This document shows, one piece after another, positions 1-64,000 of a DNA stretch of 64,000 nucleotides; position 1 is the first letter of the stretch, and every line of letters starts with the position of its first letter. Source of the stretch: Synechococcus sp. Cruz-7E5 (GTDB taxonomy: Bacteria > Cyanobacteriota > Cyanobacteriia > PCC-6307 > Cyanobiaceae); contig NZ_JAGQCE010000001.1 in assembly GCF_024345995.1 (NCBI RefSeq), positions 186,001-250,000 of the forward strand, in the 5' to 3' direction. Both the position numbers and the translations under genes were made by a program. A model generated the notes under the pieces. It ran no database searches. It was not told the origin of the DNA and saw only the letters and a list, made by a program, of their open reading frames with translations.

Positions 1-1
1 T

Positions 2-1207
2 GTGCTGCTCGAGCAGGGGGTGATCACGGCGATTGGCGCCGGGTCCTGGGACGGGGCGGCACGCCTGGGGCTCACTCCCCTGCCAGCTGGCTCCTGGCTG
101 TTGGCGCCTGCCTTGGTGGATCCCCACAGCTTTCTGGAGGAACCCGAAGACGGCCGCGCCGAAACCCTTGAAAGCCTGGTCCGCTCAGCTGCGGCAGCTG
201 GCTACGGCACCGTGGCTCTGCTGCCGCGGGCGCGCAACTGGCGTGATCGCCCCGAATGCCTGCGCCTGGCGGTTGAGCCCCCGTTCGAACTGTGCCTATG
301 GGGGGGGTTCAGCCTCGGTGGTCGCGGCGAAGACCTCTCTGCCCACGCCGATCTGCTGGCCGCCGGTGCCATCGGACTGGCGGAGGAAGGGGAGCTGCCG
401 CCTCTGCCCCTGCTGGAACGCGGGCTCAGCATCGGCGAATGCTCTGATCGCCCTGTGCTGCTGGCACCGCGGAACGCCAGTCTTGATCACGGTGGTTTCG
501 TGCGCGAGGGGGTGGAAGCCCTGCGGGCCGGCTGGCCCATGGATCCGCCCCTCAGTGAAACCATCCCCCTGCAGAACCTGCTGGCCCTTGGGGCCTCCCT
601 GCCCCAGGTGAGCCTGCGCCTGGCGAATCTCTCCACCGCCGCTGGTGTGAAACTGCTGCGGGCGGCCGATCCGGCGCCGATGGCCACGGTCTGCTGGTGG
701 CATCTGGTGGCCGACAGCGGCAGCCTTGATCCGGTGGCTGAAGGCTGGCGGCTGGTGCCCTCGCTGGGCACTCCCGAAGACCGCCGTGCCCTGGTGGCGG
801 CGCTTGCTGATGGGGTGATCAGCGCGGTGGCCGTCCACCATCAACCGCTTGATCCAGAAGAGCAACTGCTGCCTCTGGATCAGCGCCGGCCTGGTCTGGC
901 GGGTCACCGCTACGTACTGCCGCTGTTGTGGCACCAGTTGGTGCGGGAGCAGGGCTGGAGCCCCGAAGCGCTCTGGCGCGCCCTGTGCTGGGGACCGGCC
1001 CGGCTGCTCGATCTGGAGGAACCAGGGCTCCAGTGCGGTTCAAGGCGCTGGATCCTCTTCGACCCGGAGCTGGAGTGGACCCCCAGTGACGATGGCTATG
1101 CCTCCTATGCCTCCAAGGCGGCCAACCAGCCCCTGGGGGGAGAGCAGCTCAGGGGGCGGGTATTGGCGACTGGGCTGCTGCCCCAGCTTTGGCTGGGTCC
1201 CCGCTGA
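2..1207 (+). CDS. Dihydroorotase-like amidohydrolase (5' end cut off)
   Basis: The reading frame is open to the left edge, so the true start lies outside the window; 401 residues are visible. The layout resembles the dihydroorotase branch of the amidohydrolase superfamily: an N-terminal beta section, then VDPHSFLEEP near residue 40, where active dihydroorotases carry a D-x-H-x-H metal motif followed by REPG. Only one of the two histidines is present here, and the later metal-ligand positions are not obvious either. A catalytic role in pyrimidine synthesis is therefore doubtful. It is more likely a non-catalytic PyrC-like protein or an amidohydrolase of unknown substrate. Its 3' end overlaps the convergent signal peptidase gene by about 59 bases. 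The family assignment is fairly sure; the function is not. Confidence 0.7.
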   Translation: MLLEQGVITAIGAGSWDGAARLGLTPLPAGSWLLAPALVDPHSFLEEPEDGRAETLESLVRSAAAAGYGTVALLPRARNWRDRPECLRLAVEPPFELCLWGGFSLGGRGEDLSAHADLLAAGAIGLAEEGELPPLPLLERGLSIGECSDRPVLLAPRNASLDHGGFVREGVEALRAGWPMDPPLSETIPLQNLLALGASLPQVSLRLANLSTAAGVKLLRAADPAPMATVCWWHLVADSGSLDPVAEGWRLVPSLGTPEDRRALVAALADGVISAVAVHHQPLDPEEQLLPLDQRRPGLAGHRYVLPLLWHQLVREQGWSPEALWRALCWGPARLLDLEEPGLQCGSRRWILFDPELEWTPSDDGYASYASKAANQPLGGEQLRGRVLATGLLPQLWLGPR

Positions 1208-2042
1208 GGGGATCCGGATCCCCAAGAGGGCCTGTGCGATCCAGTGGCCAGAAGCGGTAGAAGGCCCTGCCGATGATCTCCTTGTGGGGGAGGAAGGGAC
1301 CACCGGGCCAGAAGCGTCCATCCCAGCTGTTGGCGCGGTTGTCGCCGAGGGCCAGCACGGCTCCAGGTGGCACCACGGTGTCGAGGGTGCGGCAGGGGCC
1401 GGTGCCCTGGCTGTCGATCGGGCAGAAGTTCTGGACGTAGGTCTCGCGGATGGTCTGGCCGTTGATGGTCAGCTGCCCGCGGGGGTTGACCACCACCCGG
1501 TCACCGGGGATCGCCACCACCCGTTTGATGTAGGCATCGCATGCCGGTTCCTGCAGGCCGGGGATCGAGCCGATCAGGGGCAGATTCACCAGCAGGCAGC
1601 CCAGGGGGCTGGGGCGTCGATTGGCCTGGAGGGCGGGATCGAAGTGGAAGGGGGAGTGGAAAACCACAATTTCGCCCCGCTGGGGGGCACGGCTGCGAAA
1701 CGAGATTTTCTCCACCAGAAGGCGGTCCTGGATCTGCAGGCCGGGCAGCATGGAGCCAGACGGGATGAAGCGGGCCTCCAACAGAAACTGTCGGATCCCC
1801 AGAGCCACCGCCAGGGTGAGCAGCACACTGCGCCAGAAGGCCCAGGCGCTTTCCGTGCCGTGGACCGACTGCTGGTCTGGCTGAGGCCCCTTTTGCGGCT
1901 CGGGTTCAGGTGTCCCCGAAGGCGTGGTCGGTGATGGGGAGTCCTCGGCGATCAATGCTCTCCTGCTGGAGCCGGTCACCTTAGGGCTCCGGAGCCGGGC
2001 AATCCCCCTCTCTACCCTTGGTCGATCGACGCTGTTCTCCAT
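1149..2042 (-). CDS. lepB: Signal peptidase I
   Basis: This membrane-bound type I signal peptidase removes signal peptides from exported proteins. One transmembrane segment (WRSVLLTLAVALGI) is followed at once by the catalytic serine motif PSGSMLPGL. The catalytic lysine lies in YIKRVVAIPGD, and the conserved LGDNRANSWDGR box near the C-terminus completes the S26 fold. An ATG at 2042 gives a 297-residue protein with a hydrophilic, Pro/Ser-rich cytoplasmic leader. An upstream in-frame start at 2084 would run into the divergent gene. The ATG at 2042 overlaps the ATG of the divergent gene inside one CCATGG palindrome, so at least one of the two starts is probably further inside. The enzyme call is secure; the start is not. 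Confidence 0.93.
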   Translation of the reverse strand: MENSVDRPRVERGIARLRSPKVTGSSRRALIAEDSPSPTTPSGTPEPEPQKGPQPDQQSVHGTESAWAFWRSVLLTLAVALGIRQFLLEARFIPSGSMLPGLQIQDRLLVEKISFRSRAPQRGEIVVFHSPFHFDPALQANRRPSPLGCLLVNLPLIGSIPGLQEPACDAYIKRVVAIPGDRVVVNPRGQLTINGQTIRETYVQNFCPIDSQGTGPCRTLDTVVPPGAVLALGDNRANSWDGRFWPGGPFLPHKEIIGRAFYRFWPLDRTGPLGDPDPLSGDPAKAGAAAQSPIPAP

Positions 2043-3582
2043 GGTGCGGCCGCGCTGGCATCTGAGGTCCTCGACAGGCAGCAACCGCCTCGGGCAGCAC
2101 TGGGATCAGTTCGTGGCCCTCTGGGCTGCCTTGAATCTGCTCTGGGTCTGCTTCGACATCACCTACGTGCCCCTGCGCACGTTCTGGCTGCAGCGCAACC
2201 TCTATCCCCTGCCATCGGCGCCACTGGTGCTGCGTCTCGGATTCCTGCCCGACATCACGCCCTTCTACGACCCGGTGAAGGGGATCGAACCCCACCGGGA
2301 GACCCAGGCCTATCTGAACGCCTTCGATCAGATGGACCGCGCCCTGCTGGCGGGTTTCCCAGCCAGCGACCTGCGCCGGCGACAGGTTGCGCTCACCGAT
2401 CAGATGATCGATGACAACCCCTTCCTGTCTTCGGGTGGCTCCGGCACGCTGGAGAAGATCAAGAACCGCCTGCGCGAGCGCGCCGACCAGGACTCAGCCA
2501 AGCAATCGGCTGAGCTGCTGCTTGGAGACGACTGGCTGCGGCGCCAGCCCTGGATCGAGGAGCGACTCTTCTGGCAGCAGCAGGTGCTGCCGCTGGTGGC
2601 CACCAACTACTGGCGCTCGATCGATGAGAACGGACGTCCAACCGACCAGTTCTGGCGGATTGATCTGGTCATTTTCCAGAGCGTCTTCCTGGCGGACATC
2701 CTGCTGAGGGCAGCACGGCTGCGCCGCCGCCTGCCTGGCCTGAGCTGGGGGGATGCCCTGCTGCGGCGCTGGACCGATCTGCCCCTGCTGCTGCCGTTCT
2801 GGCGCTGGCTGCGCCTCATACCGGTGGTGGAAAGGCTTCAGACCAGTGGCCTGGTGAACATGGAGCCCCTGCGAGCCGTGATCAGCCGGGCGGTGGTGGC
2901 CCTCCTTGCCGTGGAACTGTTCGAGGTGCTGGCCCTGCAGCTCATGGACGGGGCCCAGGGGTTGATCCGCTCCCCTCAGTGGCCCCAGCGGATCCGCCGC
3001 CTGCGCAGCCATCAGAGCGTCTCGATCAATGACGAACGCGAGCTGGTCGAACTGTTGCGCATCTGGGGGCCCCTGCTGCTCAGCGAAGTGGGTCCTCGGC
3101 TGGCACCACAGTTCCAGGCCGTGCTGGCCCATGCCCTGCAGCAGACGCTTCAGACAATGGTGGTGCCACCGGGGCTGCGCCAGCTGCAACTGCTGATGCA
3201 GGTGGAGAAGCAACTGACCCAGCAGCTCGCCTCCGGCATGGTGGACAGCGTGATGGAGCTCTCACGGGGAGCCGGCGCAAGGATGCAGCGGCGCGACAAC
3301 CGCCAGATCGATCTCCTGCGCGACTGTGTCGATCGCTTCTGGGACGAGCTGGCCGAAGCCCTCGAGAGTGGTCCGGTGCTGGAGCGCAGCCAGCAGCTGG
3401 TCTGTGCCCTGCTGGAGGAACTCAAGCTCACCTACCTGGCCCAGATCAACCGCACGGGCATCGATGCTCTGATCCGTGAGCTGGATCAGCTCACGGTGCC
3501 GCCGGCTACGGCAGCTGAGAACCAGCCGATGGGAGCAGAGGCTTCAGGGCCTGCTTCCACACCTCGGGATCAAAGCCCGTGA
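2041..3582 (+). CDS. Conserved cyanobacterial membrane protein of unknown function
   Basis: This is a 513-residue protein if translation starts at the ATG at 2041; the frame is open further upstream, but that part overlaps lepB. An N-terminal hydrophobic segment (QFVALWAALNLLWVCFDITY) is followed by a soluble loop and a second hydrophobic block near the middle. An Arg-rich hydrophobic stretch (LPFWRWLRLIPVVERL) resembles the S4-like region of ion-channel proteins, but I see no selectivity filter. The C-terminal half is helical and hydrophilic. It is divergent from lepB, and its 3' end overlaps the convergent Spx/ArsC-like gene by 77 bases. I do not recognise a named family. Coding is supported by length and by a consistently GC-rich third codon position. 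Confidence 0.75.
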   Translation: MVRPRWHLRSSTGSNRLGQHWDQFVALWAALNLLWVCFDITYVPLRTFWLQRNLYPLPSAPLVLRLGFLPDITPFYDPVKGIEPHRETQAYLNAFDQMDRALLAGFPASDLRRRQVALTDQMIDDNPFLSSGGSGTLEKIKNRLRERADQDSAKQSAELLLGDDWLRRQPWIEERLFWQQQVLPLVATNYWRSIDENGRPTDQFWRIDLVIFQSVFLADILLRAARLRRRLPGLSWGDALLRRWTDLPLLLPFWRWLRLIPVVERLQTSGLVNMEPLRAVISRAVVALLAVELFEVLALQLMDGAQGLIRSPQWPQRIRRLRSHQSVSINDERELVELLRIWGPLLLSEVGPRLAPQFQAVLAHALQQTLQTMVVPPGLRQLQLLMQVEKQLTQQLASGMVDSVMELSRGAGARMQRRDNRQIDLLRDCVDRFWDELAEALESGPVLERSQQLVCALLEELKLTYLAQINRTGIDALIRELDQLTVPPATAAENQPMGAEASGPASTPRDQSP

Positions 3583-3919
3583 GCACCGCAACGCCTTCCG
3601 CCAGCAGTAGGGGTCGGCGGATCAACCTGCCGTCGGCGGCCAGGGCCGTGATGGCTTCGGAGGGAGACATCGCCTTGACATGGGCGGCGCCGAGGGCTCG
3701 GTAGCTGGCACCGCTGGTGTTGAACAGCCGGCGGGGATCAGGCAGGCCGGCCCAGACTTTCTCAAGCTGCTCCCGGGTTGGGGGAGAGAGGGTGATGTCC
3801 ACCAGATCCACCTCAAGGCCCTCCTGTGCGAGCCATTTCAGGGCCCGGCGGCAGGTGGAGCACTTCGGGTAGCTGTACAGCCTTGGACGGCCTCCGCTGA
3901 AGGAAGCGTCCAGGCTCAC
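3506..3919 (-). CDS. Spx/ArsC-family thioredoxin-fold protein
   Basis: This is a 137-residue ArsC/Spx-family protein. The N-terminal strand and turn carry the CSTC redox pair (YPKCSTCRRALKWL), followed by DITLSPPTREQLEKV and the cis-Pro region RLIRRPLLL. The family includes arsenate reductases, the RNA-polymerase-binding Spx/MgsR regulators and many uncharacterised YffB-like proteins. The CxxC and the RRPLL motif fit this general group, but sequence alone does not say which role applies. The GTG start at 3919 overlaps the stop of the upstream ferredoxin by four bases (GTGA), so the two are probably co-transcribed and translationally coupled, perhaps as a redox pair. The 3' end overlaps the convergent membrane-protein gene. 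Confidence 0.85.
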   Translation of the reverse strand: MSLDASFSGGRPRLYSYPKCSTCRRALKWLAQEGLEVDLVDITLSPPTREQLEKVWAGLPDPRRLFNTSGASYRALGAAHVKAMSPSEAITALAADGRLIRRPLLLAEGVAVLTGFDPEVWKQALKPLLPSAGSQLP

Positions 3920-4278
3920 TTCAGGCCGACAAGCGATTTCAGGGCGCCCACCAGGCTGTTGGAACCCTTGCCCACAGCGGCGTCCGGCCGGGTTCGGATG
4001 GTCACGTCGCCGTTGACGCTGGTGCGGCAGCTGAGGCGATAGTTGGCGGGGCGATCAGACAGGTAGACCTGCTCGACATCGCTGCGGGGCGAAAGGTTCT
4101 GGGCGCCCTCAAGGACTTCGACGACGCAGGTGCCGCACTGGCCAAGGCCACCGCAGTTGTTGAGGTTGTTCAGGCCCTTGTAGGGGTTGATGCCGGCATC
4201 AAGTGCCGCCTGGCGCAGGTTGGCCCCCTCGATGCAACCAACCTTCTGGTCTTCATTATCGAAGCGGATGGTGGGCAC
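3916..4278 (-). CDS. Plant-type [2Fe-2S] ferredoxin
   Basis: This soluble one-electron carrier has 120 residues. The cluster-binding cysteines are visible in NNCGGLGQCGTCVVEV (three) and in the C-terminal YRLSCRTS (fourth), in plant-type [2Fe-2S] order. The N-terminus (TIRFDNEDQKVGCIEGANLRQ) matches the adrenodoxin/plant-type strand pair. It differs from the main photosynthetic PetF in loop sequence and in its longer basic C-terminus, so it is probably one of the minor cyanobacterial ferredoxins. It is the first gene of a two-gene unit with the Spx/ArsC-like gene, with coupled stop and start. Confidence 0.92.
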   Translation of the reverse strand: MPTIRFDNEDQKVGCIEGANLRQAALDAGINPYKGLNNLNNCGGLGQCGTCVVEVLEGAQNLSPRSDVEQVYLSDRPANYRLSCRTSVNGDVTIRTRPDAAVGKGSNSLVGALKSLVGLK

Positions 4279-4407
4279 TGGTCGCAGCGGCTACTGGCGC
4301 GAACCAACTTACCGTCTGGCGGGTCTTGGACGACCAGCCTTGCAATGGATGTTGGCCCGGGCGCTGCGGCGTCGCTGCCTACGATCCAGCGGAGCGCGCA
4401 CAGGTCC

Positions 4408-5091
4408 ATGGCTGCAGCGAACAGCGGTGAACTCTCCGGGTACGACCTGGTGGTGCAGGGCCTGATCCCTGGTTACGCAAGCCTCGCCCGGCTCGGGGTG
4501 GCCCTGCTGGCGGCCTCCCCCCTGGCCGGCCAGCCAGGAGCTGAGGTGCTGGTGGCCGGTTGCGGCACCGGCGCCGAGCTGGTGGAGGCCATTGCCCAGC
4601 GCCCTGACTGGCGCCTGAGCGCGATCGATCCCTCCCAGGCGATGCTCAGCGCCGCCCAGCAGCGGCTTGGCACAGCGGCGGCAGGCCTCAACTGGCGGCA
4701 GAGCACCGTGGAAGACCTGGATCTGGAGGCCGGCTTCGATGGGGCGCTCTCGGTGCTGGTGCTGCAGGCCCTCCCCGATGACGGCAGCAAGCTGGCGTTT
4801 CTTTCAGCCCTGGCCCGCTGCCTCAGGCCTGGGGGCCAGCTGGTGCTGGTGGATCTGATGCGCCCCGCCCTTCCACTGCTGGAGGACCAGATGGCTGAGG
4901 CCTGGCTCGGTTTCCAGCGGGCCTCCCGGCTGGAGGCACCCCTTGAACTGCTCGAACCTCTCACGCACGGAGCCCATCCTGTGGGAGTGGCAAGGCTCAC
5001 GGCCCTCGTGAACGCCGCTGGCTTCGGAGATCCGGCACGGGTGTTCCAGGCCCTCGATTACGAAGGCTTCCTGCTGCAGCGCTCCTCCTGA
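4408..5091 (+). CDS. Class I SAM-dependent methyltransferase
   Basis: This is a Rossmann-fold methyltransferase of about 227 residues from the ATG at 4408. An upstream in-frame ATG at 4345 adds 21 poorly conserved-looking residues and was not preferred. Motif I is VLVAGCGTGAEL. The acidic residue at the end of strand 2 is in LSAIDPSQAML, and the later DGALSVLVLQAL and LRPGGQLVLVD segments match motifs IV and post-IV. The substrate cannot be told. It stands alone between the divergent ferredoxin gene and the convergent pyrophosphatase gene, whose 3' end it overlaps by 34 bases. Confidence 0.85.
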   Translation: MAAANSGELSGYDLVVQGLIPGYASLARLGVALLAASPLAGQPGAEVLVAGCGTGAELVEAIAQRPDWRLSAIDPSQAMLSAAQQRLGTAAAGLNWRQSTVEDLDLEAGFDGALSVLVLQALPDDGSKLAFLSALARCLRPGGQLVLVDLMRPALPLLEDQMAEAWLGFQRASRLEAPLELLEPLTHGAHPVGVARLTALVNAAGFGDPARVFQALDYEGFLLQRSS

Positions 5092-5603
5092 TCGGCGCGG
5101 GCTGCCTGGATGCAGCGCTCCACCAGGGCAGGCACGGCAGGGGCGTCCTGCCAGCCGATGATCTCGACCGACCGCCCCTCCAGATTTTTGTAGGTGCGAA
5201 AAAACTCGGCCACGTCTTCGAGTTGATTGGCAGCGATCTGACGGATGCTGCGCAGGCCGCTCTGTCGGCAGTCGGCCTCGGGCACGCACAACAGCTTGCC
5301 GTCATGGGCGCCGCAGTCGATCATGTCGAGGTAGCCGATCGGGCGAGCAGTGATCAGGCAGCCGGCGAAGGTGGGCTCTTCCATGATCACCATTGCGTCG
5401 AGGGGAGCGCCGTCCTCGGCAAGGGTGTTGGGAACGAAGCCGTAGTCGAAGGGATAGCGGACCGAGGAATGCAGCACCCGATCGAGAGCCATCAGGCCGG
5501 CCGCACTGTTGTACTCGTATTTGTTACGGCTACCGGCGGGAATCTCCACCACCAGATTCACCAAGCCCAGGGATGGCGAGGGGGACAGGCTGCTGATGTC
5601 CAC
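5058..5603 (-). CDS. Family I inorganic pyrophosphatase homolog with altered active site
   Basis: This is a 181-residue family I pyrophosphatase homolog. The fold-typical blocks are present: VEIPAGSRNKYEYN, YPFDYGFVPNTLAEDG, ARPIGYLDMID and FFRTYKNLEGR. In active enzymes the core metal motif is D-G-D-P-x-D; here it reads DGAPLDAM, so the second aspartate is alanine. That residue (Asp67 in E. coli numbering) is a metal ligand and the proposed general base. The other aspartates (MIDCGAHDGK) are kept. Loss or strong reduction of pyrophosphatase activity is likely, although the protein is otherwise well conserved. A second paralog with an intact DGDPLD motif lies at 26938-27525. The 5' end overlaps the preceding same-strand ORF by 74 bases. 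Confidence 0.88.
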   Translation of the reverse strand: MDISSLSPSPSLGLVNLVVEIPAGSRNKYEYNSAAGLMALDRVLHSSVRYPFDYGFVPNTLAEDGAPLDAMVIMEEPTFAGCLITARPIGYLDMIDCGAHDGKLLCVPEADCRQSGLRSIRQIAANQLEDVAEFFRTYKNLEGRSVEIIGWQDAPAVPALVERCIQAARADQEERCSRKPS

Positions 5604-6027
5604 GGCTGATGGGTATGGAAAAGCGGGGATCAGTCCGGAAAGAGCCGCGCTCCAGCAGAACGGCAGCCACGGGAACGATCAGAGCAAGCAGGGCAATGAT
5701 GGCCCCCAGCAGCGGTGATCCGGGATCCAGGAGTCCGTCTGGGCTGTAGGAATCATCTTTGGAACCTCCGCTGGCTGCGCTTGAACCCAGCCCTGACTCG
5801 GCAGGGGGAGGCGGGAGCAGGCTGGCCAGAGCGGCCGGTGCAGTGACTGAGGAGGTGACTGTGGAGTTGGAAATTGCGGTGGCCGTGGCCGGGCCGGTTC
5901 GTGGAGGTTCGGAATCCATGGATAGGGATGAGGGACCAGCTTCAGGGAGAAGTGTTGGAGCGGCACTCAGGCCGTTCAGAGCACTGGTCCTGGAAGCAGC
6001 AGCGGCCTGGCTGAAGGGAAGAACCAC
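5530..6027 (-). CDS. Putative single-pass membrane protein, Ser/Pro-rich
   Basis: This possible 165-residue protein starts at a GTG. The first 95 residues are low-complexity (Ser, Ala, Pro). One clear transmembrane segment follows (LLGAIIALLALIVPVAAVLL), with a short basic tail after it. It overlaps the start of the pyrophosphatase gene by 74 bases on the same strand, which is long and suggests that the tail may be mis-framed or the stop mis-placed. The membrane segment is the strongest evidence that it is real. No function can be assigned. Confidence 0.45.
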   Translation of the reverse strand: MVLPFSQAAAASRTSALNGLSAAPTLLPEAGPSSLSMDSEPPRTGPATATAISNSTVTSSVTAPAALASLLPPPPAESGLGSSAASGGSKDDSYSPDGLLDPGSPLLGAIIALLALIVPVAAVLLERGSFRTDPRFSIPISRGHQQPVPLAIPGLGESGGGDSRR

Positions 6028-6100
6028 CCAACAGAAAGCCCGTTACCGGCTTCAATATGACACCTTCTGCATCCTTCTGCCCAAGCCGCTGACGAATCGC

Positions 6101-6607
6101 TCAGGCAGCGGGGCGTGACTGCTCCAACTGATCCCTCTTGGTGCTGAGAACCGCCGGTGCCTGATCCAGTCCCTGAAGGCTGAGCCGAATGGCCTGAAGT
6201 TCCTGAAGGATTGAGCTCAGCAGCTGTTGGGTAGCCGTGGATGGTGAATTGAGCACCTCGACGGTCACCTCCTTGATTCGCAGCACATCGCGGGCGAAAC
6301 GGGCCACCTCATTGGGGTGAAACAGCAGTGCCTCCTTCTGATCAGTGCGGTATTCCGGGTTGAGCTTACGCGAGTTGAAGGCTGGGTTGAGGTTGCGGGG
6401 ATCGGTGTTGGTGTAGCGGTAAACCGAAGCCCTTGAACGATTGAGGGCCTTCTGCACCTCGTCGATGCCGATCAGGCCTTCAGCCGATTCGGTGCTGGGA
6501 TCGGGAAGGCCGGCAGGCCAGGACGGTGGCACGGTCGGTGGAAGCTCTCCGCTGGAGCCGGCCGTTGGTGCAACCATAAGACTTATCTTGGACGGCTGGG
6601 AATTCAT
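6101..6607 (-). CDS. Conserved hypothetical protein with HTH-like segment
   Basis: This 168-residue protein has a Pro/Ser-rich leader followed by a compact segment (GLIGIDEVQKALNRSRASVY) that looks like a helix-turn-helix of the excisionase/MerR-like kind. A conserved-looking block (NLNPAFNSRKLNPEYR, then HPNEVARFARDVL) and a Gln/Leu-rich helical C-terminus follow. The arrangement suggests a small DNA-binding protein, but I do not recognise a named family. It is divergent from proS, with a gap of about 180 bases between the two genes. Confidence 0.65.
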   Translation of the reverse strand: MNSQPSKISLMVAPTAGSSGELPPTVPPSWPAGLPDPSTESAEGLIGIDEVQKALNRSRASVYRYTNTDPRNLNPAFNSRKLNPEYRTDQKEALLFHPNEVARFARDVLRIKEVTVEVLNSPSTATQQLLSSILQELQAIRLSLQGLDQAPAVLSTKRDQLEQSRPAA

Positions 6608-6785
6608 GCCGACGCTAGCAGAGGAAGTCTGGGCAGCCAGATCGCTGCAGCGACCCGCCCGGTGGCGTGATTAAACCGGCCCAGGCCCCGGTCGGCAAGA
6701 CCAGCCCCGGTTCCCGTCCGCCCTGAAAAACCCATGGCCTGTGCGGTGATAGGTTCCCGGGCTGCTCAAGCTGTGTCTTCCTTCC

Positions 6786-8615
6786 ATGCGCGTCTCCCGC
6801 CTGATGCTGGTGACGCTGCGGGATGACCCGGCGGAAGCCGAGATCCCGTCCCACAAACTGCTGCTCCGTGGCGGCTATATGCGCCGGGTGGCCTCGGGTG
6901 TATACGCCTATCTGCCCCTGCTCTGGCGGGTACTGACCAAGATCTCGGCGATCGTGCGCCAGGAGATGGACGCTACCGGCGCCCTGGAAACCCTCCTCCC
7001 CGCCCTGCAGCCCGCCAGCCTCTGGGAACGCAGCGGCCGCTGGCAGGGCTATACCGCCGGGGAAGGGATCATGTTTCACCTGGTCGACCGCCAGGACCGC
7101 TCCATGGGGCTCGGTCCGACCCATGAAGAAGTGATCACGGCCCTGGCCGCCGACCTGCTCCGCTCCTATCGGCAACTGCCGGTAAGCCTTTACCAGATCC
7201 AGACCAAATTCAGGGATGAGATCCGGCCCCGCTTCGGCCTGATGCGCGGTCGCGAATTCATCATGAAGGATGCCTATTCCTTCCATGCCGACGAGGCCGA
7301 TCTCAGGCTCACCTATCAGCGCATGGACGAGGCCTACCGCCGCATCTTCAGCCGCTGTGGCCTGCGCACCGTGGCAGTGGAGGCCGACAGCGGCGCCATC
7401 GGAGGCTCTGCCAGTCAGGAGTTCATGGTCACCGCCGATGCCGGAGAGGATCTGATCCTCAGCAGTGCGGATGGACGTTATGCCGCCAATCAGGAGCGGG
7501 CCTGCTCGTTGCCGGAGCCGGCGGTACCCATGGTCAGCGCCGGCTCCGGCGCGGTGGAACTCCACACCCCAGGGCAGCACAGCATCGAGGCCCTCTGCGC
7601 TGCCCATGGCTTCGAGCCCAGCCAGACGGTGAAGGTGCTGCTCCTGCTGGCCCGCTGCGCCGAAGCCAAACCACAGCCCGTTCTGGTGAGCCTGCGCGGC
7701 GATCAGCAGCTCAACCCCACCAAGCTGGCCAACGCCGTCAGCGCGTCGCTGGGGGAAGGGGCCGGGGCCCTTTTGGATCTGGAGCCGATCACGCCGGATC
7801 AGATCCGCTCCGAGGGGCTGCCTGACTGGCCTCTGGGCTGCCTGGGTCCGCATCTTGGCGATGAACTGCTGGCGGGAGCGCGCAGATGGCAAACCTCGTT
7901 TCTGCGCCTGGCGGATGGCACCGCAGCGGAGCTCGAAGCCTTCGTCTGCGGGGCCAACCGCCCGGACACACACCTGGTGGGAGCCCGCTGGTCGGAGCTG
8001 GCGGGCGGGCGGCCGAGCGTGGCCGACCTGCGCTCAGCCCAGCCGGGGGAGCGTTGCCTGCAGGACCCCAGCCAGCGGCTTGTGGCCAGCCGCGGCATCG
8101 AGGTGGGTCACATCTTCCAGCTCGGGCGCAAGTATTCCCAGGCCCTGGAGGCCAACTTCACCAATGAACAGGGTCTGGATGAGCCGTTGTGGATGGGCTG
8201 CTACGGCATCGGGGTGTCCCGGCTGGCCCAGGCGGCCGTTGAGCAGCACCACGATCACCTGGGCATTCGCTGGCCCGTGCCGATCGCTCCCTTCGAGGTG
8301 ATCGTGGTGGTGGCCAGCGCCCAGGACCCCGTTCAGGTGGCTCTCGGGGAACAGCTTCACGACGAGCTCGAGCGGGCTGGACTTGAGGTGCTGCTCGATG
8401 ACCGCGGCGAGCGGGCCGGGGTGAAGTTCAAGGATGCCGATCTGATCGGAATCCCCTGGCGGGTGGTAGTGGGGCGCGGTGCCGCCTCTGGCCAGGTGGA
8501 GCTGGTGGAGCGCGCAAGCGGAGCCAAGCGAGACGTGGCCGCCCAGGAGGTGGTGACACTGCTGCAGGAGCACATCGGCGCCGCACGCCTGGGACTGGCG
8601 ACGGGGAGCTCGTAA
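6786..8615 (+). CDS. proS: Prolyl-tRNA synthetase (bacterial type)
   Basis: This class II synthetase charges tRNA-Pro; it has 609 residues, including the inserted editing domain typical of bacterial ProRS. Motif 1 lies around GGYMRRVASGVYAYLPL, motif 2 in FRDEIRPRFGLMRGREFIMK, and motif 3 in GCYGIGVSRLAQAA. The TxE-type ATP/proline site is in LGPTHEEVI. The editing insertion spans roughly residues 230-400, and the C-terminal anticodon-binding domain (VALGEQLHDELERAGLEVLL) is complete. It is followed after 28 bases by psb27 on the same strand, so co-transcription is likely. Confidence 0.97.
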   Translation: MRVSRLMLVTLRDDPAEAEIPSHKLLLRGGYMRRVASGVYAYLPLLWRVLTKISAIVRQEMDATGALETLLPALQPASLWERSGRWQGYTAGEGIMFHLVDRQDRSMGLGPTHEEVITALAADLLRSYRQLPVSLYQIQTKFRDEIRPRFGLMRGREFIMKDAYSFHADEADLRLTYQRMDEAYRRIFSRCGLRTVAVEADSGAIGGSASQEFMVTADAGEDLILSSADGRYAANQERACSLPEPAVPMVSAGSGAVELHTPGQHSIEALCAAHGFEPSQTVKVLLLLARCAEAKPQPVLVSLRGDQQLNPTKLANAVSASLGEGAGALLDLEPITPDQIRSEGLPDWPLGCLGPHLGDELLAGARRWQTSFLRLADGTAAELEAFVCGANRPDTHLVGARWSELAGGRPSVADLRSAQPGERCLQDPSQRLVASRGIEVGHIFQLGRKYSQALEANFTNEQGLDEPLWMGCYGIGVSRLAQAAVEQHHDHLGIRWPVPIAPFEVIVVVASAQDPVQVALGEQLHDELERAGLEVLLDDRGERAGVKFKDADLIGIPWRVVVGRGAASGQVELVERASGAKRDVAAQEVVTLLQEHIGAARLGLATGSS

Positions 8616-8643
8616 GATCGGCCATCGACACGCAGAGACGCTG

Positions 8644-9138
8644 ATGACTGTTGTCTGGAGGTCCTTCTTCCGTTCGACTGGGCCAGCCCTCAGCGCAGCT
8701 CTCCAGGCCTGCTGGGACAGGCTGTTCTCTCCGAGCTGGTGGAGCCGCACGCTGTCTCCCCTGCTGGCGATCGCGCTCGGGCTCAGCCTCACGCTCACCA
8801 GCTGCGGCAGTGCCAGCAACAGCCTCAGCGGTTCCTACGTCGAGGACACCATGACGGTGGCTGAATCCTTGCTGGGAACCATTGCCCTCAGCCAGGATGA
8901 CCCGGCCCGCTCCGAAGCCGAAAGCGAAGCCCGCGTCCTGATCAACGACTACATGGCCCTTTACAGGCCGAAGGCCCGGGTGAACGGACTGCCCTCCTTC
9001 ACCACCATGCAGACCGCCTTGAACTCCCTGGCCGGGCACTACACCAATTACGCCAACCGTCCCCTGCCTGACGCGCTCAAGAGCCGCCTGGAAAAAGAAT
9101 TGAAAAAAGCCGAAACCACCGTTGTCCGGGGCACCTGA
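8644..9138 (+). CDS. psb27: Photosystem II assembly lipoprotein Psb27
   Basis: Psb27 is a thylakoid-lumen lipoprotein that binds CP43 during photosystem II assembly and repair. The 164-residue precursor has a hydrophobic leader ending in a lipobox (LTLTSC), so lipid attachment is at the Cys near residue 54. The mature part shows the conserved YVEDTMTVAESLL, INDYMALYRPKARVNGLPSF and LNSLAGHYTNYANRPLP blocks of the four-helix Psb27 fold. The leader is longer than usual, so translation may start at an internal codon. It lies between proS and purA in the same direction. Confidence 0.93.
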   Translation: MTVVWRSFFRSTGPALSAALQACWDRLFSPSWWSRTLSPLLAIALGLSLTLTSCGSASNSLSGSYVEDTMTVAESLLGTIALSQDDPARSEAESEARVLINDYMALYRPKARVNGLPSFTTMQTALNSLAGHYTNYANRPLPDALKSRLEKELKKAETTVVRGT

Positions 9139-9269
9139 TTTCCCTCAGGGTCGAGGGCCAGAAACTCTCCAGCGCCCAGCCAGCTTGCCTTCAGGCCCCA
9201 GGGCTTTGACGAAAGGGCTGGTCATCTGAGACTCTTGACCCTTGTGCTTAGAAGCGGCTACGGGCCGCT

Positions 9270-10589
9270 GTGTCCTTGGCCAATGTTGTCGTCATCGGTG
9301 CACAGTGGGGCGACGAGGGGAAAGGCAAGATCACCGATCTGCTGAGCCGATCCGCCGATGTGGTGGTTCGTTATCAGGGTGGAGTGAATGCCGGCCACAC
9401 GATCGTGGTCGACGACAAGGTGCTGAAACTTCACCTCATTCCCTCCGGAATTCTCTACCCCGACACCATCTGTCTGATCGGTTCGGGCACGGTGGTCGAC
9501 CCGCGCATCATGCTCGAAGAACTCGACATGCTCGGGGACTACGGCATCGACATTTCCGGACTGAAGCTGGCATCCACGGCTCACGTCACGATGCCCTACC
9601 ACCGCCTGATCGATCTGGCGATGGAAGAGCGCCGCGGTGATCGGCGCATCGGCACCACCGGCCGGGGCATTGGTCCCACCTACGCCGACAAGTCAGACCG
9701 GAACGGCATCCGGGTGATCGACCTGCTGGATCCCGTGCGCCTGCGCGAGCGCCTGATGGGGCCACTGGCCGAAAAGAATCTGATCCTGGAGCGGATCTAC
9801 GGCCTTGAGCCGCTTGATCCCGAGGTGGTGCTGACGGAATACCTCGCCTATGGCGAGCGTCTTGCCCCGCATGTGGTCGATTGCACCCGCACGATCCACC
9901 AGGCGGCCCGGGCCCGGCAGAACATCCTCTTCGAGGGCGCCCAGGGAACCCTGCTTGATCTCGACCACGGCACCTACCCCTACGTCACCTCATCGAATCC
10001 CGTCTCCGGCGGCGCCTGCATCGGCGCCGGCGTGGGCCCCACCCTGATCGACCGAGTCATCGGGGTGGCAAAGGCCTACACCACCCGGGTGGGAGAGGGT
10101 CCCTTCCCCACGGAACTGCAGGGCAGCATCAACGACCACCTCTGCGACCGGGGCGGGGAGTACGGCACCACCACGGGGCGCCGTCGCCGCTGCGGCTGGT
10201 TCGATGGGGTGATCGGTCGCTACGCCGTGGAGGTGAACGGACTGGATTGCCTGGCCATCACCAAGCTCGATGTGCTCGATGAACTCGATGAGATCCAGGT
10301 CGGCGTGGCCTATGAGCTCGATGGCGAACGCATCGATCACTTCCCCAGCAGCGCCGAGACCTTTGCCCGCTGCCGTCCGATCTTTCAGACCCTGCCTGGC
10401 TGGCAGTGCTCCACCGCCGAGTGCCGCGCCCTCGAGGATCTGCCCGCCGCCGCCATGGCCTACCTCCGGTTTCTGGCTGAGCTGATGGAAGTGCCGATCG
10501 CGATCGTCTCCCTCGGCGCCCAGCGTGATCAGACCATCGTCGTGGAGGATCCGATCCACGGACCCAAGCGCGCCCTGCTGAACGTATGA
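9270..10589 (+). CDS. purA: Adenylosuccinate synthetase
   Basis: PurA converts IMP, aspartate and GTP to adenylosuccinate, the first committed step to AMP. The 439-residue protein has the N-terminal GTP/IMP loop [16 protein letters not shown], the catalytic His in [24 protein letters not shown], and the C-terminal GTP site around [12 protein letters not shown]. The start is a GTG at 9270, placed so that the canonical N-terminus ([14 protein letters not shown]) is complete. Its stop overlaps the start of the adenosine-kinase-like gene by four bases. Confidence 0.97.
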
Positions 10590-11590
10590 CGATCCACGCC
10601 GACGGCCGATCCCTCGATGTGGTGGGCATCGGCAACGCGATCGTCGACGTGCTGGTCAGCTCCGACGACGCCTTCCTCGAGGAGCATGGACTGAACAAGG
10701 GCGGCATGGCCCTGGTGGATGCCGAGCAGGCCCAGAAGCTCTACGAAGCGGCCGGCCCTGGACTGGAAACTTCCGGAGGTTCGGCCGCCAACACCCTGGC
10801 GGGCCTGGCCCAGCTCGGCGCCCGGGCCGGGTTCATCGGCCGGGTGCGTGACGACCAGCTGGGGGCGATCTTCAGCCACGACATCCGCTCGGTGGGGGCT
10901 CGCTTCGAGACCCCGGCCGCCAGCACGGGTGCAGCCACCGCCCGTTGCCTGATCCTGGTCACCCCCGATGCCCAGCGCACGATGTGCACCTATCTGGGCG
11001 CCTCGGTGGACCTTGAACCAGCCGACCTGGACCTGGACCTGGTGCGCCAGGCAGGGATGCTTTACCTGGAGGGATACCTCTGGGATGGGGAGTCCGCCAA
11101 GCGGGCCTTCCTCGCCGCCGCTGATGTGATGCGTGCCGCCGGTGGCCAGGTGGCCCTCTCCCTCTCCGATGCCTTCTGCGTCGAGCGCCACCGGCAGAGC
11201 TTCCAGGAGCTGGTCGATGGCCACGTTGACGTGCTCTTCGCCAACGAAGCTGAGATCACCGCGCTGTACCAGTGCGATGGTTTCGAGGCGGCGATGGAGC
11301 AGGTTCGCGGTCGCTGCTCCATCGCCGTGCTCACGCGCGGTGCCCTGGGATCGGTGGTTCTCGGGAACGGGCAGGTGCATCGGATCGATCCCTGGGTGCT
11401 CGGCCCCCTGGTCGACACCACCGGAGCCGGTGATCTCTATGCATCCGGTTTCCTCTACGGACTCACCCGCGGGGAGACTCTGGAGCGCTGCGGCCAGCTG
11501 GGATCTCTCTGTGCCGGCCAGGTGATCACCCAGCTGGGGCCACGCCCGCGGGCCTCACTGCCCCAGTTGGTGGCCGAGCACCTGGGCTGA
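10586..11590 (+). CDS. PfkB-family sugar/nucleoside kinase, adenosine-kinase-like
   Basis: This is a 334-residue ribokinase/PfkB-fold kinase. The N-terminal substrate lid begins [13 protein letters not shown], the PfkB signature 1 is [15 protein letters not shown], and the catalytic base and anion hole are in [18 protein letters not shown] (Asp of GAGD). The overall layout matches the adenosine/ribokinase subgroup common next to purA in picocyanobacteria. The ATG overlaps the purA stop (ATGA), indicating translational coupling. Adenosine salvage to AMP would fit with purA, but fructose or ribose kinase activity cannot be excluded. The 3' end overlaps the convergent cobK-like gene by 36 bases. 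Confidence 0.88.
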
Positions 11591-12442
11591 TTCCGCTCCA
11601 GTGGGCTCTGGCCGTCCTACTTGTGCCAGCAACTCCTCCAGAGGCCACAGACCCGACTCAGGCAGCGGTTCGGCCGGTCGCCTGAGCAGCAGCAGCGTCA
11701 GCCCCAGCTCGGCGCAGAGCTGCTGCCAGAGCTGTTCAGTCGGGCCGCCCGACTGGCGGCAGAGCACCGCCGAGATGCCCCAGTGCTCCAGCAGAGCCCG
11801 CTCGATCGAACCGGCCGTGGACGCTGGTGGCCCCGTGCCGGGACGGTGGCAGGCAAGGGCACCCTCACCCAGTCCCGCCGCCAGGGCCTGCCGCAGGCTT
11901 GTCGGGTTGGGCAGGATGCGGGCGAAGCAGGCACTGGTCGTGGCCAGCGCCACGGCCCTCGCCAGATGGCGGGCGCCGATGGCCAGCAGCAATCGCTCGT
12001 CTGCCAGATCGATTCCGGCCAGATCCTCCAGCTGATCGAGCAGGATCAGCCTGGTCCCAGGCCGCTGGCGGACCGGCGGGCGCCGGAGGCGAAGCAGGGG
12101 TTGACCGCCGCGGGAGCAGACCGCCGCCAGATCGGCGCTGATCAGGGCGGCGAAGGGGTGGCTGGCATCAATCACCCAACGGAAAGGGGCAAGGGGAGCA
12201 TCAAGCAGTTCGGCTTCGATCGCCCCGGGGCCGGCCAGTGCTCCCAGGCGACTCTGCAGCCGGGGGTGGGAGGGATAGGCCCGCAGAGCGTCCTCGCTCA
12301 CAAGAGATATCTGCACACTCCAACCGGCGGCCAGCAGCCGGCTGACGATCAGCGGCCCTTCTCCGGTGCCGCCCAGCAGCCAGATCGATGGCCGCCGTCC
12401 TGGTGCAGCAGCGGCGTCCGCCGCCTCAGATCCGGCGATCAA
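11555..12442 (-). CDS. cobK: Precorrin-6A reductase (CobK/CbiJ)
   Basis: This enzyme of the cobalamin (corrin ring) pathway reduces precorrin-6A with NAD(P)H. The N-terminal dinucleotide loop WLLGGTGEGPLIVSRLL, the VIDASHPFA box, LLLRRP-type strands and the C-terminal VLCRQSGGP segment match CobK/CbiJ. The frame is open upstream over ssb. The TTG at 12442 gives about 295 residues with a short leader before the GGTGEG loop, and a GTG at 12499 is the alternative. The gene is divergent from ssb and its 3' end overlaps the kinase gene. Confidence 0.85.
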   Translation of the reverse strand: MIAGSEAADAAAAPGRRPSIWLLGGTGEGPLIVSRLLAAGWSVQISLVSEDALRAYPSHPRLQSRLGALAGPGAIEAELLDAPLAPFRWVIDASHPFAALISADLAAVCSRGGQPLLRLRRPPVRQRPGTRLILLDQLEDLAGIDLADERLLLAIGARHLARAVALATTSACFARILPNPTSLRQALAAGLGEGALACHRPGTGPPASTAGSIERALLEHWGISAVLCRQSGGPTEQLWQQLCAELGLTLLLLRRPAEPLPESGLWPLEELLAQVGRPEPTGAESAQVLGHQLGQ

Positions 12443-12490
12443 GGGATGGCTCCGTGCATCAGGATGGGGCCCACTGTCGTCGAGGGGGTC

Positions 12491-13045
12491 GTGAACCACT
12501 GTTTGCTGGAGGTGGTGGTGCTCGAGGCACCCCAGGTGCGCTACACCCAGGACAACCAGACACCGGTGGCGGAGATGGCCGTCGAGCTCGACGGTCTCCG
12601 CCCAGATGATCCCCCGGGGCAACTGAAGGTGGTGGGCTGGGGCAATCTCGCCCAGGATCTTCAGAACCGGGTGCAGGTGGGACAGCGGCTGATGATCGAG
12701 GGCCGGCTGCGCATGAGCACCGTCTCCCGCGCCGATGGCACCAAGGAAAAGCGCGCCGAATTCACCCTCGCCCGCCTTCACCCCCTCACGGCCCAGGGTT
12801 CCGCTGCGGCTCCATCGTCGGCGCCTTCCATGGCTGCAGCGATGGCTCAGGGGGGTACGGCTCAAGCGACTGGATCCCAGGCCGCAGGCGCGCCGGTGCG
12901 CACGATTCCACGGCCAGCGCCTGCGGCGCCCCGGCCCGTCACTGCGGCACCGCGCCCTGCTGCCGCGGAGCCACCGCCTCCCACCTGGAACACCTCGCCG
13001 CTGGTGCCTGATCTGGCCGACGACGACGACGAAATCCCCTTCTGA
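12491..13045 (+). CDS. ssb: Single-stranded DNA-binding protein
   Basis: SSB coats single-stranded DNA in replication and repair. The 184-residue protein starts at a GTG at 12491 (NHCLLEVVVLEAPQ). The OB-fold runs to about residue 105 (LKVVGWGNLAQDLQNRVQVG is the core). A Pro/Ala-rich linker follows, and the acidic tail ends DDDDEIPF, the conserved partner-binding tip. A long in-frame extension reaching back to 11621 overlaps cobK and is not coding. The start sits within a few bases of possible cobK starts on the other strand. Confidence 0.93.
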   Translation: MNHCLLEVVVLEAPQVRYTQDNQTPVAEMAVELDGLRPDDPPGQLKVVGWGNLAQDLQNRVQVGQRLMIEGRLRMSTVSRADGTKEKRAEFTLARLHPLTAQGSAAAPSSAPSMAAAMAQGGTAQATGSQAAGAPVRTIPRPAPAAPRPVTAAPRPAAAEPPPPTWNTSPLVPDLADDDDEIPF

Positions 13046-13069
13046 GCAGATCCCCTTCCGAGGACTGGA

Positions 13070-13303
13070 TCATCCCGGTTCGAGCCGCTGGCGAGCCTGG
13101 TCGAGCAGCTGACCGAGCTCCCGCTCCAGCGCAGCGAGATCCAGCCTCAGATCGGGCCAGCGGCCGCCATCGATCTGCTGCAGCAGCCAGAGGCGATCTT
13201 CGGCGAGCTGGTCCAGCAGCGTCAGGGTGCTGGGGTCGTTGAACGGGATCTCGGGGGTGGACGAAGGCGAAGCGGGATCGGCAGCGGGGCTGGGGTGATC
13301 CAT
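13070..13303 (-). CDS. Small conserved hypothetical protein
   Basis: This 77-residue protein starts at an ATG (MDHPSPAADPAS), with a Pro/Ser-rich start and a helical, Leu/Glu/Arg-rich second half (LLDQLAEDRLWLLQQIDGG, then LERELGQLLDQARQRL) that could form a helical hairpin or short coiled coil. It is convergent with ssb and divergent from the DUF2854 gene 62 bases away. No function is recognised. Confidence 0.6.
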   Translation of the reverse strand: MDHPSPAADPASPSSTPEIPFNDPSTLTLLDQLAEDRLWLLQQIDGGRWPDLRLDLAALERELGQLLDQARQRLEPG

Positions 13304-13364
13304 GGCCGGAGGAACTCCTGGGCAACGATCGCCATCCTGGACCGCGCTGCAGGAAGATGGCGCC

Positions 13365-13931
13365 ATGGAAGCACTCACATCGCCCGGCAGCCTGCTGACC
13401 ATCCTCGGGGCGGCGCTCACCGTTATCGGCTCGATCGCCTACGTCACCGACAGCCCCAACATCAGCCTGGCGGGAGTGTTCTACGGCGTTCCGGTGCTGC
13501 TGGGAGGCCTGGCCCTGAAGTCGTCGGAGCTGCCTCCAGCTCAGCGGCTCACGCCGGCAGCGGAGCTGCGGCAGCTGCGCGAGCAACCCGAGAGCGAGCC
13601 CCTGCGCAAGCTTCTCAAAGACGTGACCCGCTGGCGTTATGGCCAGAAGGCCCACCTCGAGAGCTCCCTCGAAGCCCTCAAGCTCTGGAACGACGACGCC
13701 CCGCCGGAGCTGCTGAGCGTGGCCGAGCGCGAGGTGGAGGGCGGCTATGGCCTGGTGCTCCACTTCCGCTGCCATGGAGTTCCGCCGGAACGATGGCAGG
13801 CCAAGCAGGAGCGGCTGGGTCGCTTCTTCGGGCCTGGACTGCGCGCTGAGCTGCGCCTGATCTCAGCCACCGAGCTGGAACTGAGCCTGCTGCCCGGCGC
13901 TGATCTCGTCGAGTCCGCTCCAGCGGCCTGA
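13365..13931 (+). CDS. DUF2854 membrane protein
   Basis: This protein of about 188 residues belongs to the DUF2854 family of cyanobacteria and plastid-bearing plants. Two transmembrane segments near the N-terminus (LLTILGAALTVIGSIAY and LAGVFYGVPVLLGGLAL) precede a conserved KSSELPPAQ motif and a soluble alpha/beta domain of about 130 residues. The ATG at 13365 fits the usual family start; an upstream in-frame start at 13302 overlaps the divergent gene. The role is unknown. It precedes argB by 54 bases on the same strand. Confidence 0.8.
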   Translation: MEALTSPGSLLTILGAALTVIGSIAYVTDSPNISLAGVFYGVPVLLGGLALKSSELPPAQRLTPAAELRQLREQPESEPLRKLLKDVTRWRYGQKAHLESSLEALKLWNDDAPPELLSVAEREVEGGYGLVLHFRCHGVPPERWQAKQERLGRFFGPGLRAELRLISATELELSLLPGADLVESAPAA

Positions 13932-13985
13932 GCCCCGGCCCCGGCGCTCTGCCGGTCCCCACGCCCACCCACTTACCTTCCCCTC

Positions 13986-14903
13986 TTGAGCCAGGACCCC
14001 GTCATCAGCGCTGAGGACACCCTGAGGGTGTCCGTGCTCAGTGAGGCGCTTCCTTATATCCAGCGCTTCGCCGGACGCCGCGTGGTGGTGAAGTACGGCG
14101 GAGCGGCGATGGTGCGTGAAGATCTGCGCGAGGCAGTCTTCCGCGACCTGGCTCTGCTGGCCTGCGTGGGGGTGCAGCCGGTGGTGGTACACGGCGGCGG
14201 ACCGGAGATCAACCAGTGGCTGAAGAAGCTGGAAATCCCCGCCCAATTCCGTGATGGGCTGCGGGTCACCGACCTCGACACCATGGATGTGGTGGAAATG
14301 GTGCTTGTGGGTCGGGTCAACAAGCAGATCGTCAACGGTCTCAACCGGGTTGGCGGCCGTGCCGTGGGGCTCTCCGGCAGCGATGGGGCCCTGGTGGAGG
14401 CCCGCACCTGGGGGGAGGGTTCCCACGGACTGGTGGGAGAGGTGGCGGCGGTCAACCCCGATGTGCTCGCACCTCTGCTGCAGAGCGGCTACATCCCGGT
14501 GATCTCGAGTGTGGCTGCCGATCCCAGTGGCCAGGCTCACAACATCAATGCCGACACGGTGGCCGGGGAGCTTGCCGCTGCCCTTCAGGCCGAGAAGCTG
14601 ATCCTGCTCACCGACACCCCGGGCATCCTGCAGGACCGGGAGGATCCCTCCAGCCTCTTGCGCCAGATCACCTTGCCCGAGGCCCGGGAGCTGATCCGCA
14701 CCGGCGTCGTCAACGCGGGGATGACACCCAAGACTGAATGCTGCATCCGGGCCCTGGCCCAGGGGGTCGGCGCGGCCCACATCATCGATGGCCGAGTCCC
14801 CCATGCCCTGCTGCTGGAGGTGTTCACCGATGCCGGCGTCGGCACGATGGTGGTCGGCAGCAGCCGCGCCGCCGCCCGAGCGAGTGCCCAGCGGCGTGGC
14901 TGA
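13986..14903 (+). CDS. argB: Acetylglutamate kinase
   Basis: This kinase carries out the second step of arginine synthesis, phosphorylating N-acetylglutamate. The 305-residue protein has the glycine-rich [10 protein letters not shown] loop, [10 protein letters not shown], the acetylglutamate site FRDGLRVTD, and the C-terminal arginine-feedback region ([30 protein letters not shown]). The extended N-terminal helix ([13 protein letters not shown]) is the one used for hexamer formation and PII binding in the arginine-sensitive cyanobacterial type, so PII control is likely but inferred. The start is a TTG at 13986. The stop overlaps the next gene by eight bases (GTGGCTGA). Confidence 0.96.
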
Positions 14904-16011
14904 GGATCCACTGGCCCCGGCTCGCGCCGCGCTCGAATGCGGTGAGTACGGCCGCTGCCTGCGCTTGCTGGAGCCGATCGTGGCGGCCCATGCCATCACG
15001 GTGCCCCTGGGCGGACGGGCCCGGATGCTGATGGCCACGGCGCTGATCGGCCAGGGGGAGTCTGAGCGGGCGGCCAGCTGTGTGCGCGGCCTCCAGGCCT
15101 GCGTTGATCCCGACCTGCGCCGGCAGGCCCGGGACCTCAGCTTGATTCTCGAGGCCCCCAGCCTCAAGCGGCCGGAGAACTGGTCCATCACCTTGCCGCC
15201 GATCGGCGGGGTGGAGTCGCTGCAGCAACGGGTGATGCCCCTGGCCCAGGCCCGCCCAGGCCGCGCCAGAGCGGAGTCAGCGCCACCGCCACCGGTGGGT
15301 CCAACCCGGGCTCCCCTGGGCTTTGCGATCGTCGTGCTGGCTGTGCTGCTGCTGCTCACGGGGCTGCTGGGGGGCTGCCTGCGCGTCGACACCGAGCTCA
15401 GCCTGCCGGCACCGGGTCGGCTCGAGCTCAGTCAGAGCCTCAGCAGCGTCAGCGGCAGTTGGATGCCCTGGCAGAGGCAGTTCGCCAGCACCCTCTCAGC
15501 CGACCCTGATCTCAGTCGCTTCAAGTTGTCCCTGGATCCGGATCGGGGCCGCCTCAGCCTCAGCAGCGGCGTGGTGTCGGCGGCGGAAGCCTCCGGCCTG
15601 TTGCAACGCCTGGCTCTCGATGCCGGCGCGCTCACGGGGCAGGCACTGCCTGCCCCGGTGCTGAGCCTGCAGGAGCGCAACTGGCTGCTCGGTGTTAGTC
15701 AGCAGCTCGGCTTCGAGCTCGACCTGCGCCAGGTTCAGCCCCTGCCGGGCCTGAGCTTCACCCTGAGGCTCCGCTCCCTGGGCGTCGGGACGGTGCGAAT
15801 GGCCCAGCCGCTGGCCGTGGAGCCCCGGCCCGAAGGGCTGAACTGGCCCCTGCAGCTGGGGGCCATCAACCGGCTGGAGCTGAGCGCCTGGCGCTGGAGC
15901 CGCCTCGGCCTGGGCAGCCTGCTGATCGCCCTGTTGCTGGTGCTCAGCCTGGTGCTGCAGCGGTTGCGGCGGCAGGCTGGATTCGGCTGGCCTGAATTGC
16001 CCTCCCCGTAG
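14896..16011 (+). CDS. DUF3153 membrane protein with N-terminal helical domain
   Basis: This is a protein of about 371 residues. The first 140 residues form a helical, TPR-like region ([16 protein letters not shown]). A transmembrane segment follows ([20 protein letters not shown]) and leads into the DUF3153-like extracytoplasmic domain ([20 protein letters not shown]), and a C-terminal transmembrane helix ([19 protein letters not shown]) ends it. The GTG at 14896 overlaps the argB stop; a GTG at 14884 is also in frame. The fusion of a TPR-like part to DUF3153 is visible in one frame. The function is unknown. Confidence 0.75.
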
Positions 16012-16019
16012 GGATCCCC

Positions 16020-18281
16020 TCAGAGCTCGATCGGATCGGGATCAATCGAGAGGCTCACGCTGCGGGCCAGGCCGGCGCGCAGCTCGGCTTCTGGAGGCAG
16101 GGGCAGGTCGGCGCCGGCGGGGCCGTGCAGCAGCAGTTGCCAGCGGTAGCGGCCCGCCACCCGCGCCACCGCGGCAGGTGCGGGGCCGATCATCTGCCAG
16201 CCGGCCTGCTCCACCTGGGGCCGCAGCTGCTCGGCCAGGGCAGCTGCGGCCGTGGCTGTGGCCGCTCCGGATGGGCCAGCCAGACGCAGCAGACAGGCCC
16301 GGCTGAAGGGCACCAGCTGGGCCTGGCGGCGCAGCTGCAGTTCCGCCTCGAGAAAAATGTCGTAGCGGCCGTCGATCAGATGCTGGATCACGGGGTGATC
16401 CGGCAGGTAGGTCTGCACGATCACCTCCCCGGGACGCTCCCCCCTGCCGGCCCTGCCCGCCAGCTGCAGCAGCAGCTGCAGGCAGTGCTCCGAGGCCCGC
16501 AGATCAGGCCGGTGCAGGAGACCATCGGCTGCCAGCACCGCCGCCAGGGTGACCCGGGGCAGATCCATGCCCTTGGCCAGCATCTGGGTGCCCACGAGCA
16601 CATCGGCCTCCCCGGCCGCGAAGCGTTGCAGCAGGCCTCGGTGCCCATCCCGGCCCCGGGTGCTGTCCCGGTCGAAGCGCAACAGGCGCAGACCCGAGAG
16701 TTCCTGCTCCAGCTGCTCCATCACCCGCTGGGTGCCGGCACCGAAGGGCTTGAAGGCGGTGGAACCGCAGGCCCCGCAGCGGGAGGTCAGGGGCTGGCGG
16801 TGGCCGCACCAGTGGCAGCGCAGGGTCTGACTGCCATCGCGCAGCCGGTGGACCGTGAGGGACACATCGCAGTGGGGGCACTGAACCACCTCACCGCAAC
16901 TGCGGCAGCTCAGGAAACTGCTGTAGCCGCGGCGGGGCACCAGCACCACGGCCTGCTCCCCCCGCTCCTGGAGCCGCTCCATCCGCTCCATCAGGGCCCG
17001 GCTGATCAGGCGGCGGTGGCCCTCCGCCAGCTCCTGACGCAGGTCCACCACCCGCACCGGCGCTGGCTCCTGGCCACTGATGCGGCGGCTGAGGCGCAGC
17101 AGGCTGGCCGGCTGTTGGGGACGCCGGCAGGCCAGCCACGACTCCAGGGAGGGGGTGGCGCTTCCAAGCAGCAGCCTGGCGCCCGCGGCACGGCAGCGCA
17201 GGCGGGCCACCTCCCTGGCGTGGTAGCAGGGCATCGGACTGGCCTGCTTATAGGAACTGTCGTGCTCCTCATCCAGCACGATCAGGCCCAGGGGCGCCAG
17301 GGGCAGGAACACCGCCGAGCGAGTGCCCACGGCGATCAGCGGCTCAGTGGAGCCGGCCTGCAGACAGCGGCGCCAGGCGGCGATGCGCGCCCGCTCCGAG
17401 AGGCCGCTGTGGAACTCGAGGATGCGGCCGCCGAAGCGGGCACGGCAGCGGTCGAGCAACTGGGGGATCAGTCCGATCTCAGGAGTGAGGATCAGGGCAC
17501 TGCGGCCGGAAGCCAGGCAGGCCGCCGCCGCCTGCAGATACACCTCCGTCTTGCCTGAGCCGGTCACTCCCCAGAGCAGGAACTCCTGGCCGCTGGATCC
17601 GGCGAGGATCTGCTCGAGGGCTGCCTGTTGCTCCGGATTCAGGGGGCGGGGTGACTCAAGCGGCCCGCCGGCCAGATCAGGAGACTGCTGGACGGCGCCT
17701 GGCTGAGGCGCACCGCCGCCAGAGAGCACCTGTCGGCTGCTGCGCAACCAGCCTTTGGCCACCAGGGCCTGCAGCAGGGAACGGCTGAAACCCCACGCCA
17801 TGACCGTGCTCTGAGGAGCCGCCGAGCCGGGGCTTTCCCGCAGGCGATCGATCAGCTGGCATTGGCGGCTGGTGAGTGGCTGGGGGCTCTCCACCAGCTC
17901 CAACCAGAGCTGGGTACGCAGCTGGGGCTGGGCCCGTCCCGGCCGCTGTCCAAGCCAGCCTGGAGGCAAGGCTGTCTTGAGGGTTCGAAACAGGCTGGTG
18001 TGGCACTGACGGGACACCTCCTGCAGCAGCGCCTGCCAGTGGGGATCCACGGCTGCGGCCTGGTGAAGACCTTCCACGGACTGGATCACCGCTGGATCGA
18101 GATCAGCCGGAACCTCAGCCAGGGTGTCGACCACCAGGCCGATCTGGGGACGTCCCCTCAGACGCACGCCCACCAGATCCCCGACCGCCAGGCCAAGGGC
18201 CGGTGCTGCGGAGTAGGTGAAGATTCTCCCCTCCCGACCAGCCTCCACCCAGACCTGAACCCAGAGCGGGGGCAAGGACAT
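16020..18281 (-). CDS. priA: Primosomal replication protein N' (PriA helicase)
   Basis: PriA restarts stalled replication forks as a 3'-to-5' superfamily 2 helicase. From the ATG at 18281 it has 753 residues; a start at 18317 adds 12. Walker A is GVTGSGKTEVYLQAA, the DEAH-type box is LIVLDEEHDSSYKQ, and helicase motif VI lies in LAGRAGRGERPGEV. The paired zinc-binding cysteines are in SCRSCGEVVQCPHCDVS and LRCHWCGHRQPLTSRCGAC. The N-terminal 3'-DNA-binding domain is present (VWVEAGREGRIFTYSA). It is convergent with the DUF3153 gene and divergent from rpoD across a gap of about 390 bases. Confidence 0.96.
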   Translation of the reverse strand: MSLPPLWVQVWVEAGREGRIFTYSAAPALGLAVGDLVGVRLRGRPQIGLVVDTLAEVPADLDPAVIQSVEGLHQAAAVDPHWQALLQEVSRQCHTSLFRTLKTALPPGWLGQRPGRAQPQLRTQLWLELVESPQPLTSRQCQLIDRLRESPGSAAPQSTVMAWGFSRSLLQALVAKGWLRSSRQVLSGGGAPQPGAVQQSPDLAGGPLESPRPLNPEQQAALEQILAGSSGQEFLLWGVTGSGKTEVYLQAAAACLASGRSALILTPEIGLIPQLLDRCRARFGGRILEFHSGLSERARIAAWRRCLQAGSTEPLIAVGTRSAVFLPLAPLGLIVLDEEHDSSYKQASPMPCYHAREVARLRCRAAGARLLLGSATPSLESWLACRRPQQPASLLRLSRRISGQEPAPVRVVDLRQELAEGHRRLISRALMERMERLQERGEQAVVLVPRRGYSSFLSCRSCGEVVQCPHCDVSLTVHRLRDGSQTLRCHWCGHRQPLTSRCGACGSTAFKPFGAGTQRVMEQLEQELSGLRLLRFDRDSTRGRDGHRGLLQRFAAGEADVLVGTQMLAKGMDLPRVTLAAVLAADGLLHRPDLRASEHCLQLLLQLAGRAGRGERPGEVIVQTYLPDHPVIQHLIDGRYDIFLEAELQLRRQAQLVPFSRACLLRLAGPSGAATATAAAALAEQLRPQVEQAGWQMIGPAPAAVARVAGRYRWQLLLHGPAGADLPLPPEAELRAGLARSVSLSIDPDPIEL

Positions 18282-18339
18282 CTCCAACACGGTCGAGATT
18301 CGCCTTGCAAACCCCATAGGGGTTTCTTAAGATAAAGGA

Positions 18340-18354
18340 GTTGAGCAGCTCAAC
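18340..18354. promoter_or_regulatory. Perfect inverted repeat upstream of priA
   Basis: GTTGAGCAGCTCAAC is a perfect palindrome with seven-base arms around a single central base, located 59 bases upstream of the preferred priA start. It may be a protein-binding site or a short hairpin. Nothing identifies the binder. Confidence 0.35.
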
Positions 18355-18597
18355 TGGCTGCTGTCGGAACCAGGCAGAGTTCCGTCCAGTGGGAAGACCT
18401 GAAGTGCAGGCTGCTTGGAGACCCCCTCCAGCGCGCCTCCCGGTCTGCGAACACCCCTGACAGCACTGCCTGGCCTCCGGGTCGTTCCATGTCGTCAGGT
18501 CTTTGATTCCTCCGCTTCCACCCGGCGCCTGATGGGGCCTGTTTTTGATCCTGGTCGGCCAACGGCTTCACTGGGATGCTGAAGAAACGTTTTGTGT

Positions 18598-18625
18598 CGT
18601 GATGTTGTCATCACGCCAAATTGGC
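18598..18625. promoter_or_regulatory. Two abutting inverted repeats upstream of rpoD
   Basis: CGTGATGTTGTCATCACG (18598-18615) has seven-base arms with a four-base loop. It shares its last base with GCCAAATTGGC (18615-18625), a perfect dyad with five-base arms. They lie about 80-105 bases before the preferred rpoD ATG, a typical position for an operator or a leader hairpin. The sequences match no site I can name. Confidence 0.4.
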
Positions 18626-18703
18626 TTGGCTGAATTTCCGGCCTGAACTTGTCGGCCCAATTGTTTTCACTTGACCATTCCGTCACCCCGTCGCAGTCCC
18701 GCT

Positions 18704-20125
18704 ATGAGCCCAGTCTCCGCCGCCAGCCCCAAGCCGGGCGTTCCTCAGATCCTGATGGTGGCCGCTCCATCGGGAGAGGAAGTGGCGGTGAAGCTCAAAC
18801 CGAAGGCCAGCGCCGGCAAGGCCAAAGCCTCCCCCAAGTCATCCGCCAAGGCAAATGCCGACCTTGCTGCTCCTGACGCTGCTGACAAGGGCGAGGCCCT
18901 GACGGCAGCCAACACCGTCACCAGGACCCGCAAGCCCGCCGCGAAGACGGCTGCGAAGAGCACCACCGCCAAAGTCGGCTCAGCAGCCGCCAAGGCTGGC
19001 GCCACCAAAGCGAAAGCAACCACTGCCAAAGCGGCGGCCAAACCCAAGGCTGAAACAGTCAGTATCGACCTCAGCGCGGCAGCCGACGAGCTGCTCGAGG
19101 CAGCCGACGGTGCCAAGGACAAGAAGAGCTCCGCCAAGGAAAAGGCCCTGGCCAGCATCAAGGTGGGCCCGAAGGGGGTTTACACCGAAGATTCGATCCG
19201 GGTCTACCTGCAGGAGATCGGCCGGATTCGCCTGCTCCGCCCCGATGAGGAAATCGAGCTGGCGCGCAAGATCGCTGATCTGCTGCTGCTGGAGGAGCTG
19301 GCCACCCAGTTCGAGCAGGACAACGGCCACTATCCCGACAACAAGGAATGGGCCGTGCTGGTGGACATGCCACCGCTCAAATTCCGTCGGCGCCTGATGC
19401 TGGGCCGCCGTGCCAAGGAAAAGATGGTGCAGTCGAATCTGCGCCTGGTGGTTTCGATCGCCAAGAAGTACATGAACCGTGGACTCTCCTTCCAGGATCT
19501 GATTCAGGAAGGCAGCCTCGGCCTGATCCGCGCCGCTGAGAAGTTCGACCACGAGAAAGGCTACAAATTCTCCACCTACGCCACCTGGTGGATCCGTCAG
19601 GCGATCACCCGCGCCATCGCCGACCAGAGCCGCACGATCCGCCTGCCGGTGCACCTCTACGAAACGATCTCCCGCATCAAGAAAACCACCAAGGTGCTCT
19701 CCCAGGAGTTCGGCCGCAAGCCAACCGAGGAAGAGATCGCCGAGAGCATGGAGATGACGATCGAGAAGCTGCGCTTCATCGCCAAGTCAGCGCAGCTGCC
19801 CATTTCGCTGGAAACCCCGATCGGCAAGGAAGAAGATTCCCGTCTGGGCGACTTCATCGAAGCCGACATCGAGAATCCTGAGCAGGACGTGGCCAAGAAT
19901 CTGCTGCGCGAAGATCTCGAAGGCGTGCTCGCCACCCTCAGCCCCCGCGAGCGGGATGTGCTGCGTCTGCGCTACGGCCTCGACGACGGCCGCATGAAGA
20001 CCCTGGAGGAGATCGGGCAGATTTTTGATGTAACCCGCGAAAGAATCCGCCAGATCGAGGCCAAGGCCCTGCGCAAGCTGCGCCATCCCAACCGCAACGG
20101 TGTGCTCAAGGAGTACATCAAGTAG
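18704..20125 (+). CDS. rpoD: Principal RNA polymerase sigma factor (group 1 sigma-70)
   Basis: This is a sigma-70 of about 473 residues from the ATG at 18704; an ATG at 18671 adds 11 residues. Region 1.2 is [20 protein letters not shown], region 2 contains [22 protein letters not shown] and the -10-recognising [19 protein letters not shown], and region 4 has [20 protein letters not shown] for -35 binding. Region 3 is also complete. The N-terminal 150 residues are an Ala/Lys/Ser/Pro-rich, histone-H1-like tail ([20 protein letters not shown]) in place of an acidic region 1.1. Length and regions fit SigA/RpoD1, the housekeeping factor. Two dyads lie upstream. Confidence 0.95.
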
Positions 20126-20202
20126 CCCCGATCTCCTGAGCCCTCGCTCCGTCGCTTTTCGGCCCTGAGCGAGGCGGTCCATACGGGCGGCTGCCCGTTA
20201 CT

Positions 20203-22008
20203 TTGCCCTGTTCCTTGCCGGATGGCGTGTTGATCACTCAGGGATGGATGACCTGGCTGGAGCGCGATCAGCGCCGGCTCTGGCTGGTGAGCGGCCTCGG
20301 CTATCTGCTGTTGTGCTGGCTGGCGTTCTTTCAGAACCTGGGCAGCCTCAGTCTGATGGACAAGACCGAGGCCCTGTTCGTGGAGGTGGGCCGCCAGATG
20401 GTTGAGCGGGGGGACTGGATCACCCCGATCTGGAATGGCGAATACTTCTTCGATTACCCCGTCTGGGGGTATTGGATGGTGGCCCTCAGCTTCCGCCTCT
20501 TCGGTGTGAATGAGTGGGCCGCCCGTCTGCCGGTGGCCCTGGCGGCCAGTGCGGTGGTGCTGGCGGGTTTCTGCCTACTGTGGGTCAGCGCCTCTGCTGA
20601 TGGGGGCCTGCGCCAGCGCTGGCAGAGGGCCGCCTTCGGTGCGGCCCTGCTGGCACTCAACCCCGGCTGGATCGGCTGGGGCCGCAGTTCCGTCACCGAC
20701 ATGTTCCTGGCCAGCGCCATCGCCCTGAGCCTGTTCGGTTTCTTCCTCAGCTACAGCCAGCCCGCAGGCAGCAGGGCCCGGCGCCTGGGTTTTGTGGCCA
20801 TGCCTCTGTTCAGTGCCATCGCCGTACTGGCCAAGGGGCCGGTGGGCCTGGTGCTGCCGGGGCTGGTGGCTCTGGTGTTCCTGATCGCCCAGGGCCAGCT
20901 GATCGCCTATGTGCGGCGATTGCCGTTGCTGCCGGTCGTCGTGACCTTCCTGGTGGTTGTGCTGCCCTGGTATGTCCTGGCGGCCCAGGCCCATGGCATG
21001 GCCTTTCTGGGGGGATTCTTCGGGTTCAGCAACATCCAGCGGTTCACCTCGGTGCTCTATCGCCACGCCGGCCCCTGGCACTTCTATCTGCCCTGGGTGC
21101 TGCTGTTGCTGCTGCCCTGGTCGTTTCACCTGCCTGTGGCGCTGATGCGGCTGAGGTTCTGGAAGTTGAAGACCTGGCGCCGCCAGCCTCCCCAGGCCCA
21201 GTTGGCCCTCTTCTGCCTGGTCTGGTTCCTGGTGGTGCTGCTGTTCTTCTCCGCTGCCGCCACCAAGCTGGCCGGCTACATCCTGCCTCTGGTGCCGGCC
21301 ACAGCCCTGCTGCTCGCCCTCTACTGGTTTCCGCTCGAGAGTGTCGCCCCTGAGGCCAGTGGCGGCAGCGAGCTGGTGGCTGCCCACCAGAGCGACCGGC
21401 CCCAGCGCTGGAGCGGCTGGGCAAATGCCCTGGTGTTCGCCGCCCTGGCCCCAGCCGCCGCCCTGGCCCCGCGCTGGGCTGCCACGGATCCGGCCTATCC
21501 CGGCTTTGCCAGCGCCCTCAGCCGCTCCGGCCTGCCCCTGCTGCTGGCAGTGATCCTGGCGGGAAGTGCCATCGGCCTGGTCGTCCTGCTGCTGCGTCCA
21601 GGCCGACCCAAATCTCTCTGGCTGCCGGATCTGGCCGCCATGCTGCTGCTGATGGCTTTGGTGGTGCCCCCCCTGGCACCGCTGATGGAAGCCCAGCGGC
21701 AGCGGCCGGTGCGGGAGCTGGCGGAGCGGGCCGGGCAGCTGGCAGCCCCCGGCGAAGCGCTCTGGGTGGTGGGCTACAAGCGCTACAGCGTGGTGTTCTA
21801 CAGCGGCCGCGAGGCCATTTTCCTCGACAGCCCGGAAGGTGCCCGGGAGGAACTGAGGCAACCCCCGGCGCCTGGCTCAGCCGCCCGCAGCGTGCTGATC
21901 TTCGGAGAGGAATTCCGCCTCAGGGACCTGCCGGAGACCTTGCCTGGGGCCGAGCTGCTGGAGAGCCGTGCCGGCCACCAGCTCTGGCGTGTTCCGCGCA
22001 CCAGCTGA
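20203..22008 (+). CDS. ArnT/PMT-like membrane glycosyltransferase (GT83-type)
   Basis: This polytopic protein of about 600 residues has roughly 11-12 hydrophobic segments and a C-terminal soluble part. The first periplasmic loop holds the acidic motif (MDKTEALFVEVGRQMVERGD followed by WITPIWNGEYFFDYP) typical of ArnT/PMT-type enzymes, which transfer sugars from polyprenyl-phosphate donors to lipids or proteins. The C-terminal soluble section (WVVGYKRYSVVFYSGREAIF) also fits. The acceptor is unknown. The start is TTG at 20203, or possibly the ATG at 20248. It is followed by a PAP2 phosphatase, which might recycle the polyprenyl carrier; that link is inferred. Confidence 0.85.
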   Translation: MPCSLPDGVLITQGWMTWLERDQRRLWLVSGLGYLLLCWLAFFQNLGSLSLMDKTEALFVEVGRQMVERGDWITPIWNGEYFFDYPVWGYWMVALSFRLFGVNEWAARLPVALAASAVVLAGFCLLWVSASADGGLRQRWQRAAFGAALLALNPGWIGWGRSSVTDMFLASAIALSLFGFFLSYSQPAGSRARRLGFVAMPLFSAIAVLAKGPVGLVLPGLVALVFLIAQGQLIAYVRRLPLLPVVVTFLVVVLPWYVLAAQAHGMAFLGGFFGFSNIQRFTSVLYRHAGPWHFYLPWVLLLLLPWSFHLPVALMRLRFWKLKTWRRQPPQAQLALFCLVWFLVVLLFFSAAATKLAGYILPLVPATALLLALYWFPLESVAPEASGGSELVAAHQSDRPQRWSGWANALVFAALAPAAALAPRWAATDPAYPGFASALSRSGLPLLLAVILAGSAIGLVVLLLRPGRPKSLWLPDLAAMLLLMALVVPPLAPLMEAQRQRPVRELAERAGQLAAPGEALWVVGYKRYSVVFYSGREAIFLDSPEGAREELRQPPAPGSAARSVLIFGEEFRLRDLPETLPGAELLESRAGHQLWRVPRTS

Positions 22009-22066
22009 CGCGATGATCGGGCACCATGAGTGACCCAGAACACCAACGAACCGATCGGCTGATCAC

Positions 22067-22753
22067 TTGATCCAAACCCAATCCCCGATTTTCTCCGCGC
22101 CGACCCTCACCGCAATCCGCCGCTGGTTCCGGTTGTTCGGCCCAGTGAGGCTGCTGCTCTGCGGCCTGGCGGCCCTGGTGGTGATCTGGATCGAGCAGGT
22201 GGTGCTGAGTCAGAAGGAGCCGGCGTTCGATGAGGCCGTACTGGCCTGGCTGGGAGATCGCATCCCCGAGAGCATGGGCCGCTTTCTGGTGATCGTGTAT
22301 CAGGTGAGCGGCACCCGCTTCACGGCGATGCTGGTGCTGGCGGCCTTGATCTTCCTGTTGATCAAGCGGTCGTGGAACCAGTTGATCTGGGTCGCCATCG
22401 GCACCAGCGGCATCCTCCTGATCGTGGATCGCTGGTTGAAGCCCCAGTTCGATCGTGCCCGGCCCCTGGGCCGTCTGGTGGAGGTGATCGGCCGCAGTTT
22501 TCCCAGCGGCCATGCCGCCGGGGCGGTGGTCTTCTATTTCCTGATGTGCACGATCCTGGCGGAGCGTTACCCGCAGCTGCGCCGCCCACTGGTGCTGGGC
22601 TCCGCCCTCTGGGTGGGCCTGATCTGGGTGAGCACCCTCTATTGCCGTGTGCACTGGCTCACGGACATCATCGCGGGGGCAGCCGTGGGCTTCATCTGGC
22701 TGAGCATCTGCCTGACCAGCATGCGCTTCTGCGCTGAGCGTCAGAGTGGCTGA
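22067..22753 (+). CDS. PAP2-superfamily membrane phosphatase
   Basis: This 228-residue integral membrane protein has the three acid-phosphatase motifs: KPQFDRARP (K-x6-RP), FPSGHAAG (PSGH) and RVHWLTDIIAG (R-x5-H-x3-D type). There are about five to six hydrophobic helices. Likely substrates are lipid phosphates such as phosphatidic acid or undecaprenyl pyrophosphate. The start is a TTG at 22067. It lies downstream of the GT83-like gene, and its 3' end overlaps the DUF1824 gene by eight bases. Confidence 0.88.
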   Translation: MIQTQSPIFSAPTLTAIRRWFRLFGPVRLLLCGLAALVVIWIEQVVLSQKEPAFDEAVLAWLGDRIPESMGRFLVIVYQVSGTRFTAMLVLAALIFLLIKRSWNQLIWVAIGTSGILLIVDRWLKPQFDRARPLGRLVEVIGRSFPSGHAAGAVVFYFLMCTILAERYPQLRRPLVLGSALWVGLIWVSTLYCRVHWLTDIIAGAAVGFIWLSICLTSMRFCAERQSG

Positions 22754-22769
22754 GCCCGAACCGGCCACC

Positions 22770-23174
22770 ATGAACGCCAGCAGCAGCGCAACCTCCAGTG
22801 ATCTCACCAGCCTGATGGGCCTGCGCAGCGCCCCCAGCCTGGATGCTGCCCAGCGTCAGTCCCTGGGCCAGGAGCTGAAGCAGCGCCTGGCCGCCTGCGA
22901 CTGGTTCACGATCGGTGTGATGGCCCCATCGGCCCAGGCGGCCCTGGCCGCCATGCGGTCGTGCGAGGCCGCCCAGGGCTGGAGCCCGCTGCAGGGCGAG
23001 AGCGAGGAGCTTGTGGAAGGGCCCGTATTCCTCAAGGGGAATCAGCGCACGGGCCGCTTCCTGCTGCGGGCCGAGAGCGGTCTGGGGGAGGGGCTGCTGA
23101 TCGGCGGCCAGAGCGACAGCAATCCGGAAGCCACCGGAACCTGGGGGCCCCTGCCCCTCGACTTTTTCGGCTGA
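22770..23174 (+). CDS. DUF1824 family protein
   Basis: This small soluble protein has about 134 residues from the ATG at 22770; an in-frame GTG at 22746 overlaps the PAP2 stop and could be used instead. The conserved-looking parts are LAACDWFTIGVMAPSAQAAL, a central GPVFLKGNQRTGRFLLR strand pair and the C-terminal WGPLPLDFFG. This matches the cyanobacterial DUF1824 family, whose role is unknown. hemC follows after about 95 bases. Confidence 0.78.
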   Translation: MNASSSATSSDLTSLMGLRSAPSLDAAQRQSLGQELKQRLAACDWFTIGVMAPSAQAALAAMRSCEAAQGWSPLQGESEELVEGPVFLKGNQRTGRFLLRAESGLGEGLLIGGQSDSNPEATGTWGPLPLDFFG

Positions 23175-23269
23175 TCACGGTGCAGCCTGCGCTGGCCTTC
23201 AGCTGGCCGGCCGGTCCTTAGGCTTGACCGCTGTTCTACGGCCACGCGGCCGGGCTGAGGAATCGATTG

Positions 23270-24223
23270 ATGGCTGGCACCACTCTGCGAATCGCCTCCC
23301 GCCGCAGCCAGCTGGCGATGGTGCAGACCCACTGGGTGCGCGATGAACTGACCCGGGCCCATCCGGACCTGGAGATCAGCATCGAAGCGATGGCAACCCA
23401 GGGCGACAAGATCCTGGATGTGGCTCTCGCCAAGATCGGCGACAAGGGCCTGTTCACCAAGGAACTGGAGGCCCAGATGCTGGTGGATCAGGCCGACATC
23501 GCCGTGCACAGTCTCAAGGACCTGCCCACCAACCTGCCCGAAGGCCTGATGCTCGGCTGCATCACCGAGCGTGAAGATCCCGCCGATGCACTGGTGCTGC
23601 ACGAGCGCCATCGGGGCTGCAGCCTTGAGACCCTTCCTGAGGGCAGCGTGGTGGGCACCAGCTCACTGCGGCGTCTGGCCCAGCTGCGCCACCACTTCCC
23701 CCACTTCCAGTTCAAGGACGTGCGCGGCAATGTGATCACCCGCCTCGAGAAGCTCGATGCCGGCGGCTACGACTGCCTGATCCTGGCGGCCGCCGGCCTG
23801 GGACGCCTCGGCCTGGGCCACCGCATCGACGCCCTGATCGATCCCTCGATTTCGCTGCATGCGGTGGGCCAGGGGGCCCTGGGAATCGAATGCCGCCTTG
23901 GCGACAGCGCGGTTCTTGAGCAGATCAAGGTGCTGGAGCACACCCCCACCGCCCGTCGCTGTCTGGCGGAGCGGGCCTTCCTGCGGCAGCTCGAGGGCGG
24001 TTGCCAGGTGCCGATCGGTGTGAACAGCCGTTTCGAGGGTGAGGAACTGGTGCTCACGGGCATGGTGGCCAGCCTGGATGGTCTGCGCCTGATCCGGGAT
24101 GAGGCGCGCGGCCCCCAGCAGGATCCCGAAGCGATCGGCATCAGCCTCGCCCAGCTGCTGCGCAGCCAGGGCGCTGGTGAAATTCTGGAGGAGATCTTTG
24201 CAGCGGTCAGGCCCGAAGCCTGA
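23270..24223 (+). CDS. hemC: Porphobilinogen deaminase (hydroxymethylbilane synthase)
   Basis: HemC joins four porphobilinogens into hydroxymethylbilane, the tetrapyrrole precursor of chlorophyll, haem, bilins and cobalamin. The 317-residue protein has the N-terminal [15 protein letters not shown] and substrate arginines in [13 protein letters not shown] and [16 protein letters not shown]. The dipyrromethane-cofactor cysteine is in [12 protein letters not shown]. The ATG at 23270 is preceded in frame by a TTG at 23267. The stop lies inside the start region of the ClC gene. Confidence 0.97.
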
Positions 24224-26177
24224 GGCAGGCTCCGCCGCACCACTGGAAGGTGATACGCGCGGGCTTCCCTATCAGTGGAGCCTGCTGGCATGGGCCGCGC
24301 TGGTGGGGATCCTCACCGGTGTGGCCGTGGTGGGCTTCCACTACCTGCTGGGATTCATCAACAATTTCCTGTTCGGCACCCTGGTGGAGTGGGTGCTCGA
24401 TCTGGTGAGTTCTCAGCAGCTGGATCCCACCCCGGTGGAGGTGTTCAGCGCCCCTGATCCCGACTCCGGCACCCCCCTGAAGGCCCTGCTGCAGCTCGGT
24501 CTGGGCGGGGTTGGCTTTCTGCCACCGCCGCCACCGCCCCTGCCGGAGCCCACTCCCCTGCCGCCGATTGGACCCAGCGGCTGGCTGGCTTCATGGCCGG
24601 TGGTCATCGCCCCCCTGCTGGGCGGCGTGGCGGTGGGGTTGTTGCGCCAGGTGGGCCGCGATCTGGGCCCCAGCCTGCCCAGCCTGATGGCGATGGCCGA
24701 CGGGGCGGCGCCTGCCCTGCCGCGTCTGCCGGGGCTGCGGCTGGTGGCCGCCTCCCTGAGCCTGGGCAGTGGCGCTTCTCTGGGACCCGAGGGGCCGAGC
24801 GTGGAGAGCGGCGGCAACCTTGGCCTGTGGGTGGCGCTGCGGGGACGACTGCCGCCCGAATCCCAGAAGGCTCTGGTGGCCGCGGGTGTGGCAGCGGGAC
24901 TGGCCGCCGGCTTCAAGGCCCCGATCGCCGGGGTGTTCTTTGCCTTCGAAGGGGCCTACAGCGCCATTCCCGGGCGGCCCAGTCTGCGGGCGGTGCTGGT
25001 GGCAGCGGTGGCGTCTTCGCTGGTGACCCAGCTGTGCCTCGGTGATGAGCCGATCTTCCGCCTGCCGGTCTATGAGGTTCGATCACCGCTGGAGTTGCCG
25101 CTCTACCTGGGTCTGGGGCTGGTGGCCAGCCTGATGTCGTGGGCGTTGGTGAGTCTGCTGGCGGCCGGGCGCAGTGAGCCGGTGCAACAACGGTTTGCCC
25201 GTCTGCCCCTGTGGCTGCTCAATGGGCTCGGTGGCCTCGGAGTGGGTGTGATGGCCCTGGGCTTCCCCCAGGTGCTGGGAGTGGGCTACGACACGATCGA
25301 GGCCCTGCTCGGCAGCGAGGGGGGCGTGGCGCTCACCACACTGGCGGCCCTGCTGGTGGTGAAGCTGCTGGCCACGGGCCTCAGTAATGCCACGGGGTTC
25401 GTGGGCGGCGGCTTTGCACCCGCCCTGTTTCTCGGGGCCGTGCTCGGCAATCTCTACGGCCAGCTGCTGGGGGACAGCGGTTTCGGTCTGCCGGTGGCGG
25501 AGCCGCCGGCCTACGCCATGGTGGGCATGGCAGCCGTGCTTGCCGGCAGTGCCAGGGCGCCGCTGACGGCGTTGCTGTTGCTGTTCGAGCTCACCCACGA
25601 CATTCGCATCGTGCTGCCGCTGATGGCAGCCACCGGCCTCAGTGCCGTGCTGGTGGAACGCTGGCAGGGACTGGCGGACCCGGGCATGCTGGGGCCGGAT
25701 CCAGCCGAAGAGGAACGGAGACAAGGGCTGGCTGCCCTGCCTGTGATCGAGGCCCTTGAGGCGGAGGCCCCGCTGGTGCTCAAGGCCACCACCCCGGCCA
25801 GGGCGGCCCTGGGGCTGCTGATCGAAGCGCACGGCCACTGCCTGGTGGTGGAGCGCGACGGCTGGGTGATCGGTGTGGTGACCCTGATCGACCTGCAACG
25901 GGCGATCAGCGCCGGCCACGGGGTTGAAGGGTTGCCGCTGGAGGAGTGCCGCCGCTCGGATCTGCTCTGGCTGCCGGTTCAGGCGAACCTGGCCCAACTG
26001 GAGGACCAGCTGGTGCCCAATGGCCTGCGCCAGGTGCCGGTCTTCGATCTCGACGGTCCTGGACTGGCCCAGCTACCAGCCGGCTTGCCGAACAGCGGCT
26101 TGCCGGCTCATGCCCTGCTGGGCCTGGCCAGCCGTGATGGCATGGCCAGGGCCCTCGCCCGCAAGCTTCGGATCTGA
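24198..26177 (+). CDS. ClC-family chloride channel/antiporter with CBS domains
   Basis: This ClC transporter of about 659 residues starts at a TTG that overlaps hemC by 26 bases. Selectivity motifs are [14 protein letters not shown] (with the gating glutamate), [14 protein letters not shown] and [15 protein letters not shown]. The gating glutamate suggests proton-coupled exchange rather than a pure channel. A Pro-rich insertion ([19 protein letters not shown]) sits in a loop after the first membrane segment. The cytoplasmic C-terminus has two CBS-like repeats (around [20 protein letters not shown] and [16 protein letters not shown]), usually nucleotide sensors. It is convergent with the L,D-transpeptidase gene, two bases apart. 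Confidence 0.92.
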
Positions 26178-26179
26178 GC

Positions 26180-26875
26180 TCAGCGCACCACCACCACTGG
26201 CGTTCCCACCTCCACCATCTCGAACAGCTTGCGCACATGCTCATGGAACATGCGCACGCAGCCATTCGTCACGGCGGCGCGGGAGCTCACGGTCCAGGCC
26301 CAGGCGTTGGGGGTGCCGTGAATGCCGAACTGATTGGGTCCCTTGGTCTTGAAGCCGATCCAGCGGTCGCCGAGGGGACCATTGGGGCCGAGCACGCCTT
26401 TCTTCTGGCCTGAGCTGGTGCTCACGTACTGAGGATTGATCACCTTGTTGGTGACATTGAAGGTGCCGGTGGGTGTGGGGGTGGCGGGATCACCGATCGC
26501 CACCGGCCAGGGGCCATAGACCTTGCCGTCGCGCTCGAGGCGGATCTCACGCTTGCCAAGGGCCAGCAGAATCCTGGAGTTGCTGACCGGAGCCGCCTGG
26601 GGGGCAACCGGAGCGCCGGCCGGAGCCGGGGAAGCAGCGGGGGGCGCAGGGGGCGGGTCGGCCTGGAGGACGGCTGCCGGGCTGCCGATCGCCGGCGGCG
26701 TGGTTACCGGCGGCGTGGTCGCCGGAACGTTGGGGATCGGGGCAGTGGGGGTGAGAATGCCACTGGCCAAAGCCGGGTACGACGCGGCGACCCCGAAGCC
26801 GGCCAGACCGGTGAGCAGGCCTGCAGCGAGTGCGGCGGCTGGGGCCTGCAGCAGACGGGAGTGGTTGGAGCGCAT
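26180..26875 (-). CDS. L,D-transpeptidase (YkuD domain)
   Basis: This exported enzyme of about 231 residues cross-links peptidoglycan or attaches proteins to it. The N-terminus is a hydrophobic export segment (APAAALAAGLLTGLAGFGVA). A long Pro/Ala-rich linker follows, and the YkuD domain occupies the last 135 residues. Catalytic motifs are FGIHGTPN and SRAAVTNGCVRM, with the nucleophilic Cys, His and Arg in place. The ATG at 26875 is preferred; 26929 is also in frame. It is a separate unit from the pyrophosphatase upstream on the same strand. Confidence 0.92.
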   Translation of the reverse strand: MRSNHSRLLQAPAAALAAGLLTGLAGFGVAASYPALASGILTPTAPIPNVPATTPPVTTPPAIGSPAAVLQADPPPAPPAASPAPAGAPVAPQAAPVSNSRILLALGKREIRLERDGKVYGPWPVAIGDPATPTPTGTFNVTNKVINPQYVSTSSGQKKGVLGPNGPLGDRWIGFKTKGPNQFGIHGTPNAWAWTVSSRAAVTNGCVRMFHEHVRKLFEMVEVGTPVVVVR

Positions 26876-26937
26876 GCTGTAGATCGAGAGGCGGTGGATC
26901 GAGGCTGAGGAAAGGATCGACGAACGCACGGGGCGGT

Positions 26938-27525
26938 TCAGTTCACCAGTTTGGCGTCAATCTGCTCTAGATAGCGCGCCTCGCACTCCTTGATGATCCG
27001 AACAGCCTCCTGGGTGTTGAGAAAGCCATTGACTTTGCAGGTGCCGGGCTTCTTCAGATCCTTGTAGTGCTCCCAGTAGTACTGGGTTTCCTTGAGCCAG
27101 TGGGCGCCGAGCTGCTCGTAGCTGGTGATGTGATCCATGCGCTTGTCATCGGCCAGCACGGCGATCACCTTGTCGTCCACCTCACCGCCGTCGTCGAAGG
27201 TCATGATGCCGATGATTCGGGCCTCCACCAGGCTGCCGGGCACCAGGGGTTCGGTGACGCCCACGATCTCAATGTCGAGCGGATCGCCGTCCTCGTCCCA
27301 GGTGCGGGGGATACAGCCGTAGGCGAAGGGGTAGGAGAGCGAGGAGTAGCCCACCCGATCAAGCTTGAGATGGCCGGTTTCGGTGATCAGCTCGTACTTG
27401 TTGATGGTCATCGAGTTGAGCTCGACGATCGCATTCAGCCGCAGTTCCTCTTCATCGGCGAACGCGGGCAGCACATGCAGCAGGTTGAGCATGGTGCGGC
27501 TGGGGGCGTGGTCGATGTTCGCCAT
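26938..27525 (-). CDS. ppa: Family I inorganic pyrophosphatase, intact active site
   Basis: This soluble pyrophosphatase hydrolyses PPi released by biosynthesis. It has 195 residues. The complete DEDGDPLDIEI metal motif, YPFAYGCIPRTW, DDGGEVDDKVIAVLADD and YYWEHYKDLKKPG are all present. Unlike the paralog at 5058-5603 it keeps every core aspartate, so it is the better candidate for the cell's main enzyme. The two paralogs differ enough (the EIPAGSRNKYEYN-type block is replaced by VELNSMTINKYELI) that a recent duplication is unlikely. One may have come by transfer, but that is inference. Confidence 0.93.
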   Translation of the reverse strand: MANIDHAPSRTMLNLLHVLPAFADEEELRLNAIVELNSMTINKYELITETGHLKLDRVGYSSLSYPFAYGCIPRTWDEDGDPLDIEIVGVTEPLVPGSLVEARIIGIMTFDDGGEVDDKVIAVLADDKRMDHITSYEQLGAHWLKETQYYWEHYKDLKKPGTCKVNGFLNTQEAVRIIKECEARYLEQIDAKLVN

Positions 27526-27591
27526 GGGGCGTCGCGAAGCGGCTGCGGCGGCATCTTACGGACGCCGGGCTGAGCGGAAGCCAGGCCCGAC

Positions 27592-29163
27592 TCAACTGCT
27601 CTCCAGCAGCCGGTCGACCTTGCCGCTGAGGTAACGCAGGAATGGGCTGGCGCTCAGGGGCACCCCGGTGACCTGGGCCACCAGCTCCTCTCCATTGACG
27701 GAGCGGCCCAGGGGCCAGACGTTCTCACTCAGCCAGTGCTGAAGCCGCGATTCCTCGGCGGCGCCCACCGCCGACTCAATCGGTCCGAGCTGCTGCTCCA
27801 TCGACTCGGCCAGCTGGGCACTGATCAGGTGGCCGAGGGCATACGAGGGGAAATAGCCGAACAGGCCTTCGGCCCAGTGGATGTCCTGCAGGCAACCTTC
27901 GGCATCCCGCTCCGGCCTGATCCCCAGCAGCTCGCCCATGCGCCGGTTCCAGAGCTCTGGCAGCTCCGACACCGGCAACCCCTGCTCCACCAGGGCCAGC
28001 TCCAGCTCGAAGCGGAGCACGATGTGCAGGCAATAGGTGAGCTCGTCGGCTTCCACCCGGATCAGCCCCGGCCGCATCGGGTTGAGCCCTCGCCAGAAGG
28101 AGTGGCTGCCGCCCCAGGGATCGCTGCCCAGTGCCCCGCTGAAGCGGCCATGCCAGCGACTGGCAAAGGCCTGGCTGCGCGCCACCCTGCACTCCCAGAA
28201 CAACGACTGCGACTCATGCACCCCCATTGAGGTGGCCTCCCCCAGGGGCCAGGGGAAGTAGTGGTCGTCGCCGCGGGGGAGCCCCTGCTCATAGAGGGAG
28301 TGGCCCCATTCATGGGCGGTGGCCAGGAATGCTGAAAAGGGTTGATCCGGCACCACCCGGCTGGTGATGCGGTAGTCGGCCGGGCCCAGGGTGCAGGAGA
28401 AGGGATGGGCCGAGCGGGAGCGCTGGCAGCGGCTGGGGTCGTAGCCCCAGCTCTCGAGCAGCTCGGCGCAGAGGTTCTCCTGCAGCCCCTCCGGGATGGC
28501 GACGGCTGGGGCCGAGGGGCTGGACGCAGCAGCAGCAGCAGGGGATGAGACCAGCACCCGCTCCAGCAGCGGCGGGATCCCTTCGGAGAGGGGCTTGAAC
28601 AGCTCCTGGAGACGGTCCTTGCTGACATCGGGCTCGAAGGGCTGGGCCAGGATCTCCCAGGGGCTGCGGCCGGCTGGCTCGATCGGCGCCAGCTGGGCGG
28701 CCTGCTCACGACGCAGCTGCAGGAGCTCCTCGAGCGCCGGCGCGAAGACCGCGAAGTCGTTGCTGCGCCGGGCTTCCTGCCAGACGGCATTGCCCCGGGA
28801 CTGGGCTGCGGCAAGGCGGGCTACCAGCTGGGGATCCAGGCTGCGCTGCCGCTCCAGTTCCTGCCTCAGCAGCTGCAGATTCCGCCGGGTGGAGGCGGGG
28901 GCTGAGCGATCAACCTCGGCCTCGGCCGCTGCCACCAGCCCCGCGTAGGTCTCGCTGCACTGCCGCTCGTGCAGCTGGCTCGCCAGCAGGGACAGCTGCT
29001 GACCCCGCCAGTCAGCGCCCGCCGATGGCATCACTGTGTTCTGGTCGTAATAGAGCGCGCTGCTGATGGAACCCAGCAGCCGGGTCTGATGCAGATGCTC
29101 ACGGAGGCGCACAAGCGCCTGACCCGGCTGGGGCATGGGACGGGAGCAGGGTGACGGCCCCAA
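27592..29163 (-). CDS. M32 family metallocarboxypeptidase (Taq type)
   Basis: This cytoplasmic zinc carboxypeptidase has 523 residues, normal for M32. The zinc site is HEWGHSLYEQG. The downstream GVHESQSLFWE (third ligand region) and IRVEADELTYCLHIVLRFEL are family signatures, as is the C-terminal FGYFPSYALGHLISAQL. An alternative ATG nine codons in (MPQPGQALVRLREHL) would serve as well. It is the only gene in its orientation between ppa and the divergent DUF2721 gene. Confidence 0.93.
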   Translation of the reverse strand: MGPSPCSRPMPQPGQALVRLREHLHQTRLLGSISSALYYDQNTVMPSAGADWRGQQLSLLASQLHERQCSETYAGLVAAAEAEVDRSAPASTRRNLQLLRQELERQRSLDPQLVARLAAAQSRGNAVWQEARRSNDFAVFAPALEELLQLRREQAAQLAPIEPAGRSPWEILAQPFEPDVSKDRLQELFKPLSEGIPPLLERVLVSSPAAAAASSPSAPAVAIPEGLQENLCAELLESWGYDPSRCQRSRSAHPFSCTLGPADYRITSRVVPDQPFSAFLATAHEWGHSLYEQGLPRGDDHYFPWPLGEATSMGVHESQSLFWECRVARSQAFASRWHGRFSGALGSDPWGGSHSFWRGLNPMRPGLIRVEADELTYCLHIVLRFELELALVEQGLPVSELPELWNRRMGELLGIRPERDAEGCLQDIHWAEGLFGYFPSYALGHLISAQLAESMEQQLGPIESAVGAAEESRLQHWLSENVWPLGRSVNGEELVAQVTGVPLSASPFLRYLSGKVDRLLESS

Positions 29164-29295
29164 GCATGGCGCCGAGCCTCAACCAGCCGCTGGCCTGAGC
29201 GTCTCCATGGCCTGCCGGCATGGCGTTGATGTTCTGGCCGGCCTCGGTAGTTTGTGCGTCGAGGGCCGTTGATCCAGGCCTGAGTGGCGGGCTCC

Positions 29296-29769
29296 ATGCT
29301 GCTGGCCGAAATCCTGAGCAACCGCAGCCTCAGCGATGAATCGGCCGTGGTGGGCCTTTCCAAGGCGATCCAGCTCTCGGTGGCGCCGGTGTTCCTGCTC
29401 ACCAGCATCACCGGCCTGCTGGGGATGTTCACCACGAGGCTGGCGCGGATCATCGACCGCACCCGCTTCATCCAGGAGGCGATGGAGCGCAGTGATCTGG
29501 CTCAGGCCAGGCGCCTGCGGGAAGCCCTTGAGGTGCAGCGCCGCCGCACCTTCCTGATCAACCGCGCCATCCTCTGCACCACCGTCACCGCCCTGCTGGT
29601 GTCAGGGGTGGTGGCGGTCATGTTCATCAGTGCCGTGGCCGCACTCGACCTGGCGGCCATCGTGGTGCCGGTGTTCGTGCTGGCGATGGCCGCGCTGATC
29701 GTGGGGCTGGTGCTGTTTCTGCTGGAAGTGCAGCTGGCCATCGGTCAGAACCCCCGCCGTTACTACTGA
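29296..29769 (+). CDS. DUF2721 membrane protein
   Basis: This protein of about 157 residues belongs to the DUF2721 family. A first hydrophobic helix (LSVAPVFLLTSITGLLGMF) leads into a conserved basic amphipathic stretch (TRLARIIDRTRFIQE). Two further transmembrane helices follow (LCTTVTALLVSGVVAVMF and VPVFVLAMAALIVGLVLFLL). The function is unknown. A start four codons upstream is also possible. The LuxR-type regulator follows after 14 bases, so the two are probably co-transcribed. Confidence 0.8.
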   Translation: MLLAEILSNRSLSDESAVVGLSKAIQLSVAPVFLLTSITGLLGMFTTRLARIIDRTRFIQEAMERSDLAQARRLREALEVQRRRTFLINRAILCTTVTALLVSGVVAVMFISAVAALDLAAIVVPVFVLAMAALIVGLVLFLLEVQLAIGQNPRRYY

Positions 29770-29783
29770 AAGCAAGGGGAAGA

Positions 29784-30497
29784 ATGGACTCGGGCGGATT
29801 CATTGAGCGACAGGCGCAGTCGCGCCGGGAGGTGATGGCCATGCTGGAGAGCAGGAGCCTGATGGTGGTCAGCGGCCGCCGGCTGGTGATCTCTCTGCTC
29901 ACCGGGGTGATCGCCGATCGCTGCCAGTGGTTCGGCTCCGCCACCAGTGAGTCTGAGGCGATGGAGCTGATGAGCGAGCGGCAGCCGCACTTGCTGTTCG
30001 TGACCCATCCTTTGCGGCCCGGCAGTGGCCTTGAGCTGGTTCGCCGTGCCAAGGCTCTGCACCCGAAGCTGCCCTGCCTGCTCTTGCTGGAAGAGGAATC
30101 CCCGCCGCTGGTGCGCGCCGCGATGGAAGTCCACTGCGACGGCATCTGTGCCGATCGGGGCGTGGGATTCGGCCATCTGGTGGCGGCCACCAGGGCCGTG
30201 CTCGGCGGCGGCTTCTACATGGACCCCCAGCTGAGGGATCTGCTCACCCAGGCCTGTCGCAGCAGCCATGCTCCGGCGGGGCCGGGCCTGAGTGAGCGGG
30301 AACAGGAAGTACTCGAGCTGGTGGTGCGGGGATATCAGAATCCCCAGATCGCATCCCGGTTGCACCTCTCGGTGGAAACGGTGCGCAGTCATCTGAAATC
30401 AGCGTTTCAGAAGCTGGGGGCCGCGGGACGCACCCAGGCGGCGGTGATGGCGGTCCGTCAGGGGCTGGTGAGCTGGCACCTGCATGAGCTGCCCTGA
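29784..30497 (+). CDS. LuxR/NarL-type response regulator with degenerate receiver
   Basis: This 237-residue regulator has a receiver-like N-terminal domain (about residues 30-145) followed by a LuxR/NarL helix-turn-helix (LSEREQEVLELVVRGYQNPQ, then ASRLHLSVETVRSHLKSAFQ) that binds DNA. The phosphoacceptor position after LLFV is Thr (THPLRPGSGLELVRR) rather than Asp, and the usual acidic pair at the domain start is not visible. The receiver therefore cannot be phosphorylated in the normal way, so the protein is constitutive, or controlled by partner or ligand binding. It may be autoregulated with DUF2721. The domain call is firm; the target genes are unknown. Confidence 0.88.
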   Translation: MDSGGFIERQAQSRREVMAMLESRSLMVVSGRRLVISLLTGVIADRCQWFGSATSESEAMELMSERQPHLLFVTHPLRPGSGLELVRRAKALHPKLPCLLLLEEESPPLVRAAMEVHCDGICADRGVGFGHLVAATRAVLGGGFYMDPQLRDLLTQACRSSHAPAGPGLSEREQEVLELVVRGYQNPQIASRLHLSVETVRSHLKSAFQKLGAAGRTQAAVMAVRQGLVSWHLHELP

Positions 30498-30508
30498 TCG
30501 GAAACGGC

Positions 30509-30781
30509 TCACTTGCGCCGGCAGTAGCCACCGCCCACGTTCATCCAGCCGGAGGGGCAGGCCTCGCCGTTGCTGGGCGCCACCGAATAGGTGGTGACCC
30601 CGAGGGTGCTGCACTTGCCGTTGAACAGATCCACATAGCCGAGTGGACACATCTCCCTGAGCTTGGGCACCACCTTCTGGGCCTGGGCCGGGACCTCCAT
30701 GGACGCGATCGTCAGCGGGATGGCGAGGCTCAGCAGCAGCAACCCATGAAGCCGGCGTGAGGGAGGCGGGGCAGGGGGCAT
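30509..30781 (-). CDS. Small secreted protein with duplicated Cys motif
   Basis: This 90-residue precursor has a signal peptide (LLLLSLAIPLTIASMEVPAQA, cut after AQA) and a mature part of about 56 residues. The mature part holds two copies of a Cys motif: CPLGYVDLFNGKC and CPSGWMNVGGGYC (CPxGx6-8GxC), so two disulfides are likely. The C-terminus is basic (RRK). The role is unknown. It is convergent with the LuxR gene. Confidence 0.7.
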   Translation of the reverse strand: MPPAPPPSRRLHGLLLLSLAIPLTIASMEVPAQAQKVVPKLREMCPLGYVDLFNGKCSTLGVTTYSVAPSNGEACPSGWMNVGGGYCRRK

Positions 30782-30924
30782 CGGTGCGGGGCTGGAAACT
30801 CAGTACGAGCCTAGGTTTGATGGGCGTTCTGAGGGGTCCGGCGAGCGGCTGTCTCTGCAACAAGACGCGACTCAGATGCAACAGCCCTGCAACCCGCTGA
30901 ACTCTTTTGCCCCCTTCAACCCTG

Positions 30925-31377
30925 ATGCTGCGTCAGCACCTCGACCGGCTTGAGCTCACCACCGCTGGGGAGGGCTTCCATGACCTCACGGCCCGGCTCG
31001 GGACCTGCCTGGCGGCCACCGGCCTGCAGCTGGGGGTGTTGCACCTGAGCGTGCTTCACACAAGCTGCAGCCTTACCATCAACGAGAACGCCGATCCGCG
31101 GGTGCTGCTCGATCTGGCCGCCTATCTGAGGGCACTGGTGCCCGAGGAGGGCGTGCGTCCCATCAGCGGGGCAGGCCCCCTGCGCGCCTGGGTCCACGAC
31201 GACGAAGGGGCCGATGACATGCCGGCCCACATCCGCACCGCCCTGACCGCCACCAGCCTCAGCCTGTCCTTCGAGCGGGGCCGGTTGCTGATCGGGACCT
31301 GGCAGGCGATTTACCTGTGGGAGCACCGTCGCCGCCCGCACCGGCGCCAGTTGTGCGCCCACTGGATCGGCAGTTGA
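30925..31377 (+). CDS. YjbQ family protein (UPF0047)
   Basis: This soluble protein of about 150 residues belongs to the YjbQ/UPF0047 family, some members of which have thiamine-phosphate synthase side activity. The conserved ligand region is LHTSCSLTINENADP, with HDDEGADDMPAHIR and the C-terminal GTWQAIYLWEHRRRPHRR. An upstream TTG at 30907 is in frame. Its last 119 bases overlap the convergent kinase-fusion gene. Confidence 0.9.
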   Translation: MLRQHLDRLELTTAGEGFHDLTARLGTCLAATGLQLGVLHLSVLHTSCSLTINENADPRVLLDLAAYLRALVPEEGVRPISGAGPLRAWVHDDEGADDMPAHIRTALTATSLSLSFERGRLLIGTWQAIYLWEHRRRPHRRQLCAHWIGS

Positions 31378-33043
31378 GATCAGCACCAGCAGCTCGCTCC
31401 CAGCACTCCCATAGCTCCATCAGCACCGTCGACGCGTCGAGGTCATCGTGGGAGTGCACCACCAGGCTGCGCAGCTGCTCGGCGGAGCTGAGCGGTTCGG
31501 CCGTGCGCTGCTGGTCCAGCAGCACCGCCAGGTCGGCGTCACTGGGGTCGTCATCCAGGCGCTCTCGCCGCTCCAGCCGCCTTTGCAGCAGGGCCTGATC
31601 GGCCCGCACCTCCATCAGCAGGGGCACCGCCCCCAGGCGCCGGGCCAGCTGGGTGGCTCGCTGCCGGCTGCCGACCCTCAGATGGGTGGCATCGAGCAGC
31701 ACCCATCGACCCTGCTGCAGGCTGGCCTCGGCGGCAGCGAGCAGGGCTTCTTCCGTGCGCTGGTGAGCCTCGGGGCTGTAGATCACGTGGCGCTGCTCGC
31801 CGCTGGGGCGCTGCAGGGGAGTCAGGCCGTACAGGCGCTTGCGGATCAGGTCGCTGCGCTGGTGGTCGGCCAGCAGCCAGGGGGCGAGGCGGGCGCCCAG
31901 GTGGCTCTTGCCGCTGCCGGACAGCCCATGGAGCAGGATCAGGGCCGGCGGCCCCAGGCCACTGCCGACGTAGGCCAGGGCCAGGCTCAGGTAGCAGCGC
32001 GCCATCGCCCTGGCGGCCTGGCGCTGCTGGGCGGGGATCTCCTGCTCGCCGCTGGTGGCCGCTTCCACCTTCGCTCTGACATGGGCGCGGTAGGAGCAGA
32101 AAAGCCTGAGCACAGCCGGCTCGATCGCCTGCCCATAGCCGGCCAGGAGGGCCTCGATGCGGTCGCCATGGCCGGCCGCCTGCAGGTCCATCACCAGAAA
32201 GGCCAGATCCGAGGCCCGATCCACCTGGCGCAGATCGGCGTTGAACTCCACCCCATCCACCACCGCCAGCTGCGGCTCCAGCAACACGTGCTCCAGGCGC
32301 AGATCACCGTGGCCATCCACCGCCTGCCCCGCCGCCAGCCGCTGGCGCAGGCGCAACCTGCAGCGGCGCAGGGCCAGGGCCAGGCCGCTCACCAGCAGCC
32401 CATGCACCCCTGGGGGAAACAGCTCCGGCACCGAGCGGCGGGTGGCGCGCACGTTGTTGCGCAGCACCGCCGCAAAACGCATCTCGGCGCCGAAGGCCAG
32501 CTCCGCTGCCAGGGGGTATTGATCGTGAAAACGGGCGATGAACTGCCCAAGTTGCTGGAGCTGCAGGTCGCTGACGCGATCGGCCGCGAGGTGAGCCGCG
32601 AGGGTGGCGCCGGCGGCGAAGCGGTGCATCACCACCACGTGCTCGCCCCCCTCCAGCTCCTCGCCGAGAGGAGAAAGACGCACCTCACCGCTGGTGAGCT
32701 GGAGCACGGCAGCCACACCGAGATAGAGATCAGGCGCCAGGCGGCTGTTGAGGCGCACCTCCTCGCGGCACCAGTGCAAACGCCGCTCGGCGCTGCCGTA
32801 GTCGAGCAGACCCCAGAAGCGCAGGGGCTTCTTGAGCTTGAAGGCGCGGCGGCTGGTGAGAAAGACCGCGCTGATGTGGGTCTGGATCAGCTCCACGCGG
32901 CGTTGATCGGCTGGCTCCTCCCCCCAGGCCTCGTCGGGGTAGGCCCCTGGACGGGAGAGAGCACGGATCAGGGCGGCCAGCTCCGGCGGCGTTGATGAGC
33001 CGGGCTCTGAGCCTGCTGAAAGATCGGGTGTAGCGGATGTCAC
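31259..33043 (-). CDS. APH-like kinase fused to P-loop kinase/ATPase
   Basis: This protein of about 594 residues starts at a GTG at 33043; earlier in-frame starts come close to futA. The N-terminal 350 residues resemble aminoglycoside/choline-type kinases, with a Brenner-like VDGHGDLRLEHVLL catalytic loop and the following GVEFNADLRQVDRASDLAF acidic motif. From about residue 368 a second domain begins, with Walker A LLHGLSGSGKSHLGARL and the strand VLLDATHLRVGSRQRA, as in AAA_33/zeta-toxin-like kinases. The substrate is unknown. The last 40 or so residues are low-complexity and lie in the overlap with YjbQ, so the true terminus may be a read-through after stop loss. Confidence 0.8.
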   Translation of the reverse strand: MTSATPDLSAGSEPGSSTPPELAALIRALSRPGAYPDEAWGEEPADQRRVELIQTHISAVFLTSRRAFKLKKPLRFWGLLDYGSAERRLHWCREEVRLNSRLAPDLYLGVAAVLQLTSGEVRLSPLGEELEGGEHVVVMHRFAAGATLAAHLAADRVSDLQLQQLGQFIARFHDQYPLAAELAFGAEMRFAAVLRNNVRATRRSVPELFPPGVHGLLVSGLALALRRCRLRLRQRLAAGQAVDGHGDLRLEHVLLEPQLAVVDGVEFNADLRQVDRASDLAFLVMDLQAAGHGDRIEALLAGYGQAIEPAVLRLFCSYRAHVRAKVEAATSGEQEIPAQQRQAARAMARCYLSLALAYVGSGLGPPALILLHGLSGSGKSHLGARLAPWLLADHQRSDLIRKRLYGLTPLQRPSGEQRHVIYSPEAHQRTEEALLAAAEASLQQGRWVLLDATHLRVGSRQRATQLARRLGAVPLLMEVRADQALLQRRLERRERLDDDPSDADLAVLLDQQRTAEPLSSAEQLRSLVVHSHDDLDASTVLMELWECWERAAGADLNCRSSGRTTGAGAGGDGAPTGKSPARSRSATGPARRTG

Positions 33044-33116
33044 ATCAGGTGGAAGCAATTGAACGCAGGTCCGCCCGCGTGGCTCCGTACGTTGCCTGGA
33101 CGACATCTCTTCGCCC

Positions 33117-34196
33117 GTGACCCAGCATCGCCCCCGCTGGCTCCGGTTCCGGGCACTCGCCCTTGGCGGGGCTCTGGGGCTGGCATTGCTGACCGGCTGC
33201 AGCAACGCCCGGAAATCTGAACAGGCCGGCGGCGAGGGCAGCGCCTCGACATCTGGCCAGGAGGTCAATGTCTATTCGGGGCGTCATTACAACACCGACA
33301 AGGAGCTCTACAAGCAGTTCACGGCCCAGACCGGCATCAGGGTGAACCTGCTGGAGGGGAAGGACGATGAACTGATCGTGCGCCTCAAGAATGAAGGGTC
33401 GGGCAGCCCCGCCGATGTGCTGGTGCTGGTGGATGCCGCCCGCATTCAGAGGGCCCGCCAGGAGGAGCTGTTCCAGCCGGTCCGCTCCGAGGCCCTCAAC
33501 CGCGACGTGCCCGCCAACCTGCGCGATCCCGCCGGCAACTGGTTCGCCCTCACCCGCCGGGCCCGCCCGATCATGGTGAATCCGGCCCTGGTGGACCCGG
33601 CCAGCCTGGGAACCTACGCCGATCTGACCAGGCCGGAGCTGAGGGGCCAGCTCTGCCTGCGCAACCGCGCCAGTGTCTACAACCAGTCGCTGGTGGCCGA
33701 CATCCTCCAGCAGAAGGGTGAGGCCGCCACCAGAACCTGGCTGCAGGGCCTGGTGGCCAACGTGAAACCACCCTTCTTCACCAGCGACACGCCGATGCTG
33801 CGGGCACTCGGCCGGGGTGAATGCGGCGTGACGGTCGCCAATCAGTACTACCTGGCGAGGATGCTCTCGGATGAGGCAAAGCCGGAGGACCGGGCCCTGG
33901 CGCAGACGATCAAGGTGGTGTTCCCCAGGCCCACCCACGTGAACATCACGGCGGCCGGTGTGACCCGCCATGCCCGCCACAAGGAGGCCGCCACCAAGCT
34001 GATTGAATTTCTTGCCTCCCCCAGCTCCGGCAAGGGCTACGCGGCCGCCAACAACGAATACCCCCTGCAGGGATTCGGGGATAACTCGATCCTCAACAGC
34101 TTCGGCCGTTTCGAGCCATCGCCGGTGAGTGCCGACCAGCTGGCCCGGGGTAACAGTGAGGCCAGTGCGCTGATGGTGGAAACAGGCTGGAAGTGA
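33117..34196 (+). CDS. futA: Iron(III) ABC transporter substrate-binding lipoprotein (FutA/IdiA type)
   Basis: This periplasmic ferric-ion-binding protein has 359 residues. The GTG start at 33117 is followed by a lipoprotein signal (LALGGALGLALLTGC). The mature protein starts with VNVYSGRHYNTDKELYKQF and has the tyrosine-rich iron site around QYYLARML and RPTHVNITAAGVTRHA, with VYNQSLVADIL in the first lobe. It is coupled to futB by a GTGA overlap. The neighbouring Crp-type and fur genes suggest control by iron. Confidence 0.93.
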   Translation: MTQHRPRWLRFRALALGGALGLALLTGCSNARKSEQAGGEGSASTSGQEVNVYSGRHYNTDKELYKQFTAQTGIRVNLLEGKDDELIVRLKNEGSGSPADVLVLVDAARIQRARQEELFQPVRSEALNRDVPANLRDPAGNWFALTRRARPIMVNPALVDPASLGTYADLTRPELRGQLCLRNRASVYNQSLVADILQQKGEAATRTWLQGLVANVKPPFFTSDTPMLRALGRGECGVTVANQYYLARMLSDEAKPEDRALAQTIKVVFPRPTHVNITAAGVTRHARHKEAATKLIEFLASPSSGKGYAAANNEYPLQGFGDNSILNSFGRFEPSPVSADQLARGNSEASALMVETGWK

Positions 34197-35737
34197 CCCT
34201 GCTCGCCCCCAGGCCGCTTCCGCGCGTCACCCCCTCCAGCCGGCCGGTGCTCACCGCCGTGGTGGTGGTGATCGGCGTTTTCGCCCTGCTGCCGCTGGCG
34301 GCCCTGCTGCGCGACGCCGCCTTCCAGCCGGCCATGGCGGGGGGGCTGGGCCTGGGGTTCGATGGGGCCGAGCAGATCCGCGGCACCCTGGTGCTGGTGC
34401 TGGGGGAAGGGGTCTGCGGGGCGGTGCTGGGCACCGCCATCGGCTGGCTCACGGCCGCCTGCCGCTTCCCCGGCCGGCGCTGGCTGCGGATCGCCCAGCT
34501 GCTGCCTCTGGCCTTTCCGGCCTATCTGCTGGCCGCCAGCCTGATCGACTGGGGCAGCATGCATGGCCTGCGTATCCACGGCATGGGCTGGGCTGTGTTG
34601 CTGCTCAGCCTGGCCAACTACACCTATGTGTTCCTGCTGAGCACCGAGAGTTTCTCGATCACCGGTGGCCAGCTGCTGGAGGCCAGCCGCAGCCTGGGGG
34701 TGGGCCCCTGGCAGGCGTTCCGCCGCGTGGCCCTGCCGATCGCCCTGCCGGCGATCGGCGCCGGGGTGGCCCTGAGCGCGATGGAGGTGGTGAATGAGCT
34801 GGGCGCGGTGCGGCTGCTCGGGGTGCCCAGCCTCTCGGCAGGCATCCTCGATCGCTGGCAGGTGGAGGGCGATCCCCGCGGGGCGGCGCTGCTGTCGCTG
34901 ATCGCGCTGGCGATCGTGGTGCTGCTGGTGGCCGCCGAGCGCTCCCTGCGCCAGCGCAGCCGCCGCTGGAATCTGGGCCATGCCAACGCGGAGGCCCAGG
35001 CCTATGTGCTCAGCGGCTGGCGCGCCCTGCTGGCCCAGCTGGTCGTAGCGCTGCCGCCCCTGCTGGCGCTGGCCATTCCCCTGGTGTGGGTGGCGGAGGG
35101 CTGGCGCAATCTGCTGCTGGAGCCGCTCGCTGAGCAGCTCACCCTGGCGGGGCGCAGCCTCGGTCTGGCCCTGGTGGCCACCCTGCTGACGGCGGTGGCG
35201 GCCTTGCTGCTGGCGATCATCCGGCGCTGGAGCCCCCAGCTGATGGTGCGCCAGCTCAGTTTTCTGGCGGGGATGGGCTACGCCGTTCCAGGCAGCGTCA
35301 TGGCCCTGGGGCTGATGCTGATCGGGGGGCCGTGGGCACTCAGCCCGCTGCTGCTGCTGATCTGGGGCTACGGGGTGCGCTTCATGGCCGTGTCGAAGCA
35401 GGGCCTCGACGCCGGCCTGGAGCGCATTCCCCCCAGCATCGATGAATCGGCCACCAGCCTGGGCTGCAGCTGGACCCAGGTGCTAAGGCGGGTGCACCTG
35501 CCGCTGCTGCGCGGGCCGATGATGGTGGGGGCGCTGATGGTGTTCGTGGATGTGGTGAAGGAGCTGCCGCTGACGCTCTCCCTGCGACCGTTCGACTTCG
35601 ACACCCTGGCCGTGCGCGTGTTCCAGTACGCCAGTGATGAGCGGGTGGGGGCGGCGATGGCGCCGGCCCTGGTGATCATGGCCCTGGGACTGGTGGCCTC
35701 ACTTGCCCTGATTCCCACCCTCGAGAGCCGCGACTGA
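34193..35737 (+). CDS. futB: Iron(III) ABC transporter permease (FutB/AfuB type)
   Basis: This inner-membrane permease has 514 residues, with two repeated BPD-transporter halves and about 12 hydrophobic segments. EAA-type loops are visible in EASRSLGVGPWQAFRRVALP and ESATSLGCSWTQVLRRVHLP. The GTG at 34193 overlaps the futA stop by four bases. No ATPase (FutC) gene lies beside it, so the third subunit must be encoded elsewhere. The 3' end overlaps the convergent phytase-like gene by 39 bases. Confidence 0.93.
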   Translation: MTLLAPRPLPRVTPSSRPVLTAVVVVIGVFALLPLAALLRDAAFQPAMAGGLGLGFDGAEQIRGTLVLVLGEGVCGAVLGTAIGWLTAACRFPGRRWLRIAQLLPLAFPAYLLAASLIDWGSMHGLRIHGMGWAVLLLSLANYTYVFLLSTESFSITGGQLLEASRSLGVGPWQAFRRVALPIALPAIGAGVALSAMEVVNELGAVRLLGVPSLSAGILDRWQVEGDPRGAALLSLIALAIVVLLVAAERSLRQRSRRWNLGHANAEAQAYVLSGWRALLAQLVVALPPLLALAIPLVWVAEGWRNLLLEPLAEQLTLAGRSLGLALVATLLTAVAALLLAIIRRWSPQLMVRQLSFLAGMGYAVPGSVMALGLMLIGGPWALSPLLLLIWGYGVRFMAVSKQGLDAGLERIPPSIDESATSLGCSWTQVLRRVHLPLLRGPMMVGALMVFVDVVKELPLTLSLRPFDFDTLAVRVFQYASDERVGAAMAPALVIMALGLVASLALIPTLESRD

Positions 35738-36637
35738 AACGCTGTTGCTGTTGCTGCTGCTGCAGCCGGCCTGCCGGCGCGGGGCGAGGCGGGCCAGGCG
35801 GTTGGCCTGCAGCGGATTGAAGTTGTCGTCGCTCACCAGAAGCAGGGTGGGACGACCATCTGGAAGGGGAGCCCCCAGGGCCAGTCCCTCCCAGTTGTCG
35901 GGGGGGAGACCGGCGGCCAGCAGGTCCCAGCGCGCCAGCGGCTCCTGCAGCGACCCCTCCGGCCCCGGCGGGGACAACTGCAGCAGCTGGGCCCACCAGC
36001 TGGCGGGCGGCTCGAAGCCCCGCACCAGACCCAGCAGCCCACCGCTCGTGGGAGCGAGCAACTCGGTGAGCCCCCAGTGGGGGGCGGGTAACAGCAGCCG
36101 CAGGGAACCCACGGGCCGGAAGCCCCCTGGTCCGTGCTCCAGCAGACGCAGCTGATCGGGGGGATCCTGCAGCAAGGGGCGCTCGGCCGCCAGCAGCAGG
36201 GTGAGGGGAGAGCCCGGCAGACTGGTGAGCGATTCGGGCCCTTGGTTGGCAGCCAGGCCCTGGCCGGGGGCGGCTCTCCAGGGCACAGGCAGAGGCAGGG
36301 CCTGGAGCAGGTGGCCGCTGCGGAAATCGAAGCGCAGCAGCTGGGCGGGGCGATCGGCGCTGCGGCGCTCCTCGGTCACGATCCAGAGGTCGTTTCCATC
36401 CAGCACCAGGCCCTCAGCATCGAGGGGGGCCGGGAAGGGTTCGCCTGTGGCGTTGCGCAGGGGCAGCCGCTCACCCAGGCGCAGGGGCCGCCGGCCAAGA
36501 GCTTCCAGATCCCAGATCGGAACCAGCTCGGGTTCTTCACGGTCGCTCAGCAGCCAGAGGCGCCCATCGCGGGGATCGCTGGCGATGGCGGAGAAGCCTC
36601 CGAGGCTGCGGCCATCGCGGCCCTTGGCAGGAAGCAC
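35699..36637 (-). CDS. Phytase-like/esterase-like beta-propeller protein
   Basis: At least 312 residues from a GTG at 36637, matching the phytase-like (PF13449-type) beta-propeller family: FSAIASDPRDGRLWLLSDRE near the start, DAEGLVLDGNDLWIVTEE, LTSLPGSPLTLLLAAER, WEGLALGAPL and LLLVSDDNFNP at the end. The frame stays open for about 30 codons upstream with Pro-rich sequence that ends in a typical strand (AGWELVAHGVLPAKGRDG), so a non-standard or earlier start is possible. The catalytic role is unknown. It is on the same strand as the Crp-type gene upstream, about 100 bases apart. Confidence 0.75.
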   Translation of the reverse strand: MLPAKGRDGRSLGGFSAIASDPRDGRLWLLSDREEPELVPIWDLEALGRRPLRLGERLPLRNATGEPFPAPLDAEGLVLDGNDLWIVTEERRSADRPAQLLRFDFRSGHLLQALPLPVPWRAAPGQGLAANQGPESLTSLPGSPLTLLLAAERPLLQDPPDQLRLLEHGPGGFRPVGSLRLLLPAPHWGLTELLAPTSGGLLGLVRGFEPPASWWAQLLQLSPPGPEGSLQEPLARWDLLAAGLPPDNWEGLALGAPLPDGRPTLLLVSDDNFNPLQANRLARLAPRRQAGCSSSNSNSVSVAALEGGNQGK

Positions 36638-36735
36638 GCCGTGGGCAACCAGCTCCCAGCCAGCCGAAAGCGGGCAAGGCAGCAGGGGAGGCGGCTGGCT
36701 CAGCGGCCGTGGCGGCGGTGGCGTGGGAAGGGGAA

Positions 36736-37332
36736 TCAGGCGGCGGCCAGGGGGGCGGATTCCACCAGGGAGGGCGCCAGGCGCAGCCCGGGTTCACCAG
36801 CCGGGGCTTCCAGCAGCTCAGCCTGGCGGATCCTGGAGATCAGGCGGGTGGTGGTGACCCGAGTGGTGCCGATCAACTCACCGATGCGCTCGTGGGTAAG
36901 GCGGAAGGGCAGATCGCACCAGGGACCGCAACGGCGGCCGAGGCGGCGCACCAGCAGACCGAAGAGGGCATGCAGGCGCTGCTCGGCGGAGCCGAGATGG
37001 CGAATGCGCAGCAATTGCAGGGTCCATTCATTGACCGGATCGAAGCCGGTGCCGTCGCTGGCTTCGGCTTCGGAGCGGAAGCAGAGGGGGGTGAGGGCCT
37101 CCACGCAGACGCCTTCACTGCAGAGGCGGTCGGTGCGCAGCTGATCACCGGGCTGGAGGAAGGCCAGGGTCATGCCCTCGGTTTCCTCGCAGGGGCAGTA
37201 GACGCGGGCGATGCCTTCGAGCACCTGGATCGACGTGCCGCCGGGGCGCAGAGCGGGATCGAGCAGCACGGTCTGGCCGGCCGGCATCCGCACGCAGGAG
37301 AGGGGCTGATCGGGCAGGAAACGGAAGCTCAC
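36736..37332 (-). CDS. Crp/Fnr-family transcriptional regulator
   Basis: This regulator of about 198 residues starts at a GTG at 37332; an in-frame TTG at 37419 would add 29. The N-terminal half is a cyclic-nucleotide-binding-like jelly roll (AGQTVLLDPALRPGGTSIQV, TLAFLQPGDQL). The C-terminal helix-turn-helix (LTHERIGELIGTTRVTTTRL) is of Crp/NtcA type. The position next to futAB and fur recalls IdiB, a Crp-family iron-response regulator next to idiA in other cyanobacteria; this is inference. A perfect 19-base dyad resembling a Fur box lies 13 bases upstream of the GTG. Confidence 0.85.
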   Translation of the reverse strand: MSFRFLPDQPLSCVRMPAGQTVLLDPALRPGGTSIQVLEGIARVYCPCEETEGMTLAFLQPGDQLRTDRLCSEGVCVEALTPLCFRSEAEASDGTGFDPVNEWTLQLLRIRHLGSAEQRLHALFGLLVRRLGRRCGPWCDLPFRLTHERIGELIGTTRVTTTRLISRIRQAELLEAPAGEPGLRLAPSLVESAPLAAA

Positions 37333-37344
37333 GGGACCGTCGCT

Positions 37345-37363
37345 ATTGCGAATGACTCGCAAT
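37345..37363. promoter_or_regulatory. Fur-box-like 19-base dyad
   Basis: ATTGCGAATGACTCGCAAT has perfect seven-base arms around ATGAC. It has the length and layout of a Fur box (AT-flanked GAATGA/TCxCA core), with paired substitutions that keep the symmetry. It lies 13 bases upstream of the preferred start of the Crp-type regulator, with fur itself nearby. Negative control of this regulator by Fur is a reasonable hypothesis. Confidence 0.5.
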
Positions 37364-37550
37364 CTAAACAGCAAGCCTGCCCTTTTGCAATCGGTTCTCA
37401 ATAACGAGCTTTGTTGCAAGCCCGGCCCCTTATCCCACCAGTCGCCGAAGGGTCATTGGCCTGTGCCATTTCACGCCCCCATCGGTGACCGTTGGGCCCG
37501 GTGCTCCAACGAGCTGGGCCCAGCCTTGGGATCGTTCTCGCACCTCAGCC

Positions 37551-37706
37551 ATGCTCAGGCTCCACGGCGATCGCGCCACCCTGCTCGCTGCCCTCAGCGC
37601 CCAATGGGCCGACCACCAGCTGGGGCTGGTGAACCCGCCGCGGCTGGAGTCGCCGTTCAGGCGGATTCGCCGGCCGCGCAACGAGGACACAGGGCCCGCA
37701 CGTTGA
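37551..37706 (+). CDS. Possible small protein, about 51 residues
   Basis: An ATG-initiated ORF runs from the gap between the Crp-type gene and fur into the fur 3' end on the opposite strand. The product begins with a helical part (LRLHGDRATLLAALSAQWAD) and ends basic (FRRIRRPRNEDTGPAR). Third codon positions are GC-rich as in neighbouring genes, but the overlap with fur weakens the case. It may be spurious. Confidence 0.3.
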   Translation: MLRLHGDRATLLAALSAQWADHQLGLVNPPRLESPFRRIRRPRNEDTGPAR

Positions 37707-38172
37707 GCACGCACTCGATCAGACGAAAGCCATGGCTGCCGGCGGCCTGGCGGCCCTCGGCCAGCACCACGGCACTTTCGAATTCCTCGGTGCGACCGCA
37801 GCCCACACAGACCAGGTGGTGGTGATCGCGATGGGCGTCGCTGGCAAGCTCGAAGCGGCGGCCCCCTTCCGGCAATTCCAGTTCCCGCAGCAGCTCCATC
37901 GAGCTGAGCAGGCGCAGGGTGCGGTACACCGTTGCCAGGGAGACACGCTCCTCGGCCCGCAGCAGGCGTTGATGCACTTCCTCGGCACTGAGGTGGCTGC
38001 CTTCGCCGATGCGCTCGAACAGGGAAAGCACCTTCTGGCGCTGGGGGGTGAGCCGCTGGCCTCGCCCATGCAGGCTGGAGCGCAGTTCAGTGGCCGGGCC
38101 CGTGGAGGCCGGAAGGGCTGCTGCTGCCGGGCTGGATCGCGCCGTCGAAGCTTCCGGCAATCGGGATGGCAC
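37657..38172 (-). CDS. fur: Ferric uptake regulator family protein
   Basis: This regulator of about 171 residues starts at a GTG at 38172; no ATG is available before the conserved part. The Fur domain starts at RLTPQRQKVLSLFERIGEG, with the DNA-binding helix ERVSLATVYRTLRLLSSMEL, the His-rich metal site DAHRDHHHLVCVGCG and a second Cys pair (LCPRC). The first 35 residues are Ala/Ser/Pro-rich. Fur, PerR and Zur cannot be separated with certainty, but the futAB neighbours favour iron. Confidence 0.9.
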   Translation of the reverse strand: MPSRLPEASTARSSPAAAALPASTGPATELRSSLHGRGQRLTPQRQKVLSLFERIGEGSHLSAEEVHQRLLRAEERVSLATVYRTLRLLSSMELLRELELPEGGRRFELASDAHRDHHHLVCVGCGRTEEFESAVVLAEGRQAAGSHGFRLIECVLNVRALCPRCAAGESA

Positions 38173-38248
38173 TGGATCACCCCGAACGTCAACGACACTG
38201 TAACCGCTGTTCTCAACAGGTACAGCAATTGCGAAGCGGAGAGGCGCC

Positions 38249-39319
38249 TCAGGCTTCGGCCTGGATTCCTGGCTTGATTCCTGGCTGGTTTCCTGGCCGG
38301 CGCGGCCGGTCGAGGGCCCCATCCAGCCGGGCGGTGAGAGCTGCCAGCAGATCAGCCGCCGTGACCACCAGGCGGTAGCTGAGCGCCACGGCCAGCAGCG
38401 GAGCTTCCGCCACCTGCCCGCCCAGCTGCAGCAGCAGCACCGCCTCGAACACCCCGAGGCCGCCGGGGGCGCCGGGCACCACGAGGCCCGCTGTCCAGGC
38501 CAGGGAGAAGCCCAGCAGCCAGCCGACCCAGGGCAGGGACAGCTGCTGATCGAAGGCCAGCACGCAGGCCGCAAACCCCCCGAAGCGCACCAGCACGAAC
38601 AGCGCCAGCGCCAGCAGCGGCAGCAACGGGTAGCCGGGCAGCACGAAACCGGCTGATTCAGAGCTGGTTGTAGCCGCCGGCTCCGCTTCAGCGGACCGAT
38701 CAGCCCGGGCCAGCTGGCGCTCGCGCGAGCGCTCGAGCCGCTGGAGCAGGGGCTGGAACCAGCGCGGCACCAGCAGCAGGAGGGGCAGCAGGCCCAGCAG
38801 GGGCCAGCCAGCCGTCCAGCCCACTGCCGCTGCGAGCGCCAGCGCCGCGCTGGCCGCCAGCAGCGGATCCAGCAGGGTGGCCGCCAGGGCCAGGGGGGTG
38901 GCCACCGAAGATTGAGGGCCAGCGAGCAGGCGCCCGTCCTGGCCGAGCAGGCGCACCCGCGCCGCCAGGTGCCAGATGCCGCCGGGCAGGTACTTCAGCA
39001 GGTTGGTGCTCAGGTAGGCGCGCACACTCAGGCCCCAGCGGGGCCTGAGCCGGAACCAGCGCAGGCATACAGCCCAGGCCAGTCCGTTGATCACCAGGCT
39101 GAGCAGGCTCAGCCCCACCCCGATCACCAGCCAGAGCCAGCCCTGGGGATCGAGGCGCTGGGCCAGCAGCTGCTCGCCGTTGCCCTTGAGGGCCGCCAGC
39201 AGGAAGCCCAGGCTCAGCAGCGTCACCCAGAGGCGTGCGCCACCCGGCAGAGGTGGCAGGGACGGCAGGGGCGGCAAGCGGGCGATCAGCGCCGACCACA
39301 GCTGCTGGGGGGACTTCAT
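38249..39319 (-). CDS. Lysylphosphatidylglycerol synthase TM-region-like protein (UPF0104)
   Basis: This integral membrane protein of about 356 residues starts at the ATG at 39319, which overlaps the larC stop (TGATG). Eight or so hydrophobic segments include LWLVIGVGLSLLSLVINGLA and the conserved LLKYLPGGIWHLAARV and VVPGAPGGLGVFEAVLLLQL motifs of the UPF0104/MprF-TM family, which includes flippases. No aminoacyl-transferase domain is attached. The frame continues upstream over larC but is not coding there. The C-terminus ends in a short Pro/Gly tail. Confidence 0.85.
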   Translation of the reverse strand: MKSPQQLWSALIARLPPLPSLPPLPGGARLWVTLLSLGFLLAALKGNGEQLLAQRLDPQGWLWLVIGVGLSLLSLVINGLAWAVCLRWFRLRPRWGLSVRAYLSTNLLKYLPGGIWHLAARVRLLGQDGRLLAGPQSSVATPLALAATLLDPLLAASAALALAAAVGWTAGWPLLGLLPLLLLVPRWFQPLLQRLERSRERQLARADRSAEAEPAATTSSESAGFVLPGYPLLPLLALALFVLVRFGGFAACVLAFDQQLSLPWVGWLLGFSLAWTAGLVVPGAPGGLGVFEAVLLLQLGGQVAEAPLLAVALSYRLVVTAADLLAALTARLDGALDRPRRPGNQPGIKPGIQAEA

Positions 39320-40545
39320 CAGCTGGTGGGGGGTTGAACCCAGGCATTGTCCCCGGCCGCGGCCTCTTCCACCACCTGGCGCACCTGGGCGAGGCTGAGG
39401 CCATGGCGGCGGGCGAGGGCCGCCAGGTCGTCGTGTTCGGCCTTGTAGCGACTGGGGCCGCCGGGAACCTCGGCCTGCTTGACCTGCACCACCCCCAGGC
39501 GGGTGCGGAGCGCACGGCTGGCGCGAGGCAGGGCCCAGCGCTGCTGCAGCTGCTCGCGCACCCCGAGGCTGCTGCCGTGGCGCCACCAGATCCGGCGCAG
39601 CTCACCGGCCTGATCCGGCCTGGCCAGCACGGTGAGCAGCACCCCCTGGCGGCCCTTCTTCATCTGGATGGCAGCGGTGAACACCTCGAGGGCGCCGGCA
39701 AGGCGCAGCTCCTCCACCAGGAAGGCCAGGTCCTCAGGGCTGGCGTCATCGATCTGGGCCTGCTGCTGCAGCACCGTTTCCAGCTGGGCACCTCCGGGAG
39801 ACTCAGCTTCAGAGGCGGAGGCCCCAAGCCAGAGACGGAGCAGGTTGGGGCGATCCAGCACCCGGTGGCCCAGGCCGATCCCCACCTGCTGCGGCACCAG
39901 GCTGGGTGCCTGGCCAAAACGCTCAGCCCAGATGGCCATCAGGGCCAGGCCTGTGGGAGTGGTGAGCTCCCCCGGCGGGAACCCTTCGGCGCTCGCCAGG
40001 GGAATGGCGCCGCGCCGCGCCAGCTCCAGCACCGCCGGGGCCGGCAGGGGCAGCCGGCCATGGGCCGTGCTGACGCTGCCATGGCCGGCGGGCGGGGGAG
40101 CGCAGATCAGCTGCTCCACCTGAAAGTGCAGCAGGCCGGCGCAGACGCCCACCACATCCACCAGGGCATCGAGCGCCCCCACCTCATGGAAGTGCACCTG
40201 CTCGGGGGCGTGGCCGTGCACCGCCCCCTCAGCATCCGCCAGCAGGCTGAACACCGCCAGCACCCGCTCACGCAGGCGGGGCTCGAGGGCACTGGTGCTG
40301 ATGGTCTGGCGCAGGCCGCCCCAGGAGCGGTGGGGAGGATCCGGCTCGAGCGTCTCGACCGTGAGCCGGCGCCCGCGCAGGCCGCCGCTGCGGCTGTCCT
40401 GGTGGTGCAGGCGGTAGCGGCCCTCCAGCCCGAGCAGCGCCAGGGGCTGGTGGATCACGGCCTCAGGCAGGCCCAGATCGAGCAGGGCCGCCAGGAGCAT
40501 GTCGCCGGCCAGGCCGGTGGGGCAATCCAGAAAGGCCAGCACCAT
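39319..40545 (-). CDS. larC: Nickel-pincer cofactor nickel insertase LarC
   Basis: LarC inserts nickel into the pincer cofactor of lactate racemase and related enzymes. The 408-residue protein shows the N-terminal LAFLDCPTGLAGDMLLAALL, HGHAPEQVHFHEVGALDALV, and the C-terminal half (MKKGRQGVLLTVLARPDQAG, RYKAEHDDLAALARRHGLS) in one unbroken frame. In Lactobacillus the two halves need a frameshift; here they do not. LarB, LarE and LarA are not beside it. It is coupled to the UPF0104 gene downstream. Confidence 0.93.
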   Translation of the reverse strand: MVLAFLDCPTGLAGDMLLAALLDLGLPEAVIHQPLALLGLEGRYRLHHQDSRSGGLRGRRLTVETLEPDPPHRSWGGLRQTISTSALEPRLRERVLAVFSLLADAEGAVHGHAPEQVHFHEVGALDALVDVVGVCAGLLHFQVEQLICAPPPAGHGSVSTAHGRLPLPAPAVLELARRGAIPLASAEGFPPGELTTPTGLALMAIWAERFGQAPSLVPQQVGIGLGHRVLDRPNLLRLWLGASASEAESPGGAQLETVLQQQAQIDDASPEDLAFLVEELRLAGALEVFTAAIQMKKGRQGVLLTVLARPDQAGELRRIWWRHGSSLGVREQLQQRWALPRASRALRTRLGVVQVKQAEVPGGPSRYKAEHDDLAALARRHGLSLAQVRQVVEEAAAGDNAWVQPPTS

Positions 40546-40550
40546 GGAGC

Positions 40551-41216
40551 TCAGGCGCTGGCGCGCAGCAAGCGGGGGGCCGCCAGCAGCAGGGCCTCGG
40601 CGCGGGCCTCCAGCTCGCTCTGGCGGCGGCGCAGCAGCTGCTCCACCTCGCGGCGGGCGCGCCGCTGCTCGCGCTGGGCGGTGTCGACATCGAAGCCGGA
40701 GAGCCCCCAGAGGCGCCCGAGCAGGGCCCGGTCGTCGGCGCCACCACGGGCCCGCTCGTAGAGAAGCCGCTCGGCGAGCATGCCGGCCTGCAGCACCCGG
40801 CTCCAGCGGCGCAGGTCTTCAGGGGGGAGCTTGGCGTGCTGGGGGGGCTCGAACTCAGTGCTGCCGCTGGCAGCGACGCCGGCCCGCAGGCAGGCCAGGC
40901 TGCCCACCAGCACCTGCTTAACCGCCAAGCCTTCCTGCTCTGCCACCAGGGCATGGCCGGCCTCGTGGATGGCGATGCGCCGCAGGCGGGAGAGCCCACC
41001 GGGGAGAGTTTCAGCCAGCAGGTGGCCGCCGCGGCCGCCGAAACGGGCCGAATCGACGGTGAGCCCCGTGAGTCCGCCGCCTGCGGCCAGGGCCACCAGC
41101 CAGGGAGAGAGACCCAGGGCGGGGCCCAACACCGCCAGCAGGGTGCCGCCCGCCACCACGGCACCGACGCGCAGGGCCTCGGAGGAGCCATCACCGCGCT
41201 GGGGCCGGGCTTCCAT
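40551..41216 (-). CDS. FtsH-protease-like membrane protein without AAA domain
   Basis: This 221-residue protein has two hydrophobic segments near the N-terminus (ALRVGAVVAGGTLLAVLGPA and SPWLVALAAGGGLTGLTV) and then the zinc motif IHEAGHALVAEQEG, as in M41 (FtsH) peptidases. A helical C-terminal part follows (LQAGMLAERLLYERARGGAD). The AAA ATPase part of FtsH is missing, so it resembles the FtsHi/ATP-independent M41-like proteins of cyanobacteria and plants. The distal Asp ligand of M41 may lie in ARGGADDRAL. It is five bases upstream of larC. Confidence 0.82.
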   Translation of the reverse strand: MEARPQRGDGSSEALRVGAVVAGGTLLAVLGPALGLSPWLVALAAGGGLTGLTVDSARFGGRGGHLLAETLPGGLSRLRRIAIHEAGHALVAEQEGLAVKQVLVGSLACLRAGVAASGSTEFEPPQHAKLPPEDLRRWSRVLQAGMLAERLLYERARGGADDRALLGRLWGLSGFDVDTAQREQRRARREVEQLLRRRQSELEARAEALLLAAPRLLRASA

Positions 41217-41217
41217 C

Positions 41218-41913
41218 TCAGTGGGCGGGACGGCTCACGGGCGTGCGGTGGCCGCCCCGTTCCGTGCGTCCCTTGCCACCGCGGCTGCCGCGCTGGGCCA
41301 CCGGTCCGATCACCTCAAAGCGCTCCACCAGCAGGTTCTGGCCCTGACGGCGCAGGTCGAGGGCGACGAAGTGACGCAGATGCTCCAGGGGCACCTGGCC
41401 ACTGAGGGGCAATTTGAACGGTTGGGGGCGGCTGCCATCGGGCCGGGGACGCTGGCGCACCTTCACCACCAGCTCGTTGGAGTCGGGGCGGGTGTAGATG
41501 AGCTCGCCCCGCACCGAGAAGTAGTCGTCGCCTTCGGGTAGAGCATCGGCTGGTGGCTCCGCTTCGACGCCTGGCAAGGCATCGGCATCAGCCTCGAGAT
41601 CTGCATCAGCATCGGAATCCGGCTCGCTGAGGGTGCTGGGCTCCCACACGCCCACCATCTGCAGGTGGAGGGAGCCGGCTTCCCGGCAGCGCGGGTAGAC
41701 CACCCAGAGGTGGGAGCGGTCGAGGTCGAGGTGGCGGCGCACCAGGCTGAGCACACGGCCCAGCACGACGGCATCGATCTCGCTGCCGTCTTCGGTGCGG
41801 ATCAGCCCACGGGTGAGCTGCTCGGGGTCGGTGGGGACGTACTGACCACGCACCACGCCGATGGCCCGGTACTGCAGGGGTTCTGTGACCGGGGAAATGG
41901 GATGGTGACGCAT
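41218..41913 (-). CDS. Conserved cyanobacterial protein of unknown function
   Basis: This protein of about 231 residues starts at the ATG at 41913. A conserved-looking N-terminal domain (YRAIGVVRGQYVPTDPEQLT, SLVRRHLDLDRSHLWVVYPR) is followed by an acidic linker of Asp/Ala/Glu, a second beta-rich part (LPLSGQVPLEHLRHFVALDL) and a basic Gly/Arg tail (AQRGSRGGKGRTERGGHR). The acidic linker and basic tail suggest nucleic-acid contact, but no family name is recognised. It is just upstream of the HEAGH gene and divergent from the TPR gene. Confidence 0.7.
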   Translation of the reverse strand: MRHHPISPVTEPLQYRAIGVVRGQYVPTDPEQLTRGLIRTEDGSEIDAVVLGRVLSLVRRHLDLDRSHLWVVYPRCREAGSLHLQMVGVWEPSTLSEPDSDADADLEADADALPGVEAEPPADALPEGDDYFSVRGELIYTRPDSNELVVKVRQRPRPDGSRPQPFKLPLSGQVPLEHLRHFVALDLRRQGQNLLVERFEVIGPVAQRGSRGGKGRTERGGHRTPVSRPAH

Positions 41914-41996
41914 CGTCGGTGAGGGCATCCATTGGCCCGGGCCGCAATCTAGCCAGGGCACCAGGGGCCAGACTTGCTGAGCCTGGTTCAGGATCG

Positions 41997-42902
41997 ATGC
42001 CTTCCCGCCCCTCCACCGCCGCTCTGGGCTCCCGGCCACGGGCGTTGCTGGTGCTGGGTGCGGCGGTCCTGACGGCCCTTTCCCTGATGGCGGGGTGGTG
42101 GTTGGGGCAGCGCAGCCTGGGCAGCCGGCCGGTGGACCGCTCCCGGATCGAGCTGGAGAAGCAGGCGATCAGCCTGCGGGCGGAGGTTAGCCGGGGGCAG
42201 GCCAGCGAGGGTCAGCAGCAACGGCTGCTGCAGCTGCTGCTGGCCCTCGACAACAAGGCCGAGGCCACGGCCCTGCTGGAGCGCATGGCCGATCAACAGC
42301 CCGGGCGCTGGAGCCTGCGGCTGATGCTGGCGGAACTGCGCCGCGACCAGAAGGATCCCAGCGGCGCCGAGCGGGAGCTGCGCCAGCTGCTCAACTTCAA
42401 ACCCGACCAGATCGAAGCGTTGCAGCTGATGGCGTTGCTGCAGCTGGAGCAGGGCCGGGGAGCGGAAGCCGAGGCCCTGCTCACCAAGGCCTACCAGAAA
42501 GCCAGCCGCGAGAAAGCCAGTGAGCAGGCATTGGGGCTGGGGCTGCTGCTGGCCGACCTGCAGCAGCGGCGGGGGCAGACCAAGGCCGCCGATGACCTCT
42601 ACCGCAAGCTCGCGGCGGCCCACCCGCTCGACCCGCGGCCGGTGCTGGGCCAGGCCCTGCTGCGGCAGCAGCAGGGGCAGACCGCCCAGGCCCTGGAATT
42701 ACTCGATCGAGCCCGGCGCCTGAATCCGAATAAGCCCGATCTGCGCCTCGATGACGTGGCGGCTGCGTGGGGACTGGAGCCGCTGCGGCGCATCAAGGGG
42801 CCGAAGTCAACTCCGTCTGACCAGTCGTCTCCGTCTGAGCAGCAGCCTGCAACTGAGCAGCCGCCTGAACCTAAGGAGCTGCCTGCGCCTCAAGGGCCCT
42901 GA
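41997..42902 (+). CDS. Membrane-anchored TPR protein
   Basis: This protein of about 301 residues starts at the ATG at 41997. One N-terminal membrane anchor (ALLVLGAAVLTALSLMAGWW) precedes four to five TPR-like repeats (for example LLQLEQGRGAEAEALLTKAY and GQALLRQQQGQTAQALELLD) and a Ser/Pro/Glu-rich tail. It is likely a scaffold on the inner or thylakoid membrane. The 3' end overlaps a small secreted-protein gene on the other strand by 32 bases. Confidence 0.78.
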   Translation: MPSRPSTAALGSRPRALLVLGAAVLTALSLMAGWWLGQRSLGSRPVDRSRIELEKQAISLRAEVSRGQASEGQQQRLLQLLLALDNKAEATALLERMADQQPGRWSLRLMLAELRRDQKDPSGAERELRQLLNFKPDQIEALQLMALLQLEQGRGAEAEALLTKAYQKASREKASEQALGLGLLLADLQQRRGQTKAADDLYRKLAAAHPLDPRPVLGQALLRQQQGQTAQALELLDRARRLNPNKPDLRLDDVAAAWGLEPLRRIKGPKSTPSDQSSPSEQQPATEQPPEPKELPAPQGP

Positions 42903-43158
42903 TGGCCTCATCGATGGCGTCACCGGGCTGGGTGGCGTTGTCGAGGGCACTGTTGCGCCGCAGCTTGTTCATCAGCTCGAGCGGATTCCCGGATTCGAGG
43001 ATGCCGCTGCTGGGGCGGCCGGTGGGGCTGTTGTCGTAGATCTGCTGCTCCTGCACCGACTGCCCGAAGCTGGTGGACGACGACTGGGCCTGAGCCGGCG
43101 GGACGAACAGGGGAGCAGCCAGCAGGGCAAGGGCCGCAAGGGCCAGGGGACGGGCCAT
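42871..43158 (-). CDS. Small secreted protein of unknown function
   Basis: This 95-residue precursor has a clean signal peptide (PLALAALALLAAPLFVPPAQA, cut before QSSS). The mature part is about 70 residues and polar (QEQQIYDNSPTGRPSSGILE, then LELMNKLRRNSALDN). It has no cysteines. It is divergent from xth and overlaps the TPR gene tail. Confidence 0.68.
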   Translation of the reverse strand: MARPLALAALALLAAPLFVPPAQAQSSSTSFGQSVQEQQIYDNSPTGRPSSGILESGNPLELMNKLRRNSALDNATQPGDAIDEAIRALEAQAAP

Positions 43159-43228
43159 GGCAGGCGTGCGACGGGACAGGATGGTGACTTGATGCTAAGG
43201 GCCACCAGCGGTGGCTGAAAGTTGCGGC

Positions 43229-44065
43229 ATGCAGATCGCCACCTGGAACGTCAATTCCGTGCGCAGCCGGCTGGAGCAGGTGGTGGCCTGGCTGGAGCGG
43301 GAAAGCCCGGAGGTGCTCTGCCTGCAGGAAACGAAGGTGGAAGACGGGGCCTTCCCGATGGAGGCCTTCGCGGCCCTGGGCTACAGCGGCGTGATCAGCG
43401 GCCAGAAGGCCTACAACGGCGTGGCGATCCTCAGCCGGCTGCCGCTCGAGGATGTGCGCGTCGGCTTCGACGCCCTGCTGGCCGATGAGGCGGCCCTGGC
43501 GCTGGCGGAGCAGAAGCGGGTGATCAGCGCCCGCATCGAAGGGGTGCGGGTGCTCAACCTCTACGTGCCCAATGGCTCATCGCTGAGTTCCGACAAGTAC
43601 AGCTACAAACTGGAGTGGCTGGCCTGCCTGCGCCGCTACCTCGACGCCCAGGACAACGACGGCGACCCCCTCTGCATGGTGGGCGACTTCAACATCGCCC
43701 TCGAAGACCGCGACATCCACGACCCCAAGCGGCTCAGTGGCGGGATCATGGCCAGCGAGGCCGAGCGGCAGGCCCTGAGCCTGGCTCTCGATGGGCGGCT
43801 GGAGGATGTGTTCCGGGTCTTCGAGCCAGGATCGGGCCAGTGGAGCTGGTGGGACTACCGCAGCGGCGCCTGGGACCGCGACAGCGGCTGGCGCATCGAC
43901 CACATCTATCTCTGTCAGGAACTGCGGGAGCGGGCCACCGGCTGCGTGATCCACAAGGCGGTGCGGGCCAATGAGAAACCCAGCGACCATGCGCCGGTGG
44001 TGGTGACCCTGCAGTGGCCGCCGGACCCGGACGCGGAAGGGGACGAGGACGACTGGGCTGGCTAG
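43229..44065 (+). CDS. xth: Exodeoxyribonuclease III
   Basis: This AP endonuclease and 3' exonuclease of base-excision repair has about 278 residues. Motifs are IATWNVNSVRSRLEQV, LCLQETKVEDGAFP (metal Glu), LNLYVPNGSS, VGDFNIALEDRDIHDP (catalytic Asp and Asn), and the C-terminal WRIDHIYL and SDHAPVVV with the catalytic His. The ATG at 43229 gives the canonical MQIATWN start; a GTG at 43211 is also in frame. Confidence 0.95.
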   Translation: MQIATWNVNSVRSRLEQVVAWLERESPEVLCLQETKVEDGAFPMEAFAALGYSGVISGQKAYNGVAILSRLPLEDVRVGFDALLADEAALALAEQKRVISARIEGVRVLNLYVPNGSSLSSDKYSYKLEWLACLRRYLDAQDNDGDPLCMVGDFNIALEDRDIHDPKRLSGGIMASEAERQALSLALDGRLEDVFRVFEPGSGQWSWWDYRSGAWDRDSGWRIDHIYLCQELRERATGCVIHKAVRANEKPSDHAPVVVTLQWPPDPDAEGDEDDWAG

Positions 44066-44097
44066 ATAGCTGGAGTCGTCGGAATCGAGGCAATGAA

Positions 44098-44262
44098 TCA
44101 GGGTGTGCGCTGGGGCCGGCGAGTCCAGCCCTCACCCTGGACCCAACCCCGGCTCTGGTCAAAACGGAGCAAGGCCTGACCGATGCTCCAGCCCGCCCAA
44201 CTCATCAGCCCTGCCACGACGAAGGCGGTAACGATCAAGGTGGCCTTGAGCCGCGGCGGCAT
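44098..44262 (-). CDS. Possible small single-pass membrane protein
   Basis: This 54-residue ORF (ATG at 44262; 44301 also in frame) has one clear transmembrane helix (LIVTAFVVAGLMSWAGWSIG) and a basic tail. It fills most of the gap between xth and the glycosyltransferase gene. Coding is supported only by the helix and composition. Confidence 0.45.
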   Translation of the reverse strand: MPPRLKATLIVTAFVVAGLMSWAGWSIGQALLRFDQSRGWVQGEGWTRRPQRTP

Positions 44263-44337
44263 GCAGCTCAAACATGGTGGTGACAAGCCTAAGGGGTTCA
44301 TCTCGTTAGCCTTGTGCGCATTGAGCCTCCCTGGCCT

Positions 44338-45453
44338 ATGGAGCCGAACGAGCTGGAGGCGATGGAGGGGGCCGAGCCGGCCGAGCTCCGCGCCCTGGCC
44401 GCGTCGGTGGCCTCGTGGCAGGAGCTGGGCCAGCGCTACGGCGAGCGGCTGAAGGCGATCACGGCGGCCGGCGGCGGCTCAGCGCCTGCGCAGCGGGCCG
44501 AGGCGATCGATCTGCTGCTGAGCCTGGGGGATCTGGCGGGAGCCCGCGAGGCCGTGGTGAGCTGGCTGCTGGCCTGGATGCGGGAGATGCCCCGGCGGGG
44601 TGCGCCTGATCGGCTGGTGCAGCCCGAGCTGCTGCGCTGCCTGGCGGACCTGGTGGAGCGCAGCAGCGACCAGGGGCTGCTGACGGTGTTCTGGCAGGGC
44701 ATGGAGCGGTTCGCCCCGCCCCTGCCCGCCGAGGGAGTGCTGCCCCTGCTGGGGGTGCCGGTGCTGAACCGGGTGGATCTGCTCGAAGCCCTGCTGGCCA
44801 GTCTCGATGTGCCGGTGGGGACGCTGGCGATCGTGGATAACAGCGGCGGCCGCTCGGACGCCGACGCCCGGGCACTGCGCCAGCGGCTTGACGCGCTCGA
44901 GCGTGAGGGCCATGCCGGCATCGGCCGGGTGCGGGTGGCGCGGGCCTTCGGCAACGGCGGTGTGGCGGCGGCCTGGAACCAGATCCTGCTGAGCTTTCCG
45001 GAAGCGGCCGTGGCCCTGATCGTCAACAACGATGTGGTGTTCGCGCCCGGGGTGCTGGCAGCGGCCCTGGGCCGGATCGATGCGGAGCGGGCCCAGTTCA
45101 TGCCCCTGCTGCCGGCACCGGCCAGTTTTTCCGCCTTCCTGATAACCGCCCTGGCCTGGGACCGGGTGGGGCTGTTCGACGAGGGGTTCCATCCGGCCTA
45201 TTGCGAAGATCTTGACTTCCAGGACCGCCTGCAGGCCTGCGCCGAGCTGGAATGGATTGTGGTAAAGGGCATCCAGCAGGCCATGGCGCCGCTCAATCCC
45301 ACCCAGAGCGCCACGATCACCAGTGATCCGGCGCTGGCGGCCGCCAACCGGCGCAGCTTTCAGCTCAACCGGCTCTGGTACCTGTACCGGGGCCGGCCGC
45401 TGCAGCGGGGCAGCGGCCAGTGGCGCCGCCGCTGGTTGAGCCAATGGAGCTGA
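44338..45453 (+). CDS. Family 2-like glycosyltransferase with N-terminal helical domain
   Basis: This protein of about 371 residues starts at the ATG at 44338. The first 130 residues are helical. Then a GT-A domain appears: LGVPVLNRVDLLEALLASLD, TLAIVDNSGGRSDADARAL, VARAFGNGGVAAAWNQILLS and LIVNNDVVFAPGVL, where NND takes the DxD position. FDEGFHPAYCEDLDFQDRL matches the acceptor-side acidic motif of GT2 enzymes. The sugar and acceptor are unknown. It leads a small group with a TPR gene and an opposing gene of the same flavour, and is probably involved in surface glycan or glycoprotein synthesis. Confidence 0.82.
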   Translation: MEPNELEAMEGAEPAELRALAASVASWQELGQRYGERLKAITAAGGGSAPAQRAEAIDLLLSLGDLAGAREAVVSWLLAWMREMPRRGAPDRLVQPELLRCLADLVERSSDQGLLTVFWQGMERFAPPLPAEGVLPLLGVPVLNRVDLLEALLASLDVPVGTLAIVDNSGGRSDADARALRQRLDALEREGHAGIGRVRVARAFGNGGVAAAWNQILLSFPEAAVALIVNNDVVFAPGVLAAALGRIDAERAQFMPLLPAPASFSAFLITALAWDRVGLFDEGFHPAYCEDLDFQDRLQACAELEWIVVKGIQQAMAPLNPTQSATITSDPALAAANRRSFQLNRLWYLYRGRPLQRGSGQWRRRWLSQWS

Positions 45454-45499
45454 GTCAGTGGAGCTGCTGCAGTGGAGGTGATGAAGTGGAGGTGAGCCC

Positions 45500-46417
45500 G
45501 TGAACCTGATGCCCGCCAAGGGGGTGCTGGGCGTGGCCCGCCTGCTGATGGCAGCGCGTGGGTCGCGGCAGCAAGGCGACATCGACACGGCAGAGGCGGC
45601 CTATGAGGACATCCTGCAGGCCCGCCCGCATCTGGTGAGCCTCGAACTGGAACTGGCCGCGATGCGGCTGGAGCACGGCCGGCTCGACGCGGCGGTGCGG
45701 CAGCTGCGGCAGCGGCTCTCGTTCGCGCAGATCGGCAGCGACGAGGAACGCCTGCAGCTGGAGGCGCTGCTGCTGGAGGCCCTGTTGCGGCAGGAGCGCT
45801 GGGTGGAGGCGGAACCGCTGCTGCGGGCGCTCTGGTCCCGGGGCCAGGCCAGGCCCCATCATCTGCTCGCGCTGGCCCGGGGTCTCGAGGGCATCGGCCA
45901 GGACGACCAGGCCCTGGCGGTGCTGGGCACGGCTCTGGAAGGAGACGATCTGGACCCCGAGGCACGACTGGAGCTGCAACTGGAGCTGGCCCGGCGGCTG
46001 AGAAAGCTGGGCCGCCTTCAGAAAGCGATCGAGGCGATGGGCCTGGCGGTGCTGCTGGCTCCGGAGCGGCTGCCGCTGGCGATGGAGCTGTCGGAGATCC
46101 GTGCCCAGGCCCTGAGCGAGCGCGGGGAGGAGGCCCTGGCCCGCGAAGACTGGGCCGGGGCCCGGCGGGCATTCAGCTCCCTGCTGGAGCTTTGTCCCAA
46201 TGACACCATCGCTCCGCAGCGGCTGGAGCTGCTGCAGAGCCTCGATCCAGCCAGTCTGCAGCCAAGGCAGCCAAGCTCCGAGCTGGAGCTGGACGATCAG
46301 CTGGGCTGGCGCCAGGAGGCTGCGGAGCGGCTGGATCAGTTCAGCCGGCTGCTGGATCGCCTGGAGGAGGCAGCGGCTCCTGAGGGCGAGCCGCCAGCTG
46401 AGCCTCCAGCTCCCTGA
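45500..46417 (+). CDS. TPR repeat protein
   Basis: This 305-residue protein starts at a GTG, with several TPR-like helical pairs (GDIDTAEAAYEDILQARPHL, LALARGLEGIGQDDQALAVL, RRLRKLGRLQKAIEAMGLAV) and a C-terminal helix that may be a coiled coil. There is no signal or anchor. It follows the GT2-like gene after 46 bases, and its 3' end overlaps the opposing gene by 77 bases. It is likely a protein-protein scaffold. Confidence 0.75.
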   Translation: MNLMPAKGVLGVARLLMAARGSRQQGDIDTAEAAYEDILQARPHLVSLELELAAMRLEHGRLDAAVRQLRQRLSFAQIGSDEERLQLEALLLEALLRQERWVEAEPLLRALWSRGQARPHHLLALARGLEGIGQDDQALAVLGTALEGDDLDPEARLELQLELARRLRKLGRLQKAIEAMGLAVLLAPERLPLAMELSEIRAQALSERGEEALAREDWAGARRAFSSLLELCPNDTIAPQRLELLQSLDPASLQPRQPSSELELDDQLGWRQEAAERLDQFSRLLDRLEEAAAPEGEPPAEPPAP

Positions 46418-47552
46418 TCCGCCGCTGCTGGGAGAGCAGGAGCGCTTCGGCGCGGGCCAACTGCTGCTCGGTGGCCTGCCAGAGGGGATCGGGCTGGGTC
46501 ACGGCAGGGCTGGAGAGGGAGTCTCCATTTTCCCTGGTCCAGGCCGGCAAGGGCAGCTTCAGCAACTGGGCTCCATGGCGCTGAGCCCGGCCTGGTTCGA
46601 AGGCCGCGAGGCCCAGGTGCTCCACCAGAGAACGACGCAGCACGGGGCTGGCGCCATCGATCAGCACACCATCGACCCAGCAATGGCGAAAGGAGCGGAT
46701 CACCAGGGCCAGCAGCGCCAGGGGTGGAGGGTCCGGCCAGAGGCTGAAGTCGATCAGCCAGAGCAGGTCGCCAAGTGCCTCGCCGCTGGAGGCCGCGATC
46801 TCCCACGGCACTGAGCCGCCGGGGAGCAGGGTGTCCCGCCAGCGGTCCCGTTCGGCTGGGGAACCCTCCAGCAGCAGGCTGAGGCGCACGGTTCCCGCCG
46901 GGCCCGGAACCAGCCGCTGGATCGATGCCCCCTCGGGCACTGTCCCTGCTGACCACGTGCCCAGGCTGTCGTCAGCCGCCCGGCTGGTCCCGCCTGTGCA
47001 GCGGAGCGGAGCAACATCACTGCAATCCAGCGCGTCCCAGCCCTGCTGCCGGGCCAGATCAAGCAGCCAGGGCCAGGCCAGAGCCGGGTCGGCCGCCAGT
47101 TCGGGGGCCAGGTGAGGCGGTGGCGCCCAGGCGCCATGGGGTAGCAACACCCAGGCTGGCCGGGAGGACGGATCGAGGCGTTCCTGGTCATCGGGGCCGG
47201 CGCGCCGCCAGGAGCGGCCCCAGACCAGCGCCGGCGTGTCCCGAGCCGCCAGCTCCGCCACCACCTCGAACCAGCCGTCGTCGGGCTCGGCGCCGGGATG
47301 GATCAGCAGCAGCGGGCTCGACGGGCAGCGGGCGCTGGCGAGGCGGAGGAGGTCGTCAAGGCGGGGCTGGTCGTCGGCGGTGGTGCGCAGATCAGGAACC
47401 AGCTGGTCGCCCGGGCCATCAGGCAGGCCCCATTCACCGAACAGCAGCAGATCGCCGCTGGTGGAGAGCCATCGCTGAGCCACCTGCGAGGCCTGGCCAT
47501 GATCGTGGGCCAGGGACGGCGTAATCGGCACACAGACGCTGAAGGCAGGCAC
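46341..47552 (-). CDS. Glycosyltransferase-like hypothetical protein with C-terminal coiled coil
   Basis: This 403-residue protein begins like a GT-A enzyme (FSVCVPITPSLAHDHGQASQ) and contains SSPLLLIHPGAEPDDGWFEV, where the PDD could be a DxD-like site, but catalytic assignment is weak. A C-terminal helix (QLARAEALLLSQQRRIRELE) predicts a coiled coil, often seen in GT2-associated proteins. It opposes the TPR gene and shares this context with the GT2-like gene. The function is unknown. Confidence 0.6.
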   Translation of the reverse strand: MPAFSVCVPITPSLAHDHGQASQVAQRWLSTSGDLLLFGEWGLPDGPGDQLVPDLRTTADDQPRLDDLLRLASARCPSSPLLLIHPGAEPDDGWFEVVAELAARDTPALVWGRSWRRAGPDDQERLDPSSRPAWVLLPHGAWAPPPHLAPELAADPALAWPWLLDLARQQGWDALDCSDVAPLRCTGGTSRAADDSLGTWSAGTVPEGASIQRLVPGPAGTVRLSLLLEGSPAERDRWRDTLLPGGSVPWEIAASSGEALGDLLWLIDFSLWPDPPPLALLALVIRSFRHCWVDGVLIDGASPVLRRSLVEHLGLAAFEPGRAQRHGAQLLKLPLPAWTRENGDSLSSPAVTQPDPLWQATEQQLARAEALLLSQQRRIRELEAQLAARPQEPLPPPGDPAAG

Positions 47553-47583
47553 GGCAAGCTCCCTGCCACCAGAATGAACGAAT

Positions 47584-47862
47584 ATGTGGAAATGTGTGGG
47601 CGATCAGCCGCTGGCAACCGTGAAACCGCCACCCAAGCCCATCCGCTCCGGCGGGGGGATGCTGGGCCTCCTCGGAGGCGGCGGCCTGGTGCTGGGCCTG
47701 AGCGTTGCTCTGGTGGTGGGGCTTCAGCTGGGAGCCCTGCCCTGGAAATTCCGCCGGCAGATGTTCCAGCTGCAGGGGGCCATGGCCGGCGGGCTGGTGG
47801 GGTTCGTGGTGGGTTGGAGTGTGGGGAGAAGCCGGCGGGAGCCCGGATCCGATGACAGCTAA
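47584..47862 (+). CDS. Small two-helix membrane protein
   Basis: This 92-residue protein starts at an ATG and has two hydrophobic segments (GLLGGGGLVLGLSVALVVGL and AMAGGLVGFVVGWSVG) separated by a basic loop (PWKFRRQMFQLQG). It is Gly-rich throughout, so helix packing is likely. It is divergent from the previous gene. The function is unknown. Confidence 0.62.
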   Translation: MWKCVGDQPLATVKPPPKPIRSGGGMLGLLGGGGLVLGLSVALVVGLQLGALPWKFRRQMFQLQGAMAGGLVGFVVGWSVGRSRREPGSDDS

Positions 47863-47881
47863 GCCGAGCCGTAGAGGAGTG

Positions 47882-47990
47882 TCAGTAGTGGTAGCGGCCC
47901 TGAAGAAACTCGACCCAGTCGGCCTTCACCAGATAGCGCAACGATTAAATCCGGCTGTTCGCCGGTCGGCGCCGCCAGCTCAGGGAGCGG
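47882..47990 (-). pseudogene. Remnant of a YoeB/Txe-type mRNA interferase toxin
   Basis: On the minus strand the last codons read RYLVKADWVEFLQGRYHY followed by a stop, which is the conserved YoeB/Txe C-terminus. Upstream in the same direction the DNA still resembles the SWRRR-ITGEHR region, but in another frame and with an in-frame stop, and the N-terminal half is missing. It follows the decayed YefM-type antitoxin by a few bases, the normal TA order. It is clearly non-functional. Confidence 0.7.
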
Positions 47991-48005
47991 CATGGTGGGC
48001 AAGTT

Positions 48006-48231
48006 TTAGGTTCGGGCTCGCTCAAGGGCGCTCAGCAGTCGCTCGGCATTGCGTGGTGAACGGAGCAGATGGGCCGTTTCGAGCAACCCTTCCAACTCGT
48101 CGGCGGCGACCAGTGCCAGGTCACCACCCTTGCGGCGACGCATCCAGCACCACATCCCGATCCTGAACCACCTGATCCATCAGGCTTTTGAGCTGTTTTC
48201 TGGCGGCACTGTATGTGGTTTCGATAGGCAC
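48006..48231 (-). pseudogene. Frameshifted YefM/Phd-type antitoxin
   Basis: A GTG start at 48231 reads PIETTYSAARKQLKSLMDQV and then VQDRDVVL before going out of frame. The rest continues one frame over as RRRKGGDLALVAADELEGLL and ETAHLLRSPRNAERLLSALE to a stop at 48006. The two halves join into a nearly full YefM protein if one indel near 48140 is restored. The toxin remnant follows directly downstream. Neither half appears as a sensible ORF by itself, so the gene is easily missed. Confidence 0.78.
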
Positions 48232-48688
48232 GATCAAGGCTGTACAGACATGTTAGAAATCTTAGAGTGAGGATCGGGTCTGGCACCAGCTCAGCACAGG
48301 CATCTTCGGGCAGGCCAACTCATCTAGCTGGCATGAATGATGGCTGATGTAATGTGTACCTGCGGATGGAACCATTGTTCGGCATTAATGCTGTTCATGG
48401 TCTTCCATCCATAACGACCGATGCCGTTTCTTTTGACCCAGTGAGCATCAGGGTCCCTTTGCCGCATCAATTCCAAGTTGTCTGCCCATATTCTCTTGCG
48501 ACTTACCCACTTGTAAGATGGATTCTATCATTAATCTCTCTTGGAGCTGCGGGCTTAGCAGCCATAACGGCCAGATATTAAATTATAATCTAACGCTTTA
48601 AGGGTCTGCATTTGCCCACAGAATACCCAAAACTGTATACCTCTATACAGATGAGGCCTTGCAGCAAGCGCTTAAAGGTCTTAACATA
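48232..48688. other. AT-richer intergenic region before the Hint gene
   Basis: About 457 bases carry no credible gene. The composition drops visibly (runs such as AAATTATAATCTAACG) compared with the rest of the window, and this continues into the N-terminal part of the following gene. A 75-codon plus-strand ORF at 48354-48581 has poor coding character. The only clear signal is a TATAAT hexamer about 100 bases before the Hint start. Confidence 0.55.
48584..48589 (+). promoter_or_regulatory. Candidate -10 element (TATAAT) for the Hint gene
   Basis: A perfect TATAAT lies 100 bases upstream of the preferred ATG. The -35 position (about 48561) reads GCCATA, which is not a good match, so any promoter would be of the extended or activator-dependent sort. 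The AT-rich setting makes chance occurrence likely. Confidence 0.3.
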
Positions 48689-49594
48689 ATGAAGGCATCC
48701 AGCAAAATCACTGTGACAACACAAGTATTTTTCCAATTCTATAGCCTTACAGGCAATGGCAATTCCCTAAAAATATCCAACAATCCTAGCTCTGGTCAAG
48801 TTATCGCAACCGATCCAGACGGTGGGACATTATCGCCTGGTGAGGCGGTTACAATCGGTGCTACTACATATTATTTTGTTAGTAGCTATGCAGGTGGATT
48901 TATCCTATCTGAGACACCCAATGGCACTCCCGCATTTCTGGCCACAAATACCACTTATGCCGCTAACTTCAATATTCCATCCGGCCAGACTTCACCAGAT
49001 CCAGTCATCCTCTGCTTCCTAGCTGGCACACTGATTGACACCCCGGCAGGCCCCCAGCCGGTTGAGACTCTTCAGCCTGGCGATCTGGTGATCACCGCTT
49101 CGGGTGAGCGTCCGGTGAAGTTTGTCTCCCGCAACCGCTACTCTCTCGGGCTGCTCGAATCAGTGGATTCCCTCCCGGTGTGCATCCGCGCTGGTGCCCT
49201 TGGCGAGGGTCTTCCCCGCCGTGATCTCTTCGTCACCGGCAACCACGCGATCCTGATCGACGGCCATCTGGTTCACGCTTCGGCGCTGATCAACGGCAGC
49301 ACCATCGTGCGCACCACGGTTGACGACTGGACCGCGGGTGAGCCGATCTCCTACTACAACGTAGAGATGGACGAGCACAGCATCATCCACGCAGAAGGCC
49401 AGCCCGTTGAGTCGTATGTTGACAACCTTCCCCGCAACAGCTGGGAAAACTACGAAGATTATCTCAAGCTCTATGGTGAAAATCAGCCGATCCAAGAAAT
49501 GGATCTGCCCCGCGTGCGCTATACCCGCCAGCTGCCCGCTGCCCTGAAGCAGAAGTTAGTCCTCAGCGAGGAGCTAAAACTGGCTGCCGTCTGA
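48689..49594 (+). CDS. Hint (hedgehog/intein) domain protein with unrelated N-terminal domain
   Basis: This 301-residue protein starts at the ATG at 48689, with an AAAGG ribosome site about ten bases before; a TTG at 48659 is also in frame. Residues 1-108 are a Thr/Ser/Asn-rich, beta-looking domain. From about residue 108 a Hint_2-type domain begins (CFLAGTLIDTPAGPQPVETL, QPGDLVITASGERPVKFV, FVTGNHAILIDGHLVHASAL, YYNVEMDEHSIIHAEGQPVE). Such domains can self-cleave at their N-terminal Cys. The two parts differ sharply in base composition (AT-richer, then GC-rich from about 49010). A strong terminator follows. Confidence 0.85.
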   Translation: MKASSKITVTTQVFFQFYSLTGNGNSLKISNNPSSGQVIATDPDGGTLSPGEAVTIGATTYYFVSSYAGGFILSETPNGTPAFLATNTTYAANFNIPSGQTSPDPVILCFLAGTLIDTPAGPQPVETLQPGDLVITASGERPVKFVSRNRYSLGLLESVDSLPVCIRAGALGEGLPRRDLFVTGNHAILIDGHLVHASALINGSTIVRTTVDDWTAGEPISYYNVEMDEHSIIHAEGQPVESYVDNLPRNSWENYEDYLKLYGENQPIQEMDLPRVRYTRQLPAALKQKLVLSEELKLAAV

Positions 49595-49635
49595 TCTAGA
49601 TCTCACCTGAACAGGGATTCATCTTGAATTACAGC

Positions 49636-49670
49636 AAAGCCCCGGTGTCGAAAGATTCGGGGCTTTTTCT
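49636..49670 (+). terminator. Rho-independent terminator after the Hint gene
   Basis: AAAGCCCCG (49636-49644) pairs with CGGGGCTTT (49658-49666) over a 13-base loop and is followed by further T residues, giving a nine-pair stem. It is 40 bases after the Hint stop and may also end transcription arriving from the rfb operon on the other strand. Confidence 0.85.
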
Positions 49671-49700
49671 TTGGCCTTGTGCTGCTAAAGGCCTGACCGC

Positions 49701-50261
49701 TTAAAATTGCGGTAGCCGCTCCACAGACTGATCGGCGATTGTGGGGTTATCAAGATCCTTCACCGAGAGCTGCGGCTCCACCCCATCGGGAAGATCAGGC
49801 CACTCGATTCCCACACCGGGATCATCCCAAGCAATCCCCTGCTCGGATGGCGGGTGGTAATAGTCGGAGCAGAGGTAGCAGAAATCGGCCACCTCGCTGA
49901 GCACCAGGAAGCCATGGGCGAAGCCTGGCGGTACCCAGAGTTGGTGATGGCTAACGTCGTCGAGGATGGCGCCCACCCACTGGCCGAATGTGGCTGACCC
50001 GCGGCGCACATCCACCGCCACATCGAACACCGCGCCGCGGGAGCAGCGCACGAGCTTGCCCTGGGTCTGCACCAGCTGGTAGTGCAGGCCTCGCAGGACA
50101 CCGCAGCGGGAGCGCGACTGGTTGTGCTGCACCAGCGGCGGAATGCCGGCCTCGTCGAGCACGGTCTGGCGGGCGGTTTCCACGAAGAAGCCGCGCTCAT
50201 CGCCGAACACCTTCGGTTGAAAGAGCAGAACCTCGGGGATCGACTGGGGAATGATCTGCAT
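49701..50261 (-). CDS. rfbC: dTDP-4-dehydrorhamnose 3,5-epimerase
   Basis: RfbC is the third enzyme of dTDP-L-rhamnose synthesis. The 186-residue cupin protein has VLLFQPKVFGDERGFFVETA, the catalytic-His region GVLRGLHYQLVQTQGKLVRC, FDVAVDVRRGSATFGQWVG, and WVPPGFAHGFLVLSE with the substrate-binding His. It is the last gene of the rhamnose operon, one base downstream of rfbB. Confidence 0.96.
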   Translation of the reverse strand: MQIIPQSIPEVLLFQPKVFGDERGFFVETARQTVLDEAGIPPLVQHNQSRSRCGVLRGLHYQLVQTQGKLVRCSRGAVFDVAVDVRRGSATFGQWVGAILDDVSHHQLWVPPGFAHGFLVLSEVADFCYLCSDYYHPPSEQGIAWDDPGVGIEWPDLPDGVEPQLSVKDLDNPTIADQSVERLPQF

Positions 50262-50262
50262 C

Positions 50263-51336
50263 TCAGGCGAGGCGGGCGGCGTACTGGGAGTCGAGATAGC
50301 TGGCGTATTCCGCGGACAGCAGCGGTTGCCACCACTCGCGATGAGAGAGATACCACTGCACGGTGCGCCTGAGCCCCTCGTGCACCGTCACCTGGGGCTG
50401 CCAGCCGAGCTCCTCGCTGATCCGGGTGGCATCGATGGCATAGCGGCGGTCGTGGCCGGGGCGATCGGTCACGAAGCGGATCAGTTCGCGGCTGGGCCGA
50501 ACCGGCAGCTCGGGTGCGAGTTCATCCATCAGGCCGCAGAGCATGCCCACCAGATCGAGGTTGGCCACTTCGTTGCAACCGCCGATGCAGTAGGTGCGAC
50601 CGGGTTCGCCGGCCAGCAGGATGCGGTCGAGGGCGCGGCAGTGGTCCTCCACATACAGCCAGTCGCGCACGTTGGAGCCATCTCCGTAGACCGGGATGGG
50701 CCGGCCCAGCAGGATGTTGATCAGGGTGAGCGGGATCAGCTTTTCCGGGAAGTGATAGGGGCCGTAGTTGTTGGAGCAGTTGCTCACCAGCACCGGCAGG
50801 CCGTAGGTGTGCTGCCAGGCGCGGGCGAGGTGATCGCTGGCGGCCTTGCTGGCGGCGTAGGGGGAACGGGGGCTGTAGGGGGTGGTTTCGCAGAAGGGGG
50901 GATCGCTGGGCTCGAGGCTGCCGAACACCTCATCGGTGCTCACGTGCAGAAAACGCCAGTCCGTTGGTGATCCAGCCGCGAGCCAGTGGTCGCGGAAGGC
51001 CTCCAGCAGCGTGAAGGTGCCGTTGACGTTGGTGGCCAGGAAGGCACCGGGCCCCGTAATCGAGCGGTCCACGTGGGATTCGGCCGCCAGATGGGCCACA
51101 TGGGTGATGGCGTGCTCCGCCAACAAAGCGTCCACCAGCGGGCGATCGCCGATGTCGCCGTGCACGAAACGGATGCGGCCCGAATCGATCAGCGGCTGGA
51201 TCGTGGCCCGGTTGCCGGCATAGGTGAGGGCATCGAGCACCACGATCCGGTCACCTGGATGAGCAGCGGCCCAGTGGTGGGTGAGGTTTCCGGCGATGAA
51301 GCCGGCGCCGCCGGTGATCAGCAGATGACGGGTCAT
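50263..51336 (-). CDS. rfbB: dTDP-glucose 4,6-dehydratase
   Basis: RfbB is the second enzyme of dTDP-L-rhamnose synthesis, an extended SDR protein of 357 residues. It has the NAD loop LITGGAGFIAGNLTHHW, HLAAESHVDRSITGP, FLHVSTDEVFGSLE and the catalytic YAASKAASDH, then NNYGPYHFPEKLIPLTL. Its ATG overlaps the stop of a 27-codon ORF (ATGA), suggesting translational coupling to it. Confidence 0.96.
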   Translation of the reverse strand: MTRHLLITGGAGFIAGNLTHHWAAAHPGDRIVVLDALTYAGNRATIQPLIDSGRIRFVHGDIGDRPLVDALLAEHAITHVAHLAAESHVDRSITGPGAFLATNVNGTFTLLEAFRDHWLAAGSPTDWRFLHVSTDEVFGSLEPSDPPFCETTPYSPRSPYAASKAASDHLARAWQHTYGLPVLVSNCSNNYGPYHFPEKLIPLTLINILLGRPIPVYGDGSNVRDWLYVEDHCRALDRILLAGEPGRTYCIGGCNEVANLDLVGMLCGLMDELAPELPVRPSRELIRFVTDRPGHDRRYAIDATRISEELGWQPQVTVHEGLRRTVQWYLSHREWWQPLLSAEYASYLDSQYAARLA

Positions 51337-51416
51337 TTGGCGAGTGAGAGGGGAATGTTGGGGCTTTCGGGATTCACGTCCACGCTCTGCAATTGCGGGC
51401 GCAACACCAGATCCAT
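51333..51416 (-). CDS. Possible 27-residue ORF between rfbD and rfbB
   Basis: An ATG at 51416 opens a 27-codon frame (MDLVLRPQLQSVDV, then NPESPNIPLSLAK) that stops inside the rfbB ATG (ATGA). It fills the only gap in the otherwise packed rhamnose operon. It could be a coupling leader for rfbB, a real small protein, or a remnant of a lost gene. It is too short to judge by composition. Confidence 0.4.
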   Translation of the reverse strand: MDLVLRPQLQSVDVNPESPNIPLSLAK

Positions 51417-51441
51417 GTCGTCAGTTAAAACGGGGCTCGGA

Positions 51442-52374
51442 TCAGGCCCATGCGCGTAGGCAGTTGCGGAGATCCTCGCGCCAATCGGGCGGAGGGATGT
51501 CAAAGGCGGCACTGAATCGGCTGGTATCCATGCGGGAATTGGCAGGGCGCTGTGCTGGGGTGGGGTAGGCGCTGGTGGGGATCGGGGTGAGGTCCGGAGT
51601 ACGTGCCAGCAAACCCAGCGCCATCGCCTCAGCAAAGATCGCCTCGGCAAAGCCGCACCAGCTCACGGCCGGTTCGCCGGCGTAGTGATAGGTGCCCCAG
51701 GGGAAGGGTTGCTCGGGATCCAGGGGTGAGCGGTTGGCGATGGCCGCTTCGGCCAGGCTGAGCCAGGTGATGGCGATGGCCTCGGCGCTGGTGGGGCCGC
51801 CGATCTGATCGGCCACCACGGACAGGGCCGGACGCTCGGCGCCCAGACGCAGCATCGTGCGCACGAAATTGGCGCCCTCCTCACCGAACACCCAGCTCAC
51901 CCGCAGCAGCAGATGGGGGCCACCGGCGGCTCGCAGGGCCTCCTCGCCGGCCAGCTTGCTGGCGCCATACACGCCGAGAGGGCCGGTGGGATCGTCCTCC
52001 CGCCAGGGGCGCTCGCCGTCACCGGCGAAGACGTAGTCGGTGGAGAGGTGAAACAGGGGCAGGGAGCGGGCGGCGCAGGCGCGGGCCAGCACGCCCACGG
52101 CGGTGCCGTTGATGGCTGCCGCCAGCTCGGGTTCGCTCTCGGCCTTGTCGACAGCGGTGTAGGCGGCGGCATTCAGAACCAGAGCGGGCTGGTGTTGCTC
52201 GAGGAGTTGCTCAACGTTGGCGGCCAGCTCAGGGGCGGGGGCAGCCAGATCCAGCTCAGGCCGGGCGGCCAGCAGCAACGGATGCTTGGGCAGCAGGGAA
52301 GGGGCCAATCGCCGCAGGGCAGAGGCCACCTGGCCGGAGCGGCCGATCACAAGCACGGGGGAGGGGCTGGACAT
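51442..52374 (-). CDS. rfbD: dTDP-4-dehydrorhamnose reductase
   Basis: RfbD catalyses the last step of dTDP-L-rhamnose synthesis. From the ATG at 52374 the SDR protein has 310 residues: VLVIGRSGQVASALRRL, VLNAAAYTAVDKAESEPELA, LFHLSTDYVFAGDGERPW and the catalytic YGASKLAGEEALRAAG. The frame stays open upstream over rfbA, but that part is not coding. It is four bases downstream of rfbA. Confidence 0.96.
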   Translation of the reverse strand: MSSPSPVLVIGRSGQVASALRRLAPSLLPKHPLLLAARPELDLAAPAPELAANVEQLLEQHQPALVLNAAAYTAVDKAESEPELAAAINGTAVGVLARACAARSLPLFHLSTDYVFAGDGERPWREDDPTGPLGVYGASKLAGEEALRAAGGPHLLLRVSWVFGEEGANFVRTMLRLGAERPALSVVADQIGGPTSAEAIAITWLSLAEAAIANRSPLDPEQPFPWGTYHYAGEPAVSWCGFAEAIFAEAMALGLLARTPDLTPIPTSAYPTPAQRPANSRMDTSRFSAAFDIPPPDWREDLRNCLRAWA

Positions 52375-52378
52375 GGCG

Positions 52379-53278
52379 TCAGAGCCCCTCCTGGAGAAGG
52401 GCTTCGAGGTAAGCGCCATAGCCCGACTTGCGCAAGGGTGCTGCCAGAGCCGCGAGCTCATCGGCACTGATCCAGCCCTGGCGCCAGGCCACCTCCTCTG
52501 GGCAGCCAATTTTGAGCCCCTGCCGGTGCTCGAGGGTGCGGATGTAGCTGCCGGCCTCGTGGAGGGAATCACAGGTGCCCGTGTCGAGCCAGGCCATGCC
52601 ACGGCCGAGCAGCTCCACTCGCAGGTCGCCGCGATCGAGGTAGAGCTGGTTGAGGGTGGTGATCTCCAGCTCACCTCGGGCCGAGGGCCTCACCAGGCGG
52701 GCCAGCTCCACCACATCTGGGTCATAGAAATAGAGGCCGGTGACGGCGTAGTTGGAGGCAGGCTGGAGGGGCTTCTCCTCCAGGGAAACCACCCGCTGAT
52801 CGCCATCGAAACCCACCACGCCATAGCGCTGAGGGTCGGCAACGCGGTAAGCGAAGACGGAGGCCCCGGAGGGCTGGGCACTGGCGGCCTGGAGGTTGCG
52901 GGAGAGATCGCCGCCGTAGAAGAGGTTGTCACCGAGGATCAGAGCCGCTGAATGGCCGGCAAGAAACTCGGCGCCGATCAGGAAGGCCTGGGCGAGCCCG
53001 TCCGGGCTGGGCTGCTCGGCATAGGAGAGGGAAATCCCCCAGGCACTGCCATCCCCAAGCAGGGCGCGGAACTGTGGCAGATCGCGGGGGGTGGAAATGA
53101 TCAGAATCTCATCGAGGCCCGCCAGCATCAGCGTGCTGAGTGGGTAGTAGATCATCGGTTTGTCGTACACCGGCAGGAGCTGCTTGCTCACGGCCTGAGT
53201 GATCGGGTGCAGCCTGGTGCCTGAGCCACCAGCCAGGATGATGCCCTTGCGCCTTGTGCTGGAGGCAGAGACGGAAAA
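52379..53278 (-). CDS. rfbA: Glucose-1-phosphate thymidylyltransferase
   Basis: RfbA is the first enzyme of dTDP-L-rhamnose synthesis, making dTDP-glucose. The roughly 299-residue protein has [54 protein letters not shown] and [20 protein letters not shown]. The ATG at 53278 is preferred to an in-frame upstream start at 53314 that overlaps the preceding gene. It is the first rhamnose gene after the large TPR/GT32 gene. Confidence 0.96.
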
Positions 53279-53307
53279 CATGCAGCTTGTGAAGGAGCGA
53301 CGACCTT

Positions 53308-55983
53308 TTACCACGAAAGTGAAGGTGAGGCTGTGCTGCGAATCTTCAATGCCCCGCGCTGAGCCATCTTTTCCTGGATCAGACGCTTCGACTGTCCTCT
53401 GGAACCTCTGGGAGCCACCCAGCTGCCTTCGTTGACCTTGACGGGTGTCTGAAGGTGCATGCTCACTCTTCTGCTGAGCTCATGCTGGGTCAGGATTCGC
53501 ACATCTGTAGGCGCAGGTAAATCGGGATTTGAGAGCGTATCGCCATAGAGGCGGCAAAAGCAGAGACTCAGGACACCGGGCCCAGTGATGAACCAGGGAT
53601 TGCTGCCCTGGAGATCGAGGATGTTCCAAGCAGCCATTTCAAGTGCCATCTCAATCAGGGGATGACGTGGTGCCGCAGCGATGAAATTGTTGCCGATTGA
53701 GCCAATCTCCTCCTGATAGAGAACCAGGCTCACCCGATCTTCAACCAGAGGCGCAAGACTGTGCCTACAACGATCATCAGCGTCTGCATAAATACCGCCG
53801 AACGCATAAAGATAACTAAGACGGAACAGATCCGACTGCAACACCGGCGAATTCAAGCAGGAATAAGCCTCCTTAACCAAGTCCGATGAATGTTCAGCGA
53901 TGAATTCACGAGCCGTACTGGCATCAAAAACTAGATGCTGATAGGATGGGTTGGCAAGGCGCCAGCTCTGCATGAGTGTACGCACACCATCGGGAACTTC
54001 ACTGGAATTCCAGAACTGAAGAATCAAGCGTGGAATTTGCCGATCATCAGATCGTTCGAAGAACTTTTCAGAGACTTCAGCCGGCCCTCTCCAGCGACGG
54101 AGCTGGCCGGATAGGCGAGCTGCAACTAACAAAGAGATTGCAGCGGCCGAGCAATCCGGCTCCTCCAGAAGTAGCGAATGAAGAGGAGCGAGCCGCGATT
54201 GTGGAGGCTGCTTACTGATGTCTCTGATCCGAGAACTGGCAAACCGGTTCGTATGAAAGTGCTCCATCAGGCAGCGATGCAAGCCGTGGAAGGCCGTCTC
54301 GACCAAACGAGGATTCCCGCTGGCTTGCTTAGTGGCGCGAATCTTGTAAAAAAGAGCCTGAGCTTCCTCAAATCTCATCAGTAGAGTATAAAGTAAGCAA
54401 GCCCACTCAGCAGCCTGAAGATCCAGTGGCTCCTTGTCGAGAAGTGTTTCCAAAGGGAGGAGCGCCTCGTCATACAAGTACTGCGTCTTGAGCCAATGAC
54501 TACGGCTCAGACAAGCCTGACGAATCTGCTCTGTGCTCACCGGATGGAGAGAGTCAAGCGCTTCAGCTGCTCTCCCATCCCCTGTGTTCATCAGCAGGGC
54601 GGCCCGCTGCAAGCGGGCATGGAAGCCAACAACAGGATCATGGGAGAGTCCGTCGGCGATGGCCAGAGCCGCTTCATAATCGCCGGCGCCGCGATAGAGG
54701 GTGACCTTCGAGAACTGAAGCCATGGTTGCGCGACGAGGCCCTGCACCTCACCGATACGGCGTTCAGCCTCCTGCAACATGTCAAGACCTTCCTCAAAAG
54801 CACCGATCTCTGCAAACAGGCTGGCCAAGGCAACAGCATGGTCTGGAGAGATGGGGTCCTTCTCAACGGCGGCCTTCAGCAGTTTGAGACTTTCGGGCAG
54901 ATGACCCAGCTCACGCTCCACAACACCTCTGGCCTGGAGACCATGAGCAACCAGCACGGTGTCCTCTCCGGGATCAAAGGCATCAAGGGTTGAGAGGGCT
55001 TCAGCCAGTCGCCCCAACTGGCGCAACAGGCCGACATGGCGGAGTCGGTGCCAGGAGGTGCCGGCAGGCAGTCTGAGCAGGGAGCTGGAAACCACCAGGG
55101 CCTGCTCAAGCTCACCGAGGGCCTGGCAGAGGTCGATCCGGGCGGAGAGCAGCTCGGGGTCGTGGGGTTCGAGCTGGAGGGCGTCCGCCAGCACTTGCTC
55201 TGCCTCCTGGGTCTCCTGCGCCGCCACGAGGCACTGGCTGAGGGTGCGAAGCAGAGCGTGGTTCCCTGGCTGGCGTTCGATGGCCCGCCGGTACCAGGGA
55301 ATGGCGGCGGCCTGGTTTCCCTGGCTGAGCCGGAGTTCGCCCATGCCAAGCACGGCAGCGAACTGGTCGGGCTGGCGCTCGAGGACGGCCTGCAGGATCC
55401 GCTCCGCTTTGGCATGGTCTCCCAGCTGGCGATGGCAGCGGGCAGTAGCGGCGAGCAAGTTGGCGTCCTCTGGGGCAAGGATCAGAGCCTGTTGGAACAG
55501 GTTGAGGGCAGCTGAAAACCTGCCATTGGCGTAGGCGACTTCTGCCGCCTGAATCTGGTCGGGCAAGGTCTCCGCGGGTGGCGCCGCCATCGGTGCCGCC
55601 TGGTGCCACGCTTGGCTCCGGGTCTTGAGGAGCTCCACTGCGCAACGAGCACCTAAGTGGCCGGGATCCAGCTCCAGCAGCTGTTGGTAGGTCTGGCGTG
55701 CCTGCTGGAGATCATCCCGCTGGAGCTTGGCCTCCGCCAGAGCCAGCAGAGCGGGAGATGAGGCGGGGTTCTGATCCAGCAACGCGGCGATCAGGGCATC
55801 GGCATGATCGCCCTGGCCATGCCGGCGGTGCAGCCGGGCTAGTGCGGCCACGAGAGTGTCGGCCTGGGGCATCCCCTGGTGGGCTCGTTGCAGTGCATCG
55901 AGGGCAAGCTCCCAGTTGCCGAGCCGTTCAGCTTCGTACGCCTCTTCGAGAGCCTGGTGGATGAGAACCCTGTGTGGCGTCAT
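53308..55983 (-). CDS. Large TPR protein with C-terminal GT32-like glycosyltransferase domain
   Basis: This 891-residue protein has about 560 N-terminal residues of TPR repeats (for example [20 protein letters not shown] and [20 protein letters not shown]). They are followed by a sugar-binding DxD glycosyltransferase domain of the Och1/capsular (GT32) type: [40 protein letters not shown] and [12 protein letters not shown], with the DADD metal site. The codon composition of the C-terminal third is visibly less GC-rich. It probably transfers a sugar to a surface glycan or protein. It heads the rhamnose operon, 29 bases upstream of rfbA. Confidence 0.85.
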
Positions 55984-56022
55984 GGAGTCAATGGGGCTGA
56001 AACGGCAGCAAGAACATCACGA

Positions 56023-57825
56023 TCAGATCGAGTGCAGAATCACCAACGGAATCACCACGGCATAGAGCAGCGACAACGGCCAGCCGAAACGCAGAAAATC
56101 CAGGAAGCGGTAGTTCCCCGGGGAATACACCATCAGGTTCGTCTGATAGCCGATCGGCGAAAGAAAGCTCTGGCTGGCGGCGAACACCACCACGTAGATG
56201 AACATCAGCGGGGGCTGCTGCAGGCCTTCGGCCAGCTTGGCCACCACCGGCAGCAGCAGCACCACGGTGGCGCCATTGCTGAGCAGTTCGGTGCCCACGA
56301 GGGTCACGGCATACACGGCCACCAGGGCGCCGTAGACCGGCCATCCCTCCAGGCGCACGAGCAGGGCATCGGCCGCCAGCTGGGCCAGGCCGCTCTGCTG
56401 CAGGGCCGCACTGAAGCTGAACAGGCCTCCCAGCAGCAGGTACACGTCCCAGCGGATGGCGCGCAGGGCGCTGCTGGCATCGAGGCAGCCGCTGATCACC
56501 AGCACCCCCACGCCCAGCAGCACCGCCGCCACCAGGGGCATGATCTGCAGGCCGGAGAGCAGCAGCACCGCCAGCATGGTGAGCACCGCCAGGCCCTTGC
56601 GGTGGGTAGTGGGCAGATCGCTCTCGAGTTCATCGAGCACCACCAGCTCGCTGTTCTCCTGCAGACCGCGGATGGAATCGAGGGGCGCCTGCACCAGCAG
56701 CAGGTCGCCTTCCTTGAGCGTGAGCCGCCCGAGCCGGTCCTGCAGGGTGGTGTTGGCGCGCTTCACGGCCAGCACGGTGGCGTTGAAGCGCTGGCGGAAG
56801 CGCAGGTCGCGCAGGGTGGAGCCGGCCAGCTGGGAGCCGGCGGGCAGCAGCACCTCGGTGAGGCGGATGCCTGAGGGCAGGCTGGAGACGCCAGCAGCAT
56901 CGGGGGCTTCCAGCAGGGTGCCGGCCAGAGCAACCATCTGATCCTGCTGCAGGCGCAGCAGTTCACTGCGGCTGCAGCGCAGCAGCAGGCGGTCGGAGGC
57001 CTGAAGACGAAGCTCGGCCAGGGGCGGCTGCAGCTTCTGGCCACCGCGGTGCACCGCCAGCACATCCACGTCGAAGCGGCGCTGCAGGCGGCTGGCATGC
57101 AGGGTGCGATCGCAGAGGGGCGAGCGGGAGGGCAGCACCACCTCGGTGAGATAGCCCTGCCGGGTGAGCTCGGTCAGCGACGTGCCGCCGTCGTGGCCGC
57201 GATCGGGCAGGAAGCGGGCCGCCAGGAGCAGGTAGAGGCTGCCGATCAGCCACACCGGAATGCCGATGGCTGTGAAGGAGAACAGCTGGAATTCGCCGTA
57301 GCCGAGCTTGGCCGACACGTCGCTGGCCAGCAGGTTGGTGGAGGTGCCGATCAGGGTGAGGGTGCCGCCGGTGATCGTGGCGATCGAGAGGGGGATCAGC
57401 ACCTTCGAGGGGCTGACGCCACGGCGCCGGCACCAGCCTTCAATCACCGGCAGCAGGATCGCCACGATGGGCGTGTTGGGAATCACCCCGGAGAGCGGGG
57501 CCACCACACCGGCCAGCAGGGCCACGAGCCGCTGGGGCGAGCGGATCCGTGGTGAGCCGAGCAGTTCGCGCAGGCGATCGAGGGCGCCGCTGTGCAGCAG
57601 GCCTTCGGAGAGCACGAACATGCCCAGCAGGGTGATCAGGGCCGGGCTGCCGAAACCGGCCAGGGCATCGCCGGCCTTGAGCACGCCGGTGGCGATCAGC
57701 AGCCCGGCGGCCACCAGGGCGACGATGTCAGGGGCGAGCCAGCCGCCCACGAACACCACGATCGCCGCCAGCAGCACCGCGAGGGTGATCCAGCCGGAGG
57801 GAGTGATCAAAACCAACACCGGCAT
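56023..57825 (-). CDS. SLC13/DASS-type anion transporter with two TrkA-C (RCK_C) domains
   Basis: This protein of about 600 residues has two groups of membrane helices. The first carries SGVIPNTPIVAILLPVIEGW and ATITGGTLTLIGTSTNLLAS (the SNT sodium/anion motif). The last group carries GTELLSNGATVVLLLPVVAK and SQSFLSPIGYQTNLMVYSPG. Between them are two TrkA-C-like repeats (LTEVVLPSRSPLCDRTLHAS and LTEVLLPAGSQLAGSTLRDL). The family imports sulfate or dicarboxylates. The ATG at 57825 is preferred, because the TTG at 57909 lies in a decayed antitoxin remnant. Confidence 0.9.
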   Translation of the reverse strand: MPVLVLITPSGWITLAVLLAAIVVFVGGWLAPDIVALVAAGLLIATGVLKAGDALAGFGSPALITLLGMFVLSEGLLHSGALDRLRELLGSPRIRSPQRLVALLAGVVAPLSGVIPNTPIVAILLPVIEGWCRRRGVSPSKVLIPLSIATITGGTLTLIGTSTNLLASDVSAKLGYGEFQLFSFTAIGIPVWLIGSLYLLLAARFLPDRGHDGGTSLTELTRQGYLTEVVLPSRSPLCDRTLHASRLQRRFDVDVLAVHRGGQKLQPPLAELRLQASDRLLLRCSRSELLRLQQDQMVALAGTLLEAPDAAGVSSLPSGIRLTEVLLPAGSQLAGSTLRDLRFRQRFNATVLAVKRANTTLQDRLGRLTLKEGDLLLVQAPLDSIRGLQENSELVVLDELESDLPTTHRKGLAVLTMLAVLLLSGLQIMPLVAAVLLGVGVLVISGCLDASSALRAIRWDVYLLLGGLFSFSAALQQSGLAQLAADALLVRLEGWPVYGALVAVYAVTLVGTELLSNGATVVLLLPVVAKLAEGLQQPPLMFIYVVVFAASQSFLSPIGYQTNLMVYSPGNYRFLDFLRFGWPLSLLYAVVIPLVILHSI

Positions 57826-57894
57826 GAGCGCAACCAGGATGCCAGCTAGCCCTGGACGCAGAGTGTCCGTGGTCACTGGAGTGAAGGCCAGCGA

Positions 57895-58008
57895 GCGCGT
57901 CACGCTCAAGCAGCTCTTGCGCAGCTATGTGGAGCAGGGGCTCGACCCAGCTTCCATTGCCCTCGAAAAGCCTTAACGGGAGACGCGACAACCGAATTGG
58001 CCCGAATC
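57895..58008 (-). pseudogene. Remnant of a VapB/AbrB-type antitoxin
   Basis: On the minus strand the segment reads IRANSVVASPVKAFRGQW and then KLGRA. The intact antitoxin at 62814-63050 reads IRVIPVAASPVKAFRGQG and then KLGGS at the same place. The rest of the C-terminus is in another frame, the N-terminal AbrB fold is missing, and no toxin follows. The match is also clear at DNA level (CCTTAACGGGAGACGCGACA against CCTTCACGGGAGAGGCGGCA). It is joined directly to a fragment of another gene at 58009. Confidence 0.7.
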
Positions 58009-58076
58009 AGGAAGGGAAACGGATCGGGCTGAGCCGAGGAAACCGGCGCTTCGTCCTATGCCATGACCGTAGCGAC
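58009..58076 (-). repeat. Diverged 68-base repeat, copy A (gene fragment)
   Basis: This segment matches 59187-59254 over its whole length with few changes (both contain GGAAGGGAAACGGATCGGGC and GAAACCGGCGCTTCGT). Copy B is the N-terminal coding part of the two-helix coiled-coil gene; here the same reading has a stop codon and no downstream gene. It is therefore a gene fragment fused to the VapB remnant. Confidence 0.8.
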
Positions 58077-58150
58077 GACAAGCTCGTAAGGACGCCTTAC
58101 GACAAGGAGACATGCGGCCTAAGCTATGAGCAGTGACTGGTTTGCCACCG

Positions 58151-58375
58151 ATGGAAGTCGCCACACTCACCGCCAAAGGACAGGTCACGGTGCCGAAGGC
58201 GGTGCGTGAGGCCCTGGGATTGCGGCAGGGCGACCAGCTCAGCTGGGAACTGGAGGATGGCTCGGTGCGCGTGCGGGCGGTGACGCCGTTGGATCTGGCC
58301 TATCTCCGGGGGCTGGAGAGCAGCCTTAGCGAATGGAGCAGCCCGGCGGATGAGGAGGCGTTCCGCGAACTGTGA
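58151..58375 (+). CDS. AbrB/MazE-type antitoxin
   Basis: This 74-residue antitoxin starts at the ATG at 58151. The swapped-hairpin AbrB fold is VATLTAKGQVTVPKAVREAL followed by GLRQGDQLSWELEDGSVRVR; the acidic, partly disordered C-terminus would wrap the toxin. The toxin's GTG overlaps its stop (GTGA). It probably binds its own promoter. Confidence 0.85.
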   Translation: MEVATLTAKGQVTVPKAVREALGLRQGDQLSWELEDGSVRVRAVTPLDLAYLRGLESSLSEWSSPADEEAFREL

Positions 58376-58716
58376 GCGCCTTCGAGAGGTACACGGTGGT
58401 GCGAGTTCCGTTCCCATTCACTGATCGCCAGGCCCAGAAGCAGCGGCCGGCGTTGGTGCTCTCACAGCCCTGCTTTCAGCAAAGCTGTGGCCATCTGCTG
58501 CTGGCGATGATCACATCAGCGCGGCAATCCTCCTGGCCCCTCGATTGGCCCCTTGAAGATCTCAATGCCGCGGGCCTGCCCCAACCCTGCCTGGTGCGCT
58601 TCAAGCTGTTCACCATTGATGAGCGGCTGGTGTTGGGTGGCCTGGGCGCTCTGGCCGCCGCCGATTGCACCGGTGTGTCGGCCCAGCTGGGCAAGCTGCT
58701 GCCCTCCGGGACCTGA
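58372..58716 (+). CDS. MazF/PemK-type endoribonuclease toxin
   Basis: This 114-residue toxin has FERYTVVRVPFPFTDRQAQK, QRPALVLSQPCFQQ and LPQPCLVRFKLFTIDERLVL, matching the MazF/PemK beta-barrel and its active-site strand. Full length suggests it is functional. It is coupled to the AbrB-type antitoxin by a four-base overlap. Confidence 0.85.
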   Translation: MSAFERYTVVRVPFPFTDRQAQKQRPALVLSQPCFQQSCGHLLLAMITSARQSSWPLDWPLEDLNAAGLPQPCLVRFKLFTIDERLVLGGLGALAAADCTGVSAQLGKLLPSGT

Positions 58717-58806
58717 GCGATGCCACACCAACATTCTGCGATAGACATAGACATGCTCAGGATTCCGAAGGCTTGATCTCTTCTATCAATACGGCCGCCG
58801 CTTCAC

Positions 58807-59242
58807 TCAGCTGGAGCCGGTTGCGGGAGGTGTCTGCGAGGATGAATCGGCACTGAGCAACAAGGCATCGAGCCTGGATTCGAGATCGGCGAGCCGCTTG
58901 TTCTCTGTCTCGAGCTGCGCTATCTCTTTCTCGAGCAGCTTCGTTCGCTTCTCGCTCTCGAGCTCTCGCCTCTCGCTCTCGAGCGCTCTGATCTGCGCAT
59001 CGATCGTTGGATGCCAGTTTAACTTCGCCAACCAGCGCCGCCACGGCGGCAATGAGGACAGGAATTCCGATTTGCTGATTGACGTTGAAGCGGATCCCGA
59101 GGAGATCGACATGGCTGTAGGAGGTAAAGAACGTGATCAGAACGACCAGGCAGCCGCCGAAAAGGGATGCATAGCCGGCGCGATCGAGGAAGGGAAACGG
59201 ATCGGGCTGACCCGAGGAAACCGGCGCTTCGTTCTCTCCCAT
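58807..59242 (-). pseudogene. Two-helix membrane/coiled-coil gene with a +1 frame change (copy 1)
   Basis: From the ATG at 59242 the protein reads GENEAPVSSGQPDPFPFLD and two membrane helices (ASLFGGCLVVLITFFTSYSH and IGIPVLIAAVAALVG). At about 59020 the credible frame moves by +1 and continues LNWHPTIDAQIRALESERRE, EIAQLETENKRLADLESRLD and ALLLSADSSS to a stop at 58807. That second frame has regular heptads and GC-rich third positions. The frame that stays open after the helices gives Arg/Glu/Ala low complexity (REREARAREREANEAARERD) with poor third positions. It is either a frameshifted pseudogene or a gene using frameshifting. A second copy has the same break. Confidence 0.65.
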
Positions 59243-59254
59243 GACCGTAGCGAC
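59187..59254 (-). repeat. Diverged 68-base repeat, copy B
   Basis: This is the partner of 58009-58076. This copy covers the start codon and first codons of the membrane/coiled-coil gene and is intact. The pair indicates that another copy of the gene once lay next to the VapB remnant. Confidence 0.8.
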
Positions 59255-59663
59255 ACCAACCCCAAACCGATCAATGAATAGTACGCCAGTACCATTAGCC
59301 CGTGCATTCGTGGTTTCACGGAATAGCCACAAGCGCCATGTCGCGAGCGGGCACCGTGGGACGCGCTACCTGCGGCGCTTGCTTTTCACATCAGCCCCTG
59401 AGCAGTTCGCTGCTGTCTGCGCCGCCAACCAAGAGGCAGTGGCGATCTGGCAGACCTGAACTCCGGGCCGGGACCAAGGCTCTGCGGCAGCCTCCAGAAT
59501 CAGGCCGTCCGGCACACCATATGTGGTGTCCTGCCGGGTCTCTGGGCTGATACGTTTCGGCAAACCATCCCCTGCACACTGCCACAGCCATTTCCGTCGC
59601 TGCTGCACTTGCGCTAGAGACGGCCTGCTGCAATGGTTCACCCACCAACAAGGCGCTGCGCTG
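59255..59663. other. Region between the coiled-coil gene and gmd
   Basis: About 410 bases hold no convincing gene. Open frames on both strands have poor coding character and no recognisable motif. A near-palindrome (ACACCATATGTGGTGT, 59514-59529) lies 135 bases before gmd and may be an operator. The gmd promoter should be here. Confidence 0.5.
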
Positions 59664-60752
59664 ATGCCGAAAACCGCTCTGATCACGGGCATCTCCGGGC
59701 AGGACGGCTCCTATCTGGCTGAGTTGCTGCTCGAGAAGGGCTATGTGGTGCACGGCATCAAACGGCGGGCCAGCAGCCTGAACACCCAGCGGATCGACCA
59801 TCTGTATCAGGATCCCCACGAAAGCGATCCGCGCCTTGTTCTGCACTACGGGGATCTCACCGACAGCACCAATGTGATCCGCATCGTGCAGCAGGTGCAG
59901 CCCGATGAGATCTACAACCTCGGTGCCCAGAGCCACGTGGCGGTGAGCTTCGAGAGCCCGGAATACACCGCCAATTGCGATGCGCTGGGCACCCTGCGGA
60001 TCCTGGAGGCGGTGCGCATCCTGGACCTCACTGACAAGACACGCATCTACCAGGCCAGTACCAGTGAGCTCTACGGGCTGGTGCAGGAAATCCCCCAGAA
60101 GGAAACCACCCCTTTCTATCCGCGCAGCCCCTATGGGGTGGCCAAACTCTATGCCTACTGGATCACGGTGAACTACCGCGAGGCCTATGGCATGTATGCC
60201 TGCAACGGCATCCTGTTCAACCACGAATCACCGCGGCGGGGCGAAACGTTCGTGACCCGCAAGATCACCCGCGGGCTGGCGCGCATCGATGCCGGCCTCG
60301 ACGACTGCCTGTTCATGGGCAACATCGACTCCCTGCGCGACTGGGGCCACGCCCGCGACTACGTGGAGATGCAGTGGCGGATGCTCCAGCAGGAGAGTCC
60401 GGAGGACTTCGTTATCGCCACCGGCCGTCAGATGAGCGTGCGCCGCTTCATCGAGCTGGCAGCAGCTGAGCTGGGCTGGGGGGCGATCGAGTGGCAAGGC
60501 GAGGGGGTGGACGAGATCGGCAGGCGCAGCACCGGCGAGGTGGTGGTGCGCATCGACCCGCGCTACTTCCGGCCCGCCGAAGTGGAAACGCTGCTGGGCG
60601 ATCCGAGCAATGCCCACACCAAACTGGGCTGGACACCCACCACCAGCCTCGGCGAGCTGGTGACCGAGATGGTGGCCCACGACAAGGAGGAGGCGCGCAA
60701 GGAGGCGCTGCTGCGCCTCAAGGGCTTCAAGGTGGTGGGCGGTCGTGAGTGA
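59664..60752 (+). CDS. gmd: GDP-mannose 4,6-dehydratase
   Basis: Gmd is the first enzyme of GDP-L-fucose synthesis, an SDR protein of about 362 residues from the ATG at 59664. It has [60 protein letters not shown], the catalytic STSELYG and [20 protein letters not shown], and [21 protein letters not shown] longer in-frame extension to 59523 is not coding. Its stop overlaps the fcl start by eight bases. Confidence 0.97.
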
Positions 60753-61779
60753 AAAGCTGATCACCCCAGAAGACCGCATATGGGTGGCCGGCCATCGCGG
60801 CATGGCGGGCAGCGCCATCTGCCGGTCGCTGCAGAGGGCTGGTTACGGAGATGCAGCGGCGGCGCGCGCTGCCGGGGGATCGCTGCTCACCCCCGGGCGA
60901 GAGGAGCTCGACCTGCTCGACGCGACGGCTGTGGAGGGCTGGTTTGCGACGCACCGGCCGACTGTGGTGGTGCTGGCGGCGGCGAAGGTGGGCGGCATCC
61001 ATGCCAATGCGGCCTACCCGGCCGATTTTCTGCTCGACAACCTCAAGATCGAGACCCATGTGATCGAGAACGCCTGGCGGCACGGGGCGCGGCGGTTGCT
61101 GTTCCTGGGCAGCAGCTGCATCTATCCGAAGTTCGCGGCGCAGCCGATCCGTGAGGAAGCACTGCTCAGCGGCGCGCTGGAGCCCAGCAACGAGTGGTAT
61201 GCGATCGCCAAGATCGCCGGCATCAAGCTTTGCGAGGCGTTGCGGCGCCAGCACGGCTTCGATGCCATCAGCCTGATGCCCACCAATCTGTATGGACCGG
61301 GCGACAACTACCACCCGGTCAACAGCCACGTGCTGCCGGCGCTGATCCGCCGCTTCCATGAAGCCACCGAACGTGGCGACAAATGTGTGAGTTGCTGGGG
61401 CACGGGCACGCCCCTGCGCGAGTTCCTGCACGTCGACGATCTGGGTGAGGCCTGCCTGTTCGCCCTGGAGCACTGGAACCCTGATGCCTCCGGCGCGCCC
61501 TGCGGGGATGGCGGCGAACCGCTGAGCTTCCTGAACGTGGGCACCGGAGTGGACCTCACCATCCGCGAGCTGGCGGAGTCGGTGGCGGCGGCCACGGGTT
61601 TTGCCGGCAGGATCGAGTGGGACAGCAGCAAACCCGACGGCACCCAGAAGAAACAGCTGGACGTGAGCCGGCTGGCAGCGCTGGGCTGGCGGGCGCGCAT
61701 CCCCCTGGCCGAGGGGCTGGCCGCCACCGTGGCCGACTTCCGCGAGCGGCTGGCGAGCGGCGAGCTGCGGGCGGGGTGA
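60745..61779 (+). CDS. fcl: GDP-L-fucose synthase
   Basis: Fcl epimerises and reduces the Gmd product to GDP-L-fucose. The 344-residue SDR protein has [60 protein letters not shown], the catalytic [20 protein letters not shown], and [20 protein letters not shown]. The GTG at 60745 overlaps the gmd stop, so the two are coupled. The product would feed fucosylation of surface glycans. Confidence 0.97.
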
Positions 61780-61872
61780 ATCGGCTCAATCCATATTGGT
61801 GAGCCCCTCCCAGCGCCTGAATCTGGCGCCAGCGCCGGCAGGGCTGTTCGGCTCGGCGGCCGAGGGGCGCAC

Positions 61873-62212
61873 TCAGAGCTGCTTCAGCGGGCCATCGCCC
61901 TGTGGCCGGCGATCACTGCGACTGAGCAACAAGGCATCCAGCCTGGATTCGAGTGCGGCGAGCCGCTCGATCTCTTTCTCGAGCAATTTCGTTCGCTTCT
62001 CGCTCTCGAGCTCTCGCCTCTCGCTCTCGAGCGCGCTGATCTGCGCATCGATCGTTGGATGCCAGTTTAACTACCCCTTCGGAGAAGACTTCGTCTTCGT
62101 CAACCAGCGCCGCCACGGCGGCAAAGAGGACAGGAATTCCGATTTGCTGATTGACCGGGATGTGGATCCCCAGGAGATCAACATGGCTGTAAGAGGTGAA
62201 GAACGTGATCAG
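61873..62212 (-). pseudogene. Membrane/coiled-coil gene, truncated copy 2 with the same +1 frame change
   Basis: Related to 58852-59139 over nearly its whole length, this copy starts abruptly at LITFFTSYSHVDLLGI, with no start codon or first helix. It then has VNQQIGIPVLFAAVAALVDE and a 24-base in-frame insertion (EDEVFSEG region). At about 62068 the credible frame moves by +1, as in copy 1: LNWHPTIDAQISALESERRE, then LEKEIERLAALESRLDALLL, to a stop at 61873. Compared with copy 1 the coil lacks exactly seven residues, one heptad. Upstream it abuts the HEPN remnant. Confidence 0.7.
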
Positions 62213-62214
62213 GC

Positions 62215-62443
62215 TCAGGCCAGCGCATCACGGATTGCGTCAACAAGCGCACGGGCATGGCAAAGAGCGTCGTCGCTTTGCAGACGACCGAAATGGTCCG
62301 TCACGACTTCCACCCCAGACCTGCTGGCCGAGGCAGGCGAAACAGGCCCATTCATGGTGCCCTGCCTTGGCGCTCACCAAGGCCTGGTCCAGATCGGCGT
62401 GCGCCTGGTGCAGCCAGTCGGCGGAACGGTTCAGGCCAGCCAC
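62215..62443 (-). pseudogene. HEPN-domain gene remnant with internal deletion
   Basis: A GTG at 62443 opens a frame reading AGLNRSADWLHQAHADLDQA and AKAGHHEWACFACLGQQ, the N-terminal helix of HEPN-type proteins. The middle is missing. Downstream, in another frame, the typical C-terminus remains (DHFGRLQSDDALCHARALVD, then AIRDALA and a stop at 62215). No nucleotidyltransferase (MNT) partner is present. The catalytic R-x4-6-H is not visible, so it is inactive. Confidence 0.72.
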
Positions 62444-62817
62444 TCCTGAGCTAGACCGTCGATGGCCTGAAACTCCGGATCTTTGTGCAGCAGGGTGGCG
62501 CCGCAGTGGAGAGCAGCCGCGGCGATCCAGGCATCCGCCAAGGACAGGGCATGGGTGGCCTTGATCTGCGCGGCAGAGATCAGGAGGGGCTCGCTGGCTT
62601 CCAGCCAGTCGATCGGTAGCGCCTGCAGCTGTTCGTAGGCCAGTCGGCCGGCCCGTTCACCCTCGTCCTTCCAGACTCGGTAGAGCACCTCCATGCGGGT
62701 GATGAAACAGGCCGTGCAGCGCACAGGGCCCACCAGGGCCTGCTCGACCTGATCGGCACCGGGCTCGTCATCTCGCAGGGTGAGCAAGGCCGACGTGTCG
62801 AGGCAGAACCGGGTCAC
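62431..62817 (-). CDS. PIN-domain (VapC-type) toxin
   Basis: This 128-residue PIN ribonuclease has the acidic residues in place: CLDTSALLTLRDDEPG, the Glu in RMEVLYRVWKDEGE, LSLADAWIAAAALHCGATLL and HKDPEF. It is translationally coupled (ATGA) to the antitoxin upstream. Its 3' end overlaps the HEPN remnant by 13 bases. Confidence 0.88.
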   Translation of the reverse strand: MTRFCLDTSALLTLRDDEPGADQVEQALVGPVRCTACFITRMEVLYRVWKDEGERAGRLAYEQLQALPIDWLEASEPLLISAAQIKATHALSLADAWIAAAALHCGATLLHKDPEFQAIDGLAQEWLA

Positions 62818-63050
62818 CGCGCCTCCAGTGCAGCATCAGCCAGCCGATCGGCCAGCTGGCGCTGGGTGGAGCCCCCGAGCTTCCCCTGCCCCCGAAAGGC
62901 CTTCACGGGAGAGGCGGCAACAGGAATGACCCGAATCGAGCCGTCGGCCTCCACGAACCACTCCAGCCGCTGGGAGGGGCCGAGCGCGAAGCGCTCACGG
63001 ATCGCTGCCGGGATCACGGTCTGACCGCGGGACGTGATCGTGCTTCTCAT
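62814..63050 (-). CDS. AbrB-type (VapB) antitoxin
   Basis: This 78-residue antitoxin has the AbrB swapped-hairpin start STITSRGQTVIPAAIRERFA, then LGPSQRLEWFVEADGSIRVI and a C-terminal wrapping segment (ASPVKAFRGQGKLGGSTQRQ). Its C-terminal part is the intact counterpart of the remnant at 57895-58008. It is coupled to the PIN toxin, and probably autoregulates. Confidence 0.87.
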   Translation of the reverse strand: MRSTITSRGQTVIPAAIRERFALGPSQRLEWFVEADGSIRVIPVAASPVKAFRGQGKLGGSTQRQLADRLADAALEAR

Positions 63051-63128
63051 GGCCAGCAGCTTGAATTACAATTAAGTCTAATCAGTAATTCACTGGCGGC
63101 TGAACGGCCATCCGGAGCGACCCCCACC

Positions 63129-64000
63129 ATGCCCGCCACGATCTACCTGCACTGGGCCGCCACGCCCTACACCTGGGTGCGCTCCGGCCTGTATCACACC
63201 ATCATCAGTGGTGACGGGCGGCTGAATCGCCTGCACGCCTACAGCGTGGACCTGCCGGCCCACACCTGGCGGCGCAACAGCAATTCCGTGGCCCTCTCCT
63301 GCGCCTGCATGGGCGGCCAGCCCGATCCCTGGACGATGCCGCCCACCGAGGCGCAGCTCGAAGCGATGTGCCGCGAGGCGGCCCGGATCGCCGCCAGCTG
63401 GGGCTGGAGCGCGGGCGACATCTCGCTGCAGACGGTGATGACCCACGCCGAGGCCGCCTCCAACCGCGACGGCCAGTGGATGCATGACAACTACGGGCCA
63501 GTGATCTGGGGTGGCAGCGGCGAGCGCTGGGACTTCCTGCAGCTCAGCAGGAACGGACCACCCACCGGCGGCGATGAACTACGCCAGCGCATCCGCCGGT
63601 ATCTGAGCGAACCGGAGGCGACCGCCTCAAGCCGGCTGGAGTTCCGCCGCGCCAGCACGATGCAGGCCCGCGGCCGGGAGCTGGCGGTGGAGATCGATGC
63701 CGGCGGCACCTCCTGGGCCCTGGCCGCCGAGTTGCTGGCGCTCTACGAGATCCCCTACGAATGGGAGGCCAGCCGCCGGCGGATCCTGATCGGCAGCCTC
63801 GATGTGGCACCCACGTTTCAGGACAACCAGGTGCAGCCCTCGGTGGGCTGGCCGCTGTTCGAGATGGGGCTGCAGCGGGGGGATGCGCCGTTGATCCTGC
63901 GGGGCATCGTGCGTGAGAACCGGGCCTGGTGCCGGGTGCTGGAATTCGCCGAGGAATTCGGGATCAGCGTGAGCTTCGAGCCGTTCAGGTTGTGGGAACG
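63129..64000 (+). CDS. N-acetylmuramoyl-L-alanine-amidase-like protein (3' end cut off)
   Basis: An ATG at 63129 opens a frame that runs to the window end (290 codons visible). The first 140 residues resemble the amidase_2/peptidoglycan-recognition fold: TIYLHWAATPYTWVRSGLYH, LPAHTWRRNSNSVALSCACM and LQTVMTHAEAASNRDGQWMH, with candidate zinc-ligand histidines in LHW, AHT and THA. The second part (LEFRRASTMQARGRELAVEI, WPLFEMGLQRGDAPLILRGI) is a separate alpha/beta region. It could be a cell-wall hydrolase or a phage-type lysin. There is no signal peptide at the start. Confidence 0.72.
   Translation, partial: MPATIYLHWAATPYTWVRSGLYHTIISGDGRLNRLHAYSVDLPAHTWRRNSNSVALSCACMGGQPDPWTMPPTEAQLEAMCREAARIAASWGWSAGDISLQTVMTHAEAASNRDGQWMHDNYGPVIWGGSGERWDFLQLSRNGPPTGGDELRQRIRRYLSEPEATASSRLEFRRASTMQARGRELAVEIDAGGTSWALAAELLALYEIPYEWEASRRRILIGSLDVAPTFQDNQVQPSVGWPLFEMGLQRGDAPLILRGIVRENRAWCRVLEFAEEFGISVSFEPFRLWE

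Follow-up and report, generated by a model that had tools for sequence, protein, structure and literature searches.

A Hint_2 protein of Synechococcus sp. Cruz-7E5 with a variable N-terminal domain and a probable self-processing, Hedgehog-like plan

RESULTS

The Hint_2 gene and its locus

The window, a stretch of 64,000 nucleotides of the Synechococcus sp. Cruz-7E5 genome, harbors on its plus strand an open reading frame that extends from an ATG at 48689 to 49594 and translates into 301 amino acids. The frame is uninterrupted from 48659, where a TTG represents a possible alternative start; the ATG at 48689 is favored by the alignment of homologues, most of which begin with MA. The initial annotation had the gene begin at 48240, a claim that did not hold, given that the frame read from there is riddled with stops and that 48240 to 48658 is non-coding. 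Three parts are seen in the protein. An N-terminal passenger domain of about 108 amino acids, belonging to no Pfam family and delimited by translation and an iterative profile, is encoded at 48689 to 49012 (here, the N-domain). It is followed at 49013 to 49423 by a Hint_2 domain (PF13403; Pfam E value of 2.9e-33), whose match of 115.8 bits against a cut-off of 28.4, covering profile positions 2 to 145 of 147, makes the protein a member of this family by sequence. The Hint_2 domain opens with codon 109, the Cys1 codon (49013 to 49015), includes the histidine of a TxxH motif (49244 to 49246), and has Glu-Ser (49409 to 49414) at the place of His-Asn in inteins. The last part, at 49424 to 49594 with the stop codon, is a conserved C-terminal tail defined by a tail profile, which ends in LAAV and has two predicted helices (residues 255 to 262 and 284 to 300). 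All these features lie on the plus strand. At an E value of 0.001 or below, this gene is the sole Hint_2 match of the genome. Neither PHROGs nor NCBIfam holds a family for the protein, the phage collection gave no match to the gene, and a single-protein scan of the genome contigs returned 44 pattern matches, none of them a relative.

Upstream of the gene lies an AT-rich stretch (48314 to 48688), probably a leader or promoter, which is part of a segment at 48160 to 48980 with a GC content of 0.46. Downstream, between the Hint_2 gene and a convergent rmlC, a terminator-like stem-loop of the form AAAGCCCCG-N13-CGGGGCTTT, followed by a T-run, was read by eye on the plus strand (49636 to 49671); it is absent from the output of the terminator scan, whose loop range was 3 to 8 only. 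Promoter and terminator scans of the locus stayed near chance level.

The gene had been described as lying at the border of a glycan island and beside a decayed toxin-antitoxin pair, and both descriptions were borne out. On the minus strand, rmlC (dTDP-sugar isomerase), rmlB-type, rmlD and rmlA-type genes occupy 49701 to 53314, and a broken YefM/YoeB-type pair is found at 47885 to 48231, with a frameshifted antitoxin and a toxin reduced to its last 17 residues. Genus-mate G002 has an intact YefM/YoeB-type pair at the same locus. Its sequence aligns with the window up to 48313 and again from 49755 on, such that the AT-rich upstream stretch is missing together with the gene. The same flanks without the Hint_2 gene were seen in G002, G003 and G006, with 103, 274 and 53 bp in its place, respectively, and G003 and G006 are also devoid of the toxin-antitoxin remnant. 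Another genus-mate, Synechococcus sp. WH 5701 (G004), which we take to be cultivated, carries two tandem Hint_2 copies beside its rmlC. The window Hint domain is nearer to that of G215, a member of another genus (67% identity), than to those of G004 (50 and 54%), and the rmlC of the window locus is 90% identical to that of G004. With the source genome included in each count, Hint_2 was present in 3 of the 9 genomes of the genus and in 15 of the 400 of the family; at the level of the phylum it was seen in 15 of 386, 8 of them over the cut-off.

A link to the rhamnose genes was considered and set aside: the location is common to the source genome, G004 and G215, and other copies neighbor other genes. 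Across Hint_2 neighborhoods, no protein cluster occurred at more than 4 of 21 loci when ORFs of at least 120 amino acids were compared, a threshold that a small immunity gene could escape. One cluster within 6.5 kb of Hint_2 genes is present at L158, L159, L161 and L164, and the two members scanned match DUF4915 (L161) and TPR repeats (L164). Separately, window positions 53308 to 55983 (minus strand) encode an 891-amino-acid TPR protein with a C-terminal Gly_transf_sug domain, and similar proteins lie near the Hint_2 genes of L160 and L174.

Fold, conserved residues and export

The model of the whole protein had a mean pLDDT of 86.8. In this model, the Hint part aligned with the BIL domain 2lwy (Z 13.1, tied for first; rmsd 2.2 over 116 residues), with Vint 8r2c (Z 11.2; rmsd 3.2 over 129 residues, with the alignment extending into the first tail helix as far as model residue 261) and with hedgehog 1at0 (Z 10.7; rmsd 2.7 over 114 residues). 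The Hint fold, Cys1 and the block-B TxxH together place the protein in the Hint superfamily.

Residue conservation was evaluated in 100 Hint_2 proteins, comprising 29 loci from whole-genome searches and 71 from scans, one of which covered the best 80 of 130 matches; nine duplicates and L118, which has no Cys start, are left out of this set. Of the 33 loci listed, L036, L042, L044, L027, L028 and L043 do not enter later analyses, and L006, L039 and the phylum matches L045 to L055 lie outside the analyses. Across two phyla, Cys1 (by selection), the Ser/Thr of T/SxxH and its histidine were each present in 100 of 100 relatives. At the column of the intein terminal Asn, as assigned by alignment, Ser or Thr occurs in 98 relatives and Asn, Gln or Asp in none, and the preceding column holds Glu in 96. 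In the structural alignment, model residue 242 falls opposite 6rix residue 145, which is the Asn that entry 6riy names. In class 1 inteins the C-terminal position is kept as Asn, Gln or Asp, and Hh-C goes no further than the first N-S acyl shift (PMC7664689). The retention of Cys1 and of the TxxH histidine, together with the missing terminal Asn, therefore suggests N-terminal cleavage or transfer without splicing.

Judged by eye, the translation has no hydrophobic leader of the kind expected of a Sec signal peptide. RTX repeats were identified by Pfam in relative L169, and a gene neighbor at L160 encodes an RTX-like giant of 2,396 amino acids, recognized by eye and by its match to L169. In G215, an hlyD-like match and a Hint gene are separated by about 1.7 kb. 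HlyD-like matches were, however, found in all 20 genomes searched, six of which are without Hint_2, and for this reason they do not indicate a dedicated exporter; only 2 of the 20 genomes have matches that pass the family cut-off, neither of these being the source genome or G215. Export by a type I system, whose substrates carry a C-terminal signal and pass through ABC/HlyD/TolC, is weakly suggested.

A recurrent N-domain in two phyla

The initial annotation had named in advance, as evidence against itself, homologues that keep the same N-terminal domain. Such homologues were found: an iterative profile seeded with the N-domain of the Hint_2 gene reached 29 of 99 Hint_2 N-termini, in Cyanobacteria and Alphaproteobacteria. 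These 99 are the set of 100 minus L094, which has 11 residues before the Cys, and some of them are cut at locus ends. A profile built from 14 alphaproteobacterial members, with the window gene excluded, found the window N-domain at an E value of 1.7e-7. The same profile recovered 6 of the 15 non-alphaproteobacterial members at E < 0.01 (L011, L013, L015, L022, L025 and L035) and missed nine, including L020 of G215; hence, 20 class memberships are firm and 9 rest on iteration. Three members, L014, L032 and L017, are marginal or truncated.

When the N-domain profile was run over 15 genomes, six strong matches were obtained, each directly before a Hint_2 domain, and one weak match (0.1) elsewhere. 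This profile is insensitive: in the genomes of L020, L029, L030 and L040 it failed to recover these members of the class, and divergent free copies could escape it. A pool of silent N-domain cassettes was set aside as an explanation, there being no strong free match in the 15 genomes by this search. The closest Pfam entry, PASTA, scored 0.04 to 0.07, below the cut-off. In the structure model the N-domain is all-beta (pLDDT 85). Foldseek returned nothing for it at E ≤ 0.001, and the best PDB match obtained with VIA had a Z of only 3.3, which is not proof of a new fold. Two IMG/VR contigs, L076 and L077, also carry the Hint_2 module, and the N-domain was assigned in both by the iterative profile only.

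A constant Hint_2 and tail with changing N-termini

Across the family, the Hint_2 domain and its tail of about 55 amino acids are constant, and the part before Cys1 varies. Among 118 gene pairs with at least 72% DNA identity, which are not independent of one another, similarity starts between -30 and +15 of the Cys codon in 83; in the remainder it extends upstream (11 pairs, two of which are the same DNA twice), starts at 16 to 60 (5 pairs) or starts later (19 pairs). In UBA5018 (G089), three modules are 92 to 94% identical in DNA, and two of the three comparisons begin exactly at the Cys codon; the N-termini before these near-identical modules have no protein similarity over the available stretches (best E value, 0.35). 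Similarly, L014 and L019 share 90% DNA identity from position -3, with N-termini that gave no significant match (E value of 0.086). The N-termini of L012 and L019 share repeats (E value of 3e-13). At the level of the family, these data agree with the proposal of a constant Hint domain behind a changing N-terminus.

Four of ten cyanobacterial relatives scanned with Pfam carry other families beside Hint_2, namely, FG-GAP repeats (two), the RTX repeats of L169 and RCC1 (one, which also has a Calx-beta match just below the cut-off), and six carry none. Ten alphaproteobacterial-type N-termini yielded one further match, to PD40. Run against 9 genomes, the tail profile had strong matches in 7, 20 in total; 19 of these fell in Hint_2 genes and the last in a Hint_2 fragment. 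Three further matches were weaker (E values of 0.03 to 0.98). A role of the tail as a general secretion signal was set aside, considering that strong tail matches occur only with Hint.

Two further arrangements were observed. In G089, an orphan Hint_2 3' fragment (L168:10103-10591, plus strand) lies right behind a complete Hint_2 gene. In L121, L125, L127, L133, L134, L139 and L156, several of which are named Acidocella or Acetobacteraceae, Cys1 to stop spans 286 to 289 amino acids, and a longer extra region replaces the short tail after Hint_2.

The composition step at the border

The initial annotation had reported a change of base composition near the Hint Cys, with the AT-richer block reaching upstream into non-coding DNA. 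Computed GC3 values rule out a uniform composition: GC3 rises from 0.36 to 0.72, with a maximum-likelihood change point at codon 106 (window position 49004; support interval, 48998 to 49040), nine bases 5' of the Cys1 codon. The step was equaled in 0 of 2,000 permutations, and at four-fold sites the values were 0.34 before versus 0.71 after the border. Whole-base segmentation also placed the upstream DNA in the AT-richer block, the 0.46 segment being flanked by segments of 0.64 and 0.61. In 140 control ORFs near by (at least 260 amino acids, with a coding-like GC pattern and Hint-like ORFs excluded; mechanical ORFs rather than curated genes), the median step was 0.02, with steps of at least 0.2 in 10 and of at least 0.36 in 1.

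The step is not confined to the window gene. GC3 is lower before Cys1 in 28 of 29 genes of the N-domain class (median step, 0.19) versus 47 of 67 Hint_2 genes with other N-termini (median step, 0.04), 96 genes in total after four cut rows were dropped. In 27 genes (L014 and L017 left out), the GC3 of the N-domain followed that of the Hint domain (Spearman coefficient of 0.70) and the GC of the flanks (0.64). Since the step is common to the class and the N-domain GC3 tracks the host, composition is not good evidence of a recent foreign origin. In our view, the step is a persistent offset that belongs to this protein class and not the scar of one recent foreign insertion.

Divergence at the Cys1 border

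In 26 genes of the N-domain class, median N-domain identity remained at 0.25 to 0.28 while Hint identity spanned from below 0.40 to 0.75, and reached 0.34 to 0.36 where Hint identity exceeded 0.75, against a shuffled baseline of 0.23; the rank correlation between both identities was weak (0.19). L040 and L032, which represent one locus in two genomes, are 0.83 to 0.92 identical at -540 to -421, 0.53 to 0.73 across the N-domain, and 0.87 to 0.98 from the Cys codon to +599, such that the N-domain divergence ends at the Cys codon; further upstream, the alignment is poor (0.37 to 0.60 at -900 to -601). Synonymous divergence behaves likewise, with a dS of 1.85 in the N-part versus 0.18 in the Hint domain for this pair; in each of the 10 pairs computed, the N-part had the higher dS. 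In these 10 pairs, dN is far below dS in the Hint domain and tail. Trees gave median end branches of 1.31 for the N-domain versus 0.26 for Hint. AU tests rejected none of the four groups missing from the N-domain tree (p values of 0.20, 0.31, 0.11 and 0.19), a cyanobacterial group was recovered in neither tree, and L032 groups with L040 as its sister in both.

When the window locus is compared with its ortholog in G215, DNA identity sets in at the Cys codon and continues through rmlC into rmlB at 77%; 5' of that codon it does not rise above background. The encoded proteins are 27% identical in the N-terminal part and 67% identical in the Hint domain and tail, and dS between the window gene and L020 of G215 is saturated in the N-part versus 0.85 in Hint. 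Given where the identity starts and the 27% versus 67% contrast, replacement of the N-domain allele is likely at the window gene. Exchange at the border was observed in relatives with dissimilar N-termini; at the window gene we infer it from the sequence. A border at the Cys can also arise from an N-domain that merely evolves much faster.

DISCUSSION

Taken together, we assign a probability of roughly 0.6 to the explanation that the gene encodes a three-part self-processing protein, in which a fast-changing passenger is joined to a constant Hint_2 domain and tail in a Hedgehog-like plan, and, jointly with this, that the composition step marks the border between a variable 5' part and a constant 3' module. 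The passenger would be a small fast-changing beta-domain, Hint_2 would start at the Cys, and the short helical tail was found with Hint_2 alone in the genomes searched. Both rapid divergence and replacements at the Cys1 border may contribute to change in the passenger. Export of the protein would not involve a Sec signal and would probably use a type I system. An N-S acyl shift would then take place at Cys1, aided by the T/SxxH histidine, and attack on the thioester by water or another nucleophile would release or cap the passenger, the Hint domain and tail being discarded. Lacking the terminal Asn, the protein is not expected to splice. The passenger itself would probably act at the surface or in contacts and be under pressure for variation.

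In one alternative, nothing was replaced at this gene; relaxed or diversifying selection lets the N-domain evolve very rapidly, with a weaker codon bias, so that similarity and GC3 both drop at the border. The end branches of the N-domain, about five times those of Hint, the agreement of its GC3 with the host, and AU tests that leave one history standing (p-AU of 0.11 to 0.31, with L032 and L040 sisters in both trees) are all consistent with this. Against it, dS also jumps at the border, in all the pairs computed, for which amino-acid selection alone is no explanation, and exchange does take place, as seen in relatives whose near-identical modules carry dissimilar N-termini. We regard it as a possibility, tentatively held. 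A recent replacement, in which a resident GC-rich Hint domain received an AT-rich N-terminal piece of foreign origin, was the proposal of the initial annotation and would account for the sharp GC3 step at 49004, for the lack of DNA similarity to the G215 locus upstream of the Cys codon, and for the absence of the gene and its AT-rich leader from the G002, G003 and G006 sites. The modular character of the family that it assumed stands; a recent foreign origin of the cargo at this gene is unlikely, since the N-domain repeatedly accompanies Hint_2 in two phyla, the step is present in 28 of 29 such genes, and N-domain GC3 tracks the composition of the host.

The constant module itself could be read differently. 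As a degenerate or inactive intein relic, it would perform no processing and be kept as a structural C-terminal domain or be decaying, which would fit the loss of the His-Asn end in the aligned relatives and the patchy distribution in the family and genus. We consider this rather improbable in light of the Cys1 and block-B histidine kept across two phyla, the intact frame, and a dN far below dS in the Hint domain and tail. Least probable is an interbacterial polymorphic toxin system with Hint releasing a toxin: Hint domains do occur in such systems, MafB among them, but here the variable part lies before Hint and not after it, the passengers scanned contain no Pfam toxin domain at E ≤ 0.001, and neighboring ORFs of at least 120 amino acids do not recur beyond the 4 of 21 loci given above. 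In polymorphic toxin systems the variable toxin domain is C-terminal, whereas the window protein varies N-terminally and ends with Hint and tail, which sets it apart from them. Compared with these alternatives, the three-part self-processing protein remains our preferred reading.

Among known systems, the nearest likeness in plan is to Hedgehog and nematode Hog proteins, which also combine a passenger, a Hint domain without splicing and a short C-terminal region, and whose fold is similar (1at0, above). In those proteins a sterol or adduct recognition region follows Hint, and autocleavage joins an adduct (cholesterol) to the passenger; in the window protein a Hint-associated tail lies at the position of that region. 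The window protein also differs in being bacterial, with no known adduct and no signal peptide by eye. Parts of PMC2362128 describe Hog genes that evolve new N-termini on a constant Hog, and further Hint groups in bacteria. The Vint domain of VWA-Vint proteins is alike in fold (8r2c), and the Pfam Vint profile was matched at 0.0007 by one of 28 members of set A3, in which the L030 row lacks its tail; Vint is, however, a separate Pfam family, eukaryotic and with a VWA passenger, as the same parts of PMC2362128 indicate.

Bacterial intein-like (BIL) domains resemble the window Hint in fold (2lwy) and in that cleavage instead of splicing would be expected. BIL domains of types A and B have a C-terminal end of His-Asn type and lie inside a larger protein. 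The window Hint differs in lying near the C terminus without the terminal Asn, with Glu-Ser for His-Asn, and does not classify as a BIL domain. In passages of PMC5874633, BIL domains are said to sit inside variable regions and the A-type to be able to splice. For PF13403 itself, PMC12487129 reports Hint with RTX domains as overrepresented in responsive Rhodobacteraceae and includes PF13403 among the units of fast responders. The literature searched, mostly outside subscription papers, gave no description of the Hint_2 tail, the N-domain, the Cys1 border or the function of Hint_2.

A broader scheme, doubtful at this stage, is that Cyanobacteria and Alphaproteobacteria share a Hedgehog-like display system, in which a hypervariable passenger is exported, Hint forms a thioester at Cys1, the Hint-associated tail positions a lipid, glycan or amine, and the passenger becomes covalently anchored; as with the Hog genes of nematodes, new passengers would be swapped in at the Cys1 codon in front of an unchanging processing module.

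If the preferred reading is true, bacteria would have evolved the plan of Hedgehog, with a constant autoprocessing module that takes new or fast-changing passengers. The N-domain, which has no name and whose identity and dS are largely decoupled from those of its Hint, would then be a hypervariable bacterial surface or signal molecule.
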